From Dissulfurispira thermophila (lineage in GTDB: Bacteria; Nitrospirota; Thermodesulfovibrionia; Thermodesulfovibrionales; Dissulfurispiraceae), in the NCBI RefSeq assembly GCF_014701235.1, contig NZ_AP022873.1:1984001-2048000 (forward strand): DNA of 64,000 bases. Reading direction: 5' to 3'. This document shows, one piece after another, positions 1 to 64,000 of this stretch. The translations under genes were made by a program, and so were the position numbers. The notes below the pieces were generated by a model. It was not told the origin of the DNA, did no database searches, and saw only the letters and a list, made by a program, of their open reading frames with translations. Each line of letters starts with the position of its first letter. Within the stretch, counting starts at the first letter, position 1.

Positions 1-899
1 TGGCATCTCAAAGCAACAGCAGGGTCCTTATCATGGGACAGAGCGGCACAGGTAAAGAACTCGTGGCAAGGCTCTTGCACGAGAAAAGTCATCGCTCTAC
101 AGGCCCTTTTGTGGAAGTAAACTGTGCGGCTATACCTCAAGAATTGATAGAAAGTGAATTGTTTGGTCATGAGAAAGGTGCTTTCACTGGTGCTACAGAA
201 AGAAAGAGTGGTAAGTTCGAACTTGCTGACAATGGCACTTTATTTCTTGACGAAATAGGCGATATGACTCTCCAGACACAGGCAAAAGTCCTTCGGGTTA
301 TTGAAACACAGACTTTCCAGAGAGTTGGGGGCAGCAAGAACATAAAAGTCGATGTCAGGATTATTGCAGCAACAAACAAAAATCTCATAGAAGAAGTAAA
401 AAATGGTAACTTTAGAGAAGACCTTTATTACAGGCTAAATGTTATCCCGATCATTGTACCTCCATTAAAAGATAGACTTGAAGATATACCGGCATTAATC
501 GAATATTTCATGGAAGTGTTTGCTTCTGAAAATGGTATGAAGCAAAAAAAGATTACTGCTGATGTGATAAAGGCATTTCAGGATTACGATTGGCCAGGTA
601 ATATAAGAGAACTCAAAAATGCTGTTGAAAGACTCATGATAATGGTGTCATCTGATACCATAACCGAAAAAGATATTGATACACTTGGAATACTTGGAGG
701 CCAGGCATTAAAAAAATATGATTATTTTTCTTATAAAACGCTCAAAGACGCACGAGATGCCTTTGAAAAAGACTTTATAACAAGAAAACTCCGCGAAAAC
801 AACTGGAATGTGTCTAAAACAGCAGAGGTCATAGATGTAGAGAGAAGTAATCTCCATAAAAAAATAAAGGCATATGAGATTACAGAGCCGAAAAATTAA
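1..899 (+). CDS. Sigma-54-dependent transcriptional activator, AAA+ and Fis-type HTH part (5' end cut by window)
   Basis: The frame is open from the first base, so the N-terminal sensor or receiver domain lies outside the window; the first visible Met is at nt 33. What remains is an enhancer-binding protein: Walker A (GQSGTGKE), the sigma-54 contact loop GAFTGA at nt 177-194, Walker B in [10 protein letters not shown], and a C-terminal Fis-type helix-turn-helix ([19 protein letters not shown]). Family knowledge: these proteins hydrolyse ATP to open sigma-54 promoters and most are NtrC-class response regulators. der starts 6 nt downstream on the same strand, so cotranscription is likely. The signal sensed and the target genes cannot be read from this fragment. 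Confidence 0.93.
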
Positions 900-905
900 C
901 TGATC

Positions 906-2255
906 ATGAAACCAATTATTGCAATTGTCGGAAGGGCAAATGTAGGCAAATCAACCCTCTTTAACCGCATGGTAAGAATGAGCGTAGACCGCACAAAATC
1001 TACTGCTATTACAGAAAGCATCCCTGGTGTTACTCGTGACAGAAATTACGTTGAAACAGAATGGGACAGAAAGAAATTTATTGTGATAGACACAGGTGGG
1101 TTTTATGCAGAGGAAATCTCTCACGGGGATAAGGAAATACTCCGACAGGTAAGAGAACAAGCCATGTTTGCAATTGAAGAGGCAGACCTGATAATTCATC
1201 TGTTAGATGCCAAAGAAGGACTTATGCCATCTGATATAGAACTCGCAGATATTCTAAGGAAATCAGGCAAAAAAATATTATGGGTTGTAAACAAAATAGA
1301 TACTCAATCAAAAGAAGACAGGCTTTTGGAATTTTATAGAATAGGTGCAGAGGAGATTATACCTGTATCAGCAGTAACAGGATATGGTTTTGACGAATTG
1401 ATGGACAAAGCTATTGCCTTGATACCCAAAGATATGGAAACAAAGCCATCAGAAGATGAGATACCAAGAGTTGCAGTAGTTGGAAGACCAAATGTTGGTA
1501 AATCAACATTGATAAATTCCCTACTTGGTAAAAAAAGGCTCATAGTGAGCCATATTCCCGGAACCACAAGAGATTCTATTGATTCTATCTGTAGCTATTA
1601 CGGTAAAAGATATCTACTTATAGATACCGCAGGCATTCGAAAAAAAGGCAAGATATATTCACAGAAGATCGATATAGAGAAATTTTCTATTGTCAGGGCT
1701 ATAAGGAGCATAGAAAGGGCTGATGTTGCTATAATCGTACTGGATGCATCAGAGGGAGTGGTAGAGCAAGACCAAAAAATAGCAGGGATTGTCGAAGACT
1801 ACGGCAAGGGAGTAATATTTCTTCTTAATAAATGGGATATTATAAGAGAGCCTGAAATATACTACAAAGAAATCATACAGGAATTAAAAAACAAGATATG
1901 GTTTATGGATTATGCTCCATGTATTACAACATCGGGTCTCGAAAAAAAAAGAATTACAAAGATATTTCCTATAATAGATGAAATCATTGCTGAGCGACAA
2001 AAGCGAATACCAACTGCAGACTTGAATAAATTCCTTTCGAAAATTATAGCTGTAAAACCATTTCCTCCATATAAAGGAAGAGAATTAAAATTTTTTTATA
2101 TAACTCAGGTTGGCATAAAACCACCTACCTTTACTATTTTTGTAAATTATCCTTCAGGTGTAAAAGCACATCACATCAGATATATTGAAAAGGCATTAAG
2201 ACAAGAGTATTCATTTAAAGGCACTCCAATAAGAATTTATGTCAAGTCACGGTAA
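906..2255 (+). CDS. der: Ribosome-assembly GTPase Der (EngA)
   Basis: This 449-residue protein has the diagnostic tandem of two Ras-like GTPase domains: P-loops GRANVGKS (residues 9-16) and GRPNVGKS (193-200), DTGG/DTAG switch II motifs, and NKID and NKWD specificity motifs, followed by a C-terminal KH-like domain. Der is an essential GTPase acting in late maturation of the 50S subunit. The length is close to the family norm. The switch I region of the first domain (about residues 22-40) looks a few residues longer than usual. The gene starts 6 nt after the sigma-54 activator and probably shares its transcript. Confidence 0.97.
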   Translation: MKPIIAIVGRANVGKSTLFNRMVRMSVDRTKSTAITESIPGVTRDRNYVETEWDRKKFIVIDTGGFYAEEISHGDKEILRQVREQAMFAIEEADLIIHLLDAKEGLMPSDIELADILRKSGKKILWVVNKIDTQSKEDRLLEFYRIGAEEIIPVSAVTGYGFDELMDKAIALIPKDMETKPSEDEIPRVAVVGRPNVGKSTLINSLLGKKRLIVSHIPGTTRDSIDSICSYYGKRYLLIDTAGIRKKGKIYSQKIDIEKFSIVRAIRSIERADVAIIVLDASEGVVEQDQKIAGIVEDYGKGVIFLLNKWDIIREPEIYYKEIIQELKNKIWFMDYAPCITTSGLEKKRITKIFPIIDEIIAERQKRIPTADLNKFLSKIIAVKPFPPYKGRELKFFYITQVGIKPPTFTIFVNYPSGVKAHHIRYIEKALRQEYSFKGTPIRIYVKSR

Positions 2256-2300
2256 AATATGGTAAAATATTTGAACTTGTAATATGAAAAAGGAGAAAAG

Positions 2301-3293
2301 TTGAGAAATATTCTTGTTACAGGATGCTGCGGTTTTATAGGATATAAGGTATCAGAACTTCTGTTAGAACACGGGGAGTCTGTCATAGGAGTGGACAATA
2401 TAAATGACTACTATGACCCAAAACTAAAGGAGTGGCGACTTGAAAAGTTAAAAGACAAAGGTCAGAAGTCAAAGGGAGGATTTAATTTTCATATCTGTGA
2501 TATAGGAGATTTTAATTCAGTAAAAACAATATGTTCGAATTATAAAATAGACGCTGTTATTAATCTTGCTGCAAGGGCAGGTGTAAGGGCATCAGTAGAG
2601 GATCCATGGGCATACCTTGATACAAATCTTAAAGGAACCTTAAATCTCCTTGAGTGCTCTAAGACATATGAAATCAAAAAGTTTGTTTTAGCGTCAACAT
2701 CAAGTGTGTATGGTGATAATACGAAAATGCCATTTAGTGTTGGCGACAATACAGACCATGCACTTGCACCATATTCAGCTACAAAGAAAGGTGCAGAGGT
2801 TATGTGTTATAGCTATCATTATCTCTACGGCATTGATATAACTGTCTTTAGATATTTCACAGTATATGGTCCCGCAGGCCGTCCTGATATGAGTATCTTT
2901 AAATTTATAAAAAATATAGACCTCTGTAAACCCATTCCTATATTTGGTAATGGAAAGCAGAAGAGAGACTTCACATATATAGACGATATTGCTGACGGCA
3001 CTATAAAAGGATTAAAAAATGTTGGATACGAGATATTTAACCTTGGCAACGACAGACCAGTAGAACTCATGTATGTGATTAATATGATAGAGAAAAAACT
3101 TGGTAAAAAGGCAGAGATACAATGGTTACCACTGCATCCAGCAGATATAGCAGCTACATGGGCTGACATAAATTCATCAAAAGAAAGACTTGGTTGGTCA
3201 CCTAAAACATCTATAGAAGACGGCATTGAACAAACAGTTAATTGGTATATACAAAATAGAGACTTTGTGAGAAACCTCAAAGACGCACAATAA
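2301..3293 (+). CDS. NAD-dependent nucleotide-sugar epimerase (UDP-glucuronate 4-epimerase-like)
   Basis: An extended short-chain dehydrogenase of 330 residues: the Rossmann motif GxxGxxG (GCCGFIG, residues 8-14), a TSSVYG segment, and the catalytic YxxxK (Tyr158, Lys162). The subgroup resembles CapI/LspL-type UDP-glucuronate 4-epimerases that supply sugars for surface polysaccharide; the exact substrate is inferred. Translation starts at TTG (2301), supported by AGGAG at 2291-2295; no ATG sits in a better position. A Lys/Gly-rich stretch at residues 51-60 (KDKGQKSKGG) matches the short degenerate repeats seen elsewhere in the window. A UspA gene follows 10 nt downstream. Confidence 0.88.
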   Translation: MRNILVTGCCGFIGYKVSELLLEHGESVIGVDNINDYYDPKLKEWRLEKLKDKGQKSKGGFNFHICDIGDFNSVKTICSNYKIDAVINLAARAGVRASVEDPWAYLDTNLKGTLNLLECSKTYEIKKFVLASTSSVYGDNTKMPFSVGDNTDHALAPYSATKKGAEVMCYSYHYLYGIDITVFRYFTVYGPAGRPDMSIFKFIKNIDLCKPIPIFGNGKQKRDFTYIDDIADGTIKGLKNVGYEIFNLGNDRPVELMYVINMIEKKLGKKAEIQWLPLHPADIAATWADINSSKERLGWSPKTSIEDGIEQTVNWYIQNRDFVRNLKDAQ

Positions 3294-3303
3294 GGAGGAA
3301 ATT

Positions 3304-3723
3304 ATGCAAAAAATACTTGTAGCACATGATGGCTCGAAATCTTCAGACAAGGCATTAAAAAAGGCTGTAGAACTGGCAATAAACTTTAATGCTTCACTTA
3401 CTGTTTTAGCTGTAATACCTGAACTGTATCTTACAGAACTCACTGATATTGACAGAAACCGTATCTTCGAAGCACTCTCAAGAGAAACCACAGAGGCAAT
3501 GGAAAAAATAAGAAAGTCCTTGTCAGGCAAATCCATAGAAGTCAAAACACTTATTAGACAGGGTGACCCAGCAGAGAAAATACTCGAGACAGCACAAAAA
3601 ATGAAAGCAGATTTGATTGTCACAGGCTCTCATGGAAGGCATGGCACAAAGAAATTCTTACTTGGGAGCGTATCATCAAAGATAGTTGATTATTCCAAGT
3701 GTCCAGTGCTTGTTGTTAAATAG
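3304..3723 (+). CDS. Universal stress protein, UspA family
   Basis: A single-domain UspA fold of 139 residues: N-terminal strand KILVAHDGS, the hydrophobic strand SLTVLAVIPE, and the C-terminal nucleotide-binding signature GSHGRHGTKKFLLGSVSSKIV. The glycine-rich G-2x-G-9x-G(S/T) motif suggests an ATP-binding member. Universal stress proteins are cytoplasmic and respond to starvation and redox stress; the precise role is unknown. The ribosome site AAGGAGG ends 5 nt before the ATG, and the gene follows the epimerase closely, so the two are probably one transcript. Confidence 0.93.
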   Translation: MQKILVAHDGSKSSDKALKKAVELAINFNASLTVLAVIPELYLTELTDIDRNRIFEALSRETTEAMEKIRKSLSGKSIEVKTLIRQGDPAEKILETAQKMKADLIVTGSHGRHGTKKFLLGSVSSKIVDYSKCPVLVVK

Positions 3724-3775
3724 ACAATAGGCGATAGGCTATGGGCTATAGGTGCAGTACAATCAGCCGCCTGTT

Positions 3776-6667
3776 TTACGCCATACATATCCTATTTTTC
3801 CCTGTCTTTTTTGCTTCGTAAAGTGCGTTATCAGCCTTTGTTAATAATGCATCAAAACTGTTTGCATCTATGCTGTAAGCAGCAATACCAAGGCTTGCAG
3901 TTACAAACATCCTTTTCTCACGACCTATAGTTATAGGGGTGCTTTCGACTGTAATGCGTATTCTCTCTGCTACTTCAAGTGCCGTTATCTTATCCGTATT
4001 GGGTAGAACTATTATAAACTCTTCTCCGCCATATCTGACTCCTATATCAGAGACTCGGATATTCTTACCTATGGCATGAGCAACACTCCTCAATGCCATA
4101 TCCCCGGCCTCGTGTCCATTGGTATCATTGAAATATTTGAAATTGTCTATATCCAGCATAATCATGCTTAAAGGCTGATTATTTCTATCTGCTATAGCAA
4201 CTTGTTTTCCCATAAATGCCTCTAAATATCGCCTGTTATAAAGACCTGTAAGCGGATCTATGAGTGCCAGCTTTTTATTCAGTTCAAGGAGTCTCATGTT
4301 ATTCACTACAGGGGCAAAGAGGGCAATGAAGCTGTCTATTGTCTCTTTAATGTCATCTGTGAAAAAATTAGAATGTCTGCTATATAAATGAAGTATTCCC
4401 GCTGTTGAACCACCAATATTAATTGCAGTACAACAATAACTACCTGAGACTGCGCCAAATCTTTGAAATGGACAGGCATATTCTTTTGATAGGTCATTTA
4501 CTACAAATGTCGCTGCATAAATATAAGCCTTACATTTATCAAGACCGGGAAACTTGTTAATCTCTTGCGATCCTAAGTCATTATGTCTTATCACTTCCTC
4601 AGCATAGTGTTTGCTTGGGTCAATGTTCATGAAATAGATAACATTTATTTTTGCATCGCCTTTTATAAGAGAAAGCAGATAGTGTTTGAGCACTACATAA
4701 ACCTCTGACTCGGTAAGGACACTAGAAAGGTCTCTGTAGAATAGCGCTATTGTATGAAGCATATTATGGGTTGACCTGAGGTCTGTAACATCTGTTATAA
4801 AAGCAAAGGCTCCACATGTCCTGTCTGAAGAATCCATTAGCGGCGATGCAGATACAATAGCATAAATATTTGAACCATTCCTGTGCCGGAGCATTATCTC
4901 GTAGCTTTCTGATACACCTTCTTTTCTTCTCTCCAGTGCTTGTTTAAATACCTTTTTGTTGTCTTCATCAACAAGGTCGTATATGCTTTTGCCAATCAAT
5001 TCATCTTCACTATAGCCGAGTAATTTAGATAATGACTTATTAATTTTTAAAATTTTTCCATCCAGTGAGACCTCCCAGTAACCTTCCTTTGCTGTTTCCA
5101 GTATCTTTTGATTTCTCTTCTCAAGATTATAAAGTTCTGTAATGTCTGTAAGGACATGGATAATCTCTTCTACTGTATTATCATTTCCTAATATAGGTGT
5201 TACACTTGCAGTAAACCAAACAATACTGCCATTTACTCTCCTTAATCCCCGAATCATATTTCTTACAGGTAAACCTGTCTGCAGCACCTTTGATATAATC
5301 ATCTCGTCCCTGTTTAATAAGTTGCCTTCTTTATCTATAACAGCAAATTTATGAGAATAATATGGCTGCCCAATTACTTCATCTCTGGGATGTCCAAGTA
5401 TCAAAAGTGCAGCATCGTTTATATCTTTTATAATCCCTTTATTGTCATAAATTATGAGGCCTTCTGACATAGCCTTTAAGATATTCTCAAATCTATTCCT
5501 CTCATTCTTTATGCATTCACTCTCATTAAATCGTTCTGTTATATCTTTAAATATTCCGCTCGCTGTAAACCTACTGATTCTGAATGATCCATCTATTACC
5601 TTTCCATTTAGTGCATTGATATGAAATACAAATTGGGCTGCTGTTAATTTACCATTTATCATGCTTACAAAATCAGACCACTGTTTCACATCTTTCAACA
5701 ATCTAACAAAAGAACTACCTATTGCAGCATCAACATTATCGAAACCAAGTGCTTTTGCACCATGTTTGTTGACATAGAGAATAGTGCCTTCGTTATTCAG
5801 TTCAAATTCGATAAATCCTGTCTGTAATATATCGAGAGACTCTTTAAATCTCTGGAGTTGATCCTTTATACCTTTCGTTATATTTTCATGCAAAAGTTCT
5901 ATAATATCAGTCTGTGTAACTATACCCTTTAACTGCATCCTGTCATCAACAACAATGAGATGTCTTATCCTTCGCTCATGCATAATTTTTACGGCATCAT
6001 AAAGAAGGGTGTCATGACTTGCATATACAATATTCTTTGTGCACACATCCTTCACAGGCGTGTCCATAGGTATTTTTTTCAGAAAAAGTTTGACAATGTC
6101 TCTCTCAGTGAGTATTCCTGTTATAGCATCTTCACCAGCACCATCAACTGATGTCACAAGTATGCAGCTTTTTCTTTCTTCTGACATCCTTTGTATTGCC
6201 ACTTTGAGCTGTGTATCTGAAGATACCTTCAGAATTCCTTGAGTTGTCACTGTATTGATAGTTGTATGCACCTTGAAAAACTCTTCTTGCAGTTTTTTAA
6301 GAATATCCGAATATGTGATAATGCCTTTCAGTTTCCCAATCCTATCTGTAACTATGAGCCTTCTTATGCGATTTCTCTCCATTATTTCAAGGGCAGTTAC
6401 AATATCTGCATTTTTATAGACTGTTACAGGATTCCTGGACATGAGGTTAGAAACAGGCAAGCTATTTATTTCTGCTGGATTACTTGTAGCAGCTATCCTC
6501 GCTATATCGCGTTCTGTGATAATCCCTAATGGTATATGCCTATCTACTATCACAATACTGCTTATATTGTTATCTGATAGTTTTTTGATAGCCTCAACCA
6601 ATTTTGCATCTTCTGACAGCACAACAACATCTGTTGTCATTAATTCATGTACCCTTTGGGCAGCCAT
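3776..6667 (-). CDS. Large signalling protein: four CBS, PAS repeats, GAF-like region, GGDEF diguanylate cyclase
   Basis: A 963-residue cytoplasmic protein without membrane segments. Two CBS pairs occupy roughly residues 1-125 and 140-265, followed by three PAS-type modules to about 640, a GAF-like region to about 795 and a C-terminal GGDEF domain. The active-site loop reads RYGGEEF, and an inhibitory-site RxxD (RVSD) lies five residues before GGEEF, so cyclase activity with product inhibition is expected. No EAL domain is present. CBS pairs usually bind adenine nucleotides, suggesting that c-di-GMP output is coupled to energy state; this is inference. It is the last gene of a minus-strand run beginning with the fumarase region. 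Confidence 0.93.
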   Translation of the reverse strand: MAAQRVHELMTTDVVVLSEDAKLVEAIKKLSDNNISSIVIVDRHIPLGIITERDIARIAATSNPAEINSLPVSNLMSRNPVTVYKNADIVTALEIMERNRIRRLIVTDRIGKLKGIITYSDILKKLQEEFFKVHTTINTVTTQGILKVSSDTQLKVAIQRMSEERKSCILVTSVDGAGEDAITGILTERDIVKLFLKKIPMDTPVKDVCTKNIVYASHDTLLYDAVKIMHERRIRHLIVVDDRMQLKGIVTQTDIIELLHENITKGIKDQLQRFKESLDILQTGFIEFELNNEGTILYVNKHGAKALGFDNVDAAIGSSFVRLLKDVKQWSDFVSMINGKLTAAQFVFHINALNGKVIDGSFRISRFTASGIFKDITERFNESECIKNERNRFENILKAMSEGLIIYDNKGIIKDINDAALLILGHPRDEVIGQPYYSHKFAVIDKEGNLLNRDEMIISKVLQTGLPVRNMIRGLRRVNGSIVWFTASVTPILGNDNTVEEIIHVLTDITELYNLEKRNQKILETAKEGYWEVSLDGKILKINKSLSKLLGYSEDELIGKSIYDLVDEDNKKVFKQALERRKEGVSESYEIMLRHRNGSNIYAIVSASPLMDSSDRTCGAFAFITDVTDLRSTHNMLHTIALFYRDLSSVLTESEVYVVLKHYLLSLIKGDAKINVIYFMNIDPSKHYAEEVIRHNDLGSQEINKFPGLDKCKAYIYAATFVVNDLSKEYACPFQRFGAVSGSYCCTAINIGGSTAGILHLYSRHSNFFTDDIKETIDSFIALFAPVVNNMRLLELNKKLALIDPLTGLYNRRYLEAFMGKQVAIADRNNQPLSMIMLDIDNFKYFNDTNGHEAGDMALRSVAHAIGKNIRVSDIGVRYGGEEFIIVLPNTDKITALEVAERIRITVESTPITIGREKRMFVTASLGIAAYSIDANSFDALLTKADNALYEAKKTGKNRICMA

Positions 6668-6722
6668 TTATAACTCCTCGTTCACCGTTAATCGTTCACT
6701 ATTCATTGTATGTTGCCTTTTA

Positions 6723-7652
6723 CTATGAATTATGACCTATAAACTTTCTCAATGCCTCTCTGTACATCATCGGGACAAAACCGAAATTCTTTTCTACAGA
6801 ATCTCTATCGCAGATATTATCTAACTGCAAAAGACTGAGCTGTTCGCCTGTAACAGTTGGAATTTCTTTACCTAATAATCTGCCCACTTCCTGTGATATT
6901 TTAGAAAAAGGAAGGCTCATCTTTATCAGCTTTACAGGTATATGCACCAATGGCTTATTTATACCCATTGCCTCCATAAGTTGGAGGACTATCTCATTGT
7001 ATGTAAGGTGTTCTGGTCCTCCAAACTCATAAATCTGTGAATCGTGAATCGTAAACCCTGAACCGTTTGAAAATAGAGTCAGAAAACATTTCACCCAGTC
7101 TTCAACATATATGGGTTGAAATTTCCCATTGCCGCTGCCAGGAATTGGAACAAATGGACCGAGACCCACAAGCTCTTTGAGTTTTTCTGTAAAGCCATCA
7201 CCCCTTCCTACAACAAGTGATGGTCTGAAGATAGTATAAGGTATGCTGCTTGCCCTGACAATCTCTTCTGCTTCTGCCTTTGTCTTATAATATTTTGCCC
7301 ACGAGCTTATAGAAGCACCGAGTGCGCTTTGATAAAATATATGTTTTATATTTGCCCTTTTTGCTTCATCTATAAGATTTCTTGTGCCCTCAACATGAAC
7401 CTTCTCAAATGTCATACCCCCTTTTTCTTCGATAATACCAACAAGATGGACAAGTATATCGCAACCATTGAGTTTCCCTTTCAGGCTTCCTTTGTCTGTA
7501 ATGTCGCCTATAACTGCATCAAACCCCACCTTTTTGCAGGCTGCTGCCTTTTCCTCTGTCCTGACAAGACATCGGACTTTATAACCATCTTTACTGAGGG
7601 CATTTAATAGGTATTTACCGATAAATCCAGTTCCACCAGCAATAAAAAGCAT
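6723..7652 (-). CDS. NDUFA9-like NAD(P)-binding protein (atypical SDR)
   Basis: A 309-residue atypical short-chain dehydrogenase with an N-terminal Rossmann motif (GGTGFIG, residues 6-12) and the overall pattern of the complex I NDUFA9/YcfT-like family (VRCLVRTEEKA, LVHLVGIIEEKG, PYTIFRPSLVVGRGD). Members bind NAD(P) but most lack a proven reaction; some assist quinone or complex I metabolism. Residues around NGSGFTIHDSQ correspond to a short degenerate DNA repeat (about nt 7030-7070) of the type scattered through this window, apparently carried in frame. The stop lies 3 nt before the preceding small gene's territory, so the two are closely coupled. Confidence 0.87.
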   Translation of the reverse strand: MLFIAGGTGFIGKYLLNALSKDGYKVRCLVRTEEKAAACKKVGFDAVIGDITDKGSLKGKLNGCDILVHLVGIIEEKGGMTFEKVHVEGTRNLIDEAKRANIKHIFYQSALGASISSWAKYYKTKAEAEEIVRASSIPYTIFRPSLVVGRGDGFTEKLKELVGLGPFVPIPGSGNGKFQPIYVEDWVKCFLTLFSNGSGFTIHDSQIYEFGGPEHLTYNEIVLQLMEAMGINKPLVHIPVKLIKMSLPFSKISQEVGRLLGKEIPTVTGEQLSLLQLDNICDRDSVEKNFGFVPMMYREALRKFIGHNS

Positions 7653-7655
7653 TTT

Positions 7656-7883
7656 TCAATCCTCTTTATCTATTTCTTCCTTCACGAAGCCTGCATGCAT
7701 TTGTAAATGCATTACAGAAACCGACAATTCACCAAGGATCTCTTCCATCTGGTCTTCTGTTAAATGTTCAATTTCCATCTGATTTATAAGTTTCACTGTC
7801 TCAAGACACGTATCTCTGAGTTCATCTATCAATGTCTTAAAAGTAGGATTTATACTCGCGGATATTGTCTGCATATGACTCAC
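7656..7883 (-). CDS. Small conserved-looking helical protein of unknown function (75 aa)
   Basis: No family is recognised. The product is acidic and predicted almost wholly helical (FKTLIDELRDTCLETVKLINQMEIEHLTEDQMEEILGELSVSVMHLQ), with no signal peptide or membrane segment. The start may be GTG at 7883 or ATG at 7876. The GTG overlaps the TGA of the small upstream frame as GTGA, which points to translational coupling. Its place between fumarase and the NDUFA9-like gene suggests cotranscription, but no function follows from that. Confidence 0.7.
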   Translation of the reverse strand: MSHMQTISASINPTFKTLIDELRDTCLETVKLINQMEIEHLTEDQMEEILGELSVSVMHLQMHAGFVKEEIDKED

Positions 7884-8070
7884 CTTCCTCGCTTTAATCG
7901 TTTATTTGCCTTTATTATTCCTGTGTTATAACCATCTATTTCTCTCTCCCAATATGTTATCATGCCTAAATCTGGGACTGCTTTGCTTCTCTCCATCTCA
8001 ATCTTGTTACAGTGTTCGATAATAAGCTTTTCGAGGCTTTTATCTGCTTTAAAAACCTCTTTTTACTCAT
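7880..8070 (-). pseudogene. Small basic protein downstream of fumarase, apparently frameshifted (63 aa if restored)
   Basis: Reading from the ATG at 8070, which overlaps the fumarase stop, gives only MSKKR before the frame changes. From nt ~8056 another frame stays open to the TGA at 7880-7882: EVFKADKSLEKLIIEHCNK...ERSKAVPDLGMITYWE...KRLKRGR. Restoring one base in the A-run at about 8061-8065 yields an intact 63-residue protein that uses both the overlapping start and the overlapping GTGA exit. The shift sits at AAAAAG, a sequence on which ribosomes can also slip by -1. Three readings are possible: sequencing error, real mutation, or programmed frameshifting. No family is recognised. Confidence 0.55.
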
Positions 8071-8659
8071 TTTGTAATATTCGCCTTAAATTTTCGAGTG
8101 AAACCTTCTCTATATCACTGTGCAGGCTGTTTCCGTAGGCATCCATAGTGACTATTACAGGAAAGTCCTCAATCTCTATTAACCACATTGCCTCTGGTGC
8201 ACCAAATTCCTCTTTCTTCCATACATCTCTAACTTGCTTGATCCTATCTGCAAGATATGTTGCTGCACCGCTAATTGTATGGAGATATACACATCCACAC
8301 TCCTTCATTGCATTAAGGGTTTTCTCACCCATTCCGCCTTTTCCTATTATGCCTCTAATGCCATATGTCTTAATAACATCTGCTTCATACATCTCAACCC
8401 TCATGCTCGTTGTAGGTCCAGCAGCAATGAGCTTATAGGCTCCATCCACTTTTCTGATTATAGGACCACAGTGATAGATTATTGCACCTTCGAGAGCAAA
8501 TGGGATGTCTTTCTTATCAGGCATTTCATGAGCAAGGAATTTGTGAATCTTATCTCTCCCTGTAACAATCAGACCGTTTATTGATACTATATCACCAACC
8601 TTAAGGCTTAAAACATCTTCTCTCGTCAGAGGTGTATTTAAGTTCATTGTGTTCATCAT
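8063..8659 (-). CDS. Class I fumarase / tartrate dehydratase-type Fe-S hydro-lyase, beta subunit
   Basis: A 198-residue beta (C-terminal) subunit of the two-subunit Fe-S hydro-lyase: LTREDVLSLKVGDIVSINGLIVTGRDKIHKFL, GAIIYHCGPI, AAGPTTSMRVEMYEADVI and the GGMG loop (IGKGGMGEKTLNAM). With the alpha subunit 55 nt upstream it should catalyse the reversible hydration of fumarate to malate, serving an oxidative or reductive TCA route. The N-terminal MMNTMN residues come from a short degenerate repeat between the two genes, so the true start could be the later Met before LNTPLT. No strong ribosome site is visible for either start. Confidence 0.92.
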   Translation of the reverse strand: MMNTMNLNTPLTREDVLSLKVGDIVSINGLIVTGRDKIHKFLAHEMPDKKDIPFALEGAIIYHCGPIIRKVDGAYKLIAAGPTTSMRVEMYEADVIKTYGIRGIIGKGGMGEKTLNAMKECGCVYLHTISGAATYLADRIKQVRDVWKKEEFGAPEAMWLIEIEDFPVIVTMDAYGNSLHSDIEKVSLENLRRILQNE

Positions 8660-8714
8660 GTTTATTGTGTTAACTCAACAAATTCAAGGAACTCCATAGA
8701 CTCTATGAACTGTG

Positions 8715-9626
8715 TTACCATATCAGCCTTCCCCTTCTGTTTGCCCAGCATGAAAATGATATGTCAACAAAATATGAAGCGGGATGCCTATGAACTGCTG
8801 CGATTTTTACACCAATAGCCGTTGTTTTACCTCCTAATCCAGCAGTGCCTATGCCGAGACTGTTGACATCATTGAGGATTTTACTTTCAAGTTCTGCTAT
8901 TACAGTATTAGGGTGTATGTCCAAAATCCTTCTCATCAGTTGTTTTTTTGAAAGGAATGATACCTGATCCTTTGCACCCCCTATGGCAATGCCAATTGTA
9001 TATGGGGGACAGCCCTTGCCCTGAGATTTAAAAACAGCATCAAGCACGCATTTCCTCACCCCGTCAAAGTCGCGTTCAGCAAGAATCGCAAGGCGTCGAA
9101 GGTCGAGAGTCGTAGCATCTTTTTCGCTCTGCGCTTGACACTCAACGCTCCACGCTGCCGGAAGCTTATAGGTTTGCCCAAGGTTCTCGCATCCCCCACC
9201 TTTTAGCATAAGGTCAATAATAAGAGATTGTTCATCGGTCTCCTCTATATAAATAATGGGGAAATATTCACCAATATTATCTCCTGTGTTTTTTTCGGTT
9301 ATTACATCAACGGCATTGGGCCTTAATGGTATTTTATCAGTAGCAATGCGGGTGGCATCTATTATCATATCCCTAACAAGTTGATGGCTCAATCCCTTTG
9401 GCACCCTGACATAAAAAACAGGAAATCCTGTATCCTGACATATAGGTCGAGCTGTTGTCCTTGCAATCTTGATATTTTGAAGGATTATATTTAGAGACTC
9501 TTTTGCAAGTTGTTCTGTCTCATTCGAATAAGCTGTCTTTAATGCATCTTCTACATCACCTGGAATGGATGTAGCAACCTTTTTGTAAAGCTCTACTATG
9601 CCGTCACGGAGTTTAAGCATGATCAT
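8715..9626 (-). CDS. Class I fumarase-type Fe-S hydro-lyase, alpha subunit
   Basis: A 303-residue alpha subunit carrying the [4Fe-4S] cysteines: Cys63 in RPICQDTGFP, Cys146 in GGGCENLG and Cys206 in GKGCPPYT, and the terminal AVHRHPASYFVDISF motif. The family is usually about 280 residues; the surplus lies at residues ~158-186 (AAWSVECQAQSEKD...ILAER), where the DNA (about 9085-9165) consists of degenerate short repeats. The insertion falls between two conserved cluster motifs yet keeps the frame. A hairpin (9629-9654) sits immediately before the start. The gene is followed by its beta subunit. Confidence 0.93.
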   Translation of the reverse strand: MIMLKLRDGIVELYKKVATSIPGDVEDALKTAYSNETEQLAKESLNIILQNIKIARTTARPICQDTGFPVFYVRVPKGLSHQLVRDMIIDATRIATDKIPLRPNAVDVITEKNTGDNIGEYFPIIYIEETDEQSLIIDLMLKGGGCENLGQTYKLPAAWSVECQAQSEKDATTLDLRRLAILAERDFDGVRKCVLDAVFKSQGKGCPPYTIGIAIGGAKDQVSFLSKKQLMRRILDIHPNTVIAELESKILNDVNSLGIGTAGLGGKTTAIGVKIAAVHRHPASYFVDISFSCWANRRGRLIW

Positions 9627-9628
9627 AG

Positions 9629-9654
9629 CACAAAAGGACTTTGTCCGTTTTGTG
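9629..9654. repeat. Hairpin with GGAC-TTT-GTCC core before the fumarase alpha gene
   Basis: An imperfect palindrome, arms CACAAAAGGAC and GTCCGTTTTGTG around a TTT loop, fills most of the gap between the methyltransferase gene and the fumarase start. It shares the core GGAC-NNN-GTCC with hairpins at 29000-29022, 35275-35297 and 35337-35359. It lacks the clean U-run of an intrinsic terminator in the direction of transcription. Confidence 0.5.
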
Positions 9655-9664
9655 ATAACCCCCT

Positions 9665-10447
9665 TTATAAAATATCAGCAGATGAAAATACTATTTCATC
9701 CCTGAATGATCTTATAAGATACACTGTCTTCATTATCTCAGCATCATTAACATCCACCATTGCAGCATCAAGGCCAGCCCCTGATAGATAGCAAAGGAAT
9801 GCTGAATTTATCCTTGATTTTACACCTTTTGGCATACCTGTTGATATATTAGAGATCCAGGCAATAGTGTTTATTGGAGGGTCAACCATTTCATTAAGTG
9901 CAATTATGCATTCGTGTGTATTAAGCAGATGCTCCTGTCCAATTCCTCCGCCTATATGTACAACAGATGGGTCTGCAAACAGCCTTTCGTTTGGTATATC
10001 AGCGGCATTGGCCTTTTCTATCAGGTCCTCAAGGATAAGGAGCTTTGCCTCAAGGGTTGTCGGCACTGTCCCTTTTAATGCCCTGATTATAAGACTCGCC
10101 TTGAATCTGCTAACAAGAGAAAGGATTTCATCAGTATTTTCCTCATCTTGAGAGAGATAATTTATCAAAGGAGGCTCTTTACACACTGTAAGAGTCTTTT
10201 TCAAAGCCTCTGTATTTCTCGAATCAAGGCAAAGAGGTAGTTTTGCTGCCTCTTGGACAATATCTGCTACCAATGGCAATGTTTCTTCATCACCAATGCC
10301 GTCAAGTGAGCACTGGACATTAATTATGTCAGCACCTTTATCAGCAAGTGTTTTAGATAGTGATTCTATGGTCTTTTTATCCTGATTCTTGACAGCCTCC
10401 ATATAAGCCTTGTTTCTCACATTAAGGTTTTCTGCAATTACTATCAT
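9665..10447 (-). CDS. Pterin-dependent methyltransferase, AcsE/MtrH-like
   Basis: A 260-residue TIM-barrel protein of the pterin-binding family (dihydropteroate synthase fold): IIAENLNVRN-type N-terminus, GADIINVQCS, PLCLDSRNTEAL, and INTIAWISNISTGMP. It matches the methyltetrahydrofolate:corrinoid Fe-S protein methyltransferase group, which moves the N5-methyl group of methyl-H4folate to cob(I)amide in the Wood-Ljungdahl pathway. No acsB, acsC or acsD is in the window, so acetyl-CoA synthesis is only inferred. It is the first gene of the minus-strand run that continues into fumarase. Confidence 0.82.
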   Translation of the reverse strand: MIVIAENLNVRNKAYMEAVKNQDKKTIESLSKTLADKGADIINVQCSLDGIGDEETLPLVADIVQEAAKLPLCLDSRNTEALKKTLTVCKEPPLINYLSQDEENTDEILSLVSRFKASLIIRALKGTVPTTLEAKLLILEDLIEKANAADIPNERLFADPSVVHIGGGIGQEHLLNTHECIIALNEMVDPPINTIAWISNISTGMPKGVKSRINSAFLCYLSGAGLDAAMVDVNDAEIMKTVYLIRSFRDEIVFSSADIL

Positions 10448-10516
10448 GTGCCACCTCCATGGAAATTATAAAAAAAGTATATCAGAAAGATGGGAATTTG
10501 GGAAGTCAAAGATCGC

Positions 10517-10639
10517 CTACGATACCGCTAAAGGCACAACACCGGATTTTCTTATAACAGCATCTCTTACAATTAAAGGGACATTGTAGACAAGGCTTGT
10601 GGCGGCGATAATAAGGATATGGGTATCAAGATTGAGCAT
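10517..10639 (-). pseudogene. Remnant of a PIN-domain (VapC-type) toxin, internally deleted
   Basis: This 40-codon frame starts MLNLDTHILI, the N-terminal strand and first catalytic Asp of a PIN nuclease, and continues directly into AATSLVYNVPLIVRDAVIRKS, which is the C-terminal part of such toxins. The middle of a roughly 130-residue protein, including further acidic residues, is missing, so it cannot be an active nuclease. It overlaps the antitoxin stop by 14 nt, as in intact phd/vapC pairs. The toxin has evidently decayed by one in-frame internal deletion while the antitoxin was kept. Confidence 0.8.
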
Positions 10640-10844
10640 TCCACTTAATGCCTGTGGAAAGAATATCCCCTTTTATCTTGATCTTTCCTTTCATCTTGCC
10701 TATCAAAGCGGCTATCTGCAGTTCAATGGGGATGAGCTTGGCTACGGGTTTGCCATGCTTTGTGATTACAATACCATCCTTGTCCACATTTTCAAGGATT
10801 GACAGGCATTTTTCTTTGAATTTCGCAGCGCCTATATGTTTCAT
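10626..10844 (-). CDS. Phd/YefM-type antitoxin
   Basis: A 72-residue antitoxin: MKHIGAAKFKEKCLSILENV, then ITKHGKPVAKLIPI, the typical DNA-binding N-terminal domain of the Phd/YefM family, followed by the C-terminal toxin-binding tail MKGKIKIKGDILSTG. It would repress its own operon and neutralise a VapC-type ribonuclease. Its partner immediately downstream is a 40-codon remnant, so this is a stranded antitoxin, perhaps kept as an anti-addiction factor or simply not yet lost. Confidence 0.88.
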   Translation of the reverse strand: MKHIGAAKFKEKCLSILENVDKDGIVITKHGKPVAKLIPIELQIAALIGKMKGKIKIKGDILSTGIKWNAQS

Positions 10845-10890
10845 ATGTTTATTAATATGATATAGTCATAAAAAATGCCCACTTTAATCC

Positions 10891-10974
10891 CAATAGCTCG
10901 GAAGCTCGGAAGTCAAATTATGGAAGAAATTTTCCTTAAAAAAACTTCCGATCTTCTGCTCTTCCGTGCTATTG
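10891..10974. repeat. 84-bp inverted-repeat element, copy A (MITE-like)
   Basis: The ends are near-perfect inverted repeats of 14 bp (CAATAGCTCGGAAG at the left; the right end reads CAATAGCACGGAAG on the other strand), around a core that repeats GGAAG/CTTCC motifs. About 74 bp recur at 11812-11885. The right end runs 6 bp into the hepT frame and supplies its TAG stop. It encodes nothing, so a non-autonomous mobile element or a structured REP-like repeat is likely. Confidence 0.7.
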
Positions 10975-11376
10975 TGCTTCCGAGATATAATCTACATATC
11001 TGGAAACATCACTCAGTTTGTCAAGTGCCTCGCCGCATATCTTCAAATAATCTATTTTCTCATAATCATGCGCAAGAAGGTTTCTGAAAGATGCAATATT
11101 CGCAAATTCATAGGCAAAATCAGGAGGTATAATTTTATTTTCACCCAATATATCTATAGCTTCATGGTAGCTTTGAGGCGTCCTCAACCCTTTATTCCGA
11201 ATAACCATTTCTGCAAGGCTGATGCATGAATCTGCTATTAGGTACAAGTAGTGCAAAACCGCTCCTCTATAAACATAGTCTTTTAAAAATTTATCAATGC
11301 AATCTTCTTTCATGCTATCGAGTATCTTTTTATACTCCATAATTTTCTCGATTTTTATCATTATCTGTTCTGTCAT
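10969..11376 (-). CDS. hepT: HepT-like HEPN toxin (DUF86)
   Basis: A 135-residue all-helical HEPN protein with the catalytic RX4HXY motif (Arg98 to His103, Tyr105) in FRNLLAHDYEKID. HepT proteins are toxins, either ribonucleases or targets of AMPylation by their partner. The partner MntA gene lies immediately upstream and overlaps by 4 nt, the standard order. The stop codon is provided by the adjacent 84-bp inverted-repeat element, so the native C-terminus may have been altered slightly when that element arrived. Confidence 0.92.
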   Translation of the reverse strand: MTEQIMIKIEKIMEYKKILDSMKEDCIDKFLKDYVYRGAVLHYLYLIADSCISLAEMVIRNKGLRTPQSYHEAIDILGENKIIPPDFAYEFANIASFRNLLAHDYEKIDYLKICGEALDKLSDVSRYVDYISEAQ

Positions 11377-11765
11377 CTTCCAGCAAATACCTTCCTCTGA
11401 TACCTGAAATCTATCGCATCATGCAGGATGCGCAATTCGAAGGATTCTCTCAAAAAAGGATTCCTATCGCAAACTACTTTTCCATATCTGACAATATCTT
11501 CAAGGAGTATAATGTTATGCGTATTATTGAGTATGAGCAGATCGATACTGTCGTGCTTAAGCTCCCTGGCGATAATAGAATATAATCTTAATTCATCGGC
11601 AAGAGAGACTTCTTTATTTAAATAAACTGCTATATCTATATCGCTAAATGAAAACTCATCCCCACGCGCAAAGGAACCAAATAAATATGCGAATTCCACT
11701 TCTCTTATTCTGTAAAATATTCCATCGAGTTTTTCGGATAACTCTTTAACAACTTGCTCATTCAT
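11373..11765 (-). CDS. mntA: MntA-like minimal nucleotidyltransferase antitoxin
   Basis: A 130-residue minimal nucleotidyltransferase with the GS-X10-DXD signature (Gly30-Ser31, Asp42, Asp44: LFGSFARGDEFSFSDIDIAV). In characterised HepT/MntA systems the antitoxin AMPylates a tyrosine of the toxin, and here Tyr105 of the HEPN motif is available. The gene overlaps hepT by 4 nt. The 40 bp around its start codon are repeated 780 bp away at 12525-12564 with one mismatch, and a copy of the 84-bp element lies 46 nt upstream. Confidence 0.92.
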   Translation of the reverse strand: MNEQVVKELSEKLDGIFYRIREVEFAYLFGSFARGDEFSFSDIDIAVYLNKEVSLADELRLYSIIARELKHDSIDLLILNNTHNIILLEDIVRYGKVVCDRNPFLRESFELRILHDAIDFRYQRKVFAGR

Positions 11766-11784
11766 GGATAAATTATAACAGAAA
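11745..11784. repeat. Direct repeat of the mntA start region, copy 1
   Basis: Forty bases spanning the mntA ribosome region, ATG and first seven codons recur at 12525-12564 with a single substitution, exactly 780 bp apart. The second copy stands in front of a decayed reading frame, so this is a partial duplication of an antitoxin gene rather than a chance match. Confidence 0.85.
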
Positions 11785-11811
11785 ATTGCTGAAAGTATGT
11801 CTGGATGCGCT

Positions 11812-11885
11812 CAATAGCTCGGAAGTTCGGAAGTCAAATTATGGAAGAAATTTTCCTTAAAAAAACTTCTAACCTTCCGCATTCT
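11812..11885. repeat. Inverted-repeat element, copy B (right end eroded)
   Basis: Bases from CAATAGCTCGGAAG through the AAATTTTCC core match copy A at 10891 almost base for base; the match fades after CTTCCG, where copy A has its right inverted repeat. Copies A and B flank the hepT/mntA pair in the same orientation. Confidence 0.7.
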
Positions 11886-11900
11886 GCTCTATACTAATGG

Positions 11901-12380
11901 CTACAGCAAGTTAAACTGCTTTAAAACCCTCGCTACCTTTTCGTCTGTTTTAGAAAGGTCTCTCAACGCCCCGATCATATCCTTTAACCTGCCCTCTTTT
12001 TCTATCTCGGCAATCGTTTCCTCTTTAGCCCTTCTTATGATCGTCCGCCTATCCCAATAGGCAAAGCCTATGTTGCCGACCATTATAGCCGTAAATATCC
12101 CTGTGAGTATCCATAAGAATGTAAACATTTGCTCAAAGCGCTTGTCTACTTGCTCAAAGCGTTTGTCTACTTGCTCAAAGCGTTTGTCTACTTGCTCAAA
12201 GCGTTTGTCTACTTGCTCAAAGCGTTTATCTACGGACTCCTTAAACTCCTTAACTGTTGTCTCAAGCCGTATGAGTCTGTCTCTATCTTCCTGCGTGAAC
12301 GATACTTCTTTGGCATGAGCAAAACCCGCCATCGAGATAAATAATGTCGATATAAGCATTATTATTACAGCCTTTTTCAT
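11901..12380 (-). CDS. Membrane-anchored coiled-coil protein with five identical heptad repeats
   Basis: A 159-residue protein with an N-terminal signal peptide or anchor (about residues 1-23), a coiled coil built from KRFEQVD repeated five times, a membrane segment (FLWILTGIFTAIMVGNIGFAYW) and a basic cytoplasmic tail. The repeats are 21-bp DNA units at 12129-12233. No enzymatic motif is visible. Similar small coiled-coil membrane proteins are common near mobile or defence genes in related genomes, but a function cannot be assigned. Confidence 0.75.
   Translation of the reverse strand: MKKAVIIMLISTLFISMAGFAHAKEVSFTQEDRDRLIRLETTVKEFKESVDKRFEQVDKRFEQVDKRFEQVDKRFEQVDKRFEQMFTFLWILTGIFTAIMVGNIGFAYWDRRTIIRRAKEETIAEIEKEGRLKDMIGALRDLSKTDEKVARVLKQFNLL
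12129..12233. repeat. Five tandem 21-bp repeats coding the KRFEQVD heptad
   Basis: The unit TTGCTCAAAGCGTTTGTCTAC occurs five times head to tail; unit 1 has one silent change and unit 5 another. The unit is seven codons long, so copy-number change by slippage lengthens or shortens the coiled coil without breaking the frame. Confidence 0.95.
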
Positions 12381-12524
12381 CTATCCCCCCTGATATCTTC
12401 TCATGGCTTTATCTTATCAAAAGTAGAGGCTTCTGTCAAAAAAACAAGAAACTTCAGCCTTTACCTGAGAACTGAAAATATAGCCGAAAATAACATGATA
12501 TTTATTGAGGCAGTCAGCTAATCT

Positions 12525-12564
12525 TTTAACAGCTTGCTCATTCATGGATAAATTATAACAGAAA
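12525..12564 (-). pseudogene. Duplicated mntA 5' end in front of a decayed frame (copy 2 of the direct repeat)
   Basis: This copy of the mntA start region has its ATG at 12545. Reading on (minus strand, to about 12420) gives MNEQAVKRLADCLNKYHVIFGYIFSS, which loosely follows MNEQVVKELSEKL and the strand before the GS motif, then ends without any catalytic residues. It is best explained as the remnant of a second MntA-type antitoxin whose body was lost. The rest of the 12381-12602 gap holds nothing else recognisable. Confidence 0.6.
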
Positions 12565-12602
12565 TTTTCTCGGAAAGATAAGGATTTGGAAAGGAGGGTA
12601 AG

Positions 12603-14618
12603 CTACTCGTCAGTGAGAATCCAATCATCATTTGTATCTACGTCGATTGCGACTGCACAATTCTTGTTGCCATCCGTGTTTACCGCATATGCATCTGCTG
12701 TGATAGAACTGTTATATGACACAGATTTAATACCACTCTGATTCTGTCGTGTGCAACTGCTATTGGTATATAGATTTATTCTGTTTGTATCCGATTGCCT
12801 GATATTAAACTGTCTATTATCCCTTATCCTTGTGCAGCTTGTATATTGACACCCTGTTCCATTATTACATCTTACATAAATATTGCCGCCGGTAGTATTT
12901 CTAACCGTATAAGACGAGCAATAATCCTGCGAAGTTGTATAAACGGTTGTTGCACACAGACCACCACCTGGGGTAAGTAAAAGCTGAAAAGTAGTGTTAG
13001 CATTCACATTGCCGGTTGTGCAATTGCCGCCATAAGAGTTTGAGATGCTCGTGCAACTTCCAAGTGATGCGCTTCCGCTTACAATGCTGAATGTTCCGTT
13101 TGCAGGACCATTGTATATAGACCATATAAGCGAAGTCGGGTTGCCAACTGTAACCGGATTGGGACTCGCCTCCAATGTGCATGAGGGATTTACCGACGCC
13201 GGATTGATATAAACCGTTACAGAACAACTGCTGGTTTCCGAGCCCTTTGTAACGGTCAATCCAAAAGTTGTTGTAGAGTAAAGTGCTGCAGTGGTGCAAG
13301 ACCCTGTATCCGAAGTTGGATTTGTTAGGCATGTACCTCCAGGCGCAGGAGAAAATGTCCTTGTGTCTGCAGGTCCGTTATTAACAGCCCATGTGAGGGT
13401 AGAAGAAGAACCTACATTTATAGGTGAAGTTGCAGTAAGGGTGCATGACAGTCCATCGCCAGCAGCAGCGGCATTGATAGCAATAGACAGGGTTTTTGAT
13501 GCTGTCCTTGAACGACTATCTGTAACGGTCGGAGTGAAAGTAAAAGTACCTGCTGTTGTCGGCGTCCCACAGATGCATGGAGTCGAAGCTGTGCATGTAA
13601 AGGAACCGCATGTTCCCGTATCTTTCAATATAAGGCCAGTTGGAAGACCTGAAGGGATATTCCACGAATAAGGCGACAGACCGCCTGTTGCACTTAGTGT
13701 AGCCGCATAGCTTTGGTTTACTGTCCCATAATTCAAAATCTCAGTGGTTATCCTCGGTTTGTTAGGATTTATAGTTATAGTCAAGCTTTTAGTAGCCAAC
13801 CTATCTTTATTAGTAGTGGGAGGACAATCGTCTGGTGGATTAGTATCATCGCTATCACATACGCGAACTGTAAAATTATAGCTTCCATCTGTTGTTGGTG
13901 TGCCTGAAATAACGCCATCTGATGATAAAGTTAATCCAGCGGGCAATGAGCCTGATTGAATACCCCATGTGTATGGTGGTGTTCCATCTGTTGCCTCCAG
14001 TGTGGTTGATGGATATGCCATCTCTTCTGTTCCTATAGGCAGACTATCCGTAGTTATTTTAAAAGAGGTACATATTTGACTCCTAAGTTTATCAATATCT
14101 GCATACATTACAATATCGTCATAGTCATCCACTCCTTGCTCTTTTATGGTAAATGGAGAGGTTGAACCTGTGTCATTAGTTCTATTCTCCCCCTCGCCCA
14201 AAAGTATGAATGCTACATTGTTCTTTGTTTGGGGTGTCCCGCTGCTATTGTCATTCACGGTTAAATATGTAGCTGTGGAAGTGCAAAGGTTGGTAACATT
14301 AATTGCATTATAAAATAAGGGGCGATTATAAGCATCTGTTGTCCTTATCCCGAGAACACTTAAATCAGTAGGAAATTTTTTATTACTTGCAGCATATCCT
14401 AATATTGATTCATATACAGCCTTAACTGTCTCCCTCGTTTCAATCAGCTTTGCCCTTTTTGTCAGCGGCCCTATCAGACTTGCACCAAGTCCAATGAGCA
14501 GCCCTATCACCACCAGCACCATTGCCAGTTCAATGAGGGTGAAGCCACCTTTACGGTGAAGGGGTGAAGGGGTGAAGGGGTGAAGGGGTGAAACAGATGG
14601 TTTTTTGATTTTTCTCAT
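12603..14618 (-). CDS. Large prepilin-like protein with putative Ig (He_PIG) domains
   Basis: A 671-residue protein with a type III (class IV pilin) leader: GGFTLIELAMVLVVIGLLIG, cleavage expected after Gly25 with Phe26 as the first mature residue and Glu at +5. The extracellular part holds at least two putative Ig repeats of the LPAGLTLSSDGVISGTPT type (around residues 205-280 and 290-380) and a Cys-rich C-terminal half (PSCTLEASPNPVTVGNPTS...). It is probably a minor pilin or pilus-tip adhesin of the MSHA-like system. The leader before the cleavage site is coded by four 8-bp repeats, a possible phase-variation switch. Confidence 0.85.
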   Translation of the reverse strand: MRKIKKPSVSPLHPFTPSPLHRKGGFTLIELAMVLVVIGLLIGLGASLIGPLTKRAKLIETRETVKAVYESILGYAASNKKFPTDLSVLGIRTTDAYNRPLFYNAINVTNLCTSTATYLTVNDNSSGTPQTKNNVAFILLGEGENRTNDTGSTSPFTIKEQGVDDYDDIVMYADIDKLRSQICTSFKITTDSLPIGTEEMAYPSTTLEATDGTPPYTWGIQSGSLPAGLTLSSDGVISGTPTTDGSYNFTVRVCDSDDTNPPDDCPPTTNKDRLATKSLTITINPNKPRITTEILNYGTVNQSYAATLSATGGLSPYSWNIPSGLPTGLILKDTGTCGSFTCTASTPCICGTPTTAGTFTFTPTVTDSRSRTASKTLSIAINAAAAGDGLSCTLTATSPINVGSSSTLTWAVNNGPADTRTFSPAPGGTCLTNPTSDTGSCTTAALYSTTTFGLTVTKGSETSSCSVTVYINPASVNPSCTLEASPNPVTVGNPTSLIWSIYNGPANGTFSIVSGSASLGSCTSISNSYGGNCTTGNVNANTTFQLLLTPGGGLCATTVYTTSQDYCSSYTVRNTTGGNIYVRCNNGTGCQYTSCTRIRDNRQFNIRQSDTNRINLYTNSSCTRQNQSGIKSVSYNSSITADAYAVNTDGNKNCAVAIDVDTNDDWILTDE
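14557..14588. repeat. Four tandem 8-bp repeats (TGAAGGGG) in the prepilin leader
   Basis: The unit TGAAGGGG occurs four times between the ATG (14618) and the codons for the pilin cleavage site. Eight is not a multiple of three, so gain or loss of one unit would shift the frame ahead of GFTLIEL. Remnants of the same word occur at about 32116-32130 (GGTGAAGGGGTGAAA). Confidence 0.85.
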
Positions 14619-14643
14619 GACTGCTCCTCTGTTGCTGCAAGTC

Positions 14644-15051
14644 TCATTTCATAAGCCCCAGAATCCTTGCTATAAATTCAAGGGAGTTCTGGTTTAAGAG
14701 AATCATGGTGATTATCAAGATGGCAATTATTCTTATCTCCATTATCTTCATGTCCTTTCTGACAAGGTCTATCTCTTTCCTGACAATGTCCATCTCTTTC
14801 CTGACAAGGTCTATCTCTTTATGCATTTCTTCACGCAAAATGTCTATATCTTTTTTTAAAAGAGCTAAATCATATTTTGTGGCAAGCTCTTTTTTGAGAT
14901 TCTCCGAGATAACTATTTGCTGTCTTTCCTGTGCCTCTTCAAAGGCGGTCTTTATTGACTCCTCAAGCGTCCTGACAACAATGGCTGTTATCTCTTTGCC
15001 GAGTTTTTCCTCAAGTTTTTCGTAAACTTCTAATGGTATTGCATATCCCAT
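14644..15051 (-). CDS. Coiled-coil protein with C-terminal membrane segment
   Basis: A 135-residue protein: a helical N-terminal part (YEKLEEKLGKEITAIVVRTLEESIKTAFEEAQ), a coiled coil with repeating EIDLVRKEMD units (about residues 65-102) and one C-terminal membrane helix (IIAILIITMILLNQN). It resembles the loosely defined DUF1640/CCDC90-type small coiled-coil proteins. The DNA behind the repeats (14760-14820) is a degenerate 21-bp tandem. Function unknown; it lies 25 nt upstream of the large prepilin gene and may be cotranscribed. Confidence 0.75.
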   Translation of the reverse strand: MGYAIPLEVYEKLEEKLGKEITAIVVRTLEESIKTAFEEAQERQQIVISENLKKELATKYDLALLKKDIDILREEMHKEIDLVRKEMDIVRKEIDLVRKDMKIMEIRIIAILIITMILLNQNSLEFIARILGLMK

Positions 15052-15119
15052 AGGCTTTATTTCCCTTCTGCTTGATTACACTGCAATTTTATCATATTTT
15101 ATTAGTAGAGGCAAATGAC

Positions 15120-15323
15120 CCCTACTACCAGATACCAGATAGGTATAGACATATTAACCAGTTTATAGAGAACATTGAGGGAAAAGGACAAGAGATTAAT
15201 AATGCTAAAGAAGTGATAAGCAGGAAAGAGGCTGCCCACCGAATACTCGGTATAATAAAGAAGTTGGGACTCACTTGGCAGAGAAAAACCCAACCACTTT
15301 CAGGATGGAGGGACAGCCTATGA
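15120..15323 (+). pseudogene. Short accessory frame of a transposase remnant
   Basis: An open frame reading IPDRYRHINQFIENIEGKGQEINN...WQRKTQPLSGWRDSL ends in TGA that overlaps the ATG of the HTH transposase fragment (ATGA). No good start codon is present; the frame opens at a TTG (15072) that lies outside the likely element edge. It is probably the first, non-catalytic frame or the leader region of the insertion element. Identity is uncertain. Confidence 0.45.
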
Positions 15324-15931
15324 GTATTTTATACCATGAACTTAGGGAAATTGAAGCATCTAAGGCGAGGGAACTGGTGAGAAAGGTTTTGGCTAAAAAC
15401 AATGGTAATGTATCTGAGACAGCCCGTATCTTAGGGATATCCAGAAATACTGTCAGAAGGGCAAGAGATGGCAACCTTGAAGATTTAAGCAGACGACCTC
15501 ATCACAGCCCAAATAAGACAGAACACTCATTGGAGGAACTCATAGTTAAAGAATCCAAAAGAACTGGATTCAGATATAGGAGGCTTACCTCTTATATGCA
15601 AAAGAAATACGGCATTGCGATCTCGGAAAACACTATTAAGGCTATCTTAAGAAGAAATAATGTAAAAAAGAAGACCAGAAAGTCATATAATGGCAAACAT
15701 AGGCCTCTTTATGACTATGAGGCATTGATGCCATTCAGTGAGTTTCAACTCGATACTAAGCATCTGTTGGATAAAAATGCCCTGCCAAAGGAAGTCTATG
15801 AACATATGAAGGATTATAATCTGCCTCTTTATGAATGGAATCTCATAGACATAGGGACAAGAACAAGGTTCACTGCTTATTCTTATGAATTAGGCTCTGT
15901 ATTTGGACCTATACCAAGTGCCAGTTTTTAA
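15320..15931 (+). pseudogene. Truncated DDE transposase (IS481-like, HTH plus start of integrase core)
   Basis: From MSILYHELRE the fragment has a helix-turn-helix (NVSETARILGISRNTVRRARDG), a second HTH-type region (RRLTSYMQKKYGIAISENTIKAILR) and the first part of an integrase-like catalytic domain with its first Asp (EFQLDTKHLLD). The match ends near YSYELGSVFG, and the remaining DDE residues are missing, so the element is dead. It lies inside the pilus cluster between two prepilin genes. Nothing recognisable is seen from 15932 to 16037. Confidence 0.8.
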
Positions 15932-16037
15932 GTCAGCGAAAGTATGTGAATTTCTGATTAAGGTATCACCTTTAATATCCCTTCGCGTTATAAAAGTTTT
16001 TTCACCATGCCAGCCTCCATATTATGCAATATTTAGT

Positions 16038-16211
16038 CTATTTAGCCCGCCTGAAGATGTAAATTATGACCAGGATGCCTCCGATTAAGGTTAGTATTGT
16101 GCCGGTCAATGCCCTTCTAACCGCCTCCTCCAATGGAGCTTCGGGGGAAAGTGATAAAAGCAAGTAGTATCCAGCTACGATTGTGATGAGTGATAACAGG
16201 AGTAAAATCAA
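16038..16211 (-). CDS. Small two-helix membrane protein (57 aa)
   Basis: A frame beginning at TTG (16211) codes a 57-residue protein with two clear membrane helices, ILLLLSLITIVAGYYLLLSL and ALTGTILTLIGGILVIIYI, joined by a short acidic loop (SPEAPLEEAVRR) and ending in a basic RRAK tail. AAAGAGG precedes the TTG but at short spacing, so the start is unsure. Codon use looks coding and the frame is clean. No family is recognised. It lies downstream of the major prepilin gene, separated by a perfect palindrome. Confidence 0.6.
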   Translation of the reverse strand: MILLLLSLITIVAGYYLLLSLSPEAPLEEAVRRALTGTILTLIGGILVIIYIFRRAK

Positions 16212-16223
16212 TACCTCTTTTTA

Positions 16224-16256
16224 TTCTGATAGGGTGGCACTGCCACCCTATCAGAA
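16224..16256. repeat. Perfect 33-bp palindrome between prepilin and small membrane gene
   Basis: Sixteen-base arms (TTCTGATAGGGTGGCA and its complement) flank a single central C. The stem is GC-rich in the middle, but neither side has the U-run of an intrinsic terminator: the minus strand continues ATAAAAAGAGG. It may protect mRNA ends, cause attenuation, or hide the start of the small membrane gene just beyond it. Confidence 0.85.
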
Positions 16257-16293
16257 ATAGACCATTGTCAAATCATCTGCAATATTAAAAAAC

Positions 16294-16905
16294 TTATAGT
16301 CTGAAGTATAGGTCGTAGATAATGTTCGGATTTGTGTTGTAATTGCCGCTTCCACGGATGCTCCCTGTATTATATGCTCCGTCATCATATTGTTGATCTA
16401 TGCTCTGGCATACATCCCCCGGTACATTATCAAAACCTATCCACATTGTGGTAAGCCCCTGAATTGCATTATATCCTATACCTATACCCCCACCATAGGC
16501 ATTGGAGGGAGACCTTGTGCCATTTGTAGTATCTGTGGCGCCGGTAAGAATATTTGCTGATCTCATATGGAGCCATGCCTGGCACGTTTCAGTGGCAACA
16601 CTGGGGCCGCAGTTGATAGTGAAGCCGTCAATTACTCCATTATTGTTTCCATTCGTCACCCCTGACCATCTCGAACTCGCTGTATTGTCATCACCCGGGT
16701 ACTTACCGTATTTGTCGTAATAAGTATAAACTGCTGCTACAATTTCACGATACTGACTATATGCCCTCTTAATCTTCGCATTGTTAATCAATTCCTGTCC
16801 CTTGAGCACCGCTCCAAGGATTATCCCGATTATCACAAGGACTATGGCGATCTCGATAAGGGTGAAACCCTCTTTACCCATCTTCTGACTTCTTTCTTCT
16901 GTCAT
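16294..16905 (-). CDS. Type IV prepilin / pseudopilin (probable MSHA-like major pilin)
   Basis: A 203-residue prepilin with leader MTEERSQKMGKEG cut before FTLIEIAIVLVIIGIILGAVLKGQEL (Glu at +5), then a helical stalk and a globular domain rich in Gly/Asn with the YDKYGKYPGDD pattern of GspG/PilE-type pilins. Two Cys in the globular part (NCGPSVATETC) could form a disulfide. AGGAGG lies 7 nt before the start, and a promoter and structured leader lie upstream. As the best-expressed-looking pilin in the cluster it is probably the main subunit; this is inferred. Confidence 0.88.
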   Translation of the reverse strand: MTEERSQKMGKEGFTLIEIAIVLVIIGIILGAVLKGQELINNAKIKRAYSQYREIVAAVYTYYDKYGKYPGDDNTASSRWSGVTNGNNNGVIDGFTINCGPSVATETCQAWLHMRSANILTGATDTTNGTRSPSNAYGGGIGIGYNAIQGLTTMWIGFDNVPGDVCQSIDQQYDDGAYNTGSIRGSGNYNTNPNIIYDLYFRL

Positions 16906-16959
16906 TTTAAACCTCCTGTTTTAAAATTTTCTGTCCACTGTCTACTAACTACTGACAAC

Positions 16960-17048
16960 TGTCTTCCGGAGGTCGGTTGCGCCACTCAGCATTGCCACAA
17001 CCACCATGGCGCCCATATTGGCAGGTTATGACGATTAAGCTACTCCTT
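16960..17048 (-). promoter_or_regulatory. Structured GC-rich 5' leader of the prepilin transcript
   Basis: Between the promoter and the prepilin start the RNA holds an unusually GC-rich segment with two mutually exclusive stems: GCGCCA (17007-17012) with UGGCGC (16979-16984), and GGUUGUG with CGCAACC, which share the CGC bases. It also contains a short frame, MGAMVVVAMLSGATDLRK. This may be a regulatory leader; it does not match the c-di-GMP-I aptamer consensus. Identity unknown. Confidence 0.4.
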
Positions 17049-17055
17049 TGATAAA

Positions 17056-17085
17056 ATCATAAACCATACATATAAGCAAAATCAA
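17056..17085 (-). promoter_or_regulatory. Probable sigma-70 promoter of the prepilin gene
   Basis: On the minus strand TTGATT (17080-17085) and TATGAT (17056-17061) are separated by 18 nt, giving a good vegetative promoter with a start near 17049. It would yield a leader of about 145 nt containing the structured segment. Confidence 0.5.
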
Positions 17086-17149
17086 TCAGGAAATTCCCTG
17101 ATAGTTATGTAAATTATTTGTTAATTTTTGAACCGTCTTCAGCACCATC

Positions 17150-17680
17150 TTAAACTATTTCCCTTAATTTCACAAAAACACCATTTATCAATTCGAATTC
17201 ATCATCAAAATTATAATAACCTGCTTCTTTGCTGTCATGCTTAAATATCGTGATCGTTTCTGTGAACGGATCGACGAGCATCACTCTCCCTACGCCCATG
17301 GAAAGATAGTCTTTCACTTTACTGTTTAATTCGGTTGTACTATTGTCCTCTGAGATTATTTCTACAATCAGGTCAGGTGGGATTTCAAGCATTCCTTTGG
17401 GTTTTTCAGGAGATTTTTCCTTGCTTATATAAACCACATCCGCTGCCCTGAGCCTGAATGGAGATTTAGTTATTACTATTCCTACCTCTCCAACTGCAAC
17501 ATAGCCTTTACTACCAAGATGCCTCTCTATCAATTCTGCAATTTTAAATTCAACCCTTCCATGTCCAAACATTGTTGGTGTCATATCTCTCCTTTCACCG
17601 TCAATGATTTCGTAATTACCTTCGGGTAGGGAATCTATGTCCTCATACGTGAATATCTTTTTTTCTAACAGTGTGGTCAT
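17150..17680 (-). CDS. Uma2-family protein (DUF820, restriction-endonuclease-like fold)
   Basis: A 176-residue protein of the Uma2 family: YEIIDGERRDMTPT at the N-terminus, then the PD-(D/E)XK-like core with AADVVYIS and DLIVEIISEDNS. The family is abundant in cyanobacteria and in patchy accessory regions; a nuclease role is predicted from the fold, but the biological substrate is unknown. It lies between the prepilin gene and the divergent transglycosylase gene and has no evident link to pilus function. Confidence 0.88.
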   Translation of the reverse strand: MTTLLEKKIFTYEDIDSLPEGNYEIIDGERRDMTPTMFGHGRVEFKIAELIERHLGSKGYVAVGEVGIVITKSPFRLRAADVVYISKEKSPEKPKGMLEIPPDLIVEIISEDNSTTELNSKVKDYLSMGVGRVMLVDPFTETITIFKHDSKEAGYYNFDDEFELINGVFVKLREIV

Positions 17681-17769
17681 AGCATTGCTCCTTGAAAATC
17701 TCTTTAAGTCTTTATTAAATCTTAATCGCTACTCCTTGATTTGTCAACAATTTTAAATTATACTTATGT

Positions 17770-18390
17770 ATGGTTGAACATGAAGTTCAAAACTCAAAGA
17801 CAGGCTTAAGGCTTAATTTCGCTTTCAGCCTTCAGCTTGTTTGCCTCATTCTACTTGCTGCCCCCTATTTACTGCCTGATGTTGCAACTGCCCTTTCGTC
17901 TGAGACTAATTTCTGTTTTGAAGAGGTAGGGAAGGAATATGGTATAAATCCTGTTCTTCTAAAAAGTATCGCCCAAATCGAATCAAATCTCAATCCAGAG
18001 GCAATAAACAAAAACCAGAACGGCTCGATTGACATCGGGCTTATGCAGATAAATTCCTTTTGGGTCAAAACCCTTAGATTGGACCCAAGCAAACTCATTT
18101 CTGACCCCTGTTATAACACAACAATTGGAGCAAAAGTACTAAAACAGTGCATTGACAGATATGGATACACATGGGAAGCAGTTGGTTGTTATAATGCTAC
18201 AAGCACAGCTAAAAAGATAAAATATTCATGGAAGATATATAAAGCCTTGAGCATTGAGCATCAAGCATCAACCGGAGGACGCAAAATGTACGACTCACAA
18301 CACACGGCAGTCAACACACAAACCTCTCTACTTTATTTCAAAGTAAGGGACAAAGCAACAAATCATGAAATAGAGATGGAGGGACAGTGA
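17770..18390 (+). CDS. Lytic transglycosylase, SLT domain
   Basis: A 206-residue exported protein: hydrophobic signal (about residues 18-42), then an SLT/goose-lysozyme-type domain with catalytic Glu in IAQIESNLNP, GLMQIN and the AVGCYNA segment. It cleaves peptidoglycan glycan strands and would open space for the pilus or secretion machine. Its C-terminal tail (QHTAVNTQTS) and a stretch near residue 160 come from short degenerate DNA repeats. The stop overlaps the GTG of the next gene, so the two are translationally coupled. Confidence 0.88.
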   Translation: MVEHEVQNSKTGLRLNFAFSLQLVCLILLAAPYLLPDVATALSSETNFCFEEVGKEYGINPVLLKSIAQIESNLNPEAINKNQNGSIDIGLMQINSFWVKTLRLDPSKLISDPCYNTTIGAKVLKQCIDRYGYTWEAVGCYNATSTAKKIKYSWKIYKALSIEHQASTGGRKMYDSQHTAVNTQTSLLYFKVRDKATNHEIEMEGQ

Positions 18391-19463
18391 GTCTTCTTGC
18401 TGATTTGCTGTCTAAAGTTAAATATACAGGACATAAGGCTGATGTACCCCCGAATCTTAAGAATGTTGTATCCACATCTATTGAAAAACAAGCAATAAAA
18501 AAAAGGATTTTAATGTTTTCTGTTTTCATACTTCTTGCAATAGCAACAGGGGTCGGTACTATCTATTTTGTAGAGTTATACACAAAGCCGCCTGCAAAAA
18601 TAGTTAAAAGCCATGAAACAATAGCCAGAAACCAGTTGATAGAAGTTAGGGAAGAAACCAAGGAAAAGGAGATTAATGTTTCACGCACAATAGATAACAC
18701 ACAACACACAACGCTCAACGCAAGGTCTCCAAAACCAAAGCCTACAAAAGAGATTCAACAACAAAAAGAAATACCCAAACCTAAAACAGAAGAAAAGAAA
18801 ATAGCTGAAGGACAAATGCCTGAACCAAAAGCTGAAGATGTTCAGAAAGATACTGAGAAAAAGCTGGCTATAACACAGGAGCCACAACCAAAACAACAGG
18901 ACTCACAAAGAGATGTGTACCTCTATATGGCAAGGACTTATGAGTCTAAAAAGGATTACTATCAGGCCCTTTTGAACTATAAAAAGGCGCTGGAGATTGA
19001 TGCTAACAATTATATTATTATGAGCAATATCTCCAGCGTGCTTATACATCTTGAATCTTTTGAAGAGGCAATTACATATGCAAAAAATGCCATTGCTATA
19101 AAAAGAGACTTTGTTCCTTCTTTGATTAATATTGGGATTGCTTATATAAGACTCGACAATTCTTCAGAAGGAGAGGCGTACCTCTTAAAGGCACTCTCAA
19201 TAGAGCCTTCAAATAAATATGCGCTTTTAAATCTTGGTCTTTTATACGAAAAAAAAGGAGACAATGAAAAGGCATATGCTTATTTTTCCAAACTTTCAGA
19301 AATAGGCAATATACAGGGCCATTTAGGCATTGCTCGCATTGCAGAAAAACAAGGGAAAAAATCTGATGCTGTTAGGATCTATAGAGAGATATTATCTATG
19401 AATAATATCGATACCAAGACGAGAAAATTGGTAAATGACAGGCTATTACAATTAGAGCAGTAG
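18387..19463 (+). CDS. TPR protein of the pilus cluster (MshN-like)
   Basis: A 358-residue protein: short cytoplasmic N-terminus, one membrane helix (RILMFSVFILLAIATGVGTIYFV, about residues 39-62), a Lys/Pro/Glu-rich periplasmic linker and about five TPR units from residue 170 to the end (YMARTYESKKDYYQALLNYKKALEI and following). The architecture and position match MshN. Start is GTG at 18387, overlapping the transglycosylase stop. The linker carries QHTTLNARS, again from a degenerate short repeat (18700-18725). TPRs probably bind another machine component. Confidence 0.82.
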   Translation: MSLLADLLSKVKYTGHKADVPPNLKNVVSTSIEKQAIKKRILMFSVFILLAIATGVGTIYFVELYTKPPAKIVKSHETIARNQLIEVREETKEKEINVSRTIDNTQHTTLNARSPKPKPTKEIQQQKEIPKPKTEEKKIAEGQMPEPKAEDVQKDTEKKLAITQEPQPKQQDSQRDVYLYMARTYESKKDYYQALLNYKKALEIDANNYIIMSNISSVLIHLESFEEAITYAKNAIAIKRDFVPSLINIGIAYIRLDNSSEGEAYLLKALSIEPSNKYALLNLGLLYEKKGDNEKAYAYFSKLSEIGNIQGHLGIARIAEKQGKKSDAVRIYREILSMNNIDTKTRKLVNDRLLQLEQ

Positions 19464-19474
19464 TTTCCGTCCAT

Positions 19475-20698
19475 CTACTCATTTACTATTCTTACTGTCT
19501 TATCTGCTATCCAGCCATCTTTGTCATCAAGTGTCTTTATTTTATACCATTTTCTTCCACTTGTTTCTGTAAACTCATCTATTACATCGAAAGATGTCCC
19601 TTTATGAACACTCATAATAGTCTCTGAATCAAGCGATGGCCTTGCCCTTACATTGGCAACATCTACAGTGACCACTGCTTTCCTTATTTTATGTTGAACA
19701 TCAAGATTAGGTTGTTGGGTATTGAGTGTAGTGTGTTGACTGTCTGGCATATTTGACTCTTGATTTTTGACTCTTAATGGTTCTTTCACTGTGTTCATTA
19801 CAATTAGTAGAGCAGCAATTAGACACAGCAGTAAGGAATAAATGATAATTCGTGGAAATGTGACAACGCGCTTCTGTGTCTTTATAAAACTGTCAGAGAC
19901 ATGTTTTACTGCATACATTACATGTCTTTTCCTCACATATCTACTCATATCGAGATATGCTGCCATCATTGCCCTTGATGAAATAAGGTTAATAAGTCTT
20001 GGAACGCCTTTTGATAATTTATATATAAGTCTCTTTGCCTTATCCTGAAATATAACCGTTCCCTTCCCTGCCTTTATTAGTCTGTAATTGATGTAATCAG
20101 ATGTCTCCTCTGCTGTTAGTGGTCTTAAAGTAGCCCTTACTGTTATTCTCTGATTTAATTGCTTTAGGTTATCTGAAAGCAGTCTGTTTCTTAATTCAGG
20201 CTGTCCAATCAGCACTATCTGGAGCAGTTTCTCCTTGTCTGTTTCGAGATTTGACAAAAGCCTCAGCTCCTCAAGGGTCTCGTCAGGGAGATTTTGTGCC
20301 TCATCAACAATAATAATAATCCGTCTTCCTATCATTGAGTTTTCGATAAGAAAATCCCTGAATGCCTTGATTATCTCATTTTTATTTGTATTCTTAACCT
20401 TTACATTCAGGTCTTCCAGCACTGTAAGCAAAAACTCCTCTGGAGACAATCGGGGTGTGAGCACCAATGCAATGCCTGCCTTGTCCTTCCATTTCTCTGT
20501 ATTCAAAAATGTATTTAACAGAGTGGTCTTGCCAGTGCCAGGGTCTCCTATGCACATAAAAAATCCCTCTCTCTGTTCAACTATGTAATTGAAAGAAGAC
20601 AATGCATCATTATGACTTTCAGAGGGATAAAAGTAATATTGGTCAGGAGTCAACCTAAAAGGGTCTTCTTTTAAATCAAAGAATTCTAAATAATCCAT
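19475..20698 (-). CDS. mshM: ExeA/MshM-type AAA ATPase with C-terminal SH3 domain
   Basis: A 407-residue protein: an ExeA-like AAA domain (Walker A GDPGTGKTT near residue 52, Walker B IIIIVDEAQNL near 140), one membrane helix around residues 285-305 and a periplasmic bacterial SH3 domain at the end (VDVANVRARPSLDSETIMSVHKG). ExeA-type ATPases bind peptidoglycan and help multimerise the secretin; MshM has this role in MSHA loci. The SH3 domain fits wall binding. A linker segment SQHTTLNTQQ derives from short repeats. The gene's start overlaps the end of the MshG gene. Confidence 0.87.
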   Translation of the reverse strand: MDYLEFFDLKEDPFRLTPDQYYFYPSESHNDALSSFNYIVEQREGFFMCIGDPGTGKTTLLNTFLNTEKWKDKAGIALVLTPRLSPEEFLLTVLEDLNVKVKNTNKNEIIKAFRDFLIENSMIGRRIIIIVDEAQNLPDETLEELRLLSNLETDKEKLLQIVLIGQPELRNRLLSDNLKQLNQRITVRATLRPLTAEETSDYINYRLIKAGKGTVIFQDKAKRLIYKLSKGVPRLINLISSRAMMAAYLDMSRYVRKRHVMYAVKHVSDSFIKTQKRVVTFPRIIIYSLLLCLIAALLIVMNTVKEPLRVKNQESNMPDSQHTTLNTQQPNLDVQHKIRKAVVTVDVANVRARPSLDSETIMSVHKGTSFDVIDEFTETSGRKWYKIKTLDDKDGWIADKTVRIVNE

Positions 20699-21918
20699 TA
20701 CCCCGCCTTCCCAAACTGCGTAATAAGGTCATAAATCGGAAGCATAAGCCCTACAATAATCAGTGCAAAAAGCACACCTATAACTGCAATAACAATTGGC
20801 TCTATCATTTTCCCCATCTTTTCTGATATGTCATCTAATTTCTTAAGATAATGGTCAGAGAGAAAGGCAAATTGCTCATCAAGATTACCGCTCGTTTCTC
20901 CTATGTCAACCATTCTCGCAACAAGTGGGGGGAATACCTTATGCTCCCTTAATGCATCTGCTATTCTGCTCCCTGATGATATACTTTCATTCGCCAAAAT
21001 AATAGCCCTTTTAAACACCTCGCTTCCCATAACATCTGATATTATATTAAATGACCTGTCTATAGTAAGTCCTGAGACTATCAATATCCTCAACTGCTCC
21101 GAGAACAGGGCAAGAAGCTTATTGTAAACTACTAATTTTACAATGGGAAGTTTTATCTTGATCAGGTCTATATAATATCTTGCACCTTTCATCTGTTTCA
21201 AAACCTGTAAGACAAAAAAGAAAGCCACAGGCAAAATAGGAATAAGATACCAGTATGCCTTTGTAAAATCACTCACATGTAGCAATATCCTCGTTATGAG
21301 GGGAAGTTTCACACCCATCTCCTTCAATGTGGTCATTATCTTCGGAAGGACATATGCAAGCCAGAAGATAAGTGCACCCATGGTTGTGACAATAGCAAAT
21401 ATCGGATATATAAGCGCCCTTTTGATTGCTGCAGATAGGTCTTCCATCCTCTGTAAATGACTTGCCACATCTGATAGGCTCTTTTCAAGATGGCCTGTTT
21501 CTTCTCCAACTGTTATCAATCTTACAAAGACATCAGGGAATATGTCCTTATGCAATTGTATAGCATCTGAAAACCTCATTCCCATTTCTGTCTGTCGCTT
21601 TATATCAGCTATAATTGTCTTGAGATATTTATTTTCTGCTACATCTGATATATCCTCAAGTGCTGTTAGGAGAGGTACACCTGCCCTGAGCATAACAGAA
21701 AGATTGTTCGCAAATTCTATAACATCTCTCCGTTTTATCTTGCGTGATGCAAATACCTTTTTGAGATACGATATAGCAACATTTGCCTTTTTCACGCTCA
21801 ATATATAGAGTCCCTTTGACGATAGATCTCCATAAACAGAGCCTATGTCCTCTCCCTCTATAAAACCCTCCACCATTGTACCATCAGCGTCTATAGCCTT
21901 ATATAAATAATAGTTCAT
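20698..21918 (-). CDS. mshG: Inner-membrane platform protein, GspF/PilC/MshG family
   Basis: A 406-residue polytopic protein with two repeated T2SSF domains (LRAGVPLLTALEDI and VSGLTIDRSFNII regions), each followed by membrane helices (PIFAIVTTMGALIFWLAYVLP, YLIPILPVAFFFVLQV and the C-terminal VIGVLFALIIVGLMLPIYDLI). GspF-type proteins anchor the assembly ATPase and the pilins in the inner membrane. It overlaps mshE by 4 nt (ATGA) and abuts mshM, so the three are one operon. Confidence 0.93.
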   Translation of the reverse strand: MNYYLYKAIDADGTMVEGFIEGEDIGSVYGDLSSKGLYILSVKKANVAISYLKKVFASRKIKRRDVIEFANNLSVMLRAGVPLLTALEDISDVAENKYLKTIIADIKRQTEMGMRFSDAIQLHKDIFPDVFVRLITVGEETGHLEKSLSDVASHLQRMEDLSAAIKRALIYPIFAIVTTMGALIFWLAYVLPKIMTTLKEMGVKLPLITRILLHVSDFTKAYWYLIPILPVAFFFVLQVLKQMKGARYYIDLIKIKLPIVKLVVYNKLLALFSEQLRILIVSGLTIDRSFNIISDVMGSEVFKRAIILANESISSGSRIADALREHKVFPPLVARMVDIGETSGNLDEQFAFLSDHYLKKLDDISEKMGKMIEPIVIAVIGVLFALIIVGLMLPIYDLITQFGKAG

Positions 21919-23561
21919 CCTGCCACTCTTATTACTTCATCAATCGTTGTAATGCCAGATGCAGCCTTTCTGACAGCATCTTCCTTAAGCGGCACCATCC
22001 CTTTTCTGACAGCAGCTGCCTTCAATGCAGTTACTGATGCTGCAGAATATATGAGTTCCCTCAATTCATCGTCAATTATCAATATCTCACCGATAACTGT
22101 CCTTCCAGAATATCCTGTGCCACTACATTTTGGACAACCTTTTCCTTTAAATGCAGTAGTTAAAGATATACCATGTTCTTCAAATATAGAGATCTCATAA
22201 TCGTTCAGGGCATACTCGGCTTTACAGTAATGGCATATTCTTCTTATAAGTCTCTGTGCCATTATAGCGAGAAGAGATGAGGACATAAGAAATCTATCTA
22301 CATTGAGGTCTATAAGCCTCGGTATTGCTGTAACCGCATCATTTGTGTGCAGTGTTGAAAGGACAAGGTGTCCTGTTATTGATGCCCTGATAGCTATCTT
22401 TGCCGTCTCCTCATCCCTTATCTCTCCTAAGAGCATCACATCAGGGTCTTGCCTCATAAAGTTTCTGCCCGCAAGGGCAAAGTCATAGCCGACCTTTTCA
22501 TTGACCTGTGTTTGCTTGATCAGGCTGAGCTTATATTCCACAGGGTCTTCCACAGTAAGGACATTTCTTTCAAGGAGGTCTATCTCTCGCAAAGCTGCAT
22601 ACAGTGTAGTGGTTTTACCACTACCAGTAGGTCCTGTAATCAAGATTATGCCATATGGCTTATGAAAGAGGGTTTTTATTTTTTTTGTGTTACCCTCATC
22701 AAATCCAAGTTGTTCTATCCTTAACAGAGTGGCTGCACCTGCAAGTACTCTCATCACAATATTTTCTCCATATATTGTAGGCACTGTTGATACACGAATA
22801 TCATACCCTTTATTCAAAAATGTGAATGTGAAAGACCCATCCTGCGGTAATCTTTGCTCTGCTATATCGAGTTGTGACAATATCTTAATCCTTGATGTAA
22901 TGCCACTGTGCGCTACCTTTGGAATGCCATGTCCGTGTTGAAGTACGCCATCTATTCTATAAAAGACATTGATTATATCCGCTGTGGGATTAATATGAAT
23001 ATCTGTGGCATTTCTTCTGATTCCATCCATGATTATAAGATTTGTGAGACTTGTTACAGCATTGCCTGACACAGTCTCAGTTGCCTTTATCTCATTTACA
23101 ATATTATCAACCTGATGCTGAATCGGATTTTCTAAGAAAAAGTATGCCTTTTCAACAGCATCTCTGAAACTATCAGCATCAACCATATATACTTTTGGCT
23201 GATTCTTTGTCATCCTTGTTACAGTATCCACTGCAAGGATATTGCTTGGGTTTGTAATACCTATACTCAGTCTGCCATTTTCAACATCTATTGGAATAAA
23301 TCCTGTCTTTTCCGCAATATCCTTTGGCACTACCCTTAAAGCATCTTCAGAAATAATATATTCGCTAAGGTCTATAAATTCTATACCTGATTGCTCAGAC
23401 AGTATCTGCCCTAATTCTTTAGAAGATACAAAACCTAATTTTACAAAGGTATCTCCTAACAGATCGCCTGTTACTTTTTGCTGTATCAGAGCAACATGGA
23501 GTTGTCTATCATTAATAAGTCCCCTTGCCTTTAATAAATCACCTAATCTAATTGCTGCCAT
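21915..23561 (-). CDS. mshE: Pilus-assembly/secretion ATPase, GspE/MshE family
   Basis: Starting at ATG 23561 the protein begins MAAIRLGDLLKARGLIND, the usual MshEN (c-di-GMP-binding type) N-terminus, so the longer frame that opens at 23639 is not preferred; its extra residues come from a degenerate repeat of TTCAA words. The ATPase core has Walker A (GPTGSGKTTTLY), Asp box, Walker B (LLGEIRDEETA) and a tetra-cysteine zinc motif (CHYCKAEY ... CPKCSGTGY). It powers pilin polymerisation. MshEN domains in this family bind c-di-GMP, which would connect pilus assembly with GGDEF proteins such as the one at 3776. Confidence 0.93.
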   Translation of the reverse strand: MAAIRLGDLLKARGLINDRQLHVALIQQKVTGDLLGDTFVKLGFVSSKELGQILSEQSGIEFIDLSEYIISEDALRVVPKDIAEKTGFIPIDVENGRLSIGITNPSNILAVDTVTRMTKNQPKVYMVDADSFRDAVEKAYFFLENPIQHQVDNIVNEIKATETVSGNAVTSLTNLIIMDGIRRNATDIHINPTADIINVFYRIDGVLQHGHGIPKVAHSGITSRIKILSQLDIAEQRLPQDGSFTFTFLNKGYDIRVSTVPTIYGENIVMRVLAGAATLLRIEQLGFDEGNTKKIKTLFHKPYGIILITGPTGSGKTTTLYAALREIDLLERNVLTVEDPVEYKLSLIKQTQVNEKVGYDFALAGRNFMRQDPDVMLLGEIRDEETAKIAIRASITGHLVLSTLHTNDAVTAIPRLIDLNVDRFLMSSSLLAIMAQRLIRRICHYCKAEYALNDYEISIFEEHGISLTTAFKGKGCPKCSGTGYSGRTVIGEILIIDDELRELIYSAASVTALKAAAVRKGMVPLKEDAVRKAASGITTIDEVIRVAG

Positions 23562-23663
23562 AATTCTCAAAAAAATATTTTCAAATTGTTTAAATCGTTC
23601 AAGCCGTTCAATATTGAACCATTTGAACAGCTTAAACAATATTGAACTCTTCTTTTTTATAGT

Positions 23664-25355
23664 TTATCTCGATACCAGCACCGGCTGTAAAACAACAACC
23701 AGTTCTGATCTTGATTCTGACTTATCCCTGTTTTTAAATGCCTCTCCGATAATCGGAATATCGCCCAATACAGGAACCTTATTATCCTGAAGGTTTTCTT
23801 TCTTTGATATTAAACCGCCTATTATGATCATTTGACCATCTCTTACTTTTACTGTAGTGGTGAGTTCCCTCAGATCAACTGTTGGAAGAGAAATCTGCGT
23901 TTGGTTGCCTCCACTTCCGATAGTCTTATCCTGCAACTGTATTAAGTCTGATATTATTGGGGTTATAGTCAAAGATATCTCTCCACTGTCATTTATATAA
24001 GGAACTATACCGATAATAATGCCAGACAATATGTTACTTGTCTGCACACTAAATGTCGTGGTAGGTGTCGCACCTGTGGCAGTGGTTGTAGTGGTCTCAA
24101 CCTTTGAGATAAAACTGATATTCTTACCTACACTTAAGAGTGCTGTCTGGCCATTCATTATGTTTACTCTTGGGTTAGATAGTGTCCTCACCTCTCCCTG
24201 CTGTTTGAGTGCCTGTAAAAGCGTAGAAAAACTTGCTCCACGTGTAATCCCCATATTTATATTAGGAATATTTATATTAGGATTTTCTGAATTAACAACA
24301 CTCGAAAACCCTGATGCTGTAATATTAATCTCTCCACTGCCCATTGTCCTGTTTACAAAACTCCAGTCTATTCCATATTTCAAGCCTTCTGATAACTGCA
24401 CCTCAATAATCTTCGCCTCGACCAGAACCTGCCTGCTGATTACTTTTTTTATAGTGTTGATATATTGTTCCACCCTTTCAAGATTTCTTTTTGTCGCTGT
24501 TACAAATATTGTCCCTGTGAGTCTATTGATAGTAAAACTCTGTCCTGATGGAGCAGCCTGGCTTGATGCTGCAGTTGCTGTTGTCCCCAGAATACTTGCG
24601 ATAGATTTTTCTATTGCATCCCAGAAATTGAAAGCAGTGGTGTCGCTTTTTGAAGACTGTGTGATATTTCCCTTTATCGTTGTGGTTCCTCCAGTTGTTG
24701 TCCCTCCTGCTGTTAATGAGCCTGTAGCCCCTCCCAGTATATCTCCACCCACATCTACACTATAGGTCTGAACAATGGCAGGATGTCCGAGTTCAAATAT
24801 CCTCGTATCAACTGCCTTCACAATGAGCATATTGTCTTTGACAGTGTAAAAATAATCCACAGATGTAAATATTGTATTCAATGCATCTTCAGCACTTACA
24901 TTTTTCAGGGTAAGAGTCACAGGTGTTTCTGCTGCAACTCCTTTTTCCATTACAAGATTCAATCCTGTTGCCTCTGCAATCACATGAAGGACATCCCTCA
25001 ACGGCGTGTTCCTTGCAACTATGTCCACAATCCTTGTTTTGACCGGTGAGATATCTTCTGTCACAGGTGTATATTCAGGAATTTTTGGCTCAGATGGAAC
25101 AGGTCTATCAGGTTTTATCTCTCTAACCTCTTCTGGGATACGGATCTCCCTTTTTATGTCAGTGTAGGAACAGGAGAAACAGGTTAAGGTTAAGAAATAG
25201 GTTAAGGTTAAGGTTAAAAAAGAGAGGTTAAGGCTAAGGTTAAGGTTGAGGTTGAGGAAAGACAAGTTGAGTTTGAGGCTAAGGTTGGGGAAAAAGTCTT
25301 TCTTAACCTCAACCTGTCTTTTTTTAACCTGCCGCTCTAATCTATCCTTATCCAC
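23664..25355 (-). CDS. mshL: Outer-membrane secretin, MshL/PilQ/GspD family
   Basis: A 563-residue secretin: an STN-type N domain (VARNTPLRDVLHVIAEATGLNLVMEKG), a Ser/Gly/Thr-rich linker, an N1-like domain and the secretin core (VRTLSNPRVNIMNGQTALLSVG ... VDLRELTTTVKVRDGQMIIIGGLISKK). It forms the outer-membrane channel for the pilus. The start is GTG at 25355 with GGGGGAGAG upstream. The first 70 residues, including the signal region, are coded by GGTTAA-type hexamer repeats (25181-25331), giving NLNLNLSLNLSFLTLTLT; a lipobox-like FSC follows. Confidence 0.92.
   Translation of the reverse strand: MDKDRLERQVKKRQVEVKKDFFPNLSLKLNLSFLNLNLNLSLNLSFLTLTLTYFLTLTCFSCSYTDIKREIRIPEEVREIKPDRPVPSEPKIPEYTPVTEDISPVKTRIVDIVARNTPLRDVLHVIAEATGLNLVMEKGVAAETPVTLTLKNVSAEDALNTIFTSVDYFYTVKDNMLIVKAVDTRIFELGHPAIVQTYSVDVGGDILGGATGSLTAGGTTTGGTTTIKGNITQSSKSDTTAFNFWDAIEKSIASILGTTATAASSQAAPSGQSFTINRLTGTIFVTATKRNLERVEQYINTIKKVISRQVLVEAKIIEVQLSEGLKYGIDWSFVNRTMGSGEINITASGFSSVVNSENPNINIPNINMGITRGASFSTLLQALKQQGEVRTLSNPRVNIMNGQTALLSVGKNISFISKVETTTTTATGATPTTTFSVQTSNILSGIIIGIVPYINDSGEISLTITPIISDLIQLQDKTIGSGGNQTQISLPTVDLRELTTTVKVRDGQMIIIGGLISKKENLQDNKVPVLGDIPIIGEAFKNRDKSESRSELVVVLQPVLVSR
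25181..25331. repeat. Degenerate GGTTAA/TTAACC hexamer repeat inside the secretin signal region
   Basis: Runs of GGTTAAGGTTAA with variants are followed by the opposite orientation (CTTAACCTCAACCTGTC), so the stretch can fold on itself. The same words occur at 43291-43318 and 46659-46755, each time at the 5' end of a gene. Confidence 0.8.
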
Positions 25356-25786
25356 CTCTCCCCCTTTTTGTCTTTTATTAATACTCTATTTTTTTCTATT
25401 TTTGCAACTATATTTTGATTGAATATATCCCCTTCCTTTAAAACATTACCATTTATTATTGCTATCTTCCTGCCTCCATTGATAAGAATAAGAGAAACCC
25501 TTATTTCCATCTCTTTTTCTACCGGTGCTATTTTTTCAAGAGGCACCTGGGGATAGCCTGTCTTCAAAGGTACATCTTCCATATGAATTGGCATCTCAAG
25601 GACTGTAATAGTAACTGGTAATCGCTTTGTCACCTGCAACTTCTGATGAGAAAATCCATAAAGCGTCTGTTCCAGTGGAGAGAGAGAAGGTTTGAATTTA
25701 ATATGCAATAAAATAATCACACAAAAAAAAGTTATAACAACTGGTGATATAATCATTAATACCTGTTTATTATCAAGTTTGTCCAT
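25337..25786 (-). CDS. MshK/PilP/GspB-like pilus accessory protein
   Basis: A 149-residue bitopic protein with one N-terminal membrane helix (VLMIISPVVITFFCVIILLHI) and a C-terminal beta domain (LILINGGRKIAIINGNVLKEGDIFNQNIVAKIEKNRVLIKD), similar to the periplasmic domain of GspB/MshK, which binds the secretin or inner-membrane partners. It lies directly before the secretin gene and overlaps its start. Assignment rests on fold pattern and position. Confidence 0.7.
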   Translation of the reverse strand: MDKLDNKQVLMIISPVVITFFCVIILLHIKFKPSLSPLEQTLYGFSHQKLQVTKRLPVTITVLEMPIHMEDVPLKTGYPQVPLEKIAPVEKEMEIRVSLILINGGRKIAIINGNVLKEGDIFNQNIVAKIEKNRVLIKDKKGERWIRID

Positions 25787-25793
25787 CTGTCCT

Positions 25794-26357
25794 CTATCTT
25801 CTATCTTCTATTCTCTGTCCTCTGTCTTCTGTTTTTATTGTCTTTAATGTCCCTCTTATCTCACAAATAACAGATACCTTATCTTGAGACTGCTTCATAG
25901 ATATGCTGCTGATTGAGAAAAAAGGGAAACTCATAGATTGGAGATACCCTATATTATTCACAAAACCAGCATAACTCTTTGTTGCTGTCTTTCTGCTTAT
26001 CGAAGACTTTATAGTAACAGGCATATTTACTTCTTCGCCATTGTACCCTATATTAGCTACATTTATCTCATAATCCTTCATCCTGAATTTTAGATCGTCA
26101 ATAGCCGTAAAAATACGATCTTCAGGCATCTTTGTTCCAAAATCCGAAGGAACAATTGTTTTTAAGTCTGTCATGGTTTTCTCCATATCAATCACTGCTT
26201 CTTTCATGAGGGCCTGATTCATTTTGACTGTCTGCAGTTTCTTATGCATATCATGAAGAGAATTGGCATATCGCTTTGAGATAACAGCTCCTGATAATAC
26301 TGCCAAAAACAATATCCCCGAGATGATAAAGCAAGAATATGAACTATTTTTTGCCAT
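25794..26357 (-). CDS. MshJ/PilO-like pilus alignment protein
   Basis: A 187-residue protein: short N-terminus, one membrane helix (CFIISGILFLAVLSGAVIS), a coiled coil and a periplasmic ferredoxin-like domain ending in VSVICEIRGTLKTI. This is the PilO/MshJ layout; such proteins pair with PilN-like partners in the inner-membrane alignment complex. The last residues (EDRGQRIEDRR) come from a TCT-rich degenerate repeat (25795-25840). It overlaps the MshI-like gene by 14 nt. Confidence 0.72.
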   Translation of the reverse strand: MAKNSSYSCFIISGILFLAVLSGAVISKRYANSLHDMHKKLQTVKMNQALMKEAVIDMEKTMTDLKTIVPSDFGTKMPEDRIFTAIDDLKFRMKDYEINVANIGYNGEEVNMPVTIKSSISRKTATKSYAGFVNNIGYLQSMSFPFFSISSISMKQSQDKVSVICEIRGTLKTIKTEDRGQRIEDRR

Positions 26358-27732
26358 ACCTTAATTCTATTTGGAAATCCTTACTCTTAATATCTATCTT
26401 ATCAGCTATTGTTTCCATTCCTTCTACCTTTTTTATCGCACTGATGAGTTCCTGATAATCCTTTTGCATAGCAGTAAAATTTGCTGCTATAACACTGCCA
26501 TTTAATTTTATATGCACTTTATCTCCAACAGAACTCATATCTATAGAGCTTATATTCAAGTCCTTTTTGTTGAATTCTTTTATCGAAGATAACTCAATCA
26601 ATGCCTTTTGTATATCAGCCGATGTATTTATTGTGTTAAGGAAATTTATCAAAGGAATAACTTTATCAAATTCGTTCTTCTTAGTTTCATAAGAGCTTGT
26701 TATATCCATATTTCTTATCTCAGACCTTAATAATTCAATCTGCTTTTTCATAGCAGCAATATCAGAGTATTGCATCTTAATGTAGCCCAATCCCGCAACT
26801 GAAAGAATCAGAAACAGTAAAGTGTAATATGAAAGAATTGTCTTCTGCTTGTAAAGATTTCTATAGCTATCAGGCAGCAGATTAATATATGTCATGCCTT
26901 TAATATTCAAAATAGCTGAAAGTGGAATAATAAAATCTGAAATAACCTCTCGTGGAGCAATTATATTAGGAGGAAGTTCTATACACATGACTGGTAGTAA
27001 TAGATCCATTGTTGTTTCATATTTACTACAAGCATTACCTATAAGTATAGCCTTTGACGGCACCAGTCTTAGTGTCTGTCTGCAGTAGTTTATTGTCATA
27101 TTAATACTCTGGACATCTATGTCATGGATTCCACTTTCAAATGACTGAGCATCTCTCGTGAAATAAAAATGGCCATCCTTCATTAAAAATAATATCTTAC
27201 TTGACATTGTCTCTACCACATAGAGCAGTGGCTCATCAGAGACATAAGATGTCTTCACTATTTGTGCAGTAGCAAAAGCAGGAGGATATATGGCTAAAAC
27301 CCTTTTGCCAGCTCGCTCGAATCTATCAGTTATATTAGAAAGGTCATCGTTATTTACAGCAAAAACAAATAGCTCATACACCTTTCTTCCTTCATGCATC
27401 TTTTCTCCGAGCATTTCATAAAAAAATGAAAAGTCTTTGAATTCAGGTGATCTTTTTCTTATCTCAGTCTTGATAATATCCTTTATGTAGCTCTTTTTTA
27501 CAGGAGGTAAAAGCAATATATCTTGATAAAAAGATTTGAAATCATAGATTACTATGAAATGGCGGGCATTTTCATTTTTTAAGAAATCGTCAAATTCTTC
27601 ATTCTTCAAAACAAGGGTTTTTTTAATAATTAAATTACCACTCTTTAAAGATGCATATACTATCTTGATTATTTCATTCTCAAAACTGACTGCTATATGC
27701 CTCGCCAAATTTTCCTCCGTTCGTAGGGACAA
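26344..27732 (-). CDS. MshI-like protein (PilM-like domain fused to PilN-like domain)
   Basis: A 462-residue protein with an actin-like PilM-type cytoplasmic region (about residues 1-280), a membrane helix (YYTLLFLILSVAGLGYI, about 305-322), a coiled coil and a PilN-like periplasmic domain ending LRYGKK. Motifs such as YIKDIIKTEIRKRSPEF and ILIGNACSKYE match PilM-type folds, but the ATP-binding residues look degenerate. It forms the cytoplasmic and inner-membrane ring that joins the assembly ATPase to PilO-like proteins. First gene of the pilus operon on this strand. Confidence 0.75.
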   Translation of the reverse strand: MSLRTEENLARHIAVSFENEIIKIVYASLKSGNLIIKKTLVLKNEEFDDFLKNENARHFIVIYDFKSFYQDILLLPPVKKSYIKDIIKTEIRKRSPEFKDFSFFYEMLGEKMHEGRKVYELFVFAVNNDDLSNITDRFERAGKRVLAIYPPAFATAQIVKTSYVSDEPLLYVVETMSSKILFLMKDGHFYFTRDAQSFESGIHDIDVQSINMTINYCRQTLRLVPSKAILIGNACSKYETTMDLLLPVMCIELPPNIIAPREVISDFIIPLSAILNIKGMTYINLLPDSYRNLYKQKTILSYYTLLFLILSVAGLGYIKMQYSDIAAMKKQIELLRSEIRNMDITSSYETKKNEFDKVIPLINFLNTINTSADIQKALIELSSIKEFNKKDLNISSIDMSSVGDKVHIKLNGSVIAANFTAMQKDYQELISAIKKVEGMETIADKIDIKSKDFQIELRYGKK

Positions 27733-27762
27733 ATAATTATTTGCTACTACGAACTAATTATA

Positions 27763-28329
27763 TCATGGCATCCATCTGTTATGCATTCTATGACCTCCTC
27801 CCCATAAAGGCTTACAATACGAATCTCTCAAAATATTTACATTCCCTGTTTCAAAATCTTTTATTCGCCTGGAAATAATATACATATTGCCATCTTTCCT
27901 GAAGTATTTCGAACCTGTAACCTCCAGCACATCGCCAACAGTGAAATTTATACCATTCCTTGATAAGTACCATTGTGGAGCTGTAACTATACTATAGATT
28001 TTAGCTCCTGTCTTTAGTTTTAAAATAACAGGACCCCTCATGCCCTGCATTATTTCTATCACAGTTCCTTTTATTGTCATTTCAGTGTTTTCATCATATC
28101 CTTCTGTAATTTCTGTTTCTGCATATGAAAATGAAACTATAGAAAACAAGAAAACCGCAATTAATACTGTCTTAAATAAATTAAGCGGTCCTAATTGAAA
28201 AATACAGGTCAGGTGCGGCGATAAGACTTTAAACCTCGCACATGCATCAACATTTATCTTGTATCCGTCATCTACAACAGATGATACTTGCCGGACTATA
28301 CATTTATTATCTTTCATATGCATTTGCAC
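27763..28329 (-). CDS. Membrane or exported protein with OB-fold-like domain, function unknown
   Basis: A 188-residue product whose first 50 residues precede a hydrophobic helix (VLIAVFLFSIVSFSYA), followed by a beta-rich domain: MTIKGTVIEIMQGMRGPVILKLKTG ... FTVGDVLEVTGSKYF ... YIISRRI. The GTVxEI and GDxLEVTG patterns resemble OB folds used in periplasmic metal or DNA-binding-like proteins. The N-terminus may start later than annotated. It lies downstream of the ZraP-like gene and probably shares its sigma-54 promoter, so a role in envelope or metal stress is inferred only. Confidence 0.6.
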   Translation of the reverse strand: MQMHMKDNKCIVRQVSSVVDDGYKINVDACARFKVLSPHLTCIFQLGPLNLFKTVLIAVFLFSIVSFSYAETEITEGYDENTEMTIKGTVIEIMQGMRGPVILKLKTGAKIYSIVTAPQWYLSRNGINFTVGDVLEVTGSKYFRKDGNMYIISRRIKDFETGNVNILRDSYCKPLWGGGHRMHNRWMP

Positions 28330-28385
28330 CTATCACTTTTTAAAGACCTTGAGCCGTGCCTGACCTGTAAAATCGTTCATTGTTT

Positions 28386-28775
28386 CTACATTCCCATTCT
28401 GCCCATTCCTATCATTCCCATGCCTTTACCACCTCTGCAAAGACCTGGGCCAAGGTTTGTAATACCTGCTTCAGATGCCTTTTTCTGTATCTCTGTCCTG
28501 ACATCAACCATTTCCTTCTGCTTTGCTGCTATTGCATTCCAGTCAGGTGTTGCCTGAGTCCTCAATATCATGAGTTCGGTTTTCAACTGGAGCATCTTCT
28601 GACGCAGAGGTAGTATATCCTTCTGGAACTGCGCAAATTTCTGTGCCTGCTCAGGAGTAAGGTTACCGGCCATCATACCATTACCCATGCCATATCCAGG
28701 ACCAAATGCCATTGCACCACTAACAAGGACAGCCACAAAAACTAATGCGAAACCTATGCTTATTGCTCTCTTCAT
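28386..28775 (-). CDS. ZraP/Spy/CpxP-like periplasmic stress protein
   Basis: From ATG 28775 (AAAGGAGG 8 nt before it; an upstream in-frame GTG at 28784 is too close) the product has a signal peptide (MKRAISIGFALVFVAVLVSGAMA), a Met/Gly-rich segment and a helical LTPEQAQKFAQFQKDILPLRQKMLQLKTELM region typical of Spy/ZraP. The C-terminus is Met/Gly-rich (GMGMIGMGRMGM), suitable for binding soft metals. It is probably a periplasmic chaperone and metal buffer induced by envelope or metal stress. A sigma-54 promoter with two upstream sites precedes it, and a sigma-54 activator/kinase pair follows on the other side. Confidence 0.88.
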   Translation of the reverse strand: MKRAISIGFALVFVAVLVSGAMAFGPGYGMGNGMMAGNLTPEQAQKFAQFQKDILPLRQKMLQLKTELMILRTQATPDWNAIAAKQKEMVDVRTEIQKKASEAGITNLGPGLCRGGKGMGMIGMGRMGM

Positions 28776-28820
28776 TATTGTCACCTCCTTTCACATCTGT
28801 TTTCTCTCGATTGCTTAATT

Positions 28821-28836
28821 AGCAATTGTCATGCCA
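28821..28836 (-). promoter_or_regulatory. Sigma-54 promoter of the ZraP-like gene
   Basis: Reading the minus strand, TGGCATGACAATTGCT has GG and GC separated by exactly 10 bases and matches the consensus TGGCAC-N5-TTGCW at all but one place. The start would fall near 28810, giving a leader of about 35 nt with a strong AAAGGAGG site. Confidence 0.85.
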
Positions 28837-28926
28837 GATGGAAAAGAGATAATCTTAAGGATAGGCAATAAAGCATTTCCAATACTTCATCTCCTATCAC
28901 GACTAAACTTATGAATATCTATCCAA

Positions 28927-28961
28927 TGCAATTTCTGCATTTCCAAGGTGCAATATTTGCA
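28927..28961. promoter_or_regulatory. Paired upstream activator sites before the ZraP-like gene
   Basis: Two 13-bp dyads, TGCAATATTTGCA (28949-28961, TGCAA-N3-TTGCA) and TGCAATTTCTGCA (28927-28939, slightly imperfect), have centres 22 bp apart, two helical turns, and lie about 120-145 bp upstream of the inferred start. This is the standard spacing for a sigma-54 activator dimer pair, most likely the adjacent NtrC-type regulator. Confidence 0.7.
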
Positions 28962-28999
28962 TATGCCCAAATATGAAAGAACAGAGAACAGAACAAAGC

Positions 29000-29022
29000 T
29001 TAAAGGGACGCAGTCCCTTGAG
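29000..29022. repeat. GGGAC-NNN-GTCCC hairpin downstream of the ZraR-like gene
   Basis: Arms AAGGGAC and GTCCCTT surround a GCA loop just past the regulator's stop. It may end the regulator transcript, but the following CCCTTTAAGCTTTG is a poor U-run. It belongs to the dispersed hairpin group also seen at 35275 and 35337. Confidence 0.5.
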
Positions 29023-29025
29023 GAT

Positions 29026-30360
29026 CTAATTAATTCCGTAGTCTTTTATTTTATACTGCAACGCCCTCAAAGATATTCCCAATATCTCTGCTGCCTTTTT
29101 TCTATTGCCGTTGGTCTTTAATAAGGCATTCTCGATAGCTATTTTCTCAATAGTTTTTAAATCACCATCAAGTCTCTTTGTGTTGATAGGTTCTGTCTCT
29201 GATTCAAGCTCATGGAATATCAACTGACTGTCCTTGCTTATGATGATGTTCCTTTCTATTATATTTTCCAACTCCCTTATATTGCCGGGCCATGCATAAT
29301 TGATTAGCTTTTCTATTTCATGCTCAGGGATTATCTTTACACCCTTACCAAACCTTGCTGAAATAACCTTTACAAGATAATTGGCAATATCAGGTATATG
29401 TTTTTTCCTCTCCCTTAATGGAGGAATGCTTACCGGGAACACATTAAGCCGATAATAAAGGTCTTCCCTGAATTTCTTTTCTTCTACAAGTGCCTTTAAG
29501 TTTCTGTTTGTTGCTGCAATAATCCTTGCATTAGTCTTTATTGTATTCAGGGAGCCGAGTCTTTCGAATGTCCTATCCTGAAGCACCTTTAAAAACTTTG
29601 CCTGCAAAGAAAGACTCATCTCTGACACCTCATCTAAAAATATAGTGCCATCCCCTGCCAACTCAAATTTACCCTTTTTTTGTGATAATGCCCCTGTAAA
29701 TGCACCTTTTTCATAACCGAATAGTTCTGATTCAAGTAGATTTTCAGGAATTGCTGCACAGTTTATATCAACAAATGGTCCTGTTCTATTGCTCATGTAA
29801 TGGATTATCTTTGCTATTAGACTCTTTCCTGTTCCTGTCTCCCCATAAAGAATAACAGTGGCATCCGTAGATGCAACATCCCTGATATCCTTTAGAATCT
29901 TTTCCATTCCTGCAAAAACTATATCAATTGGTGGCATGCCTTGAAAGGATTCTGATTTGAAAAGCTCATTCTCTTCTACAAGCCTCTGCCTCTCGTATAT
30001 CTTTAAAACAGCAAGTCTTAATTGATCAGGGTCTTTGAGCGGCTTAGTAATATAATCAGATGCTCCTTTTTTCATTGCTTCCACAGCAGTATCAACTGTT
30101 GCAAAAGCTGTAATCATGATAAAGTCAATATTTGAGTTTCTGTTTTTTATCTCTTCCATAAGCTTGATTCCATCTATCTTGGGCATCTTCAGGTCAGTTA
30201 TCACGAGATTGGGCGAATACGAATCCACAGCCTTTATTGCATCTTCAGGGTCTGTAAAGCCTTTGACCGTATATCCTACATCTTCGAGGATTTTAGTTAA
30301 AAGAATCAAGAATGATCTCTCGTCATCTACTATAAGTATTCTGAAGTTTTCTTTTTGCAT
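29026..30360 (-). CDS. NtrC-family response regulator (ZraR-like)
   Basis: From ATG 30360 (MQKENFRILIVDDERS) this is a canonical three-domain regulator: receiver with phospho-acceptor Asp in LVITDLKMP, AAA+ domain with GETGTGKS, GAFTGA ([16 protein letters not shown]) and Walker B GTIFLDEVSE, and Fis-type HTH (NRKKAAEILGISLRALQYKIKDYGIN). The longer frame upstream of 30360 lacks family similarity. Its cognate kinase lies immediately upstream and its probable target, the ZraP-like gene with paired upstream sites, immediately downstream. Confidence 0.95.
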   Translation of the reverse strand: MQKENFRILIVDDERSFLILLTKILEDVGYTVKGFTDPEDAIKAVDSYSPNLVITDLKMPKIDGIKLMEEIKNRNSNIDFIMITAFATVDTAVEAMKKGASDYITKPLKDPDQLRLAVLKIYERQRLVEENELFKSESFQGMPPIDIVFAGMEKILKDIRDVASTDATVILYGETGTGKSLIAKIIHYMSNRTGPFVDINCAAIPENLLESELFGYEKGAFTGALSQKKGKFELAGDGTIFLDEVSEMSLSLQAKFLKVLQDRTFERLGSLNTIKTNARIIAATNRNLKALVEEKKFREDLYYRLNVFPVSIPPLRERKKHIPDIANYLVKVISARFGKGVKIIPEHEIEKLINYAWPGNIRELENIIERNIIISKDSQLIFHELESETEPINTKRLDGDLKTIEKIAIENALLKTNGNRKKAAEILGISLRALQYKIKDYGIN

Positions 30361-30464
30361 AGTGAATATTACTTGAAATCGCCGACAGAAATCGACAATT
30401 TCAGGATTATAATAAATATTTTTTAATCCAAGACTTAAATTTGCCAATAGACAAATCTAAGATA

Positions 30465-31718
30465 TTATATAAGATTTTTAGGTATCACTATTTTAAAAAC
30501 AGTTCCTTTTTGATGCTCACTCTTTATCTCGACCTCGCCTCCAATGGCTTTTGTAAGTTTATCCACAATAGCGAGACCAAGCCCCGTGCCCTTTGTCTTT
30601 GTCGTAAAAAATGGCTTGAAGGCATTTTCTCTTACTTCACGGCTCATTCCACAGCCGTCATCGCTTATTAAGATTGCTATCTTATTATTCATAAAATCTG
30701 CCTTAATATCTATAACCTTACTTTCCGCATCTATTGCATTCTGCAAGATGTTCATCAATATCTGCTTTAATTTAGTGCTATCGGACTTAATCTTTATACC
30801 CTCATGCACGGAGACCGTTATATCAACATTTTTATGGCTCTGCATAGATTTGACAACTTCATTTATGAGATCAAGCACATCGAAATCCTCGCATTTCACC
30901 TCTACAGGTTTAGCATACATAAGCAAATCCTCTGTCAGTGCCTCGAGTCTCTTTGATTCTGAAACTATTATGTCCAGAAAGTCTGTGCCCTGTCTTCTGT
31001 CATCTGTGTTCTGTTCTTTCAGATACTGGGCAAATCCCTTTATGCTACCAAGTGGATTTCTTATCTCATGCGCAAGAACAGATGCCATTTCTCCAATCGC
31101 TGCAAATCTTTCTCTTTCTGCCATCTTCATCCTCAACTCATCCGAATATCTCGATGCCCTGACAAAAAAGTAGCCAACTATCCAAAGAACAGCTATTATA
31201 AAAGCCATTCCTGATACATGAAGTCTCGCCTGCCTTACAATCCCCTGTGCCGGATATGTGTGGAGGGCAAGTCTCAGCACTCTTTCTGAATTATGGATAT
31301 GCACAGGAAAATCAAGGACAAAGACCCTCTCTCCTGTACCAAGTGTAATATAAGCATGGGAGGGTATCCCTGTATCAATTACTTTTTTAAGATTTCTATC
31401 CTGCACCTGTTTGCCTATCAACTTCTCATTTGAATGGAGAATCGTCATGCTATTCTTATCGTACAGGGCTATAAATGCAATGCCTTCCCATTTGCTTTCT
31501 GTGATTATTTCTTTAAAAATATTTTTCAAATCATAACTATTATTCAGAGATGTCTCAAGACTTACTGCTATACCAAGTGCCTGAAGATTTAGAGAGTCTT
31601 CAGCAGCCTTTATGGAATTTCTATAGATCAAAAAAGCACTTATAGCTGTAACAATAGTGGCAAATATAATTACTATAATAAGATAAAAGTAGTTCCCTCT
31701 GATATGTGTATCATGCAT
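30465..31718 (-). CDS. Membrane sensor histidine kinase (ZraS-like)
   Basis: A 417-residue kinase: N-terminal membrane helix (YLIIVIIFATIVTAISAFLIY), a periplasmic sensor region of about 130 residues, a second helix (VSGMAFIIAVLWIVGYFFV), then HisKA with the H-box LAHEIRNPLGSIKGFAQYL and an ATPase domain with N, G1 and G2 boxes (LMNILQNAIDA, ISDDGCGMS, TKGTGLGLAI). A short insert after the first kinase helix (EQNTDDRRQGTDF) is coded by a degenerate TCTGT repeat at about 30985-31020. It should phosphorylate the adjacent sigma-54 regulator. Confidence 0.93.
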   Translation of the reverse strand: MHDTHIRGNYFYLIIVIIFATIVTAISAFLIYRNSIKAAEDSLNLQALGIAVSLETSLNNSYDLKNIFKEIITESKWEGIAFIALYDKNSMTILHSNEKLIGKQVQDRNLKKVIDTGIPSHAYITLGTGERVFVLDFPVHIHNSERVLRLALHTYPAQGIVRQARLHVSGMAFIIAVLWIVGYFFVRASRYSDELRMKMAERERFAAIGEMASVLAHEIRNPLGSIKGFAQYLKEQNTDDRRQGTDFLDIIVSESKRLEALTEDLLMYAKPVEVKCEDFDVLDLINEVVKSMQSHKNVDITVSVHEGIKIKSDSTKLKQILMNILQNAIDAESKVIDIKADFMNNKIAILISDDGCGMSREVRENAFKPFFTTKTKGTGLGLAIVDKLTKAIGGEVEIKSEHQKGTVFKIVIPKNLI

Positions 31719-31759
31719 ATTATATGTGTATCATGCATATTACCTATTTTACATAAATA

Positions 31760-32029
31760 TTATGGCTGCCTGTATTTCATATACAAGATTATATCCACCG
31801 TTACCATTAATCCGTTGAGCATATAGAGATATACCACTGCATCGTAGTTATATAGAATCTTGTGCAGTATCCCTGCTATGTAACCGAAAAGCACAATTAT
31901 AAGAAAAGGCAGGCTCTTGCCTCTTACTTCTTTATACCGCAGAGACTTGTAAATAGAAAATGGCCATGCAGCACCAAAACATAACAACATGCTAATCTCA
32001 AAGATGCTCATGTGTTGATAATGTAGCAT
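31760..32029 (-). CDS. Small PQ-loop-like membrane protein
   Basis: An 89-residue protein with three membrane helices and one PQ-loop-type repeat: MLLCFGAAWPFSIYKSLRYKEVRGKSLPFLIIVLFGYIAGILHKI. The family (MtN3/SemiSWEET-like) includes small sugar or amino-acid transporters working as oligomers; the substrate here is unknown. The gene follows the sensor kinase locus but no functional link is evident. Confidence 0.72.
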   Translation of the reverse strand: MLHYQHMSIFEISMLLCFGAAWPFSIYKSLRYKEVRGKSLPFLIIVLFGYIAGILHKILYNYDAVVYLYMLNGLMVTVDIILYMKYRQP

Positions 32030-32062
32030 ATTTTCTTACATCTGTCCAAAATAAGAGATGCT

Positions 32063-32104
32063 TCACTTTGAGATTCTTCAGTCGCTTCGCTCCTTCGGAA
32101 TGAC
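32063..32104. repeat. Dispersed intergenic repeat of the TCATTCCGAAGGAGCGAAGC type
   Basis: The segment reads, on the minus strand, TCATTCCGAAGGAGCGAAGC and then CTGAAGAATCTC. This word is known from many unrelated genomes, where its false translation gives peptides like CHSEGAKRL. It encodes no gene here; the short minus-strand frame over it is an artefact. Confidence 0.75.
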
Positions 32105-32142
32105 AAATGGTAAACTGGTGAAGGGGTGAAATGGTTATCTTA

Positions 32143-33153
32143 TTATGGCATTCCAATGCCATCAATCTGCGCTCCACACCTCGGACATTTTGAACCATTC
32201 ATTCTGATAGTAGTCAGAGAAAACCCGAATCTCTCTATAAGTAATTCCCCGCACAAATAGCAGTAGGTATTCTCACCGCCCTCACCCGGGACATTACCTT
32301 CATAGACATATTTCAGGCCAACATTCAATCCTGTATCCCTTGCCATCCTTAATGTCTTTATCGGGGTTCTTGGTTGGTCTGTTAATTTATATGTTGGATA
32401 AAATTGAGTTACATGCCATGGCATTGCAGGGTCAATGGATTTTATAAATTCCGCAACCCATCTCAAAAAATCTTCAGAATCATTATAAGTCGGGATAATA
32501 AGAGTCGTCACTTCCACCCAGACACCAAGCTCTTTCATCAATCTAATAGTGTCTAAAACAGGCCGAAGCCTTGCACCTGAAATCTTCTTGTAGAAATTAT
32601 CATCACCTTTCAAATCAATATTATTAGCATCAAGATAAGGTGCAATAAGTCTTATTGCCTCCGGGCTTGTATATCCATTGCTTACAAAGACATTCTTTAT
32701 CCCCTTTTCATGAGCAAGTCTTGCACAGTCATATGCAAACTCAAAAAATATCGTGGGTTCTGTGTATGTATATGATATGCTTTTACACCCTGTCAACTCA
32801 GCCTCTCTTACTACCTGTTCAGGTGTCATTTCCTCTCCGGGTATATCAGGATATTCCTTTGGATATTGCGATATTTCATAGTTCTGACAGTGCAAGCATC
32901 TGAAATTACAGCCAACCGTGGCAATAGAATAAGACATTGAGCCGGGATAGAAATGAAACAAAGGCTTTTTCTCTATAGGGTCTATATGACGCGCTATAAT
33001 TTTGCCATAGACAAGAGAATAAAGTATCCCTTCCCTGTTTTCCCTTACTGCACATATCCCTCTCTTACCCGGTGAAATGGTGCAGAAGTGATTGCACAGA
33101 TGACATTTTACCTTGTCATCATGCAATTTTTCATATAGCATGGCCTCTTTCAT
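32143..33153 (-). CDS. amrS: AmmeMemoRadiSam system radical SAM enzyme (AmrS)
   Basis: A 336-residue radical SAM enzyme resembling pyruvate-formate-lyase activase: N-terminal Cys pattern KCHLCNHFCTISPGKRGICAVREN, the radical SAM CX3CX2C in VGCNFRCLHCQN, and the C-terminal rubredoxin-like pair CYLCGELL ... CPRCGAQIDG. AmrS proteins occur with Memo and AMMECR1 proteins; the reaction is not settled. Neither partner is adjacent here. Confidence 0.9.
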   Translation of the reverse strand: MKEAMLYEKLHDDKVKCHLCNHFCTISPGKRGICAVRENREGILYSLVYGKIIARHIDPIEKKPLFHFYPGSMSYSIATVGCNFRCLHCQNYEISQYPKEYPDIPGEEMTPEQVVREAELTGCKSISYTYTEPTIFFEFAYDCARLAHEKGIKNVFVSNGYTSPEAIRLIAPYLDANNIDLKGDDNFYKKISGARLRPVLDTIRLMKELGVWVEVTTLIIPTYNDSEDFLRWVAEFIKSIDPAMPWHVTQFYPTYKLTDQPRTPIKTLRMARDTGLNVGLKYVYEGNVPGEGGENTYCYLCGELLIERFGFSLTTIRMNGSKCPRCGAQIDGIGMP

Positions 33154-33155
33154 TA

Positions 33156-33395
33156 TTATTTTGTCTTCTTTGTTTTACCTTTAGTACCTGTAGCCCTTCC
33201 CGCACCAGTCTTTTTCGCGGCATACTTTTTATTCCCTTCTGTCTTCTGCCTTCTGCCTTTTGCCTTCTGTCCTTCATATCTTGCCATCACTATCTTTTCT
33301 GCCTCAAGCCAGTTATCAAGGTCACGTCCTGGCACTCTTCCACTCTTTTCGTAAAGTTCATGTGCTACTTTTGCAATTTCATCATGTAAGTTCAT
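33156..33395 (-). CDS. DUF2934-like small protein with Lys-rich tail
   Basis: A 79-residue protein whose first 45 residues (HDEIAKVAHELYEKSGRVPGRDLDNWLEAEKIV) match the DUF2934 pattern. The second half is Lys/Arg/Gly-rich (GQKAKGRRQKTEGNKK ... TGTKGKTKKTK) and is coded by a CTTCTGCC-type degenerate repeat (33230-33275), so the tail may be repeat-derived. Its stop is 2 nt before the AmrS start. Function unknown. Confidence 0.75.
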   Translation of the reverse strand: MNLHDEIAKVAHELYEKSGRVPGRDLDNWLEAEKIVMARYEGQKAKGRRQKTEGNKKYAAKKTGAGRATGTKGKTKKTK

Positions 33396-33492
33396 TTTTT
33401 CTCCTCCTTTAAGCTATTTTTAATAAAATCTTATCTCTATTTAAAAATTAATTCAAGTTATGATGATAGTTGCTTGACTGCTATACCAGAAT

Positions 33493-34536
33493 CTATCTCT
33501 TCGGGATAGTAAAACTAAATGTGCTCCCCTTTTCTGGAACACTCTCAGCCCATATCCTCCCTCCGTGTGCCTCAACTATAGTCTTCGCAATGGACAGGCC
33601 TAATCCCGAACCTTTCATGTCCCTTTTGCCCCGATAAAATGCATCAAATATGTATGGTAAGTGATCTTCTGAAATACCTATCCCTGTATCTGATATTTGA
33701 ACAAGGATATACTTATCTGTATTTACAAGCCTTATGGTTACTGAACCACCTATATTTGTGTATTTTATTGCATTATCAAGCAGATTGGTAATAACCCTAC
33801 CCATGAGCATTGCATCAGCGTAAATCAGAGGAATTTCATCGCTGCTTTCAAAAAAAATTTCTATATTCTTCCTATCGGCTTCCACCCTTGCAGCCTCTAT
33901 ATGTCTACGTATAGCAGCCTCTATATTAAATGGTCCAATTACAGGCTTACATTCTGTTGCCTCAAACCTCGAAAATTCGAGAAAATCTGCAATCAATCCT
34001 TGAAGTCCATCCAGCTCTTCTTTTACCAGTTCAAGATAATTTCTCTGCACTTCAGTAAGAGGACCTGTTTTGCCTGAAAGCATTCTCGATATAAAGCCCT
34101 CGGCAGTAATAACAGGACTTTTCATGTCATGCGCAAACATTGAAAGGATATTTTTCCTTTCTCGTTCGAGCCTTTTTAATTCAGTAATATCTTTGAAAAG
34201 CTCAATACCCCCGATAAAATTGCCATTGCTGTCAAAAAGGGGAGATGCTGTAACAGAGGCAATAATAAAATCTCCATCCCTTTTCATTATAGTAGCCTCT
34301 ACTGCAACAATCTGCTCATGTTTTTGAAATGTGTGCCCAAATAAAGGACATCTATCTTTATCTTCAGTGCCATGCAGCATCTTGAGATGCTGTCTGCCTA
34401 TAATTTCTTTTCGTGAATAGCCTGTCAATTTCTCAGCAGTATTATTGAAATCAACGATAATGCCATTTTTATCTACTATTGAAAATCCAACAGGCAGGTT
34501 ATCTATGATAATGTCGTATATCTGCTGTTTTTCCAT
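33493..34536 (-). CDS. Cytoplasmic PAS histidine kinase
   Basis: A 347-residue kinase without membrane segments: one PAS domain (about residues 5-125, NTAEKLTGYSRKEIIGRQHLKMLHG), HisKA with H-box MFAHDMKSPVITAEGF and a complete HATPase (LLDNAIKYTNIGG, ISDTGIGISEDHL, GSGLGLSIAKTIVEAHGG). A Cys in the PAS core (EDKDRCPLFGHTF) could sense redox state or bind a cofactor. No response regulator is adjacent, so it is an orphan kinase. Confidence 0.93.
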   Translation of the reverse strand: MEKQQIYDIIIDNLPVGFSIVDKNGIIVDFNNTAEKLTGYSRKEIIGRQHLKMLHGTEDKDRCPLFGHTFQKHEQIVAVEATIMKRDGDFIIASVTASPLFDSNGNFIGGIELFKDITELKRLERERKNILSMFAHDMKSPVITAEGFISRMLSGKTGPLTEVQRNYLELVKEELDGLQGLIADFLEFSRFEATECKPVIGPFNIEAAIRRHIEAARVEADRKNIEIFFESSDEIPLIYADAMLMGRVITNLLDNAIKYTNIGGSVTIRLVNTDKYILVQISDTGIGISEDHLPYIFDAFYRGKRDMKGSGLGLSIAKTIVEAHGGRIWAESVPEKGSTFSFTIPKR

Positions 34537-34636
34537 ATAATGAATTATACTTCAAAACATAACTAATAACAAAATCTCTTCCATAATCACATGGTACGGA
34601 CTTGATTCTATAGTTTTTAAGTAATACAATTTTGAT

Positions 34637-35227
34637 ATGGAAATCTTTAATGCCTTTTTGCTCAGCATAATTCCTATAATGGTCGCTATAGATGCACCTG
34701 GTGTGCTGCCATTATATATTTCTCTGACAGAGGGAATGTCTAAAAAAGAAAGGGATATAATCGCAAGGCAATCAGTATTTACAGCATTTTTGATCACCAT
34801 TGGATTTGTATTTCTTGGTAATGCGGTATTTAATGCCCTATCAATAAAAGTAGAAGATTTTATGATAGGGGGAGGCATTCTTCTTTTGATAATTTCTATT
34901 GCTGATATTCTTCGATTTGGAGAAAGAAACAGTTCTGTTTCTTCAACACTCGGTGTAGTTCCTCTCGGCACACCTCTGCTTGCAGGCCCTGCAACATTAA
35001 CCACAACACTCATGCTTACAGGTAATTACGGATATTTGCCTGTCATATTATCACTGACATTGAATCTGATTCTGGCGTGGATAATATTCAATAAGGCAGA
35101 GGTCATAATACAACTCATAGGCATAAATGGCACAAGGGCAATTGCAAAAATTGCATCATTATTACTTGCTGCCATAGCAATAAAAATGATAAGAGTTGGC
35201 ATCTTTAAAATTATACATATGACATAA
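34637..35227 (+). CDS. MarC family integral membrane protein
   Basis: A 196-residue protein with six membrane helices and family motifs IPIMVAIDAPGVLPLYISLT near the N-terminus and PLGTPLLAGPATLTTTLML in the middle. MarC/UPF0056 proteins were once linked to multidrug resistance; their true transport role is unknown. The gene is monocistronic, facing away from the PAS kinase, and followed by a 190-nt gap with two hairpins before the nor cluster. Confidence 0.92.
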   Translation: MEIFNAFLLSIIPIMVAIDAPGVLPLYISLTEGMSKKERDIIARQSVFTAFLITIGFVFLGNAVFNALSIKVEDFMIGGGILLLIISIADILRFGERNSSVSSTLGVVPLGTPLLAGPATLTTTLMLTGNYGYLPVILSLTLNLILAWIIFNKAEVIIQLIGINGTRAIAKIASLLLAAIAIKMIRVGIFKIIHMT

Positions 35228-35274
35228 ATCATAGTAATAACTTATCTGCATATATGATAATTCCTTCATCATAC

Positions 35275-35297
35275 TTAAAGGGACTTTGTTCCTTTAA
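35275..35297. repeat. Hairpin TTAAAGGGAC-TTT-GTTCCTTTAA
   Basis: Ten-base arms with one G-T pair enclose a TTT loop, 48 nt after marC. It could act as a bidirectional terminator but lacks a long U-run. It shares its core with the hairpin 40 bp downstream. Confidence 0.6.
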
Positions 35298-35336
35298 AAC
35301 CCTAACAAAAAAGAAGTTCAATTTTTATTTAGGGAG

Positions 35337-35359
35337 TTTGAGGGACAATGTCCCTCAAA
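35337..35359. repeat. Hairpin TTTGAGGGAC-AAT-GTCCCTCAAA
   Basis: A perfect ten-base inverted repeat with a three-base loop, 62 nt upstream of the norC-like start. Together with the related hairpin at 35275 it fills the gap between marC and the nor cluster, where it may insulate or regulate the cluster. Confidence 0.75.
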
Positions 35360-35420
35360 GGGGTTTAGACACACTGATTCGGTGTGATATATCAATCAGC
35401 AACCATCAGGGGGTGGATGC

Positions 35421-36095
35421 ATGAGTAACAAGGCAGCTCGAAATCTCTTTATCTATGGCAGCCTCTTTTTCTTTGCGATCTTCATTGTTCTAACTATTGA
35501 CACAATGGGAAAGCTTGATAAGAGGGCTCCTGCCATCACAGAAGAGGTAAACGCAGGGAAGATGGTGTGGCATAAATATGACTGCATAGGATGTCACACA
35601 ATTCTTGGCAATGGGTCTTATTTTGCACCTGATATGACAAAGATTGCAGAAAAGAAACCAAAGGATTATCTCAAACAGTTCTTGATGGACCCAAAATCAG
35701 TAAATCCAAAGGCTTCGATGCCTAAACTGGGAATTAGTTCTCAAGAAGCAGATAATCTGATAGCTTTCCTTGATTGGATATCTAAGGTAGATACCAATGG
35801 ATGGCCGCCAAAACCAATACTTGCAACTGCTGCAGGCATTGCTGGCAAGGAATTATCAGCGGGTCAAAAAGTTTATCAAACACAGAATTGTTCAAACTGT
35901 CATATGATAAACGGCATTGGCGGAACAACAGGTCCTGAACTCACCCATGTGGGTAGCAAAAGAGACAAGGCATGGCTTATAGGACACTTCAAAGATCCAA
36001 AGGCATATGTCCCTAACTCTGCTATGCCAGCTTATGGGTATTTGAGTGAAGAAGAATTAAACAATTTAACAGATTACATGGTTTCGCTTAAGTAA
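35421..36095 (+). CDS. norC: NorC-like membrane-anchored cytochrome c with two heme sites
   Basis: A 224-residue protein: N-terminal anchor (LFIYGSLFFFAIFIVLTID) then two cytochrome c domains, with CIGCH at residues 55-59 and CSNCH at 157-161; Met100 (SMPKLG) and the Met in SAMPAYG are candidate axial ligands. The first domain matches NorC, the electron-donating subunit of cytochrome c-dependent nitric oxide reductase, which normally carries one heme; the second domain is extra. norB follows 13 nt downstream. GGGGGTG precedes the ATG. Confidence 0.9.
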   Translation: MSNKAARNLFIYGSLFFFAIFIVLTIDTMGKLDKRAPAITEEVNAGKMVWHKYDCIGCHTILGNGSYFAPDMTKIAEKKPKDYLKQFLMDPKSVNPKASMPKLGISSQEADNLIAFLDWISKVDTNGWPPKPILATAAGIAGKELSAGQKVYQTQNCSNCHMINGIGGTTGPELTHVGSKRDKAWLIGHFKDPKAYVPNSAMPAYGYLSEEELNNLTDYMVSLK

Positions 36096-36108
36096 GGAGG
36101 TGTCACAA

Positions 36109-37503
36109 ATGACAATTAAATACGAAAGTCAAAAAATAGCACAGAACTTTTATACATTTGCTGTGCTTTTATTTCTTGTTCAAGTAGTGGTGGGCATAAT
36201 TGCAGCACTGCAGTTTATGTGGCCTGATTTCTTCATACTCAACTTTAATATAATAAGGTCACTTCACATCAATGCAATGGTTGTCTGGCTACTTGTAGGC
36301 ATGATGGGAGCTACATACTATGTTGTATCAGAAGAATCAGATACAGAACTCTGGAGTGTTCCAATGGCGAATTTCCAATTCTGGGCTACTGTTTTAACAG
36401 TTACACTAGTAGTTTTGGGCTATATATGGATGGGTATCAATCCACAAGCAAATAGCACCACCTTGTTTAGCACAGGTATATTAAACGAGGGTAGAGAATA
36501 TATTGAAGCACCAAGATGGGCTGACATACTCATTGTAGTGTCTGTGCTGTTGTTCCTTTTCAATAATTTCATGACAGTACTTAAAACAAAGAAATGGACT
36601 GGTATTCAGGGCACATTACTTGGAGGGCTGACAGTCCTTGCACTGATGTATTTGCCGGGAATGTTCTACACCAAGAATATGGTAAAAGATCAATTCTGGT
36701 GGTGGTGGGTAGTACATCTCTGGGTTGAGGGTGCATGGGAAATTATAGCTGGAGCACTGCTTGCATTCATGCTCATGAAAACAACAGGGGTGAAAAGAGA
36801 GGTTGTAGAGAAATGGATGTATGTAGAAGTCGGATTAGTCATGTTCACTGGAATACTCGGCACAGGGCATCACTATTACTGGATTGGAACTCCAAGCTAT
36901 TGGTTGTGGGTTGGTGGTATTTTTAGTTCTCTTGAGCCTGTTCCACTATTAGTAATGGTATGGGATGCATTCAGGACAACAAGAGAAACAAGAGTTGTGA
37001 CTAATAAGGCTGGGCTTTATTACACAGTTGCACATGCCATATTCAATTTTGTAGGTGCAGGACTATGGGGTGTGATACATACACTGCCGCAGGTCAATAA
37101 ATGGACGCACGGCACACAGATAACAACTGCCCATGGACATCTTGCATTTTATGGTGCATATGTACTGCTTGTGCTTGCAATGATATACATAACACTACCT
37201 GCAATCAGGGGTGTGAAAGAATTCAATGCATCAAGGGCATTTCAGTCATTTTGGTGGATGACCATCTCGATGATATTCATTGTTCTTACCATAACAGGTG
37301 CCGGAATGGTGCAGACATATATGGAGAGACTCATGGGTCTGGATTATGTTGCTGTCAAGGCAAACTATAATCTATGGTTCTGGATACTAAGGGCTATATT
37401 CGGAGTGGGTTTCCTCTATGGTGTAGTAATATTTGTAATTGATTATTTCAAACTTGGTAAAGAACCGGCTCCTATTGCAGCGCCCGCTCCTGAAAAGGCA
37501 TGA
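36109..37503 (+). CDS. norB: Nitric oxide reductase large subunit NorB
   Basis: From ATG 36109 (AAGGAGG at 36094-36100; the upstream GTG overlaps that site and is not used) this is a 12-helix heme-copper family protein of about 464 residues. HLWVEGAWE contains the FeB ligand His and the diagnostic NorB Glu (residues 206 and 210 of the longer frame) and GHHYYWIGTP the other two FeB His (257, 258), which fit NorB numbering. cbb3 oxidases lack this Glu pattern and have a Tyr-His crosslink elsewhere. It reduces NO to N2O using electrons from the NorC-like partner. Confidence 0.93.
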   Translation: MTIKYESQKIAQNFYTFAVLLFLVQVVVGIIAALQFMWPDFFILNFNIIRSLHINAMVVWLLVGMMGATYYVVSEESDTELWSVPMANFQFWATVLTVTLVVLGYIWMGINPQANSTTLFSTGILNEGREYIEAPRWADILIVVSVLLFLFNNFMTVLKTKKWTGIQGTLLGGLTVLALMYLPGMFYTKNMVKDQFWWWWVVHLWVEGAWEIIAGALLAFMLMKTTGVKREVVEKWMYVEVGLVMFTGILGTGHHYYWIGTPSYWLWVGGIFSSLEPVPLLVMVWDAFRTTRETRVVTNKAGLYYTVAHAIFNFVGAGLWGVIHTLPQVNKWTHGTQITTAHGHLAFYGAYVLLVLAMIYITLPAIRGVKEFNASRAFQSFWWMTISMIFIVLTITGAGMVQTYMERLMGLDYVAVKANYNLWFWILRAIFGVGFLYGVVIFVIDYFKLGKEPAPIAAPAPEKA

Positions 37504-37508
37504 AAATC

Positions 37509-37532
37509 ACAGTGGGGGTCCTCCCCCACTGT
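37509..37532 (+). terminator. Strong hairpin after norB (possible terminator or mRNA stabiliser)
   Basis: ACAGTGGGGG and CCCCCACTGT form a perfect ten-base stem with a TCCT loop just past the norB stop. The following AAAATCTCTTC is not a U-run, so Rho-independent termination is uncertain; 3'-end protection with reduced expression of the next gene is equally likely. Confidence 0.5.
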
Positions 37533-37566
37533 AAAATCTCTTCATATAAAAGTTATAATTTCAACT

Positions 37567-38484
37567 ATGAACAAATGGTTTTTCAATATAAATCTTTTTC
37601 TCATAGTACTACTTATTATCCCGTCCATTTCCTTTGCAACAACAGAATATGCACGTCAGACAGGAATGTCGTGCAATCAATGCCATATAGACCCAATGGG
37701 TGGTGGTTCACTCACACATGTAGGAAAACAATTCCTCGATGACATAAAAATAAAAGGTCTCTACAGACCTCTAACAAGTACACAAAGAGTAGTTCGATTT
37801 TTTATAGGCTATATCCATCTTATAACAGCAATAGCATGGTTTGGAACAATCCTCTATGTACACATACTCCTGAAGCCTGCATATGCTGCAAGGGGTCTCC
37901 CAAGGGGCGAACTATTCTTAGGCTGGCTATCCATCATTATTCTTGCAATTACAGGCACTCTCCTTACCATATCAAGGATACCTACATGGAAGGTTTTATG
38001 TACAACAAGATTTGGGATACTTCTGAGCATTAAGATTATCCTCTTTATAATAATGACAGGAACAGCAGCAATTGTCACTTTTGTAATAGGTCCTCGACTA
38101 AAAAGAAAAATTGCTGCAACAGGCATCCCAACAGAAAAGAAAGAATTTACGGTTCAGGATTTGCACGGCTTTGATGGCAAAGAAGGAAGGCCTGCATATA
38201 TTGCATATAAAGGCAAGATTTACGATGTAACAAATAGCAAACTCTGGAAGGACGGCTCTCATGTAAAAAAACATCTTGCTGGTCATGACCTTACAGATGT
38301 GTTAAAAACAGCTCCTCATGGAGAAGAAAAGATACTCTCCATGCCGGAGGTTGGAATATTGGTAGAGACTGGAATTAAGGAAACAAGACCTATGCCTGTA
38401 AAGATATTCTATATCTTTGCCTATACAAATTTAGCCTTTGTATTCCTAATAACATTCATAATAGCATTGTGGAGATGGGGATAA
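37567..38484 (+). CDS. Fusion of cytochrome c site, CopD-like membrane domain and cytochrome b5-like domain
   Basis: A 305-residue protein: signal peptide, an exported segment with one heme c site (CNQCH, residues 36-40), four membrane helices of CopD/DUF type (YIHLITAIAWFGTILYVHILL and following), then a cytochrome b5-like heme or ligand domain (FTVQDLHGFDGKEGRPAYIAYKGKIYDVTNSKLW...HLAGHDLTDVL, about residues 195-265) and a last membrane helix. The classical HPGG heme loop is absent, as in membrane-associated b5-like (MAPR) variants. Its place after norCB suggests electron transfer or maturation for NO reduction; the role is inferred. Confidence 0.8.
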   Translation: MNKWFFNINLFLIVLLIIPSISFATTEYARQTGMSCNQCHIDPMGGGSLTHVGKQFLDDIKIKGLYRPLTSTQRVVRFFIGYIHLITAIAWFGTILYVHILLKPAYAARGLPRGELFLGWLSIIILAITGTLLTISRIPTWKVLCTTRFGILLSIKIILFIIMTGTAAIVTFVIGPRLKRKIAATGIPTEKKEFTVQDLHGFDGKEGRPAYIAYKGKIYDVTNSKLWKDGSHVKKHLAGHDLTDVLKTAPHGEEKILSMPEVGILVETGIKETRPMPVKIFYIFAYTNLAFVFLITFIIALWRWG

Positions 38485-38542
38485 AAAATAATTTATGATT
38501 TAACTCATACCCCTGCTTATTCCTACCATGCTATAAATAATC

Positions 38543-39475
38543 ATGAACAACATCAGATGGCTCCATATATCAAGAAGAATAACACAGGTAGTATTTCTGC
38601 TCCTCATCTTTCTCATGCCTGTCTTTGATATACTCAGATATGACACGGCTACCAAAGAACTATTTATTTTCGGGCAGGTATGGTCTCTTGGATTAAAATC
38701 AGGATTCTACAATGACCCGTCAATATATGGAGCAACATATGTTGCAGTGCATTTCTTCTTAAAGGCGATATTGCCATGGGTTATAGTCCTTTGTATATTC
38801 CCTCTGTTCGGGGTCTTGCTCGGAAGGTCTTTCTGCGGATGGTTATGCCCTGAAGGCGCATTATTTGAGCTTGCTGATTTTCTTACCCTCAAGACCATTG
38901 GACAAAGAAGCCTTTATAAGAAAAAGCTCAATGATCCTGAAATTAAAAAAGGTAATAAATTTTTCTATGGCATATTATCAGGATTATTTCTATTGATAGT
39001 TCCACCTCTTACCGGTGCAGCATTAACAGGTTATTTCATTGCTCCAAAAATAATATGGCATCAGATAACAACAGGTAATTTTACATTCGGAGTAAAGGCG
39101 GGGATTATTGGGGTATCGATATACATGTTTGTAACATCGATTTTAGTGAGACATGCCTTTTGCAAATATGTGTGCGCAGCCGGATTAATGCAGATGCTCT
39201 TTGGATGGATAAGCCCCGTATCGCTGAGGATAAAGTTCGATAGGGAAAACCTCTCAAGATGCACTGATTGCAAGAGATGTGAAAAGGCTTGTTTTATGGA
39301 TGTCAAACCAAGGTACCCAAAAAAAGACATAAACTGTGTAAATTGTGGAGAGTGCATTACAGCATGCAGAAAAGAGCTTGGAGATAAATGCCTTTTTAGC
39401 TATAGCTTTGGCAGCAATACAATATGCGTCGAACATAAAGCGTTAAGCTTAAAGTGTCAAGAGGCAAGCGAATAG
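38543..39475 (+). CDS. NapH/CcoG-like membrane ferredoxin
   Basis: A 310-residue polytopic protein with the CxxxCP motif GRSFCGWLCPEGALFEL on a membrane loop, further helices, and two C-terminal [4Fe-4S] motifs, CTDCKRCEKACFMD and CVNCGECITACRK. NapH, NosR and CcoG share this layout; NapH passes quinol electrons and CcoG reduces copper for oxidase assembly. At the end of the nor cluster it probably donates electrons or assists metal-centre assembly. The exact role cannot be fixed from sequence. Confidence 0.82.
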   Translation: MNNIRWLHISRRITQVVFLLLIFLMPVFDILRYDTATKELFIFGQVWSLGLKSGFYNDPSIYGATYVAVHFFLKAILPWVIVLCIFPLFGVLLGRSFCGWLCPEGALFELADFLTLKTIGQRSLYKKKLNDPEIKKGNKFFYGILSGLFLLIVPPLTGAALTGYFIAPKIIWHQITTGNFTFGVKAGIIGVSIYMFVTSILVRHAFCKYVCAAGLMQMLFGWISPVSLRIKFDRENLSRCTDCKRCEKACFMDVKPRYPKKDINCVNCGECITACRKELGDKCLFSYSFGSNTICVEHKALSLKCQEASE

Positions 39476-39503
39476 CACTAACCTGTTTTTGATTAATCTC
39501 ACC

Positions 39504-40913
39504 TTATAAATACCTATCTATTATGATATTAACTCTTGTCCCTCGTCCTAATTCGCTCTCTATCCTCATATTCCAATCATGCGCATTAACAAGATGTTTC
39601 ACAATTGCAAGCCCAAGCCCTGTGCCACCCATATCCCTTGACCTTGCCCTATCAACACGATAAAATCTCTCGCCAAGCCTATGCAAATGGTTCGATGATA
39701 TACCAATACCTGTATCATGCACATAAATGGTAATCCTTCCACCTGTCTCATCTATGCCGACAGTTACTCCACCTTTTTCTGTAAATTTTATCCCATTATC
39801 AACGAGATTAAGCATTATCTGCATAAGTCTGTCTTTATCAGCAAAAATGGTCTGGGTGGTGTCAGGGATAGCCTTCTTCAGATATAAACCTTTTTTATCA
39901 GCTTTTTCTTTCAGGGTCATAAAAACAGTATCAATAACTTGCTCAAAATTGACATCTATCTTATTTATATGTGCATCTCCAAGCTCTATCTTTGAAAGTG
40001 TAAGGAGATCATCTACAAGATTATTAAGCCTTTCACTGTGAGATTTTATCATACCAAGAAACCTCACTGCATTTTCTTTATCATCCATTGCACCGTCAAG
40101 GAGTGTCTCTGCAAAACCCTTTATTGCAGTTATAGGCGTCTTTATCTCATGAGATACATTTGCTACAAAATCCTTTCTCATTTCTTCAAGCTGCTTCAGC
40201 CTTGTAATATCATGCAGTGTAAAAACCACTCCGCTAACAATCGCTGATTTGCAATTACGCCGCATGTCGTGAGTTGTGTGATCAACATCCGAGTCTTGAG
40301 AAATGTCGCTACTGCACCACTTTTTCTCATCTTGGGTTATGTATTCTGTGTTTGAATACACAGGAACTGCTGTTGCAATTAGATGTATATCCTTATCTGC
40401 ACCCCAAAAAGCCTTGTGACTTCCTGAGGACCCTTTATGCGGCCTTGATATGTTTATCTCTTTTGATACATTTTGCCCTGATTTCAGTGCATCTCTAAAA
40501 ATACCTATAAGATGAGCATTTCTGATTACTTCTATTATCTGCTTACCTTCTATATCCTCATTTACAGAGATAAGATTTTTGAATGACTGATTTGCAAGTA
40601 TCACCATTCCTCTATCATCTGTAATCAACACTCCATCAGACATACCCCTCAATATTGCCTCCATTCGCTCTTTTTCGGTCTCTGCAAAATTAAGCCTATC
40701 TCTTATCTTCTCCATCAAAGAGGTAATGTCCATTACAATGCTATCAAGTTCTTTATTACCCTTTGGAAAGAGTCGGGCATCAAGATTGTCTGATAATAGT
40801 TCTTTCAGATACTGTGAGATTTCTACTGTAGATTTTGAAATACGCATTAGACGAAAGACAAGAAAAATCACTATGATGAAGAGTATTATGATTATCAGTT
40901 GTTCACCGTTCAT
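39504..40913 (-). CDS. phoR: PhoR-like sensor histidine kinase
   Basis: A 469-residue kinase: N-terminal membrane helix (LIIIILFIIVIFLVFRLM), a HAMP-like linker, a PAS domain (RGMSDGVLITDDRGMVILANQSF), HisKA with NVSHEIKTPITAIKGF, and a full ATPase domain (LVDNGIKFTEKGG, GMGxTGLGLAI-type G2). The PAS core carries an insertion (about residues 168-215, with DVDHTTHDMRRN) coded by degenerate short repeats at 40240-40350. It is paired with the PhoB-like regulator upstream; phosphate sensing is the family role, not proven here. Confidence 0.87.
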   Translation of the reverse strand: MNGEQLIIIILFIIVIFLVFRLMRISKSTVEISQYLKELLSDNLDARLFPKGNKELDSIVMDITSLMEKIRDRLNFAETEKERMEAILRGMSDGVLITDDRGMVILANQSFKNLISVNEDIEGKQIIEVIRNAHLIGIFRDALKSGQNVSKEINISRPHKGSSGSHKAFWGADKDIHLIATAVPVYSNTEYITQDEKKWCSSDISQDSDVDHTTHDMRRNCKSAIVSGVVFTLHDITRLKQLEEMRKDFVANVSHEIKTPITAIKGFAETLLDGAMDDKENAVRFLGMIKSHSERLNNLVDDLLTLSKIELGDAHINKIDVNFEQVIDTVFMTLKEKADKKGLYLKKAIPDTTQTIFADKDRLMQIMLNLVDNGIKFTEKGGVTVGIDETGGRITIYVHDTGIGISSNHLHRLGERFYRVDRARSRDMGGTGLGLAIVKHLVNAHDWNMRIESELGRGTRVNIIIDRYL

Positions 40914-40975
40914 TGTTCACCGTTCATCAGTCAATAATCCATCTTCCATTTCACCTATCAACCCTGAACTAAAAA

Positions 40976-41704
40976 CTATGCCTCAAAAAAATATCCTACG
41001 CCACGCATCGTTTTTATATATACTGGATTATTTGGATCTTCCTCTATCTTTGTTCTAATCCTTCTTATATGCACATCCACTGTTCTTGGCTCGACATACA
41101 CATCATCACCCCAGACAGCATCCAACAGATGATCTCTGCTAAAAATCTTATTAGGCCTTTCTGCAAGATATAATAATAGTTTGAACTCTGTAGCACTCAG
41201 CTTTATCTGGCGGGAGCCGATCATGACTATATATTTTTCTCTATCTATACTCATGTCCTTTATCTTCAAAACGCTTTCTGTTCTTTGACACTCTGATACT
41301 TCGATACTTTGACACTTTTCTTGAACTACTGCCCTTTCTGTCCTTCTGATAATGGCCTTTGTCCTTGCTACAAGTTCTCTTATACTAAAAGGTTTTGTAA
41401 TATAATCATCTGCTCCCATCTCTAAACCTAAAATCTTGTCAAGCTCTTCCCCTTTTGCAGTAAGCATTATAACAGGTAGACTGGATATTTCAGGGGTTGT
41501 CCTGATAATTTTGCAAAGTTCAAGCCCCTGAATTCCCGGCAGCATGAGATCCAGTATAATAAGGTCATACTTATTGCCTCTTATTTTTTTCAGGGCAGAT
41601 TCTCCGTCATAGGCATGGTCAATAGAAAATCCTTCTTTTTTGAGGTTATAAGAGATTAATTCAACAATGTCTATTTCATCATCTACGACAAATATGTTTT
41701 TCAT
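40976..41704 (-). CDS. phoB: OmpR/PhoB-family response regulator
   Basis: A 242-residue regulator: receiver (FVVDDEIDIVELI, phospho-Asp in LIILDLMLPG, Lys in YITKPF) and winged-helix DNA-binding domain (LSATEFKLLLYLAERPNKIFSRDHLLDAVWG ... RRIRTKIEEDPNNP). The linker between the domains is about 15 residues longer than usual (VVQEKCQSIEVSECQRTESV), coded by a TTTGACACTCTGA-type repeat at 41275-41330. Its ATG overlaps the aroB stop by 4 nt, so the kinase/regulator pair is cotranscribed with shikimate genes. Confidence 0.88.
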   Translation of the reverse strand: MKNIFVVDDEIDIVELISYNLKKEGFSIDHAYDGESALKKIRGNKYDLIILDLMLPGIQGLELCKIIRTTPEISSLPVIMLTAKGEELDKILGLEMGADDYITKPFSIRELVARTKAIIRRTERAVVQEKCQSIEVSECQRTESVLKIKDMSIDREKYIVMIGSRQIKLSATEFKLLLYLAERPNKIFSRDHLLDAVWGDDVYVEPRTVDVHIRRIRTKIEEDPNNPVYIKTMRGVGYFFEA

Positions 41705-42777
41705 CTACCAAGTGCCTTTCTTATAACTTTGATACTGACATCTCTCTGGATTTTTACTTTCCCGATTCCCTCGGGTATGATAAATTTCATTTCCCCTGCC
41801 TCTACCTTTTTGTCCAGCTTCATATGCAAAACAAGTCTGTCAAGATCTATATCTTTAGGCAATTCAGAGGGTAAACCATATGAATCTATCACAGACTTTA
41901 TTCTGATAGCATCTCTTTTATTCAAAAAACCCATTAGTTCTGCGATCTTTGCCTCGATATTCATACCTATAGCAACTGCCTCTCCGTGAAGAAATCTCTT
42001 ATACCCTGTTTCTGTTTCCACAGCATGACCAATTGTATGCCCATAATTGAGTATTGCCCTCAATCCTGTCTCTCGCTCGTCAGCAGAAACCACTTCTGCC
42101 TTTATCTCGCACGAGCGTCTAATAATAAGCATCAAGTGTTCGCGGTCAAGCATTAGAATGGAATCTCTGTTATGCACAAGAAATTCAAAAAGCCTCTCAT
42201 CCCATATCACGCCGTATTTTATTATCTCTGCAATACCACACAAAATTTCTCTTTTCGGCAATGTCTTAAGCGTATCTATGTCTATCCATACAAGTCTTGG
42301 CTGATAAAAGGTTCCTATCATATTTTTACCAAGTTCATGATTTACGCCTGTCTTTCCACCCACAGAACTGTCAACCTGAGAAAGGAGCGTTGTTGGTATC
42401 TGGATAAAATGAATTCCTCGCATATATATTGATGCTACAAAACCTGTTATATCTCCAATTACGCCTCCTCCAAGCGCTATAAGACCTGAATATCTATCAA
42501 GCTTATTTTTTAAAAGCTCAGTTAATATCTGATATGTCTGGTTAAAATTCTTATACTCCTCCCCATCTGGAATAATGACATTGAAAACCTCAAATCCAGC
42601 ATTTTTTATCGAATCTATAACTATATCTCCATAAAGGTCAAAAACAGTGGGGTTGCTCACTACAGCCACTTTGCTGAAACCAAACACCTTAATCCTTTCT
42701 CCGATATTTGAAAGGATTTCGCTGTCAATCACAATGTCATAACTTCTCTCACCGAGTTCGACCCTTACTGTTTGCAT
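41701..42777 (-). CDS. aroB: 3-dehydroquinate synthase
   Basis: A 358-residue NAD- and metal-dependent enzyme converting DAHP to 3-dehydroquinate, step 2 of the shikimate pathway. Family motifs: IPDGEEYKN, the NAD site GGGVIGDITGFVAS, TTLLSQVDSSVGGKTGVNH, the metal-ligand region NYGHTIGHAVE and HGEAVAIGM. Length is typical. It overlaps aroK by 13 nt and phoB by 4 nt. Confidence 0.96.
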   Translation of the reverse strand: MQTVRVELGERSYDIVIDSEILSNIGERIKVFGFSKVAVVSNPTVFDLYGDIVIDSIKNAGFEVFNVIIPDGEEYKNFNQTYQILTELLKNKLDRYSGLIALGGGVIGDITGFVASIYMRGIHFIQIPTTLLSQVDSSVGGKTGVNHELGKNMIGTFYQPRLVWIDIDTLKTLPKREILCGIAEIIKYGVIWDERLFEFLVHNRDSILMLDREHLMLIIRRSCEIKAEVVSADERETGLRAILNYGHTIGHAVETETGYKRFLHGEAVAIGMNIEAKIAELMGFLNKRDAIRIKSVIDSYGLPSELPKDIDLDRLVLHMKLDKKVEAGEMKFIIPEGIGKVKIQRDVSIKVIRKALGR

Positions 42778-43280
42778 AATGTTTTCACCTTTTCTATTAT
42801 CTCTTCTGCCACTTCGATTGGACTCTTGCCCTCTGTATCTATCATTATATCTGCCTTCTCATAATATGGCTTTCTAAATTCAAGGAGTTCTCTTATTTTC
42901 TGAAGCGGGTTTTCTACTTGAAGGAGAGGTCTATCGTTGTTATTACTTGTCCTGTTAAAAATAGTTTCTGGAGATGCAGTAAGGCAGATTATCACGCCGT
43001 TCTTTCTGAGGTTATCCATATTTTCTTGTCTGAGCACTGCACCACCTCCTGTAGATATTACTGCGTTTTTCATCTCTGATAGTTTTTTTATGATATTAGC
43101 CTCTATCTCCCTGAATTTAGATTCTCCATATTGTTTAAATATCTCTGTTATAGTTATACCCTGTTCTTTCTCTATCTCTGCGTCCGCATCAACCAGTACA
43201 TATCCAAGTCTCCGAGACAATATTCTGCCCACCTCTGTTTTTCCTGTACCCATGAAACCTGTAAGAACAATGTTTTTCAT
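42765..43280 (-). CDS. aroK: Shikimate kinase
   Basis: A 171-residue P-loop kinase: Walker A GFMGTGKTEVGR, substrate-binding Asp in VDADAEIE, the FREIEA segment, GGGAV and the lid Arg in NDRPLL. It phosphorylates shikimate at O3 with ATP in step 5 of aromatic biosynthesis. The upstream gap (43281-43360) carries a TTAACC-type repeat and no recognisable promoter. First gene of the aroK-aroB-phoB-phoR run. Confidence 0.95.
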   Translation of the reverse strand: MKNIVLTGFMGTGKTEVGRILSRRLGYVLVDADAEIEKEQGITITEIFKQYGESKFREIEANIIKKLSEMKNAVISTGGGAVLRQENMDNLRKNGVIICLTASPETIFNRTSNNNDRPLLQVENPLQKIRELLEFRKPYYEKADIMIDTEGKSPIEVAEEIIEKVKTLCKQ

Positions 43281-43290
43281 ATCACCACCC

Positions 43291-43318
43291 TAAACCTTAA
43301 CCTCAACCTATCTTTTTA
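43291..43318. repeat. TTAACC-type degenerate repeat upstream of aroK
   Basis: TAAACCTTAACCTCAACCTA followed by TCTTTTT repeats the words found in the secretin signal region (25181-25331) and near torD (46659-46755). Confidence 0.7.
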
Positions 43319-43360
43319 TGGTATTGCCTATTACCTATTGCTTGCCTTAATATATATTCT

Positions 43361-43900
43361 ATGCAGCTTTTTTATTATACAAGATTTCTGGCAACTATTA
43401 CCCTCATTTTATTCATTACCTCACCTATAAATACTGCCTACGGCGAAAAATTTCGTGTTACAGCAGTTCACGACGGCGACACAATAAGCATAAGGACAAG
43501 AAGTTTTGCTGGCATTCCACTAAAGACAGAGCAAGTCAGACTCATAGGTATTGATGCACCCGAACTAAAACAAGAACCATGGGGAAGGATGTCAAAGAGA
43601 TATTTAAAAAAACTTATAAGCGAAAGCGACTGGGTTGTAAATATCGAATTCGATGTCGAACCAAGAGATAGATATAACAGGCTTTTATGCTACATATGGG
43701 ATAAAAAAGGACAGTTGATAAATGAAAAAATGCTCGAAAACGGGTATGCAGTATTATATACAGTCCCACCGAATGTAAAATATACAAATAGATTTATAGA
43801 GGCACAGAAAAAGGCACAAATTCGCAAGATTGGCATATGGCGCAAAGGAGGCTTAAAAGAAAGTCCTGAGCAATGGAGAAAAGAGCATCCGAGGAATTAA
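43361..43900 (+). CDS. Exported thermonuclease-family (SNase) protein
   Basis: A 179-residue protein with an N-terminal signal (TITLILFITSPINTAYG preceding the domain) and a staphylococcal-nuclease-like OB fold: VHDGDTISI, VRLIGIDAPELKQ, EPRDRYNRLLCYIW and NEKMLENGYAVLY. Catalytic Arg and Asp residues are in place, so it is probably a Ca-dependent periplasmic or secreted nuclease, perhaps for DNA scavenging. Divergent from aroK. Confidence 0.92.
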   Translation: MQLFYYTRFLATITLILFITSPINTAYGEKFRVTAVHDGDTISIRTRSFAGIPLKTEQVRLIGIDAPELKQEPWGRMSKRYLKKLISESDWVVNIEFDVEPRDRYNRLLCYIWDKKGQLINEKMLENGYAVLYTVPPNVKYTNRFIEAQKKAQIRKIGIWRKGGLKESPEQWRKEHPRN

Positions 43901-43945
43901 ACAAGCGATTTTAAGCCAACAATTAGATGGTAGGCATTGCTCAAT

Positions 43946-45271
43946 TTAAGCTTCAAATCTTTTTCGCTGTCTGTATTCTATGAATTCTTCCCTCTTTGCT
44001 TCATATCCCTTCTTGCCCATCATTGCATATGTAAGATTTTTTCCTTCCTCAACACCTGGCTGATTAAAAGGATTTATGTCGTATAAAAAGCCCGCCACTG
44101 CCGTAGCTATTTCAAAGAAATGAAAAAGCTGACCTAAATAATATGCATCTATTTTTGGAATTTTAATAGTAATGCATGGTCTGCCATTCTTTGCAAGGGC
44201 AATCTCAGATGCCTCCTGTTCAATCCTTATCAATTCACCAAGAGAATGCCCTGAAAGATAACTCAATCCCTCCATGTCCAGAAATATCTCAGGAATATTT
44301 ACATCAACACCATAATCTTCAATTGACAAAAACACTACCACCTTGTCTTCAGGCCCTTGCATCCATAACTGCAACTGGGAATGCTGGTCAGTGGTGCCAA
44401 CAGATGGATATGGTGTAAGGCCTTTGCCATCTTTCCCAAGACTTTCTGCCCACAACTGACAGAACCATTCAGAAAATGGTTTCAGCCTATCTGCATAAGG
44501 TATCATCACTGTAATATTTTTACTTTTGATCTTTTGCATCAGATAAAGTCCTGATGAAAAAAGATATGCTGGATTTTGCCACAAATCTGTATTCATACAC
44601 TTATCATGAATATCCTTTGCTCCGTTAAGCAAGGTATCAGAGCTAATTCCTATAGCCTCTGCAAGTAGAAGTCCGACAGCACTTAAAACAGAATACCTCC
44701 CTCCAACACCTTGTGGGATTGGAAGAGACATAAGGCTGTAATCTTTCACAATCTTCCTGAGATTGCCTTTTTCAGGGTCAGTTGTCACGATGATATGTTC
44801 CTGTATCTTTAATGACTGCTCCTGTAACTTTTTCCATATAATCATAAAAGATGCAATGGTCTCTGCTGTGCTTCCAGACTTCGTTATCACATTTACAACT
44901 GTCTTCTTTAGATCTATCACCTCCAGCATGTTCTTTAATGTTAGAGGGTCCACATTATCGTAGATAAAAACCCTTGGTTTATTCTTGAAATTATGAAAAG
45001 GACTCAATGCCTCTAAAATAGACCTCGGTCCAAGTGCAGACCCCCCTATACCAAGAAGGAGAAAATTTTCAAACCTGCCAGCATATTTACCAAGTTCTTT
45101 TATTTTAGAGGTGTCTGCATTATGCAGGTCGAGAAATTCGAGTTCTGGATATTTCCTTGTTTTTATTATTTCAGTTATTTTTTTAGTATCAATGCTTTTG
45201 AAATCATCATCTGTTAAGCCATTTTTACCTATTGCACCTTGCATTAGATTTGAAAAATCGATTCTTATCAT
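43946..45271 (-). CDS. pgi: Glucose-6-phosphate isomerase
   Basis: A 441-residue member of the shorter bacterial PGI group: GIGGSALGPRSI, TKSGSTAETIASF (phosphate site), GVGGRYSVLSAVG, TTDQHSQLQLWMQGP and HSLGELI. It interconverts glucose-6-phosphate and fructose-6-phosphate in glycolysis and gluconeogenesis. It is the last gene after the small membrane ORF and the AtpI-like genes, with an 18-nt gap, suggesting cotranscription. Confidence 0.95.
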   Translation of the reverse strand: MIRIDFSNLMQGAIGKNGLTDDDFKSIDTKKITEIIKTRKYPELEFLDLHNADTSKIKELGKYAGRFENFLLLGIGGSALGPRSILEALSPFHNFKNKPRVFIYDNVDPLTLKNMLEVIDLKKTVVNVITKSGSTAETIASFMIIWKKLQEQSLKIQEHIIVTTDPEKGNLRKIVKDYSLMSLPIPQGVGGRYSVLSAVGLLLAEAIGISSDTLLNGAKDIHDKCMNTDLWQNPAYLFSSGLYLMQKIKSKNITVMIPYADRLKPFSEWFCQLWAESLGKDGKGLTPYPSVGTTDQHSQLQLWMQGPEDKVVVFLSIEDYGVDVNIPEIFLDMEGLSYLSGHSLGELIRIEQEASEIALAKNGRPCITIKIPKIDAYYLGQLFHFFEIATAVAGFLYDINPFNQPGVEEGKNLTYAMMGKKGYEAKREEFIEYRQRKRFEA

Positions 45272-45289
45272 AATTGCCTCCAGACTTCC

Positions 45290-45427
45290 TCAATCCCTTC
45301 TTTTTATCTGATTCTTGACAATTAATAACACAAACAGGGCAAATATTATTGCAATACCTATGAACTTTGCAAGTTTCAGAGCCATAAAAATCAGGATTAT
45401 GGCTATTATTATGAACCAGTTTAACAT
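45290..45427 (-). CDS. Small membrane protein (45 aa) between AtpI-like gene and pgi
   Basis: ATG at 45427 opens a 45-residue frame that is nearly all hydrophobic: LNWFIIIAIILIFMALKLA and FIGIAIIFALFVLLIV, two helices ending in a basic KNQIKRRD tail. AAGGG lies about 9 nt before the ATG, only 3 nt separate it from the AtpI-like stop, and codon pattern looks coding. No family is recognised. Small two-helix proteins next to ATP synthase assembly genes may be accessory subunits; that is speculation. Confidence 0.6.
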   Translation of the reverse strand: MLNWFIIIAIILIFMALKLAKFIGIAIIFALFVLLIVKNQIKRRD

Positions 45428-45430
45428 AAG

Positions 45431-45793
45431 TCATGCACCCTTTTTAGCTGCAATTAATCCCTCTTTCACAATAATAATAAATACTACAGTAAAACCGATT
45501 AATAGTCCATACGCTTTAATGACATTGAATATGGCAAGTATTATAAGGATAGAGAAAATTACAAAAAGCCTGAGCATGCTTAAGACCATCATCTTGGTCT
45601 GTGCCTTTTCTGTTCCGAGAAGACTTCTGACACTCCATACTATTCCTCGAAGATTGAGTATTCCAATAAAACCACCTATCAGAATGCTCAGAGAAAATCT
45701 CCAGTCCCAATTGGTCAAAAATATTGAAATTAAAGAAAGTGGTATTATTACAAAAATTGACTGCCTGTATATCCTCTGAATCATCAATTCCAT
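45431..45793 (-). CDS. ATP synthase subunit I-like membrane protein
   Basis: A 120-residue protein with four membrane helices (SIFVIIPLSLISIFLT, LSILIGGFIGILNLRGIVWSV, MLRLFVIFSILIILAIF, GLLIGFTVVFIIIVKEGLIA) matching the AtpI/AtpR subunit I pattern. Subunit I aids c-ring assembly of F-type ATP synthase. Here no atpB, atpE or other ATP synthase gene follows, so the pair is separated from the main operon. Lies 30 nt after the AtpZ-like gene. Confidence 0.8.
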   Translation of the reverse strand: MELMIQRIYRQSIFVIIPLSLISIFLTNWDWRFSLSILIGGFIGILNLRGIVWSVRSLLGTEKAQTKMMVLSMLRLFVIFSILIILAIFNVIKAYGLLIGFTVVFIIIVKEGLIAAKKGA

Positions 45794-45823
45794 GACCTTT
45801 TACCTTTGACCATCGAGTCCCCT

Positions 45824-46045
45824 TTATTTTTCCTGTTTCTTCGCTATTCTGACGAGTTCCCTAAATCCTGTAATTATACCAATAATCAGAAATATTATTG
45901 TCAAATAAGGAGAAGTGCCAAAAAGTTTGTCCAGTCCATATCCAATAGCAAGCCCCACAAAAGTGGCAACAACAAGGTTTATTCCCACACTGCTTGCTTC
46001 AAAGAGTTGTCTGAATAATGTCTTCTCTGGCTGTTTCTCTGTCAA
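45824..46045 (-). CDS. AtpZ/AtpI-like protein
   Basis: A 73-residue protein with two helices: SSVGINLVVATFVGLAIGYGLDKLFGTSPYLTIIFLIIGIITGFREL. The GxxxGYxLD and GIxxGFRxL motifs mark the AtpZ (small AtpI) family found ahead of ATP synthase a/c subunit genes. Probably helps assembly or ion regulation of the F0 part. Confidence 0.85.
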   Translation of the reverse strand: MTEKQPEKTLFRQLFEASSVGINLVVATFVGLAIGYGLDKLFGTSPYLTIIFLIIGIITGFRELVRIAKKQEK

Positions 46046-46081
46046 TCAATCCCCCTTTTACTCATATAATCATTCATTCAC

Positions 46082-46621
46082 TCATTCACTCATTAACTCA
46101 TGTTCAGATAATATAAATTCCTTAAGTATATTTGCAACCTCTTTATAAAAAATAGTGCCCACATGTTTTTGAAGCTCATTGCAATATTCTGGCACCCATT
46201 TAACAAGATGTTCCTCAAGAAATCTCTTTTGGACTTCCAACATATCATTTTCTATTAAATAACTCATAAATAGCATCTCTGCTGATATGTGATCAGGCAT
46301 AAAATTTATTTCCTCATCCATCATAATTTCTGCTGAAATGTAAAATGCCTGCACATCTTGTGCGGCATGTCCCAGAAGTCTTGGTCTATCTCCCAGAGGG
46401 TAATTATAAAGCGATTCATATGGTGCAATATGAAGATCATGCCTTAAAAAAATATTTTCAAAATCCATCCTTATTTGCTGCGGCGATTCAGTAGATTTCA
46501 ATTGGAGTACTTCCTTTGCATGCATTATCAACTCATCAGACGGCACATTCATAAACAAACCTGCAAAAAGCTTATAAAGTTCAGACCTTTCAATATCTTC
46601 TACATTATCGTAAAATGCCAC
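46082..46621 (-). CDS. TorD/DmsD-like redox enzyme chaperone
   Basis: Reading from the GTG at 46621 gives VAFYDNVEDIERSELYKLFAGLFMNVPSDE, the usual start of an all-helical TorD/NarJ-type chaperone; the upstream extension of the frame is repeat-coded. Other signatures are DFENIFLRHDLHIAPYESLY and FMPDHISAEMLFMSYL. TorD proteins bind twin-arginine signals and insert molybdopterin into their enzymes. It follows the NrfD/FeS/cytochrome genes, yet no molybdopterin enzyme is present in the window. Confidence 0.83.
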   Translation of the reverse strand: MAFYDNVEDIERSELYKLFAGLFMNVPSDELIMHAKEVLQLKSTESPQQIRMDFENIFLRHDLHIAPYESLYNYPLGDRPRLLGHAAQDVQAFYISAEIMMDEEINFMPDHISAEMLFMSYLIENDMLEVQKRFLEEHLVKWVPEYCNELQKHVGTIFYKEVANILKEFILSEHELMSE

Positions 46622-46658
46622 AGCAAAACCCCAATTTAAACATAGAACAAATAAAAAA

Positions 46659-46755
46659 TAGGTTGAGATCAATAAAAGACAGGCTAATGTTAAAAAAGAC
46701 TTTTTCCTCAACCTTAACCTTAACCTGTCTTTTTTAGCCTTAATCTGTCTTTCTC
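46659..46755. repeat. TTAACC-type degenerate repeat between nrfD-like and torD-like genes
   Basis: The stretch alternates AAAAGACAGGCTAATGTTAA with CCTCAACCTTAACCTTAACC and TGTCTTTTTTAGCC, both orientations of the words seen at 25181 and 43291. It spans the gap between the two genes and the spurious extended torD N-terminus. Confidence 0.75.
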
Positions 46756-48007
46756 AATGGGATTCTTTGTAATCAAATACAGGAAATATTTTAGCAAATA
46801 TCCAGAACAACACAAAAGGCATAATGAAAATACTTAATGCACCACCGAACCCTTCTTTAAAGGTCTCCCAATTATGTGGAATTATCGGCAGATGGTAATG
46901 CATATATCCCGCAAATGTCAGAGAAAATGCCTGTCCGCCAATAACTACATTCCATCTCATCATAAATACGCCAAACAAAACAAGAATTACAGCAAATACT
47001 GCCCGTCTTATCGTAAGATTAGGCAACAAAAGGAGAATAAATGGAATAAGATTCCCAACAGTATATTGCAATATAAAAATATTCGTAAAATCCTTTCCAT
47101 AAATAACACTTCTCAAGACATCCCATGACTTAACTGCTGTGTATCCCCTGAAAATAAGGTCAAGAAGCTCAAGGCTTATTGCAAATATTAAAAACAAAAG
47201 AAGATACTTTGCTGTCATTTTTATAACATTGATCTCAACCCCTCCTATCTCTTCTTTTGTCCGAGGGTGAGTATAGGCAATCTTTTTACGTGATGCAAGA
47301 AATTTCTTAATCTCCATAGCAAGTATATATGTAAGCATGCAAAGTGCAATGCCTGAAACTATTGCAGACATTATAAAAATAACAGGCATAAGTGGCGTCA
47401 TCCACAGTGCATTTGCTTTGACAGAGCCAAATATAAACCCTGCATATCCGTGAAGAAAACAAGCAACAGGAATTCCAAGTCCAGCAAGTATCTTAATTGC
47501 CTTTTCATCTCTTTTCAGGGAATCCTCACTAATATCATATACGCCAAGAGTCAGTGCGCAGAAGACAAGGTATTTAAACCATTCAGACAAGGTTTTATCC
47601 TGTTTCTCCTTAAGTGGCAGAGCAATCTCTACAAAATGTTTTCTATATATAAACCACAACTCTGATGCAACTATTGCTCCATATGTGGAAAAAACTATAC
47701 CAAAAGCAGCTATTGCAGAGGTAAAGTGAGGGGTCATGAATATGTTTATACCCCTGAATGGATGCTGTAGATGCATAACTATAGGCATGGGCGCTACAAA
47801 AAGAAGGGCAAACGAAAAAACAAGGGCAAATCTTGCCATATCCTTCAATTGCTTTATTCCAAAGACATGATAAAGCGACGACAGAACAAATGCTCCAGCG
47901 ACAAGTCCTGTCATAAATGGGTACATCACTATTTGTATGCTCCAGTATATGTATTCATTAGGATAAGTAAAGAGTTCTTTAAGTGTCCAGACTTCTCCAT
48001 GAACCAT
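46754..48007 (-). CDS. NrfD/PsrC-type quinone-interacting membrane subunit
   Basis: A 417-residue protein with about ten membrane helices, starting YWSIQIVMYPFMTGLVAGAFVLSSLYHVFG, the NrfD/PsrC pattern. NrfD subunits exchange electrons with menaquinone in Psr, Nrf, Hmc and alternative complex III type enzymes. Together with the ferredoxin-like protein and the two multiheme cytochromes upstream it forms a quinone-linked electron-transfer module. It overlaps none of its neighbours but lies 2 nt from the Fe-S gene. Confidence 0.92.
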   Translation of the reverse strand: MVHGEVWTLKELFTYPNEYIYWSIQIVMYPFMTGLVAGAFVLSSLYHVFGIKQLKDMARFALVFSFALLFVAPMPIVMHLQHPFRGINIFMTPHFTSAIAAFGIVFSTYGAIVASELWFIYRKHFVEIALPLKEKQDKTLSEWFKYLVFCALTLGVYDISEDSLKRDEKAIKILAGLGIPVACFLHGYAGFIFGSVKANALWMTPLMPVIFIMSAIVSGIALCMLTYILAMEIKKFLASRKKIAYTHPRTKEEIGGVEINVIKMTAKYLLLFLIFAISLELLDLIFRGYTAVKSWDVLRSVIYGKDFTNIFILQYTVGNLIPFILLLLPNLTIRRAVFAVILVLFGVFMMRWNVVIGGQAFSLTFAGYMHYHLPIIPHNWETFKEGFGGALSIFIMPFVLFWIFAKIFPVFDYKESH

Positions 48008-48009
48008 GG

Positions 48010-48795
48010 TTATCTTACCTCCTTATCCAGGCCTATGTAATAGACCTGTGGTTTTGTCCCGAATTCTTCTTTTAATATTCCCACCCTTTCTGTCCTTATA
48101 ATTTTTGTTACAGGATCATTGGGGTCCTTAATATTACCTATCTGTCTTGCACCAAAAGGACATGCCTCAACACATGCTGTCTTCATACCCTTTGTAATCC
48201 TGTGGTAGCAGAAATTGCACTTTTCAGCAGTATGGTATTTTGGATGAAAAAATCTTACGCCGTAAGGACATGCCATTATGCAGTAACCACAGCCAATACA
48301 TGTCTTCCTATCAACAAGCACAACCCCATCAGACACTTGATAGGTTGCACCAACAGGACATACCTGAACACATGGAGGATTTTCGCACTGATTGCAGAGC
48401 TTTGGAACAAAAAATGCCTTGTCTATATCTTCCTTTTTAATATCATGATACTCCCCTCTTCCAAGTTCAATCTTGCTTGTGGTAAAACCATCTCTCGCCC
48501 CTTTAGGTGTATCGGCAAATACCTTGCCATCCTTTGTAACAACATACCTTTCAACCCATGTCCTTGTAACATTTTCATCATAAGGAATCTCATTTTCATT
48601 TTTGCATGCTTTAACACACATTCCACAACCAACACACTTATATGTATCAACTAAAAAAACCCATCTAACTTCTGATTTATTATCTTTATTTGCAAAAACA
48701 CTGTTAGGATTAAGTATTTTAAATGCTGCTGCAGGTACTGCAAGCCCTGCAACACCCTTAATTGTATATTTCAACAAGTCTCTCCTCGTTATCAT
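48010..48795 (-). CDS. Four-cluster [4Fe-4S] ferredoxin subunit with Tat signal
   Basis: A 261-residue protein with a twin-arginine leader (MITRRDLLKYTIKGVAGLA) and four ferredoxin motifs: CVGCGMCVKACKNEN, CNQCENPPCVQVCP, CIGCGYCIMACPYG and CNFCYHRITKG...CVEACPFGA. This is the NrfC/PsrB/DmsB-type subunit that wires a membrane NrfD to a periplasmic partner. The Tat signal places it on the outside face. It overlaps the tetraheme cytochrome gene's stop by one base. Confidence 0.94.
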   Translation of the reverse strand: MITRRDLLKYTIKGVAGLAVPAAAFKILNPNSVFANKDNKSEVRWVFLVDTYKCVGCGMCVKACKNENEIPYDENVTRTWVERYVVTKDGKVFADTPKGARDGFTTSKIELGRGEYHDIKKEDIDKAFFVPKLCNQCENPPCVQVCPVGATYQVSDGVVLVDRKTCIGCGYCIMACPYGVRFFHPKYHTAEKCNFCYHRITKGMKTACVEACPFGARQIGNIKDPNDPVTKIIRTERVGILKEEFGTKPQVYYIGLDKEVR

Positions 48796-49280
48796 TATTT
48801 ACCTCCCTTTGAAGCGTCGAGATTAGGCATGTGGGGATTATGACACATAGAGCATTCAATATCAGAATTGTGCTTATCAGGGTCTATTCCCTTGATATTT
48901 GCCCTATTGCTTGTTGGATATGGAAGACGGGTGTGACATCTCAGACAGAGCTGTCTGCTCCTGTCTATCTGGAGCTTTGCAGGTTCAGAAGGATGATCAA
49001 GGACAGGACCATGACAGTTTTCGCACTTTATAATCACGTGAGGCGACTTCATTATGCTGTCGTATTTGTCAGTGTGGCAACCCTTACAATACTCGCTATC
49101 AAACTTGTATTTTACTTTTACAGCCTTCCAGTCTTCCTCATTGCTTTTCCTGTGCCAGCCATACATGTACCCCCTCTCCCAAATACCAAAATCCTTTGGA
49201 ACAATAAATAAACGAGCAATTAAGACAATACCCACCAGACCTATAACAACAAAAAGCGGTCTTAATACATGATTTTTCAT
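48795..49280 (-). CDS. Membrane-anchored tetraheme cytochrome c
   Basis: A 161-residue protein: N-terminal anchor (PLFVVIGLVGIVLIARLFIV) and four CxxCH sites, CKGCH, CENCH, CLRCH and CSMCH, the last followed by NPH. A strong AGGGGGG ribosome site precedes the ATG. It likely shuttles electrons between the quinone module and the larger 11-heme protein. A 20-bp inverted repeat separates it from that gene. Confidence 0.92.
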   Translation of the reverse strand: MKNHVLRPLFVVIGLVGIVLIARLFIVPKDFGIWERGYMYGWHRKSNEEDWKAVKVKYKFDSEYCKGCHTDKYDSIMKSPHVIIKCENCHGPVLDHPSEPAKLQIDRSRQLCLRCHTRLPYPTSNRANIKGIDPDKHNSDIECSMCHNPHMPNLDASKGGK

Positions 49281-49301
49281 GCGCCCCCCTAAATAAGTGT
49301 C

Positions 49302-49349
49302 AAACTGTCATAGTATCAAAGCTTAAAGACTTTGACACTATGACAGTTT
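49302..49349. repeat. Long hairpin (20-bp arms) between the two multiheme cytochrome genes
   Basis: AAACTGTCATAGTATCAAAG (49302-49321) and its complement at 49330-49349 differ at one place and enclose an 8-base loop. The TGTCA/TTTGACA words also occur in the phoB linker repeat. No U-run follows in the direction of transcription, so mRNA processing or partial attenuation is more likely than termination. Confidence 0.85.
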
Positions 49350-49368
49350 ACTTAGCCTGTCTTTATTA

Positions 49369-50370
49369 TTATTTTATAAAATTAGCAGGATTTTTATACT
49401 CATGACACTTCACACAATCCTTCTTTGCCTGTGCCTCTGTGACCCTCCATGAGTGAGGCTTGTGGCAATCTACACACTTCATATTCATTCCCTTTATATG
49501 AAGTTCATGCTTACCAACATTCAACTGGTCATTGTGACAGCTTATACAGGTTCCGTAATCAGGTCTTACCTTTTTATGCGGTTTATGACATTCATAACAC
49601 TTAAACTGCATGGGTGCATCATCAGGCACATTTATTTTTATCGCCCTTTTAATTACCTGCTGAGACGGCTGGAAGTATTTCACATCTATTGTTCCGTCTT
49701 CTATAAGCTTCTTTCTGATATTTTCATCTGTACCGTGACAGAATAGACACTTGTTTCTTCCTGGTTTTAAATCCTGAGTGCGGTCAGTATGACAGTTAAT
49801 ACATGCTAATTTTTCCATGCCTGTGCCGTGGACTTCTTTGTCAGTATGGCATTGCATACAGAATCTCTCCTCTGGCAAAAATTTGTGTGCTACATAGCCG
49901 TGGCACTGTGTGCACTCTATCTTCTCCATAAACACATGCTTTGCATGGTATCTTGACTTATTAACTTTTGCAGCCTGTGGATATTTTTCCTTTCCTTCCC
50001 AGTGGCATTCCATACATAGTTTTGACGGCACGATAATCTTTCCATGTCTTGGTTCAACTTGCTTCTGCCCCAAAAAGACAAATCTATAAAGCTGTACCAC
50101 TTGTTCTTTCTTTGTAGAGTGATGACACTCGTGGCAGGTAACTACATTATGCTTGCTCTGAGCCCACCTTTCCTGCGCATAATCATGCACATGACACAAC
50201 TGACATGCATTTGGGTCATTTTCAAAATAGTCATTAATCTTATATCCAGCAAAACCAATACCAATTAAAAAAAACAAGAAAATCAGCGCAATAATAATCT
50301 TTGTCTTCCTTGAAATACCTTCAGAATACCATTTGACAACTCTGTCAAATAATCTAAATGGATTAAACAC
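49369..50370 (-). CDS. Membrane-anchored undecaheme cytochrome c
   Basis: A 333-residue protein: NapC/NrfH-like N-terminal anchor (IIALIFLFFLIGIGFAGYKI) followed by eleven CxxCH motifs, beginning CQLCH and CHECH and ending CVDCH and CVKCH. Length per heme is short (about 26 residues), giving a compact heme wire. It is the first gene of the module with the tetraheme cytochrome, ferredoxin, NrfD and TorD-like genes. Candidate roles are a quinol-linked electron conduit to a periplasmic terminal reductase or to extracellular acceptors; no catalytic subunit is recognised. Confidence 0.93.
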   Translation of the reverse strand: MFNPFRLFDRVVKWYSEGISRKTKIIIALIFLFFLIGIGFAGYKINDYFENDPNACQLCHVHDYAQERWAQSKHNVVTCHECHHSTKKEQVVQLYRFVFLGQKQVEPRHGKIIVPSKLCMECHWEGKEKYPQAAKVNKSRYHAKHVFMEKIECTQCHGYVAHKFLPEERFCMQCHTDKEVHGTGMEKLACINCHTDRTQDLKPGRNKCLFCHGTDENIRKKLIEDGTIDVKYFQPSQQVIKRAIKINVPDDAPMQFKCYECHKPHKKVRPDYGTCISCHNDQLNVGKHELHIKGMNMKCVDCHKPHSWRVTEAQAKKDCVKCHEYKNPANFIK

Positions 50371-50400
50371 TTGAGACCTCCCCTATTTTTATCATTTTTT

Positions 50401-51684
50401 TTAAAGGCTTTTTAGTGTCTTATATGCTGCTTCAATAGTCCTGTTTATATCAGTATGAGTATGTGCAATTGAAATAAAACCTGCCTCAAACTGCGATGGT
50501 GCAAGGTTTATTCCATGATTTAACATGCCTCTGAAAAATCGTGAGAATTTCTCTATATCGGATGTCTTTGCTGTTTTATAATCCACAACCTCTGTATCAG
50601 TGAAATATGTGCAGAACATTGTACCTGCTCTATAAAATCTTGTTTTGACACCCACCTTTTTTGCAACATCCTTCAAACCTTCTTCAAGATATTGCATGGT
50701 GTTATTGAGTTTCTTGTATATATCCTTTTTTGAGAGTATCTTTAATGTCTCTATTCCTGCTGTCATAGCAAGTGGGTTTCCTGATAATGTCCCCGCTTGA
50801 TAAACAGGTCCTTCAGGAGCAACCATAGACATAATATCCTTTCTCCCTCCATATGCACCAACAGGAAGTCCACCACCTATAACTTTACCAAGGCAGGTCA
50901 TATCAGGTTTAATACCATAATAAGCTTGGGCTCCTCCATAAGAGACCCTAAAGCCTGTCATCACCTCATCGAATATAAGGATAATTCCGTATGTTGCTGT
51001 TTCTTTCCTTAATGTTTCCAAAAAACCGTCTCTCGGTAGAACACAGCCTATATTGCCGACAACCGGCTCGATGATAACGCATGCAATATTTTTCCACTCC
51101 TTCTGAACAACATCCTTGAATGCCTTAATATCGTTGAATGGAATGGTTATTGTATTTTTTGCATAATCTTTTGGAACACCCGGGCTGTCAGGCACACCAA
51201 ATGTTGCAGCTCCTGATCCTGCTTTAACTAAAAGCCCATCAGCATGTCCATGATAACATCCCTCAAACTTTATTATCTTATCCCTTTTTGTAAAACCACG
51301 TGCCACCCTTATAGCACTCATTGTTGCCTCTGTGCCAGAATTCACCATTCTCACCTTTTCAATAGATGGATATGCCTTGATTATCATCTGTGCAAGCTCT
51401 ATCTCAAGAGGGGTTGGCGCTCCAAAACTCGTACCATTTTCTATAATCTTTTTGAGGGCTTTAACAACAGAGGGATGCGAATGCCCCAGTATCATCGGTC
51501 CCCATGAAAGAACATAATCTATATATTCATTTCCGTCAACATCGTAGATCTTAGAGCCTTTCGCCCTTTGTATAAAGAGAGGTGACCCACCAACTGCCTT
51601 GAACGCCCTTACAGGACTATTAACACCGCCGGGCATCAATCCTACAGCCTTTCTGTAAAATGTCTTTGATTTAGTTGTTACCAT
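50401..51684 (-). CDS. hemL: Glutamate-1-semialdehyde 2,1-aminomutase
   Basis: A PLP enzyme of the tetrapyrrole (C5) pathway, about 428 residues from ATG 51684 (the TTG 12 nt upstream is a weaker start). Motifs: [12 protein letters not shown], the cofactor region [28 protein letters not shown] and the PLP-binding Lys in [17 protein letters not shown]. It makes 5-aminolevulinate for heme, consistent with the heavy demand of the multiheme genes beside it and for cobamide cofactors such as that of HgcA. Confidence 0.96.
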
Positions 51685-51745
51685 ACCTAATCCCAAAAAG
51701 TATGGAAATTTAGCACAAATATCGTGGGTTTGTCAAAAAGTTCAA

Positions 51746-52846
51746 TTATTCCCTGTCTTCATTCCTCGAAGATTGCTCGAGGTCTATTATCTTCTTGCCT
51801 TTTACATAGTCCTTAGTCCTGTAGGCTGTTATATTCATCATCTTTTTTATAATATTGTTCATTCTATTACACTGGTCCTCTATAATATTCATCTCTTCCT
51901 CTGTCAAAGGTTCCTGGTGTCTGAACTTATCCCTGAACAGACTTATGATATTATGAACAATAGTCATTGGCTGCCTCATTTCATGAGCAGTTGCGCCTGC
52001 AAGCTCAACAATAGCCTCAAGTCTTTTTCTTTCTATATCCTTTTCTATAGCAGAACTGAGCTTTCTTGATAGAATAATTGTTATTACAGCAACGAAGATA
52101 ACACTTATCACAGCTATTGTCAGCAAAGAAAATATGGTCTTGCGAAAATCAGCAGAATAAATTAAATCATATCGGTCCATGGGAATACTTATGCTTATTC
52201 CGCCTCTTATATCACCATAATTATATCCATGTTTTGCGTGACACTTAAGACATGGTGCCTCTGTCTTTAAAGGTCCAATATAACGAAAAATCCTGCTGCC
52301 ACTCCGCCCTGCCCAAGAAAGTTTACGATTTTCTGGGGACCCCTGTTGCAAGATTTCTGCATAATCTCCAATCTTATTACTTTCGAATTCCTTGAGAGCC
52401 TTCTTTTCCCAATCATCGGGAATATTAAAAGGATTAATAGGATTTAGGCTTACAATGCTAAATTTATAGCCCTGCCTCTGCATAGTGATCTCTGACAGTT
52501 GCCTTGTCATGTATGCGGGGTTTATTTTTGTATAATGCCTTCCGTCAACCGACACTATATCCCGCATAGGATCTTCGAGATAGGGATTTGGAGGGGTATC
52601 AGGTGTAACCTCAACATAGACACCTCCGTGTTTGGCATTCCACAGACGAGTGACCATTATCTGATCGAATAACGCACTGGCGCTTTCTTTTAAAATATTG
52701 AAAAGCTTTTCATCATGTGATTTCTTCTCCCACAGTATCAATGCAAAAAAAAGCAAGCCCAATATAATCACAAAAGGCACCAAAAATGTCACAGATAGCC
52801 TGCAAGGACTCTCTACCTTGTTTATTTCTGAAAAGAACTTTCTCAT
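51746..52846 (-). CDS. DUF3365 (Tll0287-like) heme-motif sensor with HisKA but no ATPase domain
   Basis: A 366-residue membrane protein: first helix about residues 18-40, a periplasmic DUF3365 domain carrying CLKCH (Cys199, Cys202, His203) in the typical APCLKCHAKHGY context, a second helix (TIFSLLTIAVISVIFVAVITIILS) and a HisKA-like segment with His288 in TAHEMRQPM. The frame then ends in a short charged tail, with no HATPase domain and no frameshift evident downstream. DUF3365 domains are c-heme redox or NO/O2 sensors. It may act as a substrate for another kinase, or be a decayed kinase. Confidence 0.82.
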   Translation of the reverse strand: MRKFFSEINKVESPCRLSVTFLVPFVIILGLLFFALILWEKKSHDEKLFNILKESASALFDQIMVTRLWNAKHGGVYVEVTPDTPPNPYLEDPMRDIVSVDGRHYTKINPAYMTRQLSEITMQRQGYKFSIVSLNPINPFNIPDDWEKKALKEFESNKIGDYAEILQQGSPENRKLSWAGRSGSRIFRYIGPLKTEAPCLKCHAKHGYNYGDIRGGISISIPMDRYDLIYSADFRKTIFSLLTIAVISVIFVAVITIILSRKLSSAIEKDIERKRLEAIVELAGATAHEMRQPMTIVHNIISLFRDKFRHQEPLTEEEMNIIEDQCNRMNNIIKKMMNITAYRTKDYVKGKKIIDLEQSSRNEDRE

Positions 52847-52907
52847 ATCTGAATTTTACACTTATTACTGCTATACAGACAATGTTAAAAAAATGTAAAA
52901 TTAACAA

Positions 52908-54473
52908 ATGAAATCAGCTGACATATCCCTTGACTTCAACCCCCAATTCCTCTGCGCCCTCAATGTAATAGAGGAAACTGATAAAAATGTCTTTATTACC
53001 GGCAGGGCAGGCACAGGCAAATCAACCCTGCTTCAGCATTTCAGGAATACTACAAAGAAAAAAATAGCTGTGCTTGCTCCAACAGGCGTTGCAGCAGTGA
53101 ATGTAAAAGGCCAGACCATTCATTCATTCTTCGGCTTCAAGCCTGATATCACCCCTGATATGGTAAGGGATGCCCGACCAAGAGAAAAGATGATTTACAA
53201 AAAGTTAGATGCTATTGTAATTGACGAGGTGTCAATGGTGCGTGCTGATCTCATGGACTGCATAGATGGTTTTCTCCGCATGCACGGCAAGAGTAAGACC
53301 AAGCCCTTTGGAGGCATCCAGATGATATTTATCGGAGACCTCTACCAGTTGCCGCCTGTTGTCACCTCACGCGATAAGACATTATTTAAAAGCTTTTACA
53401 AGAGTCCATATTTTTTTGATTCAATGGCATTTGGCAGCAGCTTTGATATGCAGTTCATAGAGCTTGAAAAAGTCTATCGTCAGCGTGACGATATATTTCT
53501 AAATATCCTTAATGCCATCAGAAACAATACTGCAAGTGATAAAGACCTTGAAATGATTAATGCTCGATACATACCCGATTTTCACGATGACAAAGGTTTC
53601 TATATCTATCTCACCACAACCAATGACATTGCCTCTTCAATCAACATAAAACGGCTCGCTGACCTCAAAGGCAAAGAATACACTTATCAAGGCATAATCA
53701 AGGGGGATTTCAATATCAAGGATCTGCCCACAGGTCTTGATATTACTATTAAGGCAGAAGCTCAAGTGATGCTCCTTAATAACGATTCTATAGGGCGATG
53801 GATAAATGGAAGCATAGGCAAGGTTATTGGCATTGAGAAGATAAAGGATGAACCTGATACAATCCATGTAGAACTTCAGAATGGAGAAGTTGTTGACGTT
53901 AGACCATATACATGGGAGATGTATGAATTCCATTACGACAAAAAATCGCAAACAGTCATATCTGATGTAGTAGGTACATTCACACAGTATCCATTAAAGC
54001 TTGCGTGGGCAGTTACAATTCACAAAGCACAGGGAATGACATTTGAAAAGGTAGTCATAGACATTGGCAGAGGAACATTTTCTCATGGTCAGTTATATGT
54101 TGCTCTCTCAAGATGCACAACCCTCGAAGGCATTGTTCTCAAAAAGCCTGTGTCAAAAAAACATATCTTCATGGACTGGCGCGTCGTAGATTTTGTTACT
54201 AAATATCAATATAAACAATCGCAAAAGAGTCTACCGATTGATGAAAAGCTTTTGATCATACAAAATGCCATAAAGGACAAAAGCCCACTCGAAATCGTTT
54301 ACCTCAAGACAAAAGATGAGAAATCAAGACGCACTATTATCCCGCACTTTGTTGGAGAACTGGAGTTCAATGGCAGAAAATTCATAGGTGTTCAGGCATA
54401 CTGCACAAAAAGAAAAGACGACAGGGTATTTCATATTGAGCGGATACTCGAGATTCGCCCTGAAAAAAAGTAG
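52908..54473 (+). CDS. Pif1/RecD-like helicase with C-terminal WYL-like domain
   Basis: A 521-residue superfamily 1 helicase: Walker A GRAGTGKSTL (about residue 33), DEVSMVRADLMD (motif II), the Gln-rich QLPPVV segment, and the C-terminal VTIHKAQGMTFEKVVIDIGRGTF...GQLYVALSRC. The last 80 residues (LEIVYLKTKDEKSRRTIIPHFVGELEFNGRKFIGVQAYC) have the pattern of a WYL domain. Pif1-type enzymes unwind DNA 5' to 3', including G-quadruplexes; the WYL-like domain may bind a nucleic acid or ligand that tunes activity. Single gene. Confidence 0.88.
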   Translation: MKSADISLDFNPQFLCALNVIEETDKNVFITGRAGTGKSTLLQHFRNTTKKKIAVLAPTGVAAVNVKGQTIHSFFGFKPDITPDMVRDARPREKMIYKKLDAIVIDEVSMVRADLMDCIDGFLRMHGKSKTKPFGGIQMIFIGDLYQLPPVVTSRDKTLFKSFYKSPYFFDSMAFGSSFDMQFIELEKVYRQRDDIFLNILNAIRNNTASDKDLEMINARYIPDFHDDKGFYIYLTTTNDIASSINIKRLADLKGKEYTYQGIIKGDFNIKDLPTGLDITIKAEAQVMLLNNDSIGRWINGSIGKVIGIEKIKDEPDTIHVELQNGEVVDVRPYTWEMYEFHYDKKSQTVISDVVGTFTQYPLKLAWAVTIHKAQGMTFEKVVIDIGRGTFSHGQLYVALSRCTTLEGIVLKKPVSKKHIFMDWRVVDFVTKYQYKQSQKSLPIDEKLLIIQNAIKDKSPLEIVYLKTKDEKSRRTIIPHFVGELEFNGRKFIGVQAYCTKRKDDRVFHIERILEIRPEKK

Positions 54474-54534
54474 TATTGCACTTCTACTGCAACATTTATA
54501 AAATAAATATTGAACTCGGTAAAAGGAGAAAATC

Positions 54535-55032
54535 TTGGAAAAAGTAAATAAAAATATTAGCGGAAAAGGACAAAAAGAATTCTATTTCTGGATACATGCC
54601 CTTTTCAGAAAATACATAGAAGTAACAATGGATATAATACTGATCGGGCTTGTGATAGTAACCTTTATTTTTATCGCTAAAACAATATACTTATTAGGAT
54701 TGGATATTTATAAAACAACCAATATCCCTTATGTAATTTCAGAGTTTCTGTTCATATTCATTCTCATAGAGGTAATGCGTATCCTTGTAGTATATATAGA
54801 ATTCCACCATGTCTCTGTTGATATTATGGTTGAGTTAGCAATTGTAGCAATACTCAGAGAGATTATAATTAAAGGAGCCATTGAACTTGACACACTGAAA
54901 ATAGTAGGCATATCCCTACTGATAGCAGTTCTTGGCTTCTTGCTTAAATTCGGAGATATACGAACAAGGCCTCATGAAGATGAAAGTACATACAAACCAT
55001 TTTTCCGAAAACATGCAAAAACAGAAAAGTAA
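54535..55032 (+). CDS. PsiE-family membrane protein
   Basis: A 165-residue protein with four membrane helices; the segment LIEVMRILVVYIEFHHVSVDIMVELAIVAILREIIIKG is the PsiE (phosphate-starvation-inducible E) signature. Start is TTG at 54535 with AAAGGAG upstream. Function unknown in the family. It converges with the radical SAM gene, with the stops 1 nt apart. Confidence 0.87.
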   Translation: MEKVNKNISGKGQKEFYFWIHALFRKYIEVTMDIILIGLVIVTFIFIAKTIYLLGLDIYKTTNIPYVISEFLFIFILIEVMRILVVYIEFHHVSVDIMVELAIVAILREIIIKGAIELDTLKIVGISLLIAVLGFLLKFGDIRTRPHEDESTYKPFFRKHAKTEK

Positions 55033-55033
55033 T

Positions 55034-56155
55034 TTATTCAAAAATCACATACTTCCTTACCTTTTCTGCTCTTTTACCCTTAATCCCCAAATCTTCAAAA
55101 GACGAGATTTTTCTTGCCCTTCTTGTTTTCAAAATAATCTCTGCTGTTTTTATGCCAATACCGGGGACCCTCAATAATTCTTCTCTATCTGCACTGTTTA
55201 ATTTTACAGGAAAAAACTCGGGGTGTCTTTCTGCCCATACATCTTTCGGGTCTTTATCAAGCCTCAGATTGCCAAATGGGTCAAATAATATATCATCATA
55301 GGAAAATCCATATTTGCGTATAAGATAATCAGACTGATATAAACGATGTTCTCGCATAAAGATATTATTGGGGTTCGAGAGTATCTGTTTCTCTCCGGGA
55401 ATATCAGGATGTCCAAGCCCTTTCTGATAGGCAGAAAAATAAACTCTCTGAAATTTTAAGTGGTTATACAACTTAAACATATATTGTATTATCTCAGAAT
55501 CTGTCTCATCAGAAGCACCCACAATAAACTGTGTTGTGCATTTTACCCTCGAATATTTCATGCCCTGTGCCGTAAGTTTTGACATTAGTTTCAATGGACG
55601 GACAATATCATTAATATAATCTTTCTTTGTTGAAAGAATATCAAAATGTTTCTTGCCTGGTGTTTCAATATTGAGGGAAACAGCACTTGCCAAAGAAATG
55701 GAATCTTCAATAGCTGCGTCAGATGCACCCGGAATTACTTTCAAATGAATATAGCCTTTATAGTTATGTTTATACCTGAGAATGCGGGCAGCAGCGTTTA
55801 TCCTGTCCATTGTGTAATCAGGGTCCCTAATAACGCCTGAACTCAAAAATAAGCCAAAAACTTTTTTCCTCCTCACATATTCCATGAATATATTTGCTAC
55901 CTCATCTGGTTGGAGAGTGCATCGTCTCACATTAGTCTCTGAACGCAATGGGCAGTATTTGCAGTCATTTGAACATACATTGGAGAGAAGTGTTTTTAGG
56001 AGTATTGAATATCCGCCATTTGGAAGGGTAACAGGATAAAGCCACTTTCCATCCAGCCCTCTCCTCCTGCGATCATCCTTGCCAGTGCCACATGCACACG
56101 CAAGATCATACTGCGAGTCATTAGAAAGTATCTTTAGCTTTTCTATAGTGCCCAT
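55034..56155 (-). CDS. Radical SAM protein with C-terminal helix-hairpin-helix (putative DNA modification/repair type)
   Basis: A 373-residue protein: the radical SAM motif CX3CX2C in NVCSNDCKYCPLR, downstream Ser/Thr and Ile rich strands (GLFLSSGVIRDPDY), and a C-terminal HhH (REELLRVPGIGIKTAEIILKTRRA). This matches the family that in other bacteria sits next to a TIGR03915-type DNA-binding partner and is predicted to act on DNA. No partner is adjacent here. An N-terminal Cys pair (YDLACACGTG) may bind a further metal centre. Confidence 0.88.
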   Translation of the reverse strand: MGTIEKLKILSNDSQYDLACACGTGKDDRRRRGLDGKWLYPVTLPNGGYSILLKTLLSNVCSNDCKYCPLRSETNVRRCTLQPDEVANIFMEYVRRKKVFGLFLSSGVIRDPDYTMDRINAAARILRYKHNYKGYIHLKVIPGASDAAIEDSISLASAVSLNIETPGKKHFDILSTKKDYINDIVRPLKLMSKLTAQGMKYSRVKCTTQFIVGASDETDSEIIQYMFKLYNHLKFQRVYFSAYQKGLGHPDIPGEKQILSNPNNIFMREHRLYQSDYLIRKYGFSYDDILFDPFGNLRLDKDPKDVWAERHPEFFPVKLNSADREELLRVPGIGIKTAEIILKTRRARKISSFEDLGIKGKRAEKVRKYVIFE

Positions 56156-56241
56156 AGAAGAATTATATCATAGCCACTATAATCTCAAAGGGCTGAAATA
56201 TGTGTTAAAAATAGACAGGTGTGCATATAATATAGGAAAGT

Positions 56242-56946
56242 ATGAACTTGACATTAGATATTAAAACTTTCTGCAAATCCTCCGGCGCAGACCTTGTGGG
56301 AATCGCCGACCTTGAACCGTTCAAACAAGGCTGGACGGTTCTGCCGCAGAATCTTTTAGAGCCGTATACGCGTGCAATCTCAATTGCAATGCATGTTAAT
56401 AATGATATAATCAGTGCCATCTCTGATGTCCCCACGCCAGAATATGCACAGCATTACAGGAGTGTGAATGCCTCTCTGGATAAGATCACTTCTCAGTTGG
56501 TTCAATGGATTATTGACAAAGGATTTAATGCAAAGGCTATTCAGGCCTCACATATCGTTGATGAAAACAACCTCCTCGGAAACATCTCCCATAAGGCTGT
56601 GGCAAGAATGGCAGGCATCGGATGGCAAGGGAAAAGCCTGCTCATCATAAGCCCTGAATACGGGCCAAGGATAAGGCTTGCAACTGTTATAACCAATATG
56701 CCCCTTGAAGCAGATCAGCCATTAAAGAATAGGTGTGGCAGATGCATGGAATGTGCTAAAGCCTGTCCTGCATCGGCAATAAAGAATGTATCCACAGAAA
56801 GCCATTACGAAAGCAGGGATGAGGCAATCCACTTAGATAAGTGCCATGGCAAATTGTGTGAATTCAAGGCAAGGCCGGGAGTTGATGCACTCATCTGCGG
56901 TGTTTGCATAAAGGTTTGTCCATTTGGTAAAAAATCAAGACTGTAA
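56242..56946 (+). CDS. Epoxyqueuosine reductase-like Fe-S protein
   Basis: A 234-residue protein with a QueG-like N-terminal part (GADLVGIADLEPFK, YTRAISIAMHV, AGIGWQGKSLLIISPEYGPRIRLATVITNMPLE) and two [4Fe-4S] motifs (CGRCMECAKACPASAI and CGVCIKVCPFG). True QueG is about 350 residues with HEAT repeats and needs cobalamin for queuosine synthesis; this is the short form, often of unknown role but corrinoid-linked. It lies 30 nt before the upstream ATG of hgcA, another corrinoid protein, and may be cotranscribed with it. Confidence 0.85.
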   Translation: MNLTLDIKTFCKSSGADLVGIADLEPFKQGWTVLPQNLLEPYTRAISIAMHVNNDIISAISDVPTPEYAQHYRSVNASLDKITSQLVQWIIDKGFNAKAIQASHIVDENNLLGNISHKAVARMAGIGWQGKSLLIISPEYGPRIRLATVITNMPLEADQPLKNRCGRCMECAKACPASAIKNVSTESHYESRDEAIHLDKCHGKLCEFKARPGVDALICGVCIKVCPFGKKSRL

Positions 56947-56976
56947 TAAAATGGCCATAATATTTTAAAATTAAAT

Positions 56977-57111
56977 ATGGCTAATATACTTAATATCCCT
57001 ATTTCTTGCTGACCGTCAGGCGCGAAAAAGCCTGCTGTACGCAGGACAACATCGGAATGGACAATAGACGACTACATTGGAGCGATCCGGTCGCGCATCA
57101 GTAATTTTCGT
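56977..57111 (+). other. Upstream in-frame segment of hgcA with an internal UGA (candidate Sec codon and SECIS hairpin)
   Basis: ATG at 56977 opens MANILNIPISC, then TGA (57010-57012), then the frame runs on as PSGAKKPAVRRTTSEWTIDD and YIGAIRSRISNFR into the Met at 57112. The part after the UGA looks like the conserved HgcA N-terminus, yet holds no ATG, GTG or TTG. CCTGC (57031-57035) and GCAGG (57041-57045) form a hairpin with loop TGTAC, 18 nt after the UGA, with G at loop position 2. A competing stem CAGGC/GCCTG exists at 57017-57034. No clear ribosome site precedes 56977. Confidence 0.5.
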
Positions 57112-58029
57112 ATGCAATATTCCGTCGAACCCGGACTTTACGCCATCGGACAACCTGACGCAGAATCTGATGTATTTGTAACCGCAAATTATAAACTAAG
57201 CTTTGATATTCTCAGAAAATCCCTTAAAGGGTTTAACGCTTGGATACTGGTGCTCGATACTAAAAGCATCAATGTCTGGTGTGCTGCCGGAAAAGGAACA
57301 TTCGGCACAGATGAGCTTGTGAGACGCATTAATGAAGTCCAATTGCATAAGGTTGTTCATCACAGAAAAATAATATTACCTCAACTGGGGGCCGTGGGCA
57401 TAAATGCAAAGGCAGTTCAGAAACAAACCGACTTCAAGGTTTATTTTGGGCCTGTTTATGCAAAAGATATCCCTGAATATGTAAATGCAGGTTATAAAAA
57501 AAACGATAAAATGCGACTTGTAAAATTTACAATGCTCGACAGGCTTATTCTTACTCCGATGGAGATTAATCCTGCTATGAAAAGATTCCCAATTTTTGCC
57601 CTAATTGTTCTGCTGATCTTTGGTCTCCAGCCGTCAGGCATTTTATTCAAAGATGCACTATCAGGAGGCATACCGTTTTTATTGCTTGGTTTGATGAGCA
57701 TACTCAGTGGTGCATTTATAACTCCGGTGCTGCTCCCCTTTATTCCATTTCGCTCATTTGCTGTTAAGGGCTGGATAACAGGAATAATATCCACATACAT
57801 CATGATGAAGACAACAAATCTGGACATTCTACCTGCTGTATCGTCCTACATTTTCTTTCCAGTTGCAAGCTCTTATATTGCACTTCAGTTCACGGGCTCC
57901 ACTACTTTTACTAACATGTCAGGCGTCAGGAGAGAGTTAAAAGTGGGGTTGCCAATATATTTAGTATTTACAGTTCTTTCGGTTATGCTACTATTAGTCT
58001 ATAAACTTTTTCAGTGGAAGGTTCTATGA
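57112..58029 (+). CDS. hgcA: HgcA, corrinoid-dependent mercury methyltransferase (standard-code part)
   Basis: The protein has the HgcA hallmark NVWCAAGKGTFGTDEL, whose Cys (residue 57 counting from this Met) ligates cobalt of the corrinoid, preceded by VEPGLYAIGQP and TANYKLSFDILRKSLKGFNAWILVLDTK. Four to five membrane helices follow (IFALIVLLIFGLQPSGILF, LLLGLMSILSGAFITPVLL, YIFFPVASSYIALQF, YLVFTVLSVMLLLVYKLF). HgcA transfers a methyl group to Hg(II) with HgcB. The Met at 57112 truncates the conserved N-terminus; the real protein probably begins at 56977 across a UGA (350 residues). The stop overlaps hgcB. Confidence 0.95.
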   Translation: MQYSVEPGLYAIGQPDAESDVFVTANYKLSFDILRKSLKGFNAWILVLDTKSINVWCAAGKGTFGTDELVRRINEVQLHKVVHHRKIILPQLGAVGINAKAVQKQTDFKVYFGPVYAKDIPEYVNAGYKKNDKMRLVKFTMLDRLILTPMEINPAMKRFPIFALIVLLIFGLQPSGILFKDALSGGIPFLLLGLMSILSGAFITPVLLPFIPFRSFAVKGWITGIISTYIMMKTTNLDILPAVSSYIFFPVASSYIALQFTGSTTFTNMSGVRRELKVGLPIYLVFTVLSVMLLLVYKLFQWKVL

Positions 58030-58331
58030 AATACCTGACAAATGTAGCGAGTTTACAGTTATCTCCTGAAAAATGTACAGGTTGCGGAAGGTGCATTGAT
58101 GTTTGCCCTCACGGTGTATTTGTTATTAATAATAAAAAAGTCTCGATTGCTGATAAAGACATTTGTATGGAGTGCGGGGCATGTGCCCTGAACTGCGAAT
58201 TTGGTGCAATTAGCGTGAATTCAGGAGTGGGCTGTGCAGCGGCAATAATTAACAGCATGATAACAGGTGGTCCGCCATCATGCGACTGTGGAGGATCTTC
58301 ATCTCAATCAGCATCCAGCAATTGTTGCTAA
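58026..58331 (+). CDS. hgcB: HgcB, ferredoxin partner of HgcA
   Basis: From ATG 58026, overlapping the hgcA stop as ATGA, the 101-residue protein has two ferredoxin motifs (CTGCGRCIDVCPHG, residues 17-30, and CMECGACALNC, 47-57), an HgcB-type GVGCAAAI cysteine (70), a CDCGG pair and the C-terminal vicinal cysteines NCC that define HgcB and may carry mercury. It reduces the HgcA corrinoid to Co(I). The GTG at 58014 is a less likely start. Confidence 0.95.
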   Translation: MKYLTNVASLQLSPEKCTGCGRCIDVCPHGVFVINNKKVSIADKDICMECGACALNCEFGAISVNSGVGCAAAIINSMITGGPPSCDCGGSSSQSASSNCC

Positions 58332-58383
58332 TTTTTGACAGAACATTATCTCAAACTTTGGGCTTTATTACCCTTATCCGTTC

Positions 58384-59157
58384 CTAAAACAACAGATTAT
58401 TTTCATTTAATATCTCCTTTGCCAATGCAATATATCCCTGTGCGCCCGATGAATTTGGTGCATAAAGGACTGCGGGTTTGCCATGGCTTGGAGACTCGGC
58501 AAGCACAACATTCCTCGGTATCACGGTATCGTAAACCTTTGATTTAAAGACACGTCTTACATCATCAGCTATCTGCCTTGACAATGCAAGGTGTCTATTA
58601 TACATAGTAAGCAATATACCCTCTATATCAAGAGTCTCATTAAAATTCCCCCGTATTCTCCAAAGAAGCTTTATAAGAATACTCAATCCCTCCATTGCAA
58701 AATACTCACATTGAACAGGGACTATCACTGATTCTGCTGCAACAAGGGCATTAAGTGTGAGAAGACCAAATGACGGTGGGCAATCTATAAATATATATCT
58801 GAATTTTTCTTTAAGGGGTTTTAAAAGTAATTTTAGCAGATTTTCTCTCTCTTGAGTTTCGAGCAATTCTATCTCTGCTGCAAATAGATCCATTGAAGTT
58901 GCAATGATATAAAGATTGGGAATGATGGTCTGCAGCACAGCATCCTCTATAGAAGCCTTTCCACTGTAAACCTCATACAGCCCTGCCTTCATATCCTCTT
59001 TTTTTATTCCAAATCCACTCGTAAGATTGCCCTGTGGATCTGAATCTATTACAAGGATGTCTTCATTTGCAAGGGCAAGGGATGCTGAAAGATTGAGGGC
59101 AGTTGTAGTCTTGCCGACCCCGCCCTTTTGATTTGTTATAGCTATTATTTTACCCAT
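58384..59157 (-). CDS. ParA/Soj-family ATPase
   Basis: A 257-residue deviant-Walker ATPase: KGGVGKTTTALNLSASLA, DSDPQGNLTSGFG and IDCPPSFGLLTLNAL. No N-terminal DNA-binding extension and no parB downstream, so either a chromosomal Soj encoded apart from its partner or an orphan positioning ATPase. It overlaps the end of the NifA-like activator gene by 13 nt, implying cotranscription. Confidence 0.92.
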   Translation of the reverse strand: MGKIIAITNQKGGVGKTTTALNLSASLALANEDILVIDSDPQGNLTSGFGIKKEDMKAGLYEVYSGKASIEDAVLQTIIPNLYIIATSMDLFAAEIELLETQERENLLKLLLKPLKEKFRYIFIDCPPSFGLLTLNALVAAESVIVPVQCEYFAMEGLSILIKLLWRIRGNFNETLDIEGILLTMYNRHLALSRQIADDVRRVFKSKVYDTVIPRNVVLAESPSHGKPAVLYAPNSSGAQGYIALAKEILNENNLLF

Positions 59158-60689
59158 GTATGGACTTCCTGGATATTGTATTTCTTCATCTTATAGCCAA
59201 TCTGCCTTGGAGTGATACCAAGGAGTTTTGCTGCCTTCGCCTGAACCCATCCTGTTTTCTGTAGTGCATCGAGTATCCTTGCCTTTTCAATATCTTGTAT
59301 TGTCGAAGGCAGGGCATCCTTTATTTGAATCGCATATCTATCCTTAATAGGTTGTTCCCTTATATTCAAGGGCAGGTCTGATGATGTTATATTACTACCT
59401 GATGCCATAACAACAAGCCTTTCTATTGTATTTTCGAGCTCCCTCACATTGCCAGGCCATTCATAGCTTAAAAAAATATTCAGAACCTCATGGGTAATTT
59501 TCACAGACTTATGATTTTCGTTATTATATTTCTTCAAAAAGTAATCAGTCAGAAGAGGTATATCTTCCTTTCTCTCGCGAAGTGGTGGCAAGAATATCGG
59601 AATTACATTGAGACGATAATATAGATCCTCTCTAAATCTTCCCAATGAGACAAGCTCTTCAAGATTTCTGCTCGTTGCAGCAATAAGTCTGACATCAACC
59701 TTTAAAGTCTTTTCTCCACCAACCCTTTCGAATTCCTTTTCTTGCAAAACCCTCAATATCTTTGGCTGGAGTGCCAATGGTAAGTCTCCAATCTCATCAA
59801 GGAATAAGCTGCCATTGTTTGCAAGTTCAAATCTTCCTTTTCTCATAGCAGTTGCGCCTGTGAATGCACCTTTTTCGTGTCCAAACAACTCTGATTCGAG
59901 AAGTCCTTCAGGAATGGATGCACAATTAAATTTTATAAATGGCAATTTTGCCCTTGGGCTCATGTAATGAATTGCCTTTGCAACTAATTCCTTCCCTGTG
60001 CCGCTTTCGCCCCTCAGAATCACATTCGCCTTCGAAGGTGCAACCCTGTGAATAGCTTCAAAAACCTCCTGCATCCTGTCAGACTGTCCTATTATATTTT
60101 CTACCCTATATCTGCCCTTGAGTTGCTGGGTAAGACTTTCTTTTTCCTCGAGAAACGCCTCTCTTTCCCTTTCAATTTCCATATGAAGTTTTACAGATTG
60201 TGCCATAAGCGAGGCAATAATCTTCAGTAAGCTCATGTCTTTCTCAAAAGATATGCCCTTTGAGCCAAACAATCTGTCAACGCTTAATACACCAAGTAAC
60301 TCGTGTTTGAATTTTATAGGAACGCACAGAAATGCAATGTTTTCTTTTTTTATAGCCTTTCTTGAGCCTGTTTTATTTAAGAATAGAGGCTCTTCGCCAA
60401 TATTTGGAATTACTATAGGAGAACCATGCTTTGCAACCCTCCCGATAATACCCTCGCCGAGCTTGTACCTACCCTTTTTTATCTCTTCCTCTGTCATACC
60501 ATGAGCAGCAATAATGGAGACTTCATTGTTACTCCTCAAGGCAACTGTTCCCCGTTTCATATCAAGATATTCAGAAAGCACTCTCAGAGCACCTCTGAGA
60601 TTTGATTTAAGATTCAGGGATGAGCCAAGGAGTTTGCTGATCTCATAGAGGGCAGTTATTTCGACTGTCTTATCATAATTATGGCTCAT
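59145..60689 (-). CDS. NifA-like sigma-54 activator with GAF domain
   Basis: A 514-residue activator: GAF domain (about residues 20-175), AAA+ domain with [20 protein letters not shown] ([16 protein letters not shown]) and [10 protein letters not shown], and a Fis-type HTH (WVQAKAAKLLGITPRQIGYKMKKYNI). The layout and HTH match NifA and its relatives, but no nif gene is in the window, so its regulon is unknown. The linker lacks the Cys cluster of oxygen-sensitive NifA. Confidence 0.9.
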   Translation of the reverse strand: MSHNYDKTVEITALYEISKLLGSSLNLKSNLRGALRVLSEYLDMKRGTVALRSNNEVSIIAAHGMTEEEIKKGRYKLGEGIIGRVAKHGSPIVIPNIGEEPLFLNKTGSRKAIKKENIAFLCVPIKFKHELLGVLSVDRLFGSKGISFEKDMSLLKIIASLMAQSVKLHMEIEREREAFLEEKESLTQQLKGRYRVENIIGQSDRMQEVFEAIHRVAPSKANVILRGESGTGKELVAKAIHYMSPRAKLPFIKFNCASIPEGLLESELFGHEKGAFTGATAMRKGRFELANNGSLFLDEIGDLPLALQPKILRVLQEKEFERVGGEKTLKVDVRLIAATSRNLEELVSLGRFREDLYYRLNVIPIFLPPLRERKEDIPLLTDYFLKKYNNENHKSVKITHEVLNIFLSYEWPGNVRELENTIERLVVMASGSNITSSDLPLNIREQPIKDRYAIQIKDALPSTIQDIEKARILDALQKTGWVQAKAAKLLGITPRQIGYKMKKYNIQEVHTWVK

Positions 60690-60770
60690 GAAAATAAGTT
60701 TAATTTAGGTGCTACAAAAATGTAAAGTTATATTACTTTATTGTAAGATTTTTTATGGTATAGTTTTTAT

Positions 60771-61199
60771 ATGTATAAAAAGATCCTCTCTGCTATAAAT
60801 GAACATATAAATTCAGAAGTTGCAGGTAGATATGCATTAAATCTTGCGAGGATTTGCAGTGCGAAACTCTATCTTTGCTTTATTGCTAAAAGAAACTTAG
60901 AGATTTCTGTTCTCAAAAAGGCTGAAGATGCATTAAGGAGACTTTTTTTAGAGGCTGAAAGACTTGGCGTGGATGTAGAAAGTATTATTGAAACAGGGGA
61001 TCCTTTTCAGAGAATTACAGAAATAGTTAAAAATGAAGATGTAGACATCTTATTTGCAGCAACGAGAAGAGAGGATATAAAAAAAAGATTCTACTCAGGA
61101 ACACTGTCAAGGAAGTTGATGTTAAAACTACCAGGTCAGGGGTCAGGTCTTGCTTTTTGCTACCTCTCCCTTCCTCTTAACTATTCTGCTTACCCTTGA
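60771..61199 (+). pseudogene. Universal stress protein with 3' end replaced by a transposon
   Basis: The first 120 residues have the UspA pattern (KKILSAINEHINSEVAGRYALNLA, AEDVDILFAATRRED, GTLSRKLMLKLP), but the last strand is missing: after KLP the frame enters the inverted-repeat end of the RAYT element (from 61139) and runs on for 20 foreign residues to a chance stop. The normal terminus would be PCPVLVVK-like. The protein may still fold, so function is uncertain. Confidence 0.8.
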
Positions 61200-62062
61200 G
61201 TAGTGTATCCCTATGAACTCTGCCACCTCAGATTGGCTATATCCATGCTCCATTACCGCCTCGTATATCCTCCTGTTCCTCTTTACCCTGTCCTTTAATA
61301 CATCTTGCCCAAACAATTCCTTAAGTGATGACCTTGCTATGTGCCTCTGCTTTCGGGGAATCTCCTTTAATCCTTTCTTGTCCTTAATTAATCCCATAAC
61401 CTCATCTATAAACTCATCTCTACCCAAAACTACCTGACCTTTTACATCTTTCCAGATCTTTTCCCCTCCAATACCTGCCATTACAAATTCAACATACCCT
61501 TTTATTGCCCTCTTCCTCTGTGGCCCAAATTGACCAAGCACCCAATCCACTGTCAGACAGGGATGGGCTTTACTCAATCCTGCTGTTGCCATGAAACTAC
61601 TCCATCTCCAATGCCTCGGATTCCTTACAATGCCTGCCCTCACCGGATTTAACACTACATACCTGCATACCTCAAGAAGATGTCTCTCTTTATCTATCAC
61701 TATTGCCTTGTATCTCCCCTGAAATAGATGCCCAACCCTCTGGTGTCTTTTATTGTATGCCTGTGTGTAAACTCCATTTAATTGCCTCATGCCTTTTGAA
61801 AGATTACCTTCAGGGGTCTCTATTACCAGATGATAATGGTTGCTCATTAAGCAGTAGGCGTGGCAGAGCCAGTTGTATTGCTCTGTTACCCTTTGCAGGA
61901 CATCAAGAAAGATATTTCTGTCTTCATCATCCTGAAAGATGTCCTTTCTTTCGTTCCCCCTTGAGGTAATGTGATAGACAGCACCTGCAAACTCTATCCT
62001 TAACGGTCTTGCCATTACAACATCTTAACACCTCAGAATAGCAAAAGGCAAGACCTGACCCC
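61139..62062. mobile_element. RAYT-type element bounded by 22-bp inverted repeats
   Basis: The ends GGGGTCAGGTCTTGC... at 61139-61160 and the complement at 62041-62062 match at 21 of 22 positions and enclose one transposase gene. The flanks also share GGTCA, so the repeat may be slightly longer. Insertion has clipped the 3' ends of genes on both sides. No clear target-site duplication is seen, as expected for Y1 transposases. Confidence 0.85.
61143..62015 (-). CDS. REP-associated tyrosine transposase (Y1, HUH type)
   Basis: A 290-residue single-strand transposase: MARPLRIEFAGAVYHITSRGNERKDIF, the HUH motif in MSNHYHLVIETPEGNL, the catalytic Tyr region VYTQAYNKRHQRVGHLFQGRYKAI, and a C-terminal HTH (GYSQSEVAEFIGIHYSRVSRIVKR). 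All domains are intact, so it may be active. RAYTs act on REP-like palindromes; the flanking inverted repeats are candidate substrates. Confidence 0.95.
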   Translation of the reverse strand: MARPLRIEFAGAVYHITSRGNERKDIFQDDEDRNIFLDVLQRVTEQYNWLCHAYCLMSNHYHLVIETPEGNLSKGMRQLNGVYTQAYNKRHQRVGHLFQGRYKAIVIDKERHLLEVCRYVVLNPVRAGIVRNPRHWRWSSFMATAGLSKAHPCLTVDWVLGQFGPQRKRAIKGYVEFVMAGIGGEKIWKDVKGQVVLGRDEFIDEVMGLIKDKKGLKEIPRKQRHIARSSLKELFGQDVLKDRVKRNRRIYEAVMEHGYSQSEVAEFIGIHYSRVSRIVKRKGEVAKSKT

Positions 62063-62464
62063 ATGACCATAACCTGTGCCGTCCAGCGATGTTACATTTC
62101 TTAAAATACATGCCCCGCCGCTGATGGTATAATTATTCTTATATTCTTTTTCAGCCAAAAGCTCAGGCACATTATTCCATATCTTATCATGAATTTTATC
62201 TATGACCTCTTTTGGAAAAGATTCCTCTATTTCGTTTATTCTTTTTATTGCAAAGAATTTTCTGTCGCTTAGATAATAAGCCATCACAAGACATGCATTT
62301 GCATCAGCATTCCAGCTATCTTCTTTCAAAATGTTTTTTGCATCGTTTATAATCGTATCGTGCTTGCCTGATTTAATCAGATTAAAACACTCAAAAGAAT
62401 CCTCCCATTCTGCATGGGAAGTTTCAGTTATAATGGCTAAAAAGAAAAAAACAATCAGTATCAT
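62033..62464 (-). pseudogene. Exported protein of unknown function, C-terminus cut by the RAYT element
   Basis: Starting at ATG 62464, 17 nt past the tRNA, the product has a signal peptide (MILIVFFFLAIITETSHA) and a helical domain with NADANACLVMAYYLSDRKFFAIKRINEI, resembling TPR-like secreted proteins. After SLDGTGYGHG the frame enters the transposon end and stops 8 codons later. The longer frame reading into the tRNA is not used. Function unknown. Confidence 0.7.
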
Positions 62465-62481
62465 AACAACAGACAGAGGAC

Positions 62482-62557
62482 TGGTGGACGGTAGGGGATT
62501 CGAACCCCCGACCCTCACGTTGCGAACGTGATGCTCTCCCAACTGAGCTAACCGCCC
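62482..62557 (-). tRNA. tRNA-Ala (anticodon CGC)
   Basis: A complete cloverleaf of 76 nt: acceptor GGGCGGT/ACCGTCC with the G3-U70 pair that is the alanine identity element, D-arm GCTCAGTTGGGAGAGC, anticodon stem TCACG/CGTGA with loop TTCGCAA (anticodon CGC), T-arm GGGGGTTCGAATCCCC, discriminator A and an encoded CCA end. Confidence 0.97.
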
Positions 62558-62600
62558 TAAAGTCCTGTAAAAACTTTCTTTAAAGGTTCCACGAGTTCCC

Positions 62601-63143
62601 CTATTTATTTTTTACTCTCCTTAGTCTCACAAATCTCGTAAACAAGCTGTCTCGCTCTAATTCCCTCTCAAAACCAATTGCCTGAAACATCCCTATGGTC
62701 TCTTGCATCGAGGCCTTATTGACCTCTATAGTTGGCTCATAAATAGAAAGTATCCCGTCATTTTTTATTGCCTTCCAAATATTTCTTACTGCGCCAGCCT
62801 GATTACCAATTTCATGAAAACTGTAATACATTATACAAACATCGGCTAATCCTTCTACAATGTCACAATTTGCAATGTCGCATAATAATATATCCACTTT
62901 GCTTCCAAATCCCTCTACTCTCTTTCTCAGCTTCTTTACCATGCCGTGTTGTAGTTCAACAGCATAGACTTTTTTTGCCCTCTGTGCAATGGCCTCTGTT
63001 ATAAAACCATTGCCAGCACCGACTTCGAGGACAACAGAAGATGCGCTTATTCCTGATTCGTCCAGTATCTTTTCCCTATCTGTCAATATCTTCCGTATGG
63101 GATTATATAAGATAAATGAGAGATAAGATGGACATATTTTCAT
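62601..63143 (-). CDS. Class I SAM-dependent methyltransferase
   Basis: A 180-residue Rossmann methyltransferase: motif I VVLEVGAGNGFITEAIA, acidic end of strand 2 VYAVELQ, motif at strand 4 DVCIMYYSFHEIGNQ and ILSIYEPTIE. UbiE/arsenite-type small methyltransferases share this pattern; the substrate is not recognisable. It is divergent from aroD. Confidence 0.88.
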   Translation of the reverse strand: MKICPSYLSFILYNPIRKILTDREKILDESGISASSVVLEVGAGNGFITEAIAQRAKKVYAVELQHGMVKKLRKRVEGFGSKVDILLCDIANCDIVEGLADVCIMYYSFHEIGNQAGAVRNIWKAIKNDGILSIYEPTIEVNKASMQETIGMFQAIGFERELERDSLFTRFVRLRRVKNK

Positions 63144-63199
63144 GGTTTTAATTATATCATTTTTGCTTTATAATATAGAAAATTTCTTGGGGTGCGTCT

Positions 63200-63907
63200 A
63201 TGAACTTATATATATACAATTTCAAGCTGGGTGAAATACCTCTTATCGCGGGAGTGCTTACAGATACAGATGTCCTTACTATTAATAAAAATACCCTGAA
63301 TCCCGCTGACCTGATTGAACTCAGAATAGATATGTTTGAAGATACATCATTAAGCCATATCGAGAATACCTTCAAGATTGCTAAAGAAAATTTTAAAAAA
63401 CCCATAATCGCAACTGTGAGGGATGTCAAAGAAGGTGGTCAGAAAAAAATTACTGACAGGCTGAGTATTTACAAGGCTATAATCATGTTTTCTGACATTT
63501 TAGATGTAGAAATAGGCGATGAAAATACCATGACAGAGGTCAAAAATATATGCAAGATTTATAAAAAACTCTTGATCGGCTCTTATCATAATTTTGAATT
63601 CACACCTGATGATGATTTCCTTGATAGCATAGTGCTGCGCGGAAAAGAACTCGATGCTGACATTGTAAAGATTGCTGTAATGGCAAAAGATAAGGAAGAT
63701 TTAATCAAGCTTACATTATTTACACACAGGCATAAAGAAAAAGGAATAATCACCATGTCAATGGGAGATAAGGGATTACCCTCAAGAGTGTTTAATCCTG
63801 TGTTTGGCTCTCTTATTACATATGGTTATATAAACCATCCATCGGCACCAGGACAGTTATCAGTAAGTGAATTGCTTTATATTTTCAGAAGGCTGAAGAT
63901 AAGATAA
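63200..63907 (+). CDS. aroD: 3-dehydroquinate dehydratase, type I
   Basis: A 235-residue class I enzyme: ELRIDMF, IIATVRDVKEGG, catalytic His in LLIGSYHNFE and Schiff-base Lys in DADIVKIAVMAK, and SRVFNPVFGSLITYGY near the end. It makes 3-dehydroshikimate, step 3 of the pathway, complementing aroB and aroK at 41.7-43.3 kb. Its 3' end overlaps the tail of the convergent M16 peptidase gene by 48 nt. Confidence 0.95.
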   Translation: MNLYIYNFKLGEIPLIAGVLTDTDVLTINKNTLNPADLIELRIDMFEDTSLSHIENTFKIAKENFKKPIIATVRDVKEGGQKKITDRLSIYKAIIMFSDILDVEIGDENTMTEVKNICKIYKKLLIGSYHNFEFTPDDDFLDSIVLRGKELDADIVKIAVMAKDKEDLIKLTLFTHRHKEKGIITMSMGDKGLPSRVFNPVFGSLITYGYINHPSAPGQLSVSELLYIFRRLKIR

Positions 63908-64000
63908 GTCTATTTTTTTCTTGTCTCCAACAATAACTAAAACATAATTCTCTGAATTTAGATATTTTTTGGCAACCCTCAAGACATCTTCTTTTGTCAC
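63860..64000 (-). CDS. M16 (insulinase-like) peptidase, C-terminal fragment
   Basis: The frame is open to the window edge and codes 46 residues to a TGA at 63860-63862: VTKEDVLRVAKKYLNSENYV, LVIVGDKKKIDL and a short tail. This is the usual C-terminal ending of M16 zinc peptidases (VTxEDVxRVAxKYL...VVVGD). The catalytic HxxEH part lies beyond the window. Confidence 0.82.
   Translation of the reverse strand: MTKEDVLRVAKKYLNSENYVLVIVGDKKKIDLSYLQPSENIKQFTY

What the first reader, a model, noticed from the sequence alone, without database searches (positions are those of the whole stretch)
56977..57111. HgcA N-terminus continues upstream through an in-frame UGA: candidate selenocysteine or recoding
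Seen: the reading frame of hgcA continues upstream of its first Met (57112) for 33 sense codons (57013-57111) with sequence that fits the conserved HgcA N-terminus (EWTIDDYIGAIRSRISNFRM before VEPGLYA). That stretch has no ATG, GTG or TTG. It is bounded by TGA at 57010, itself in frame with an ATG 11 codons earlier (MANILNIPISC-UGA-PSG). A CCTGC-TGTAC-GCAGG hairpin begins 18 nt after the UGA with a G at loop position 2, within the general rules for bacterial SECIS elements. Inference: a Cys-Sec pair may replace the Cys-rich start seen in some HgcA proteins. Weak points are the lack of a clear ribosome site and a competing stem.
Basis: partly seen in the sequence, partly recalled or inferred. 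Interest (0 to 1): 0.85.

Follow-up and report, generated by a model that had tools for sequence, protein, structure and literature searches.

The report
Selenocysteine in mercury-methylation protein HgcA
The mercury-methylating protein HgcA of this bacterium begins upstream of an in-frame UGA that is almost certainly read as selenocysteine next to a cysteine, a real feature shared by six related genomes and belonging to a selenoprotein class already in the literature.

Summary
ATG 56977 opens a 350-codon hgcA frame with Cys11 (TGC), then UGA at codon 12 (57010-57012). Seven genomes of this family have UGA in the same Cys-UGA-Pro motif (six close relatives and one distant, 53% identical). Many other HgcAs have Cys-Cys there. 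The genome, a single 2.37-Mb contig, has selA, selB, tRNA-Sec and a selD that itself carries an in-frame UGA. The hairpin (57031-57045) is identical at all 15 bases in six genomes. Its five codons are the longest run of fully identical degenerate codons in the gene (next longest 2). The distant genome has a different, stronger hairpin in the allowed place. A structure model shows that residues after the UGA but before Met57112 belong to the folded domain, so a start at Met57112 would break it. The missing ribosome site is explained by a likely leaderless start: a -10-like box 5 nt before the ATG, a pattern seen in 11 of 49 genes here. HgcA with a 'CU' selenocysteine motif is already catalogued (PMC13188914, citing Haft & Gwadz 2023). 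This is therefore a true but known kind. Its role (mercury capture by a flexible Cys-Sec tail) is inferred.

The parts
56977..58029 (+). hgcA, full-length selenoprotein frame: 350 codons, ATG 56977, Sec at codon 12, stop TGA 58027-58029
   Evidence: (NF040863 396.6 bits, cut-off 275)
56966..56971 (+). -10-like box TAAAAT ending 5 nt before the ATG; likely leaderless transcript start
   Evidence: 11 of 49 genes in the window carry such a box 5-7 nt before the start; also at 5-6 nt before hgcA in G024, G089, G064 and before the second ATG in G113
57007..57012 (+). Cys11 codon TGC followed by Sec12 codon TGA (C-U pair)
   Evidence: same C-U-P in seven genomes
57031..57045 (+). SECIS-like hairpin CCUGC-UGUAC-GCAGG, G at loop position 2, loop 23 nt after UGA
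   Evidence: 15/15 bases identical in six genomes, five consecutive identical degenerate codons
57013..57111 (+). codons 13-45 of HgcA; from about residue 21 part of the folded corrinoid domain (strand 22-24, helix 30-41, helix 43-46)
58026..58331 (+). hgcB, overlapping the hgcA stop (ATGA); its GVGC cysteine is Cys, not Sec
   Evidence: (NF040864 121.3 bits, cut-off 99)

Best explanation
hgcA starts at ATG 56977, probably on a leaderless mRNA. The UGA at codon 12 is decoded as selenocysteine by SelB and tRNA-Sec, directed by the hairpin at 57031-57045. The product is a 350-residue HgcA with a Cys11-Sec12 pair on a flexible N-terminal tail ahead of the corrinoid domain. The decoding step is strongly supported by comparative evidence. 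The function is inferred: the Cys-Sec pair most likely binds Hg(II) and hands it to the corrinoid/HgcB site, as has been proposed for the C-terminal Cys pair of HgcB (about 0.5).
For: UGA in the same C-U-P motif in seven genomes. Six form one clade (support 99/96) and G113 is separate. CC occurs in the N-terminal tail of 48 of 97 distinct HgcAs. selA, selB, tRNA-Sec with UCA anticodon, and selD with an in-frame TGA at its Sec motif AAGUAAK are present. The hairpin codons are the longest run of invariant synonymous sites (5; next 2; 36 of 195 eligible codons invariant overall). G113 has a different 8-bp hairpin, -12.5 kcal/mol, G at loop position 2, 19 nt after UGA. The sister clade without the Cys pair has no comparable hairpin (best -2.6). 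Residues from 21 on are folded at high confidence and residues 1-16 are disordered. The -10-like box near the ATG recurs in most of the relatives. Literature lists HgcA as a CU selenoprotein.
Against: No direct protein or RNA evidence. The isolated hairpin (-6.6 kcal/mol) is just short of the -7.5 threshold quoted in PMC13188914, although the 60-nt region folds to -13.7. In one of six genomes (G012) the minimum-energy fold prefers another stem. G024 has a non-conserved in-frame ATG within the stretch. 35 of 97 distinct HgcAs, including the sister clade, have no N-terminal Cys pair, so the Cys-Sec pair is not essential to HgcA chemistry in general.
Confidence: 0.92

Rival explanations
1. HgcA starts at Met 57112 and the upstream frame is not translated; the UGA is an ordinary stop of a short unrelated frame.
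For: 57112 is the first ATG/GTG/TTG after the UGA; the 305-aa product still passes the HgcA model (375.4 bits).
Against: It loses the first 25 profile positions, removing a strand and a helix of the folded domain. Protein sequence upstream of it is conserved in all seven genomes. No ribosome site or -10 box before it.
Confidence: 0.03
2. Translation starts at a non-standard codon (ATT, ATA, ATC) between the UGA and Met57112.
For: ATA, ATT and ATC codons exist in the stretch; G024 has an ATG there.
Against: Does not explain the conserved C-UGA-P motif, the invariant hairpin codons or the open frame and ATG upstream of the UGA in seven genomes. No candidate start lies before the strand at residues 22-24; the first ATA is codon 30.
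Confidence: 0.02
3. The 11-codon frame is a regulatory leader peptide that ends at the UGA, and HgcA is made by re-initiation.
For: The frame is short and ends right before hgcA; stop and start lie close together.
Against: Length (11 to about 25 codons) and sequence before the Cys vary; only Cys-UGA-Pro is kept. UGA is never replaced by UAA or UAG in the seven genomes. Many homologues carry Cys-Cys in a continuous frame.
Confidence: 0.02
4. The UGA is a sequencing error or the gene is decaying.
For: None found.
Against: Seven assemblies share it; the downstream frame is intact and constrained.
Confidence: 0.01

Closest known systems
HgcA selenoprotein, 'CU' motif, NF040863 (Haft & Gwadz 2023, J Bacteriol 205:e00259-22; listed in Table 1 of PMC13188914)
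   Same: HgcA family over the curated cut-off; Sec directly after a Cys (CU).
   Different: Nothing essential. The original paper was not held, so whether this exact gene is in its list could not be checked. The SECIS constraint, leaderless start and second lineage (G113) were worked out here.
Cys-Cys HgcA of other Nitrospirota and other phyla
   Same: Vicinal pair on an N-terminal tail ahead of the corrinoid domain.
   Different: Second residue is Cys; no recoding needed.
HgcB selenoprotein, 'GVGU' motif, NF040864 (PMC13188914 Table 1)
   Same: Partner protein, also a selenoprotein in some organisms.
   Different: Here and in every relative checked, HgcB has Cys (GVGC) at that place.
C-terminal Cys pair of HgcB (Cys94/Cys95 in D. 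desulfuricans ND132; PMC7305189)
   Same: Vicinal pair on a disordered tail; proposed there to transfer Hg(II) or methylmercury.
   Different: On HgcB, C-terminal, sulfur only.

Membership tests
HgcA (mercury methylation corrinoid protein, NF040863) | Score over curated cut-off | tested here: met
   396.6 bits vs 275
HgcA (mercury methylation corrinoid protein, NF040863) | Cap-helix motif NVWCAAGK with the conserved Cys | tested here: met
   NVWCAAGK at residues 99-106; these columns invariant in 64 sequences
HgcA (mercury methylation corrinoid protein, NF040863) | C-terminal domain of five membrane helices | tested here: met
   Five long helices between residues 186 and 346 in the model
HgcA (mercury methylation corrinoid protein, NF040863) | Adjacent hgcB | tested here: met
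   NF040864 121.3 bits vs 99, overlapping ATGA
HgcA (mercury methylation corrinoid protein, NF040863) | Mercury methylation activity | not testable with these tools
   Needs a culture assay
Bacterial selenoprotein gene | In-frame UGA conserved in homologues, with Cys in others | tested here: met
   UGA in seven genomes; Cys-Cys in 48 of 97 distinct HgcAs
Bacterial selenoprotein gene | SECIS geometry: loop 3-9 nt, stem 4-16 bp, G in loop position 1 or 2, 16-37 nt from UGA | tested here: met
   Loop 5, stem 5, G at 2, 23 nt; 20-23 nt in relatives; G113 stem 8, 19 nt
Bacterial selenoprotein gene | SECIS energy at most -7.5 kcal/mol | tested here: inconclusive
   Hairpin alone -6.6; 60-nt region -13.7; G113 hairpin -12.5
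Bacterial selenoprotein gene | selA, selB, selC, selD in the genome | tested here: met
Bacterial selenoprotein gene | Selenium found in the protein | not testable with these tools
   Needs mass spectrometry or 75Se labelling

The most novel reading that the evidence does not exclude
In this lineage selenium supply gates methylmercury production. The UGA at codon 12 stops HgcA synthesis when selenium is short, and the Cys-Sec pair on the flexible tail is a dedicated high-affinity Hg(II) or methylmercury ligand that changes the rate or selectivity of methylation.
Probability: 0.25. Interest if true: 0.7.

Novelty: new member of a known kind. Interest (0 to 1): 0.42.

Why it matters
HgcA makes methylmercury, and selenium binds mercury very tightly. 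A selenocysteine in HgcA would tie methylmercury production to selenium supply and gives a testable role for the little-studied N-terminal Cys pair. It also means that standard gene callers cut this HgcA at Met57112, which removes part of the folded domain from clones or models.

Tried and rejected
Hairpin energy as sole proof: rejected, because rule-fitting hairpins of similar energy occur after 1.4% of TGA triplets in the window and at 3 of 70 CC sites of Cys-type HgcAs. Downstream non-standard start and leader-peptide readings: rejected, see rivals. Sec in HgcB: not found in any relative checked. An attempt to survey another phylum failed for want of a genome handle. The primary paper (Haft & Gwadz 2023) and Haft & Tolstoy 2025 are not held. 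Zhang & Gladyshev 2008 does not mention CO dehydrogenase, acetyl-CoA synthase or corrinoid in its main text. Other in-frame UGA junctions in the window were only listed, not followed up.

Full report
Observation. ATG 56977 opens a frame with TGC at 57007, TGA at 57010-57012 and then 33 sense codons without ATG, GTG or TTG up to Met57112. The hairpin CCTGC-TGTAC-GCAGG is at 57031-57045.

Identity. Read with the UGA as a residue, the 350-aa protein scores 396.6 bits against NF040863, HgcA (cut-off 275), from residue 21. The form starting at Met57112 begins only at profile position 26. hgcB follows and overlaps the hgcA stop as ATGA.

Relatives. Eighty HgcA loci from named genomes and searches of 120 genomes of the order, 31 of the family and 396 of the phylum gave seven genomes with a TGA inside HgcA: the window's own genome plus G012, G024, G064, G089, G126 and G113. 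All seven read Cys-UGA-Pro. In 97 distinct HgcAs the N-terminal tail holds CC in 48, CU in 7, CxC in 7 and none of these in 35. The six close Sec forms are one clade (99/96), sister to a clade that lacks the pair. G113 lies apart on a long branch, so the tree needs two changes. Whether G113 gained Sec on its own is not settled.

Machinery. The own genome has selA (629.9 bits), selB (378.4 bits), a tRNA-Sec with UCA anticodon (65.4 bits over a 47-bit threshold; ARAGORN) and selD with an in-frame TGA in the context AAGUAAK. The selD case is an internal example that this genome decodes UGA as Sec. selA is also present in G012, G024, G064, G089 and G113; G126 was not among the genomes tested.

SECIS. 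In the six close genomes the 15-nt hairpin is identical while its flanks vary. Among 195 codon columns with an invariant amino acid, 36 are identical in all six. The five hairpin codons (Pro-Ala-Val-Arg-Arg) form the longest run, against two for the next longest. If columns were independent, five in a row would have a probability near 0.0002 at a given place. The selection is therefore on the nucleotides. In G113 the encoded residues differ, yet an 8-bp hairpin of -12.5 kcal/mol with G at loop position 2 stands 19 nt after the UGA. Geometry fits the published rule for bacterial SECIS elements (PMC13188914). The isolated hairpin energy in the window, -6.6, is slightly short of the -7.5 given there, while the 60-nt region folds to -13.7. 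By energy alone the hairpin would not be convincing.

Start. In this window 11 of 49 genes have a -10-like box 5 to 7 nt before the start codon, a clear peak over other spacings, and none of those 11 has a ribosome-site match. This is the signature of leaderless transcripts. hgcA has TAAAAT 5 nt before ATG 56977; G024 and G089 have the same at 5 nt, and G064 has TATGAT at 6 nt. In G113 TATACT stands 6 nt before its second ATG. G012 and G126 do not fit. This supports ATG 56977 as the start but is not proof.

Structure. An AlphaFold2 model from 64 HgcA sequences (mean pLDDT 90.5) has residues 1-16 disordered. Strand 22-24, helix 30-41 and helix 43-46 are modelled, mostly with high confidence. 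Codons after the UGA and before Met57112 are thus part of the folded corrinoid domain. The Cys11-Sec12 pair sits in the flexible tail.

Mechanism. Shown by comparison: the UGA and hairpin are conserved and constrained. Inferred: SelB delivers Sec-tRNA at codon 12. More speculative: the Cys-Sec pair captures Hg(II) and passes it to the active site, parallel to the Cys pair on the disordered HgcB tail (PMC7305189). Since many HgcAs lack the pair, it is an accessory rather than a core part of the chemistry. A redox role (selenylsulfide) or a role in selenium-dependent control is not excluded.

Known or new. PMC13188914 Table 1 lists HgcA, NF040863, motif CU, citing Haft & Gwadz 2023. [quoted passage not shown] That paper is not held here. 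The finding is correct and of a known kind. The synonymous constraint on the SECIS, the leaderless start, the separate G113 lineage and the folded N-terminal residues are details added here; whether the original paper also reports any of them could not be checked.

Noticed in passing
window, 49 gene starts (e.g. 17770, 37567, 52908, 60771 on +; 11765, 34536, 52846, 56155, 63143 on -): About a fifth of genes have a -10-like box ending 5-7 nt before the start codon and no ribosome-site match, suggesting that leaderless transcripts are common in this bacterium.
   Followed up: partly
L094 1531 (G000:C1 near 665512): selD is itself a selenoprotein gene: in-frame TGA in the motif AAGUAAK.
   Followed up: partly
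L140 / L159 (G113): A distant HgcA on a long branch with its own Cys-UGA-Pro and a much stronger SECIS-like hairpin than the window's.
   Followed up: partly
L110-L113, L014, L016, L017: The clade sister to the Sec-HgcAs has no N-terminal Cys pair at all and starts at a plain ATG.
   Followed up: partly
window 56242-56946 (+): Upstream neighbour resembles the iron-sulfur part of QueG/reductive dehalogenases but scores far below both cut-offs; the end of a similar gene is also next to hgcA in G024.
   Followed up: no
window 61143-62015 (-): Looks like a REP-associated/IS200-type transposase by its N-terminal sequence.
   Followed up: no
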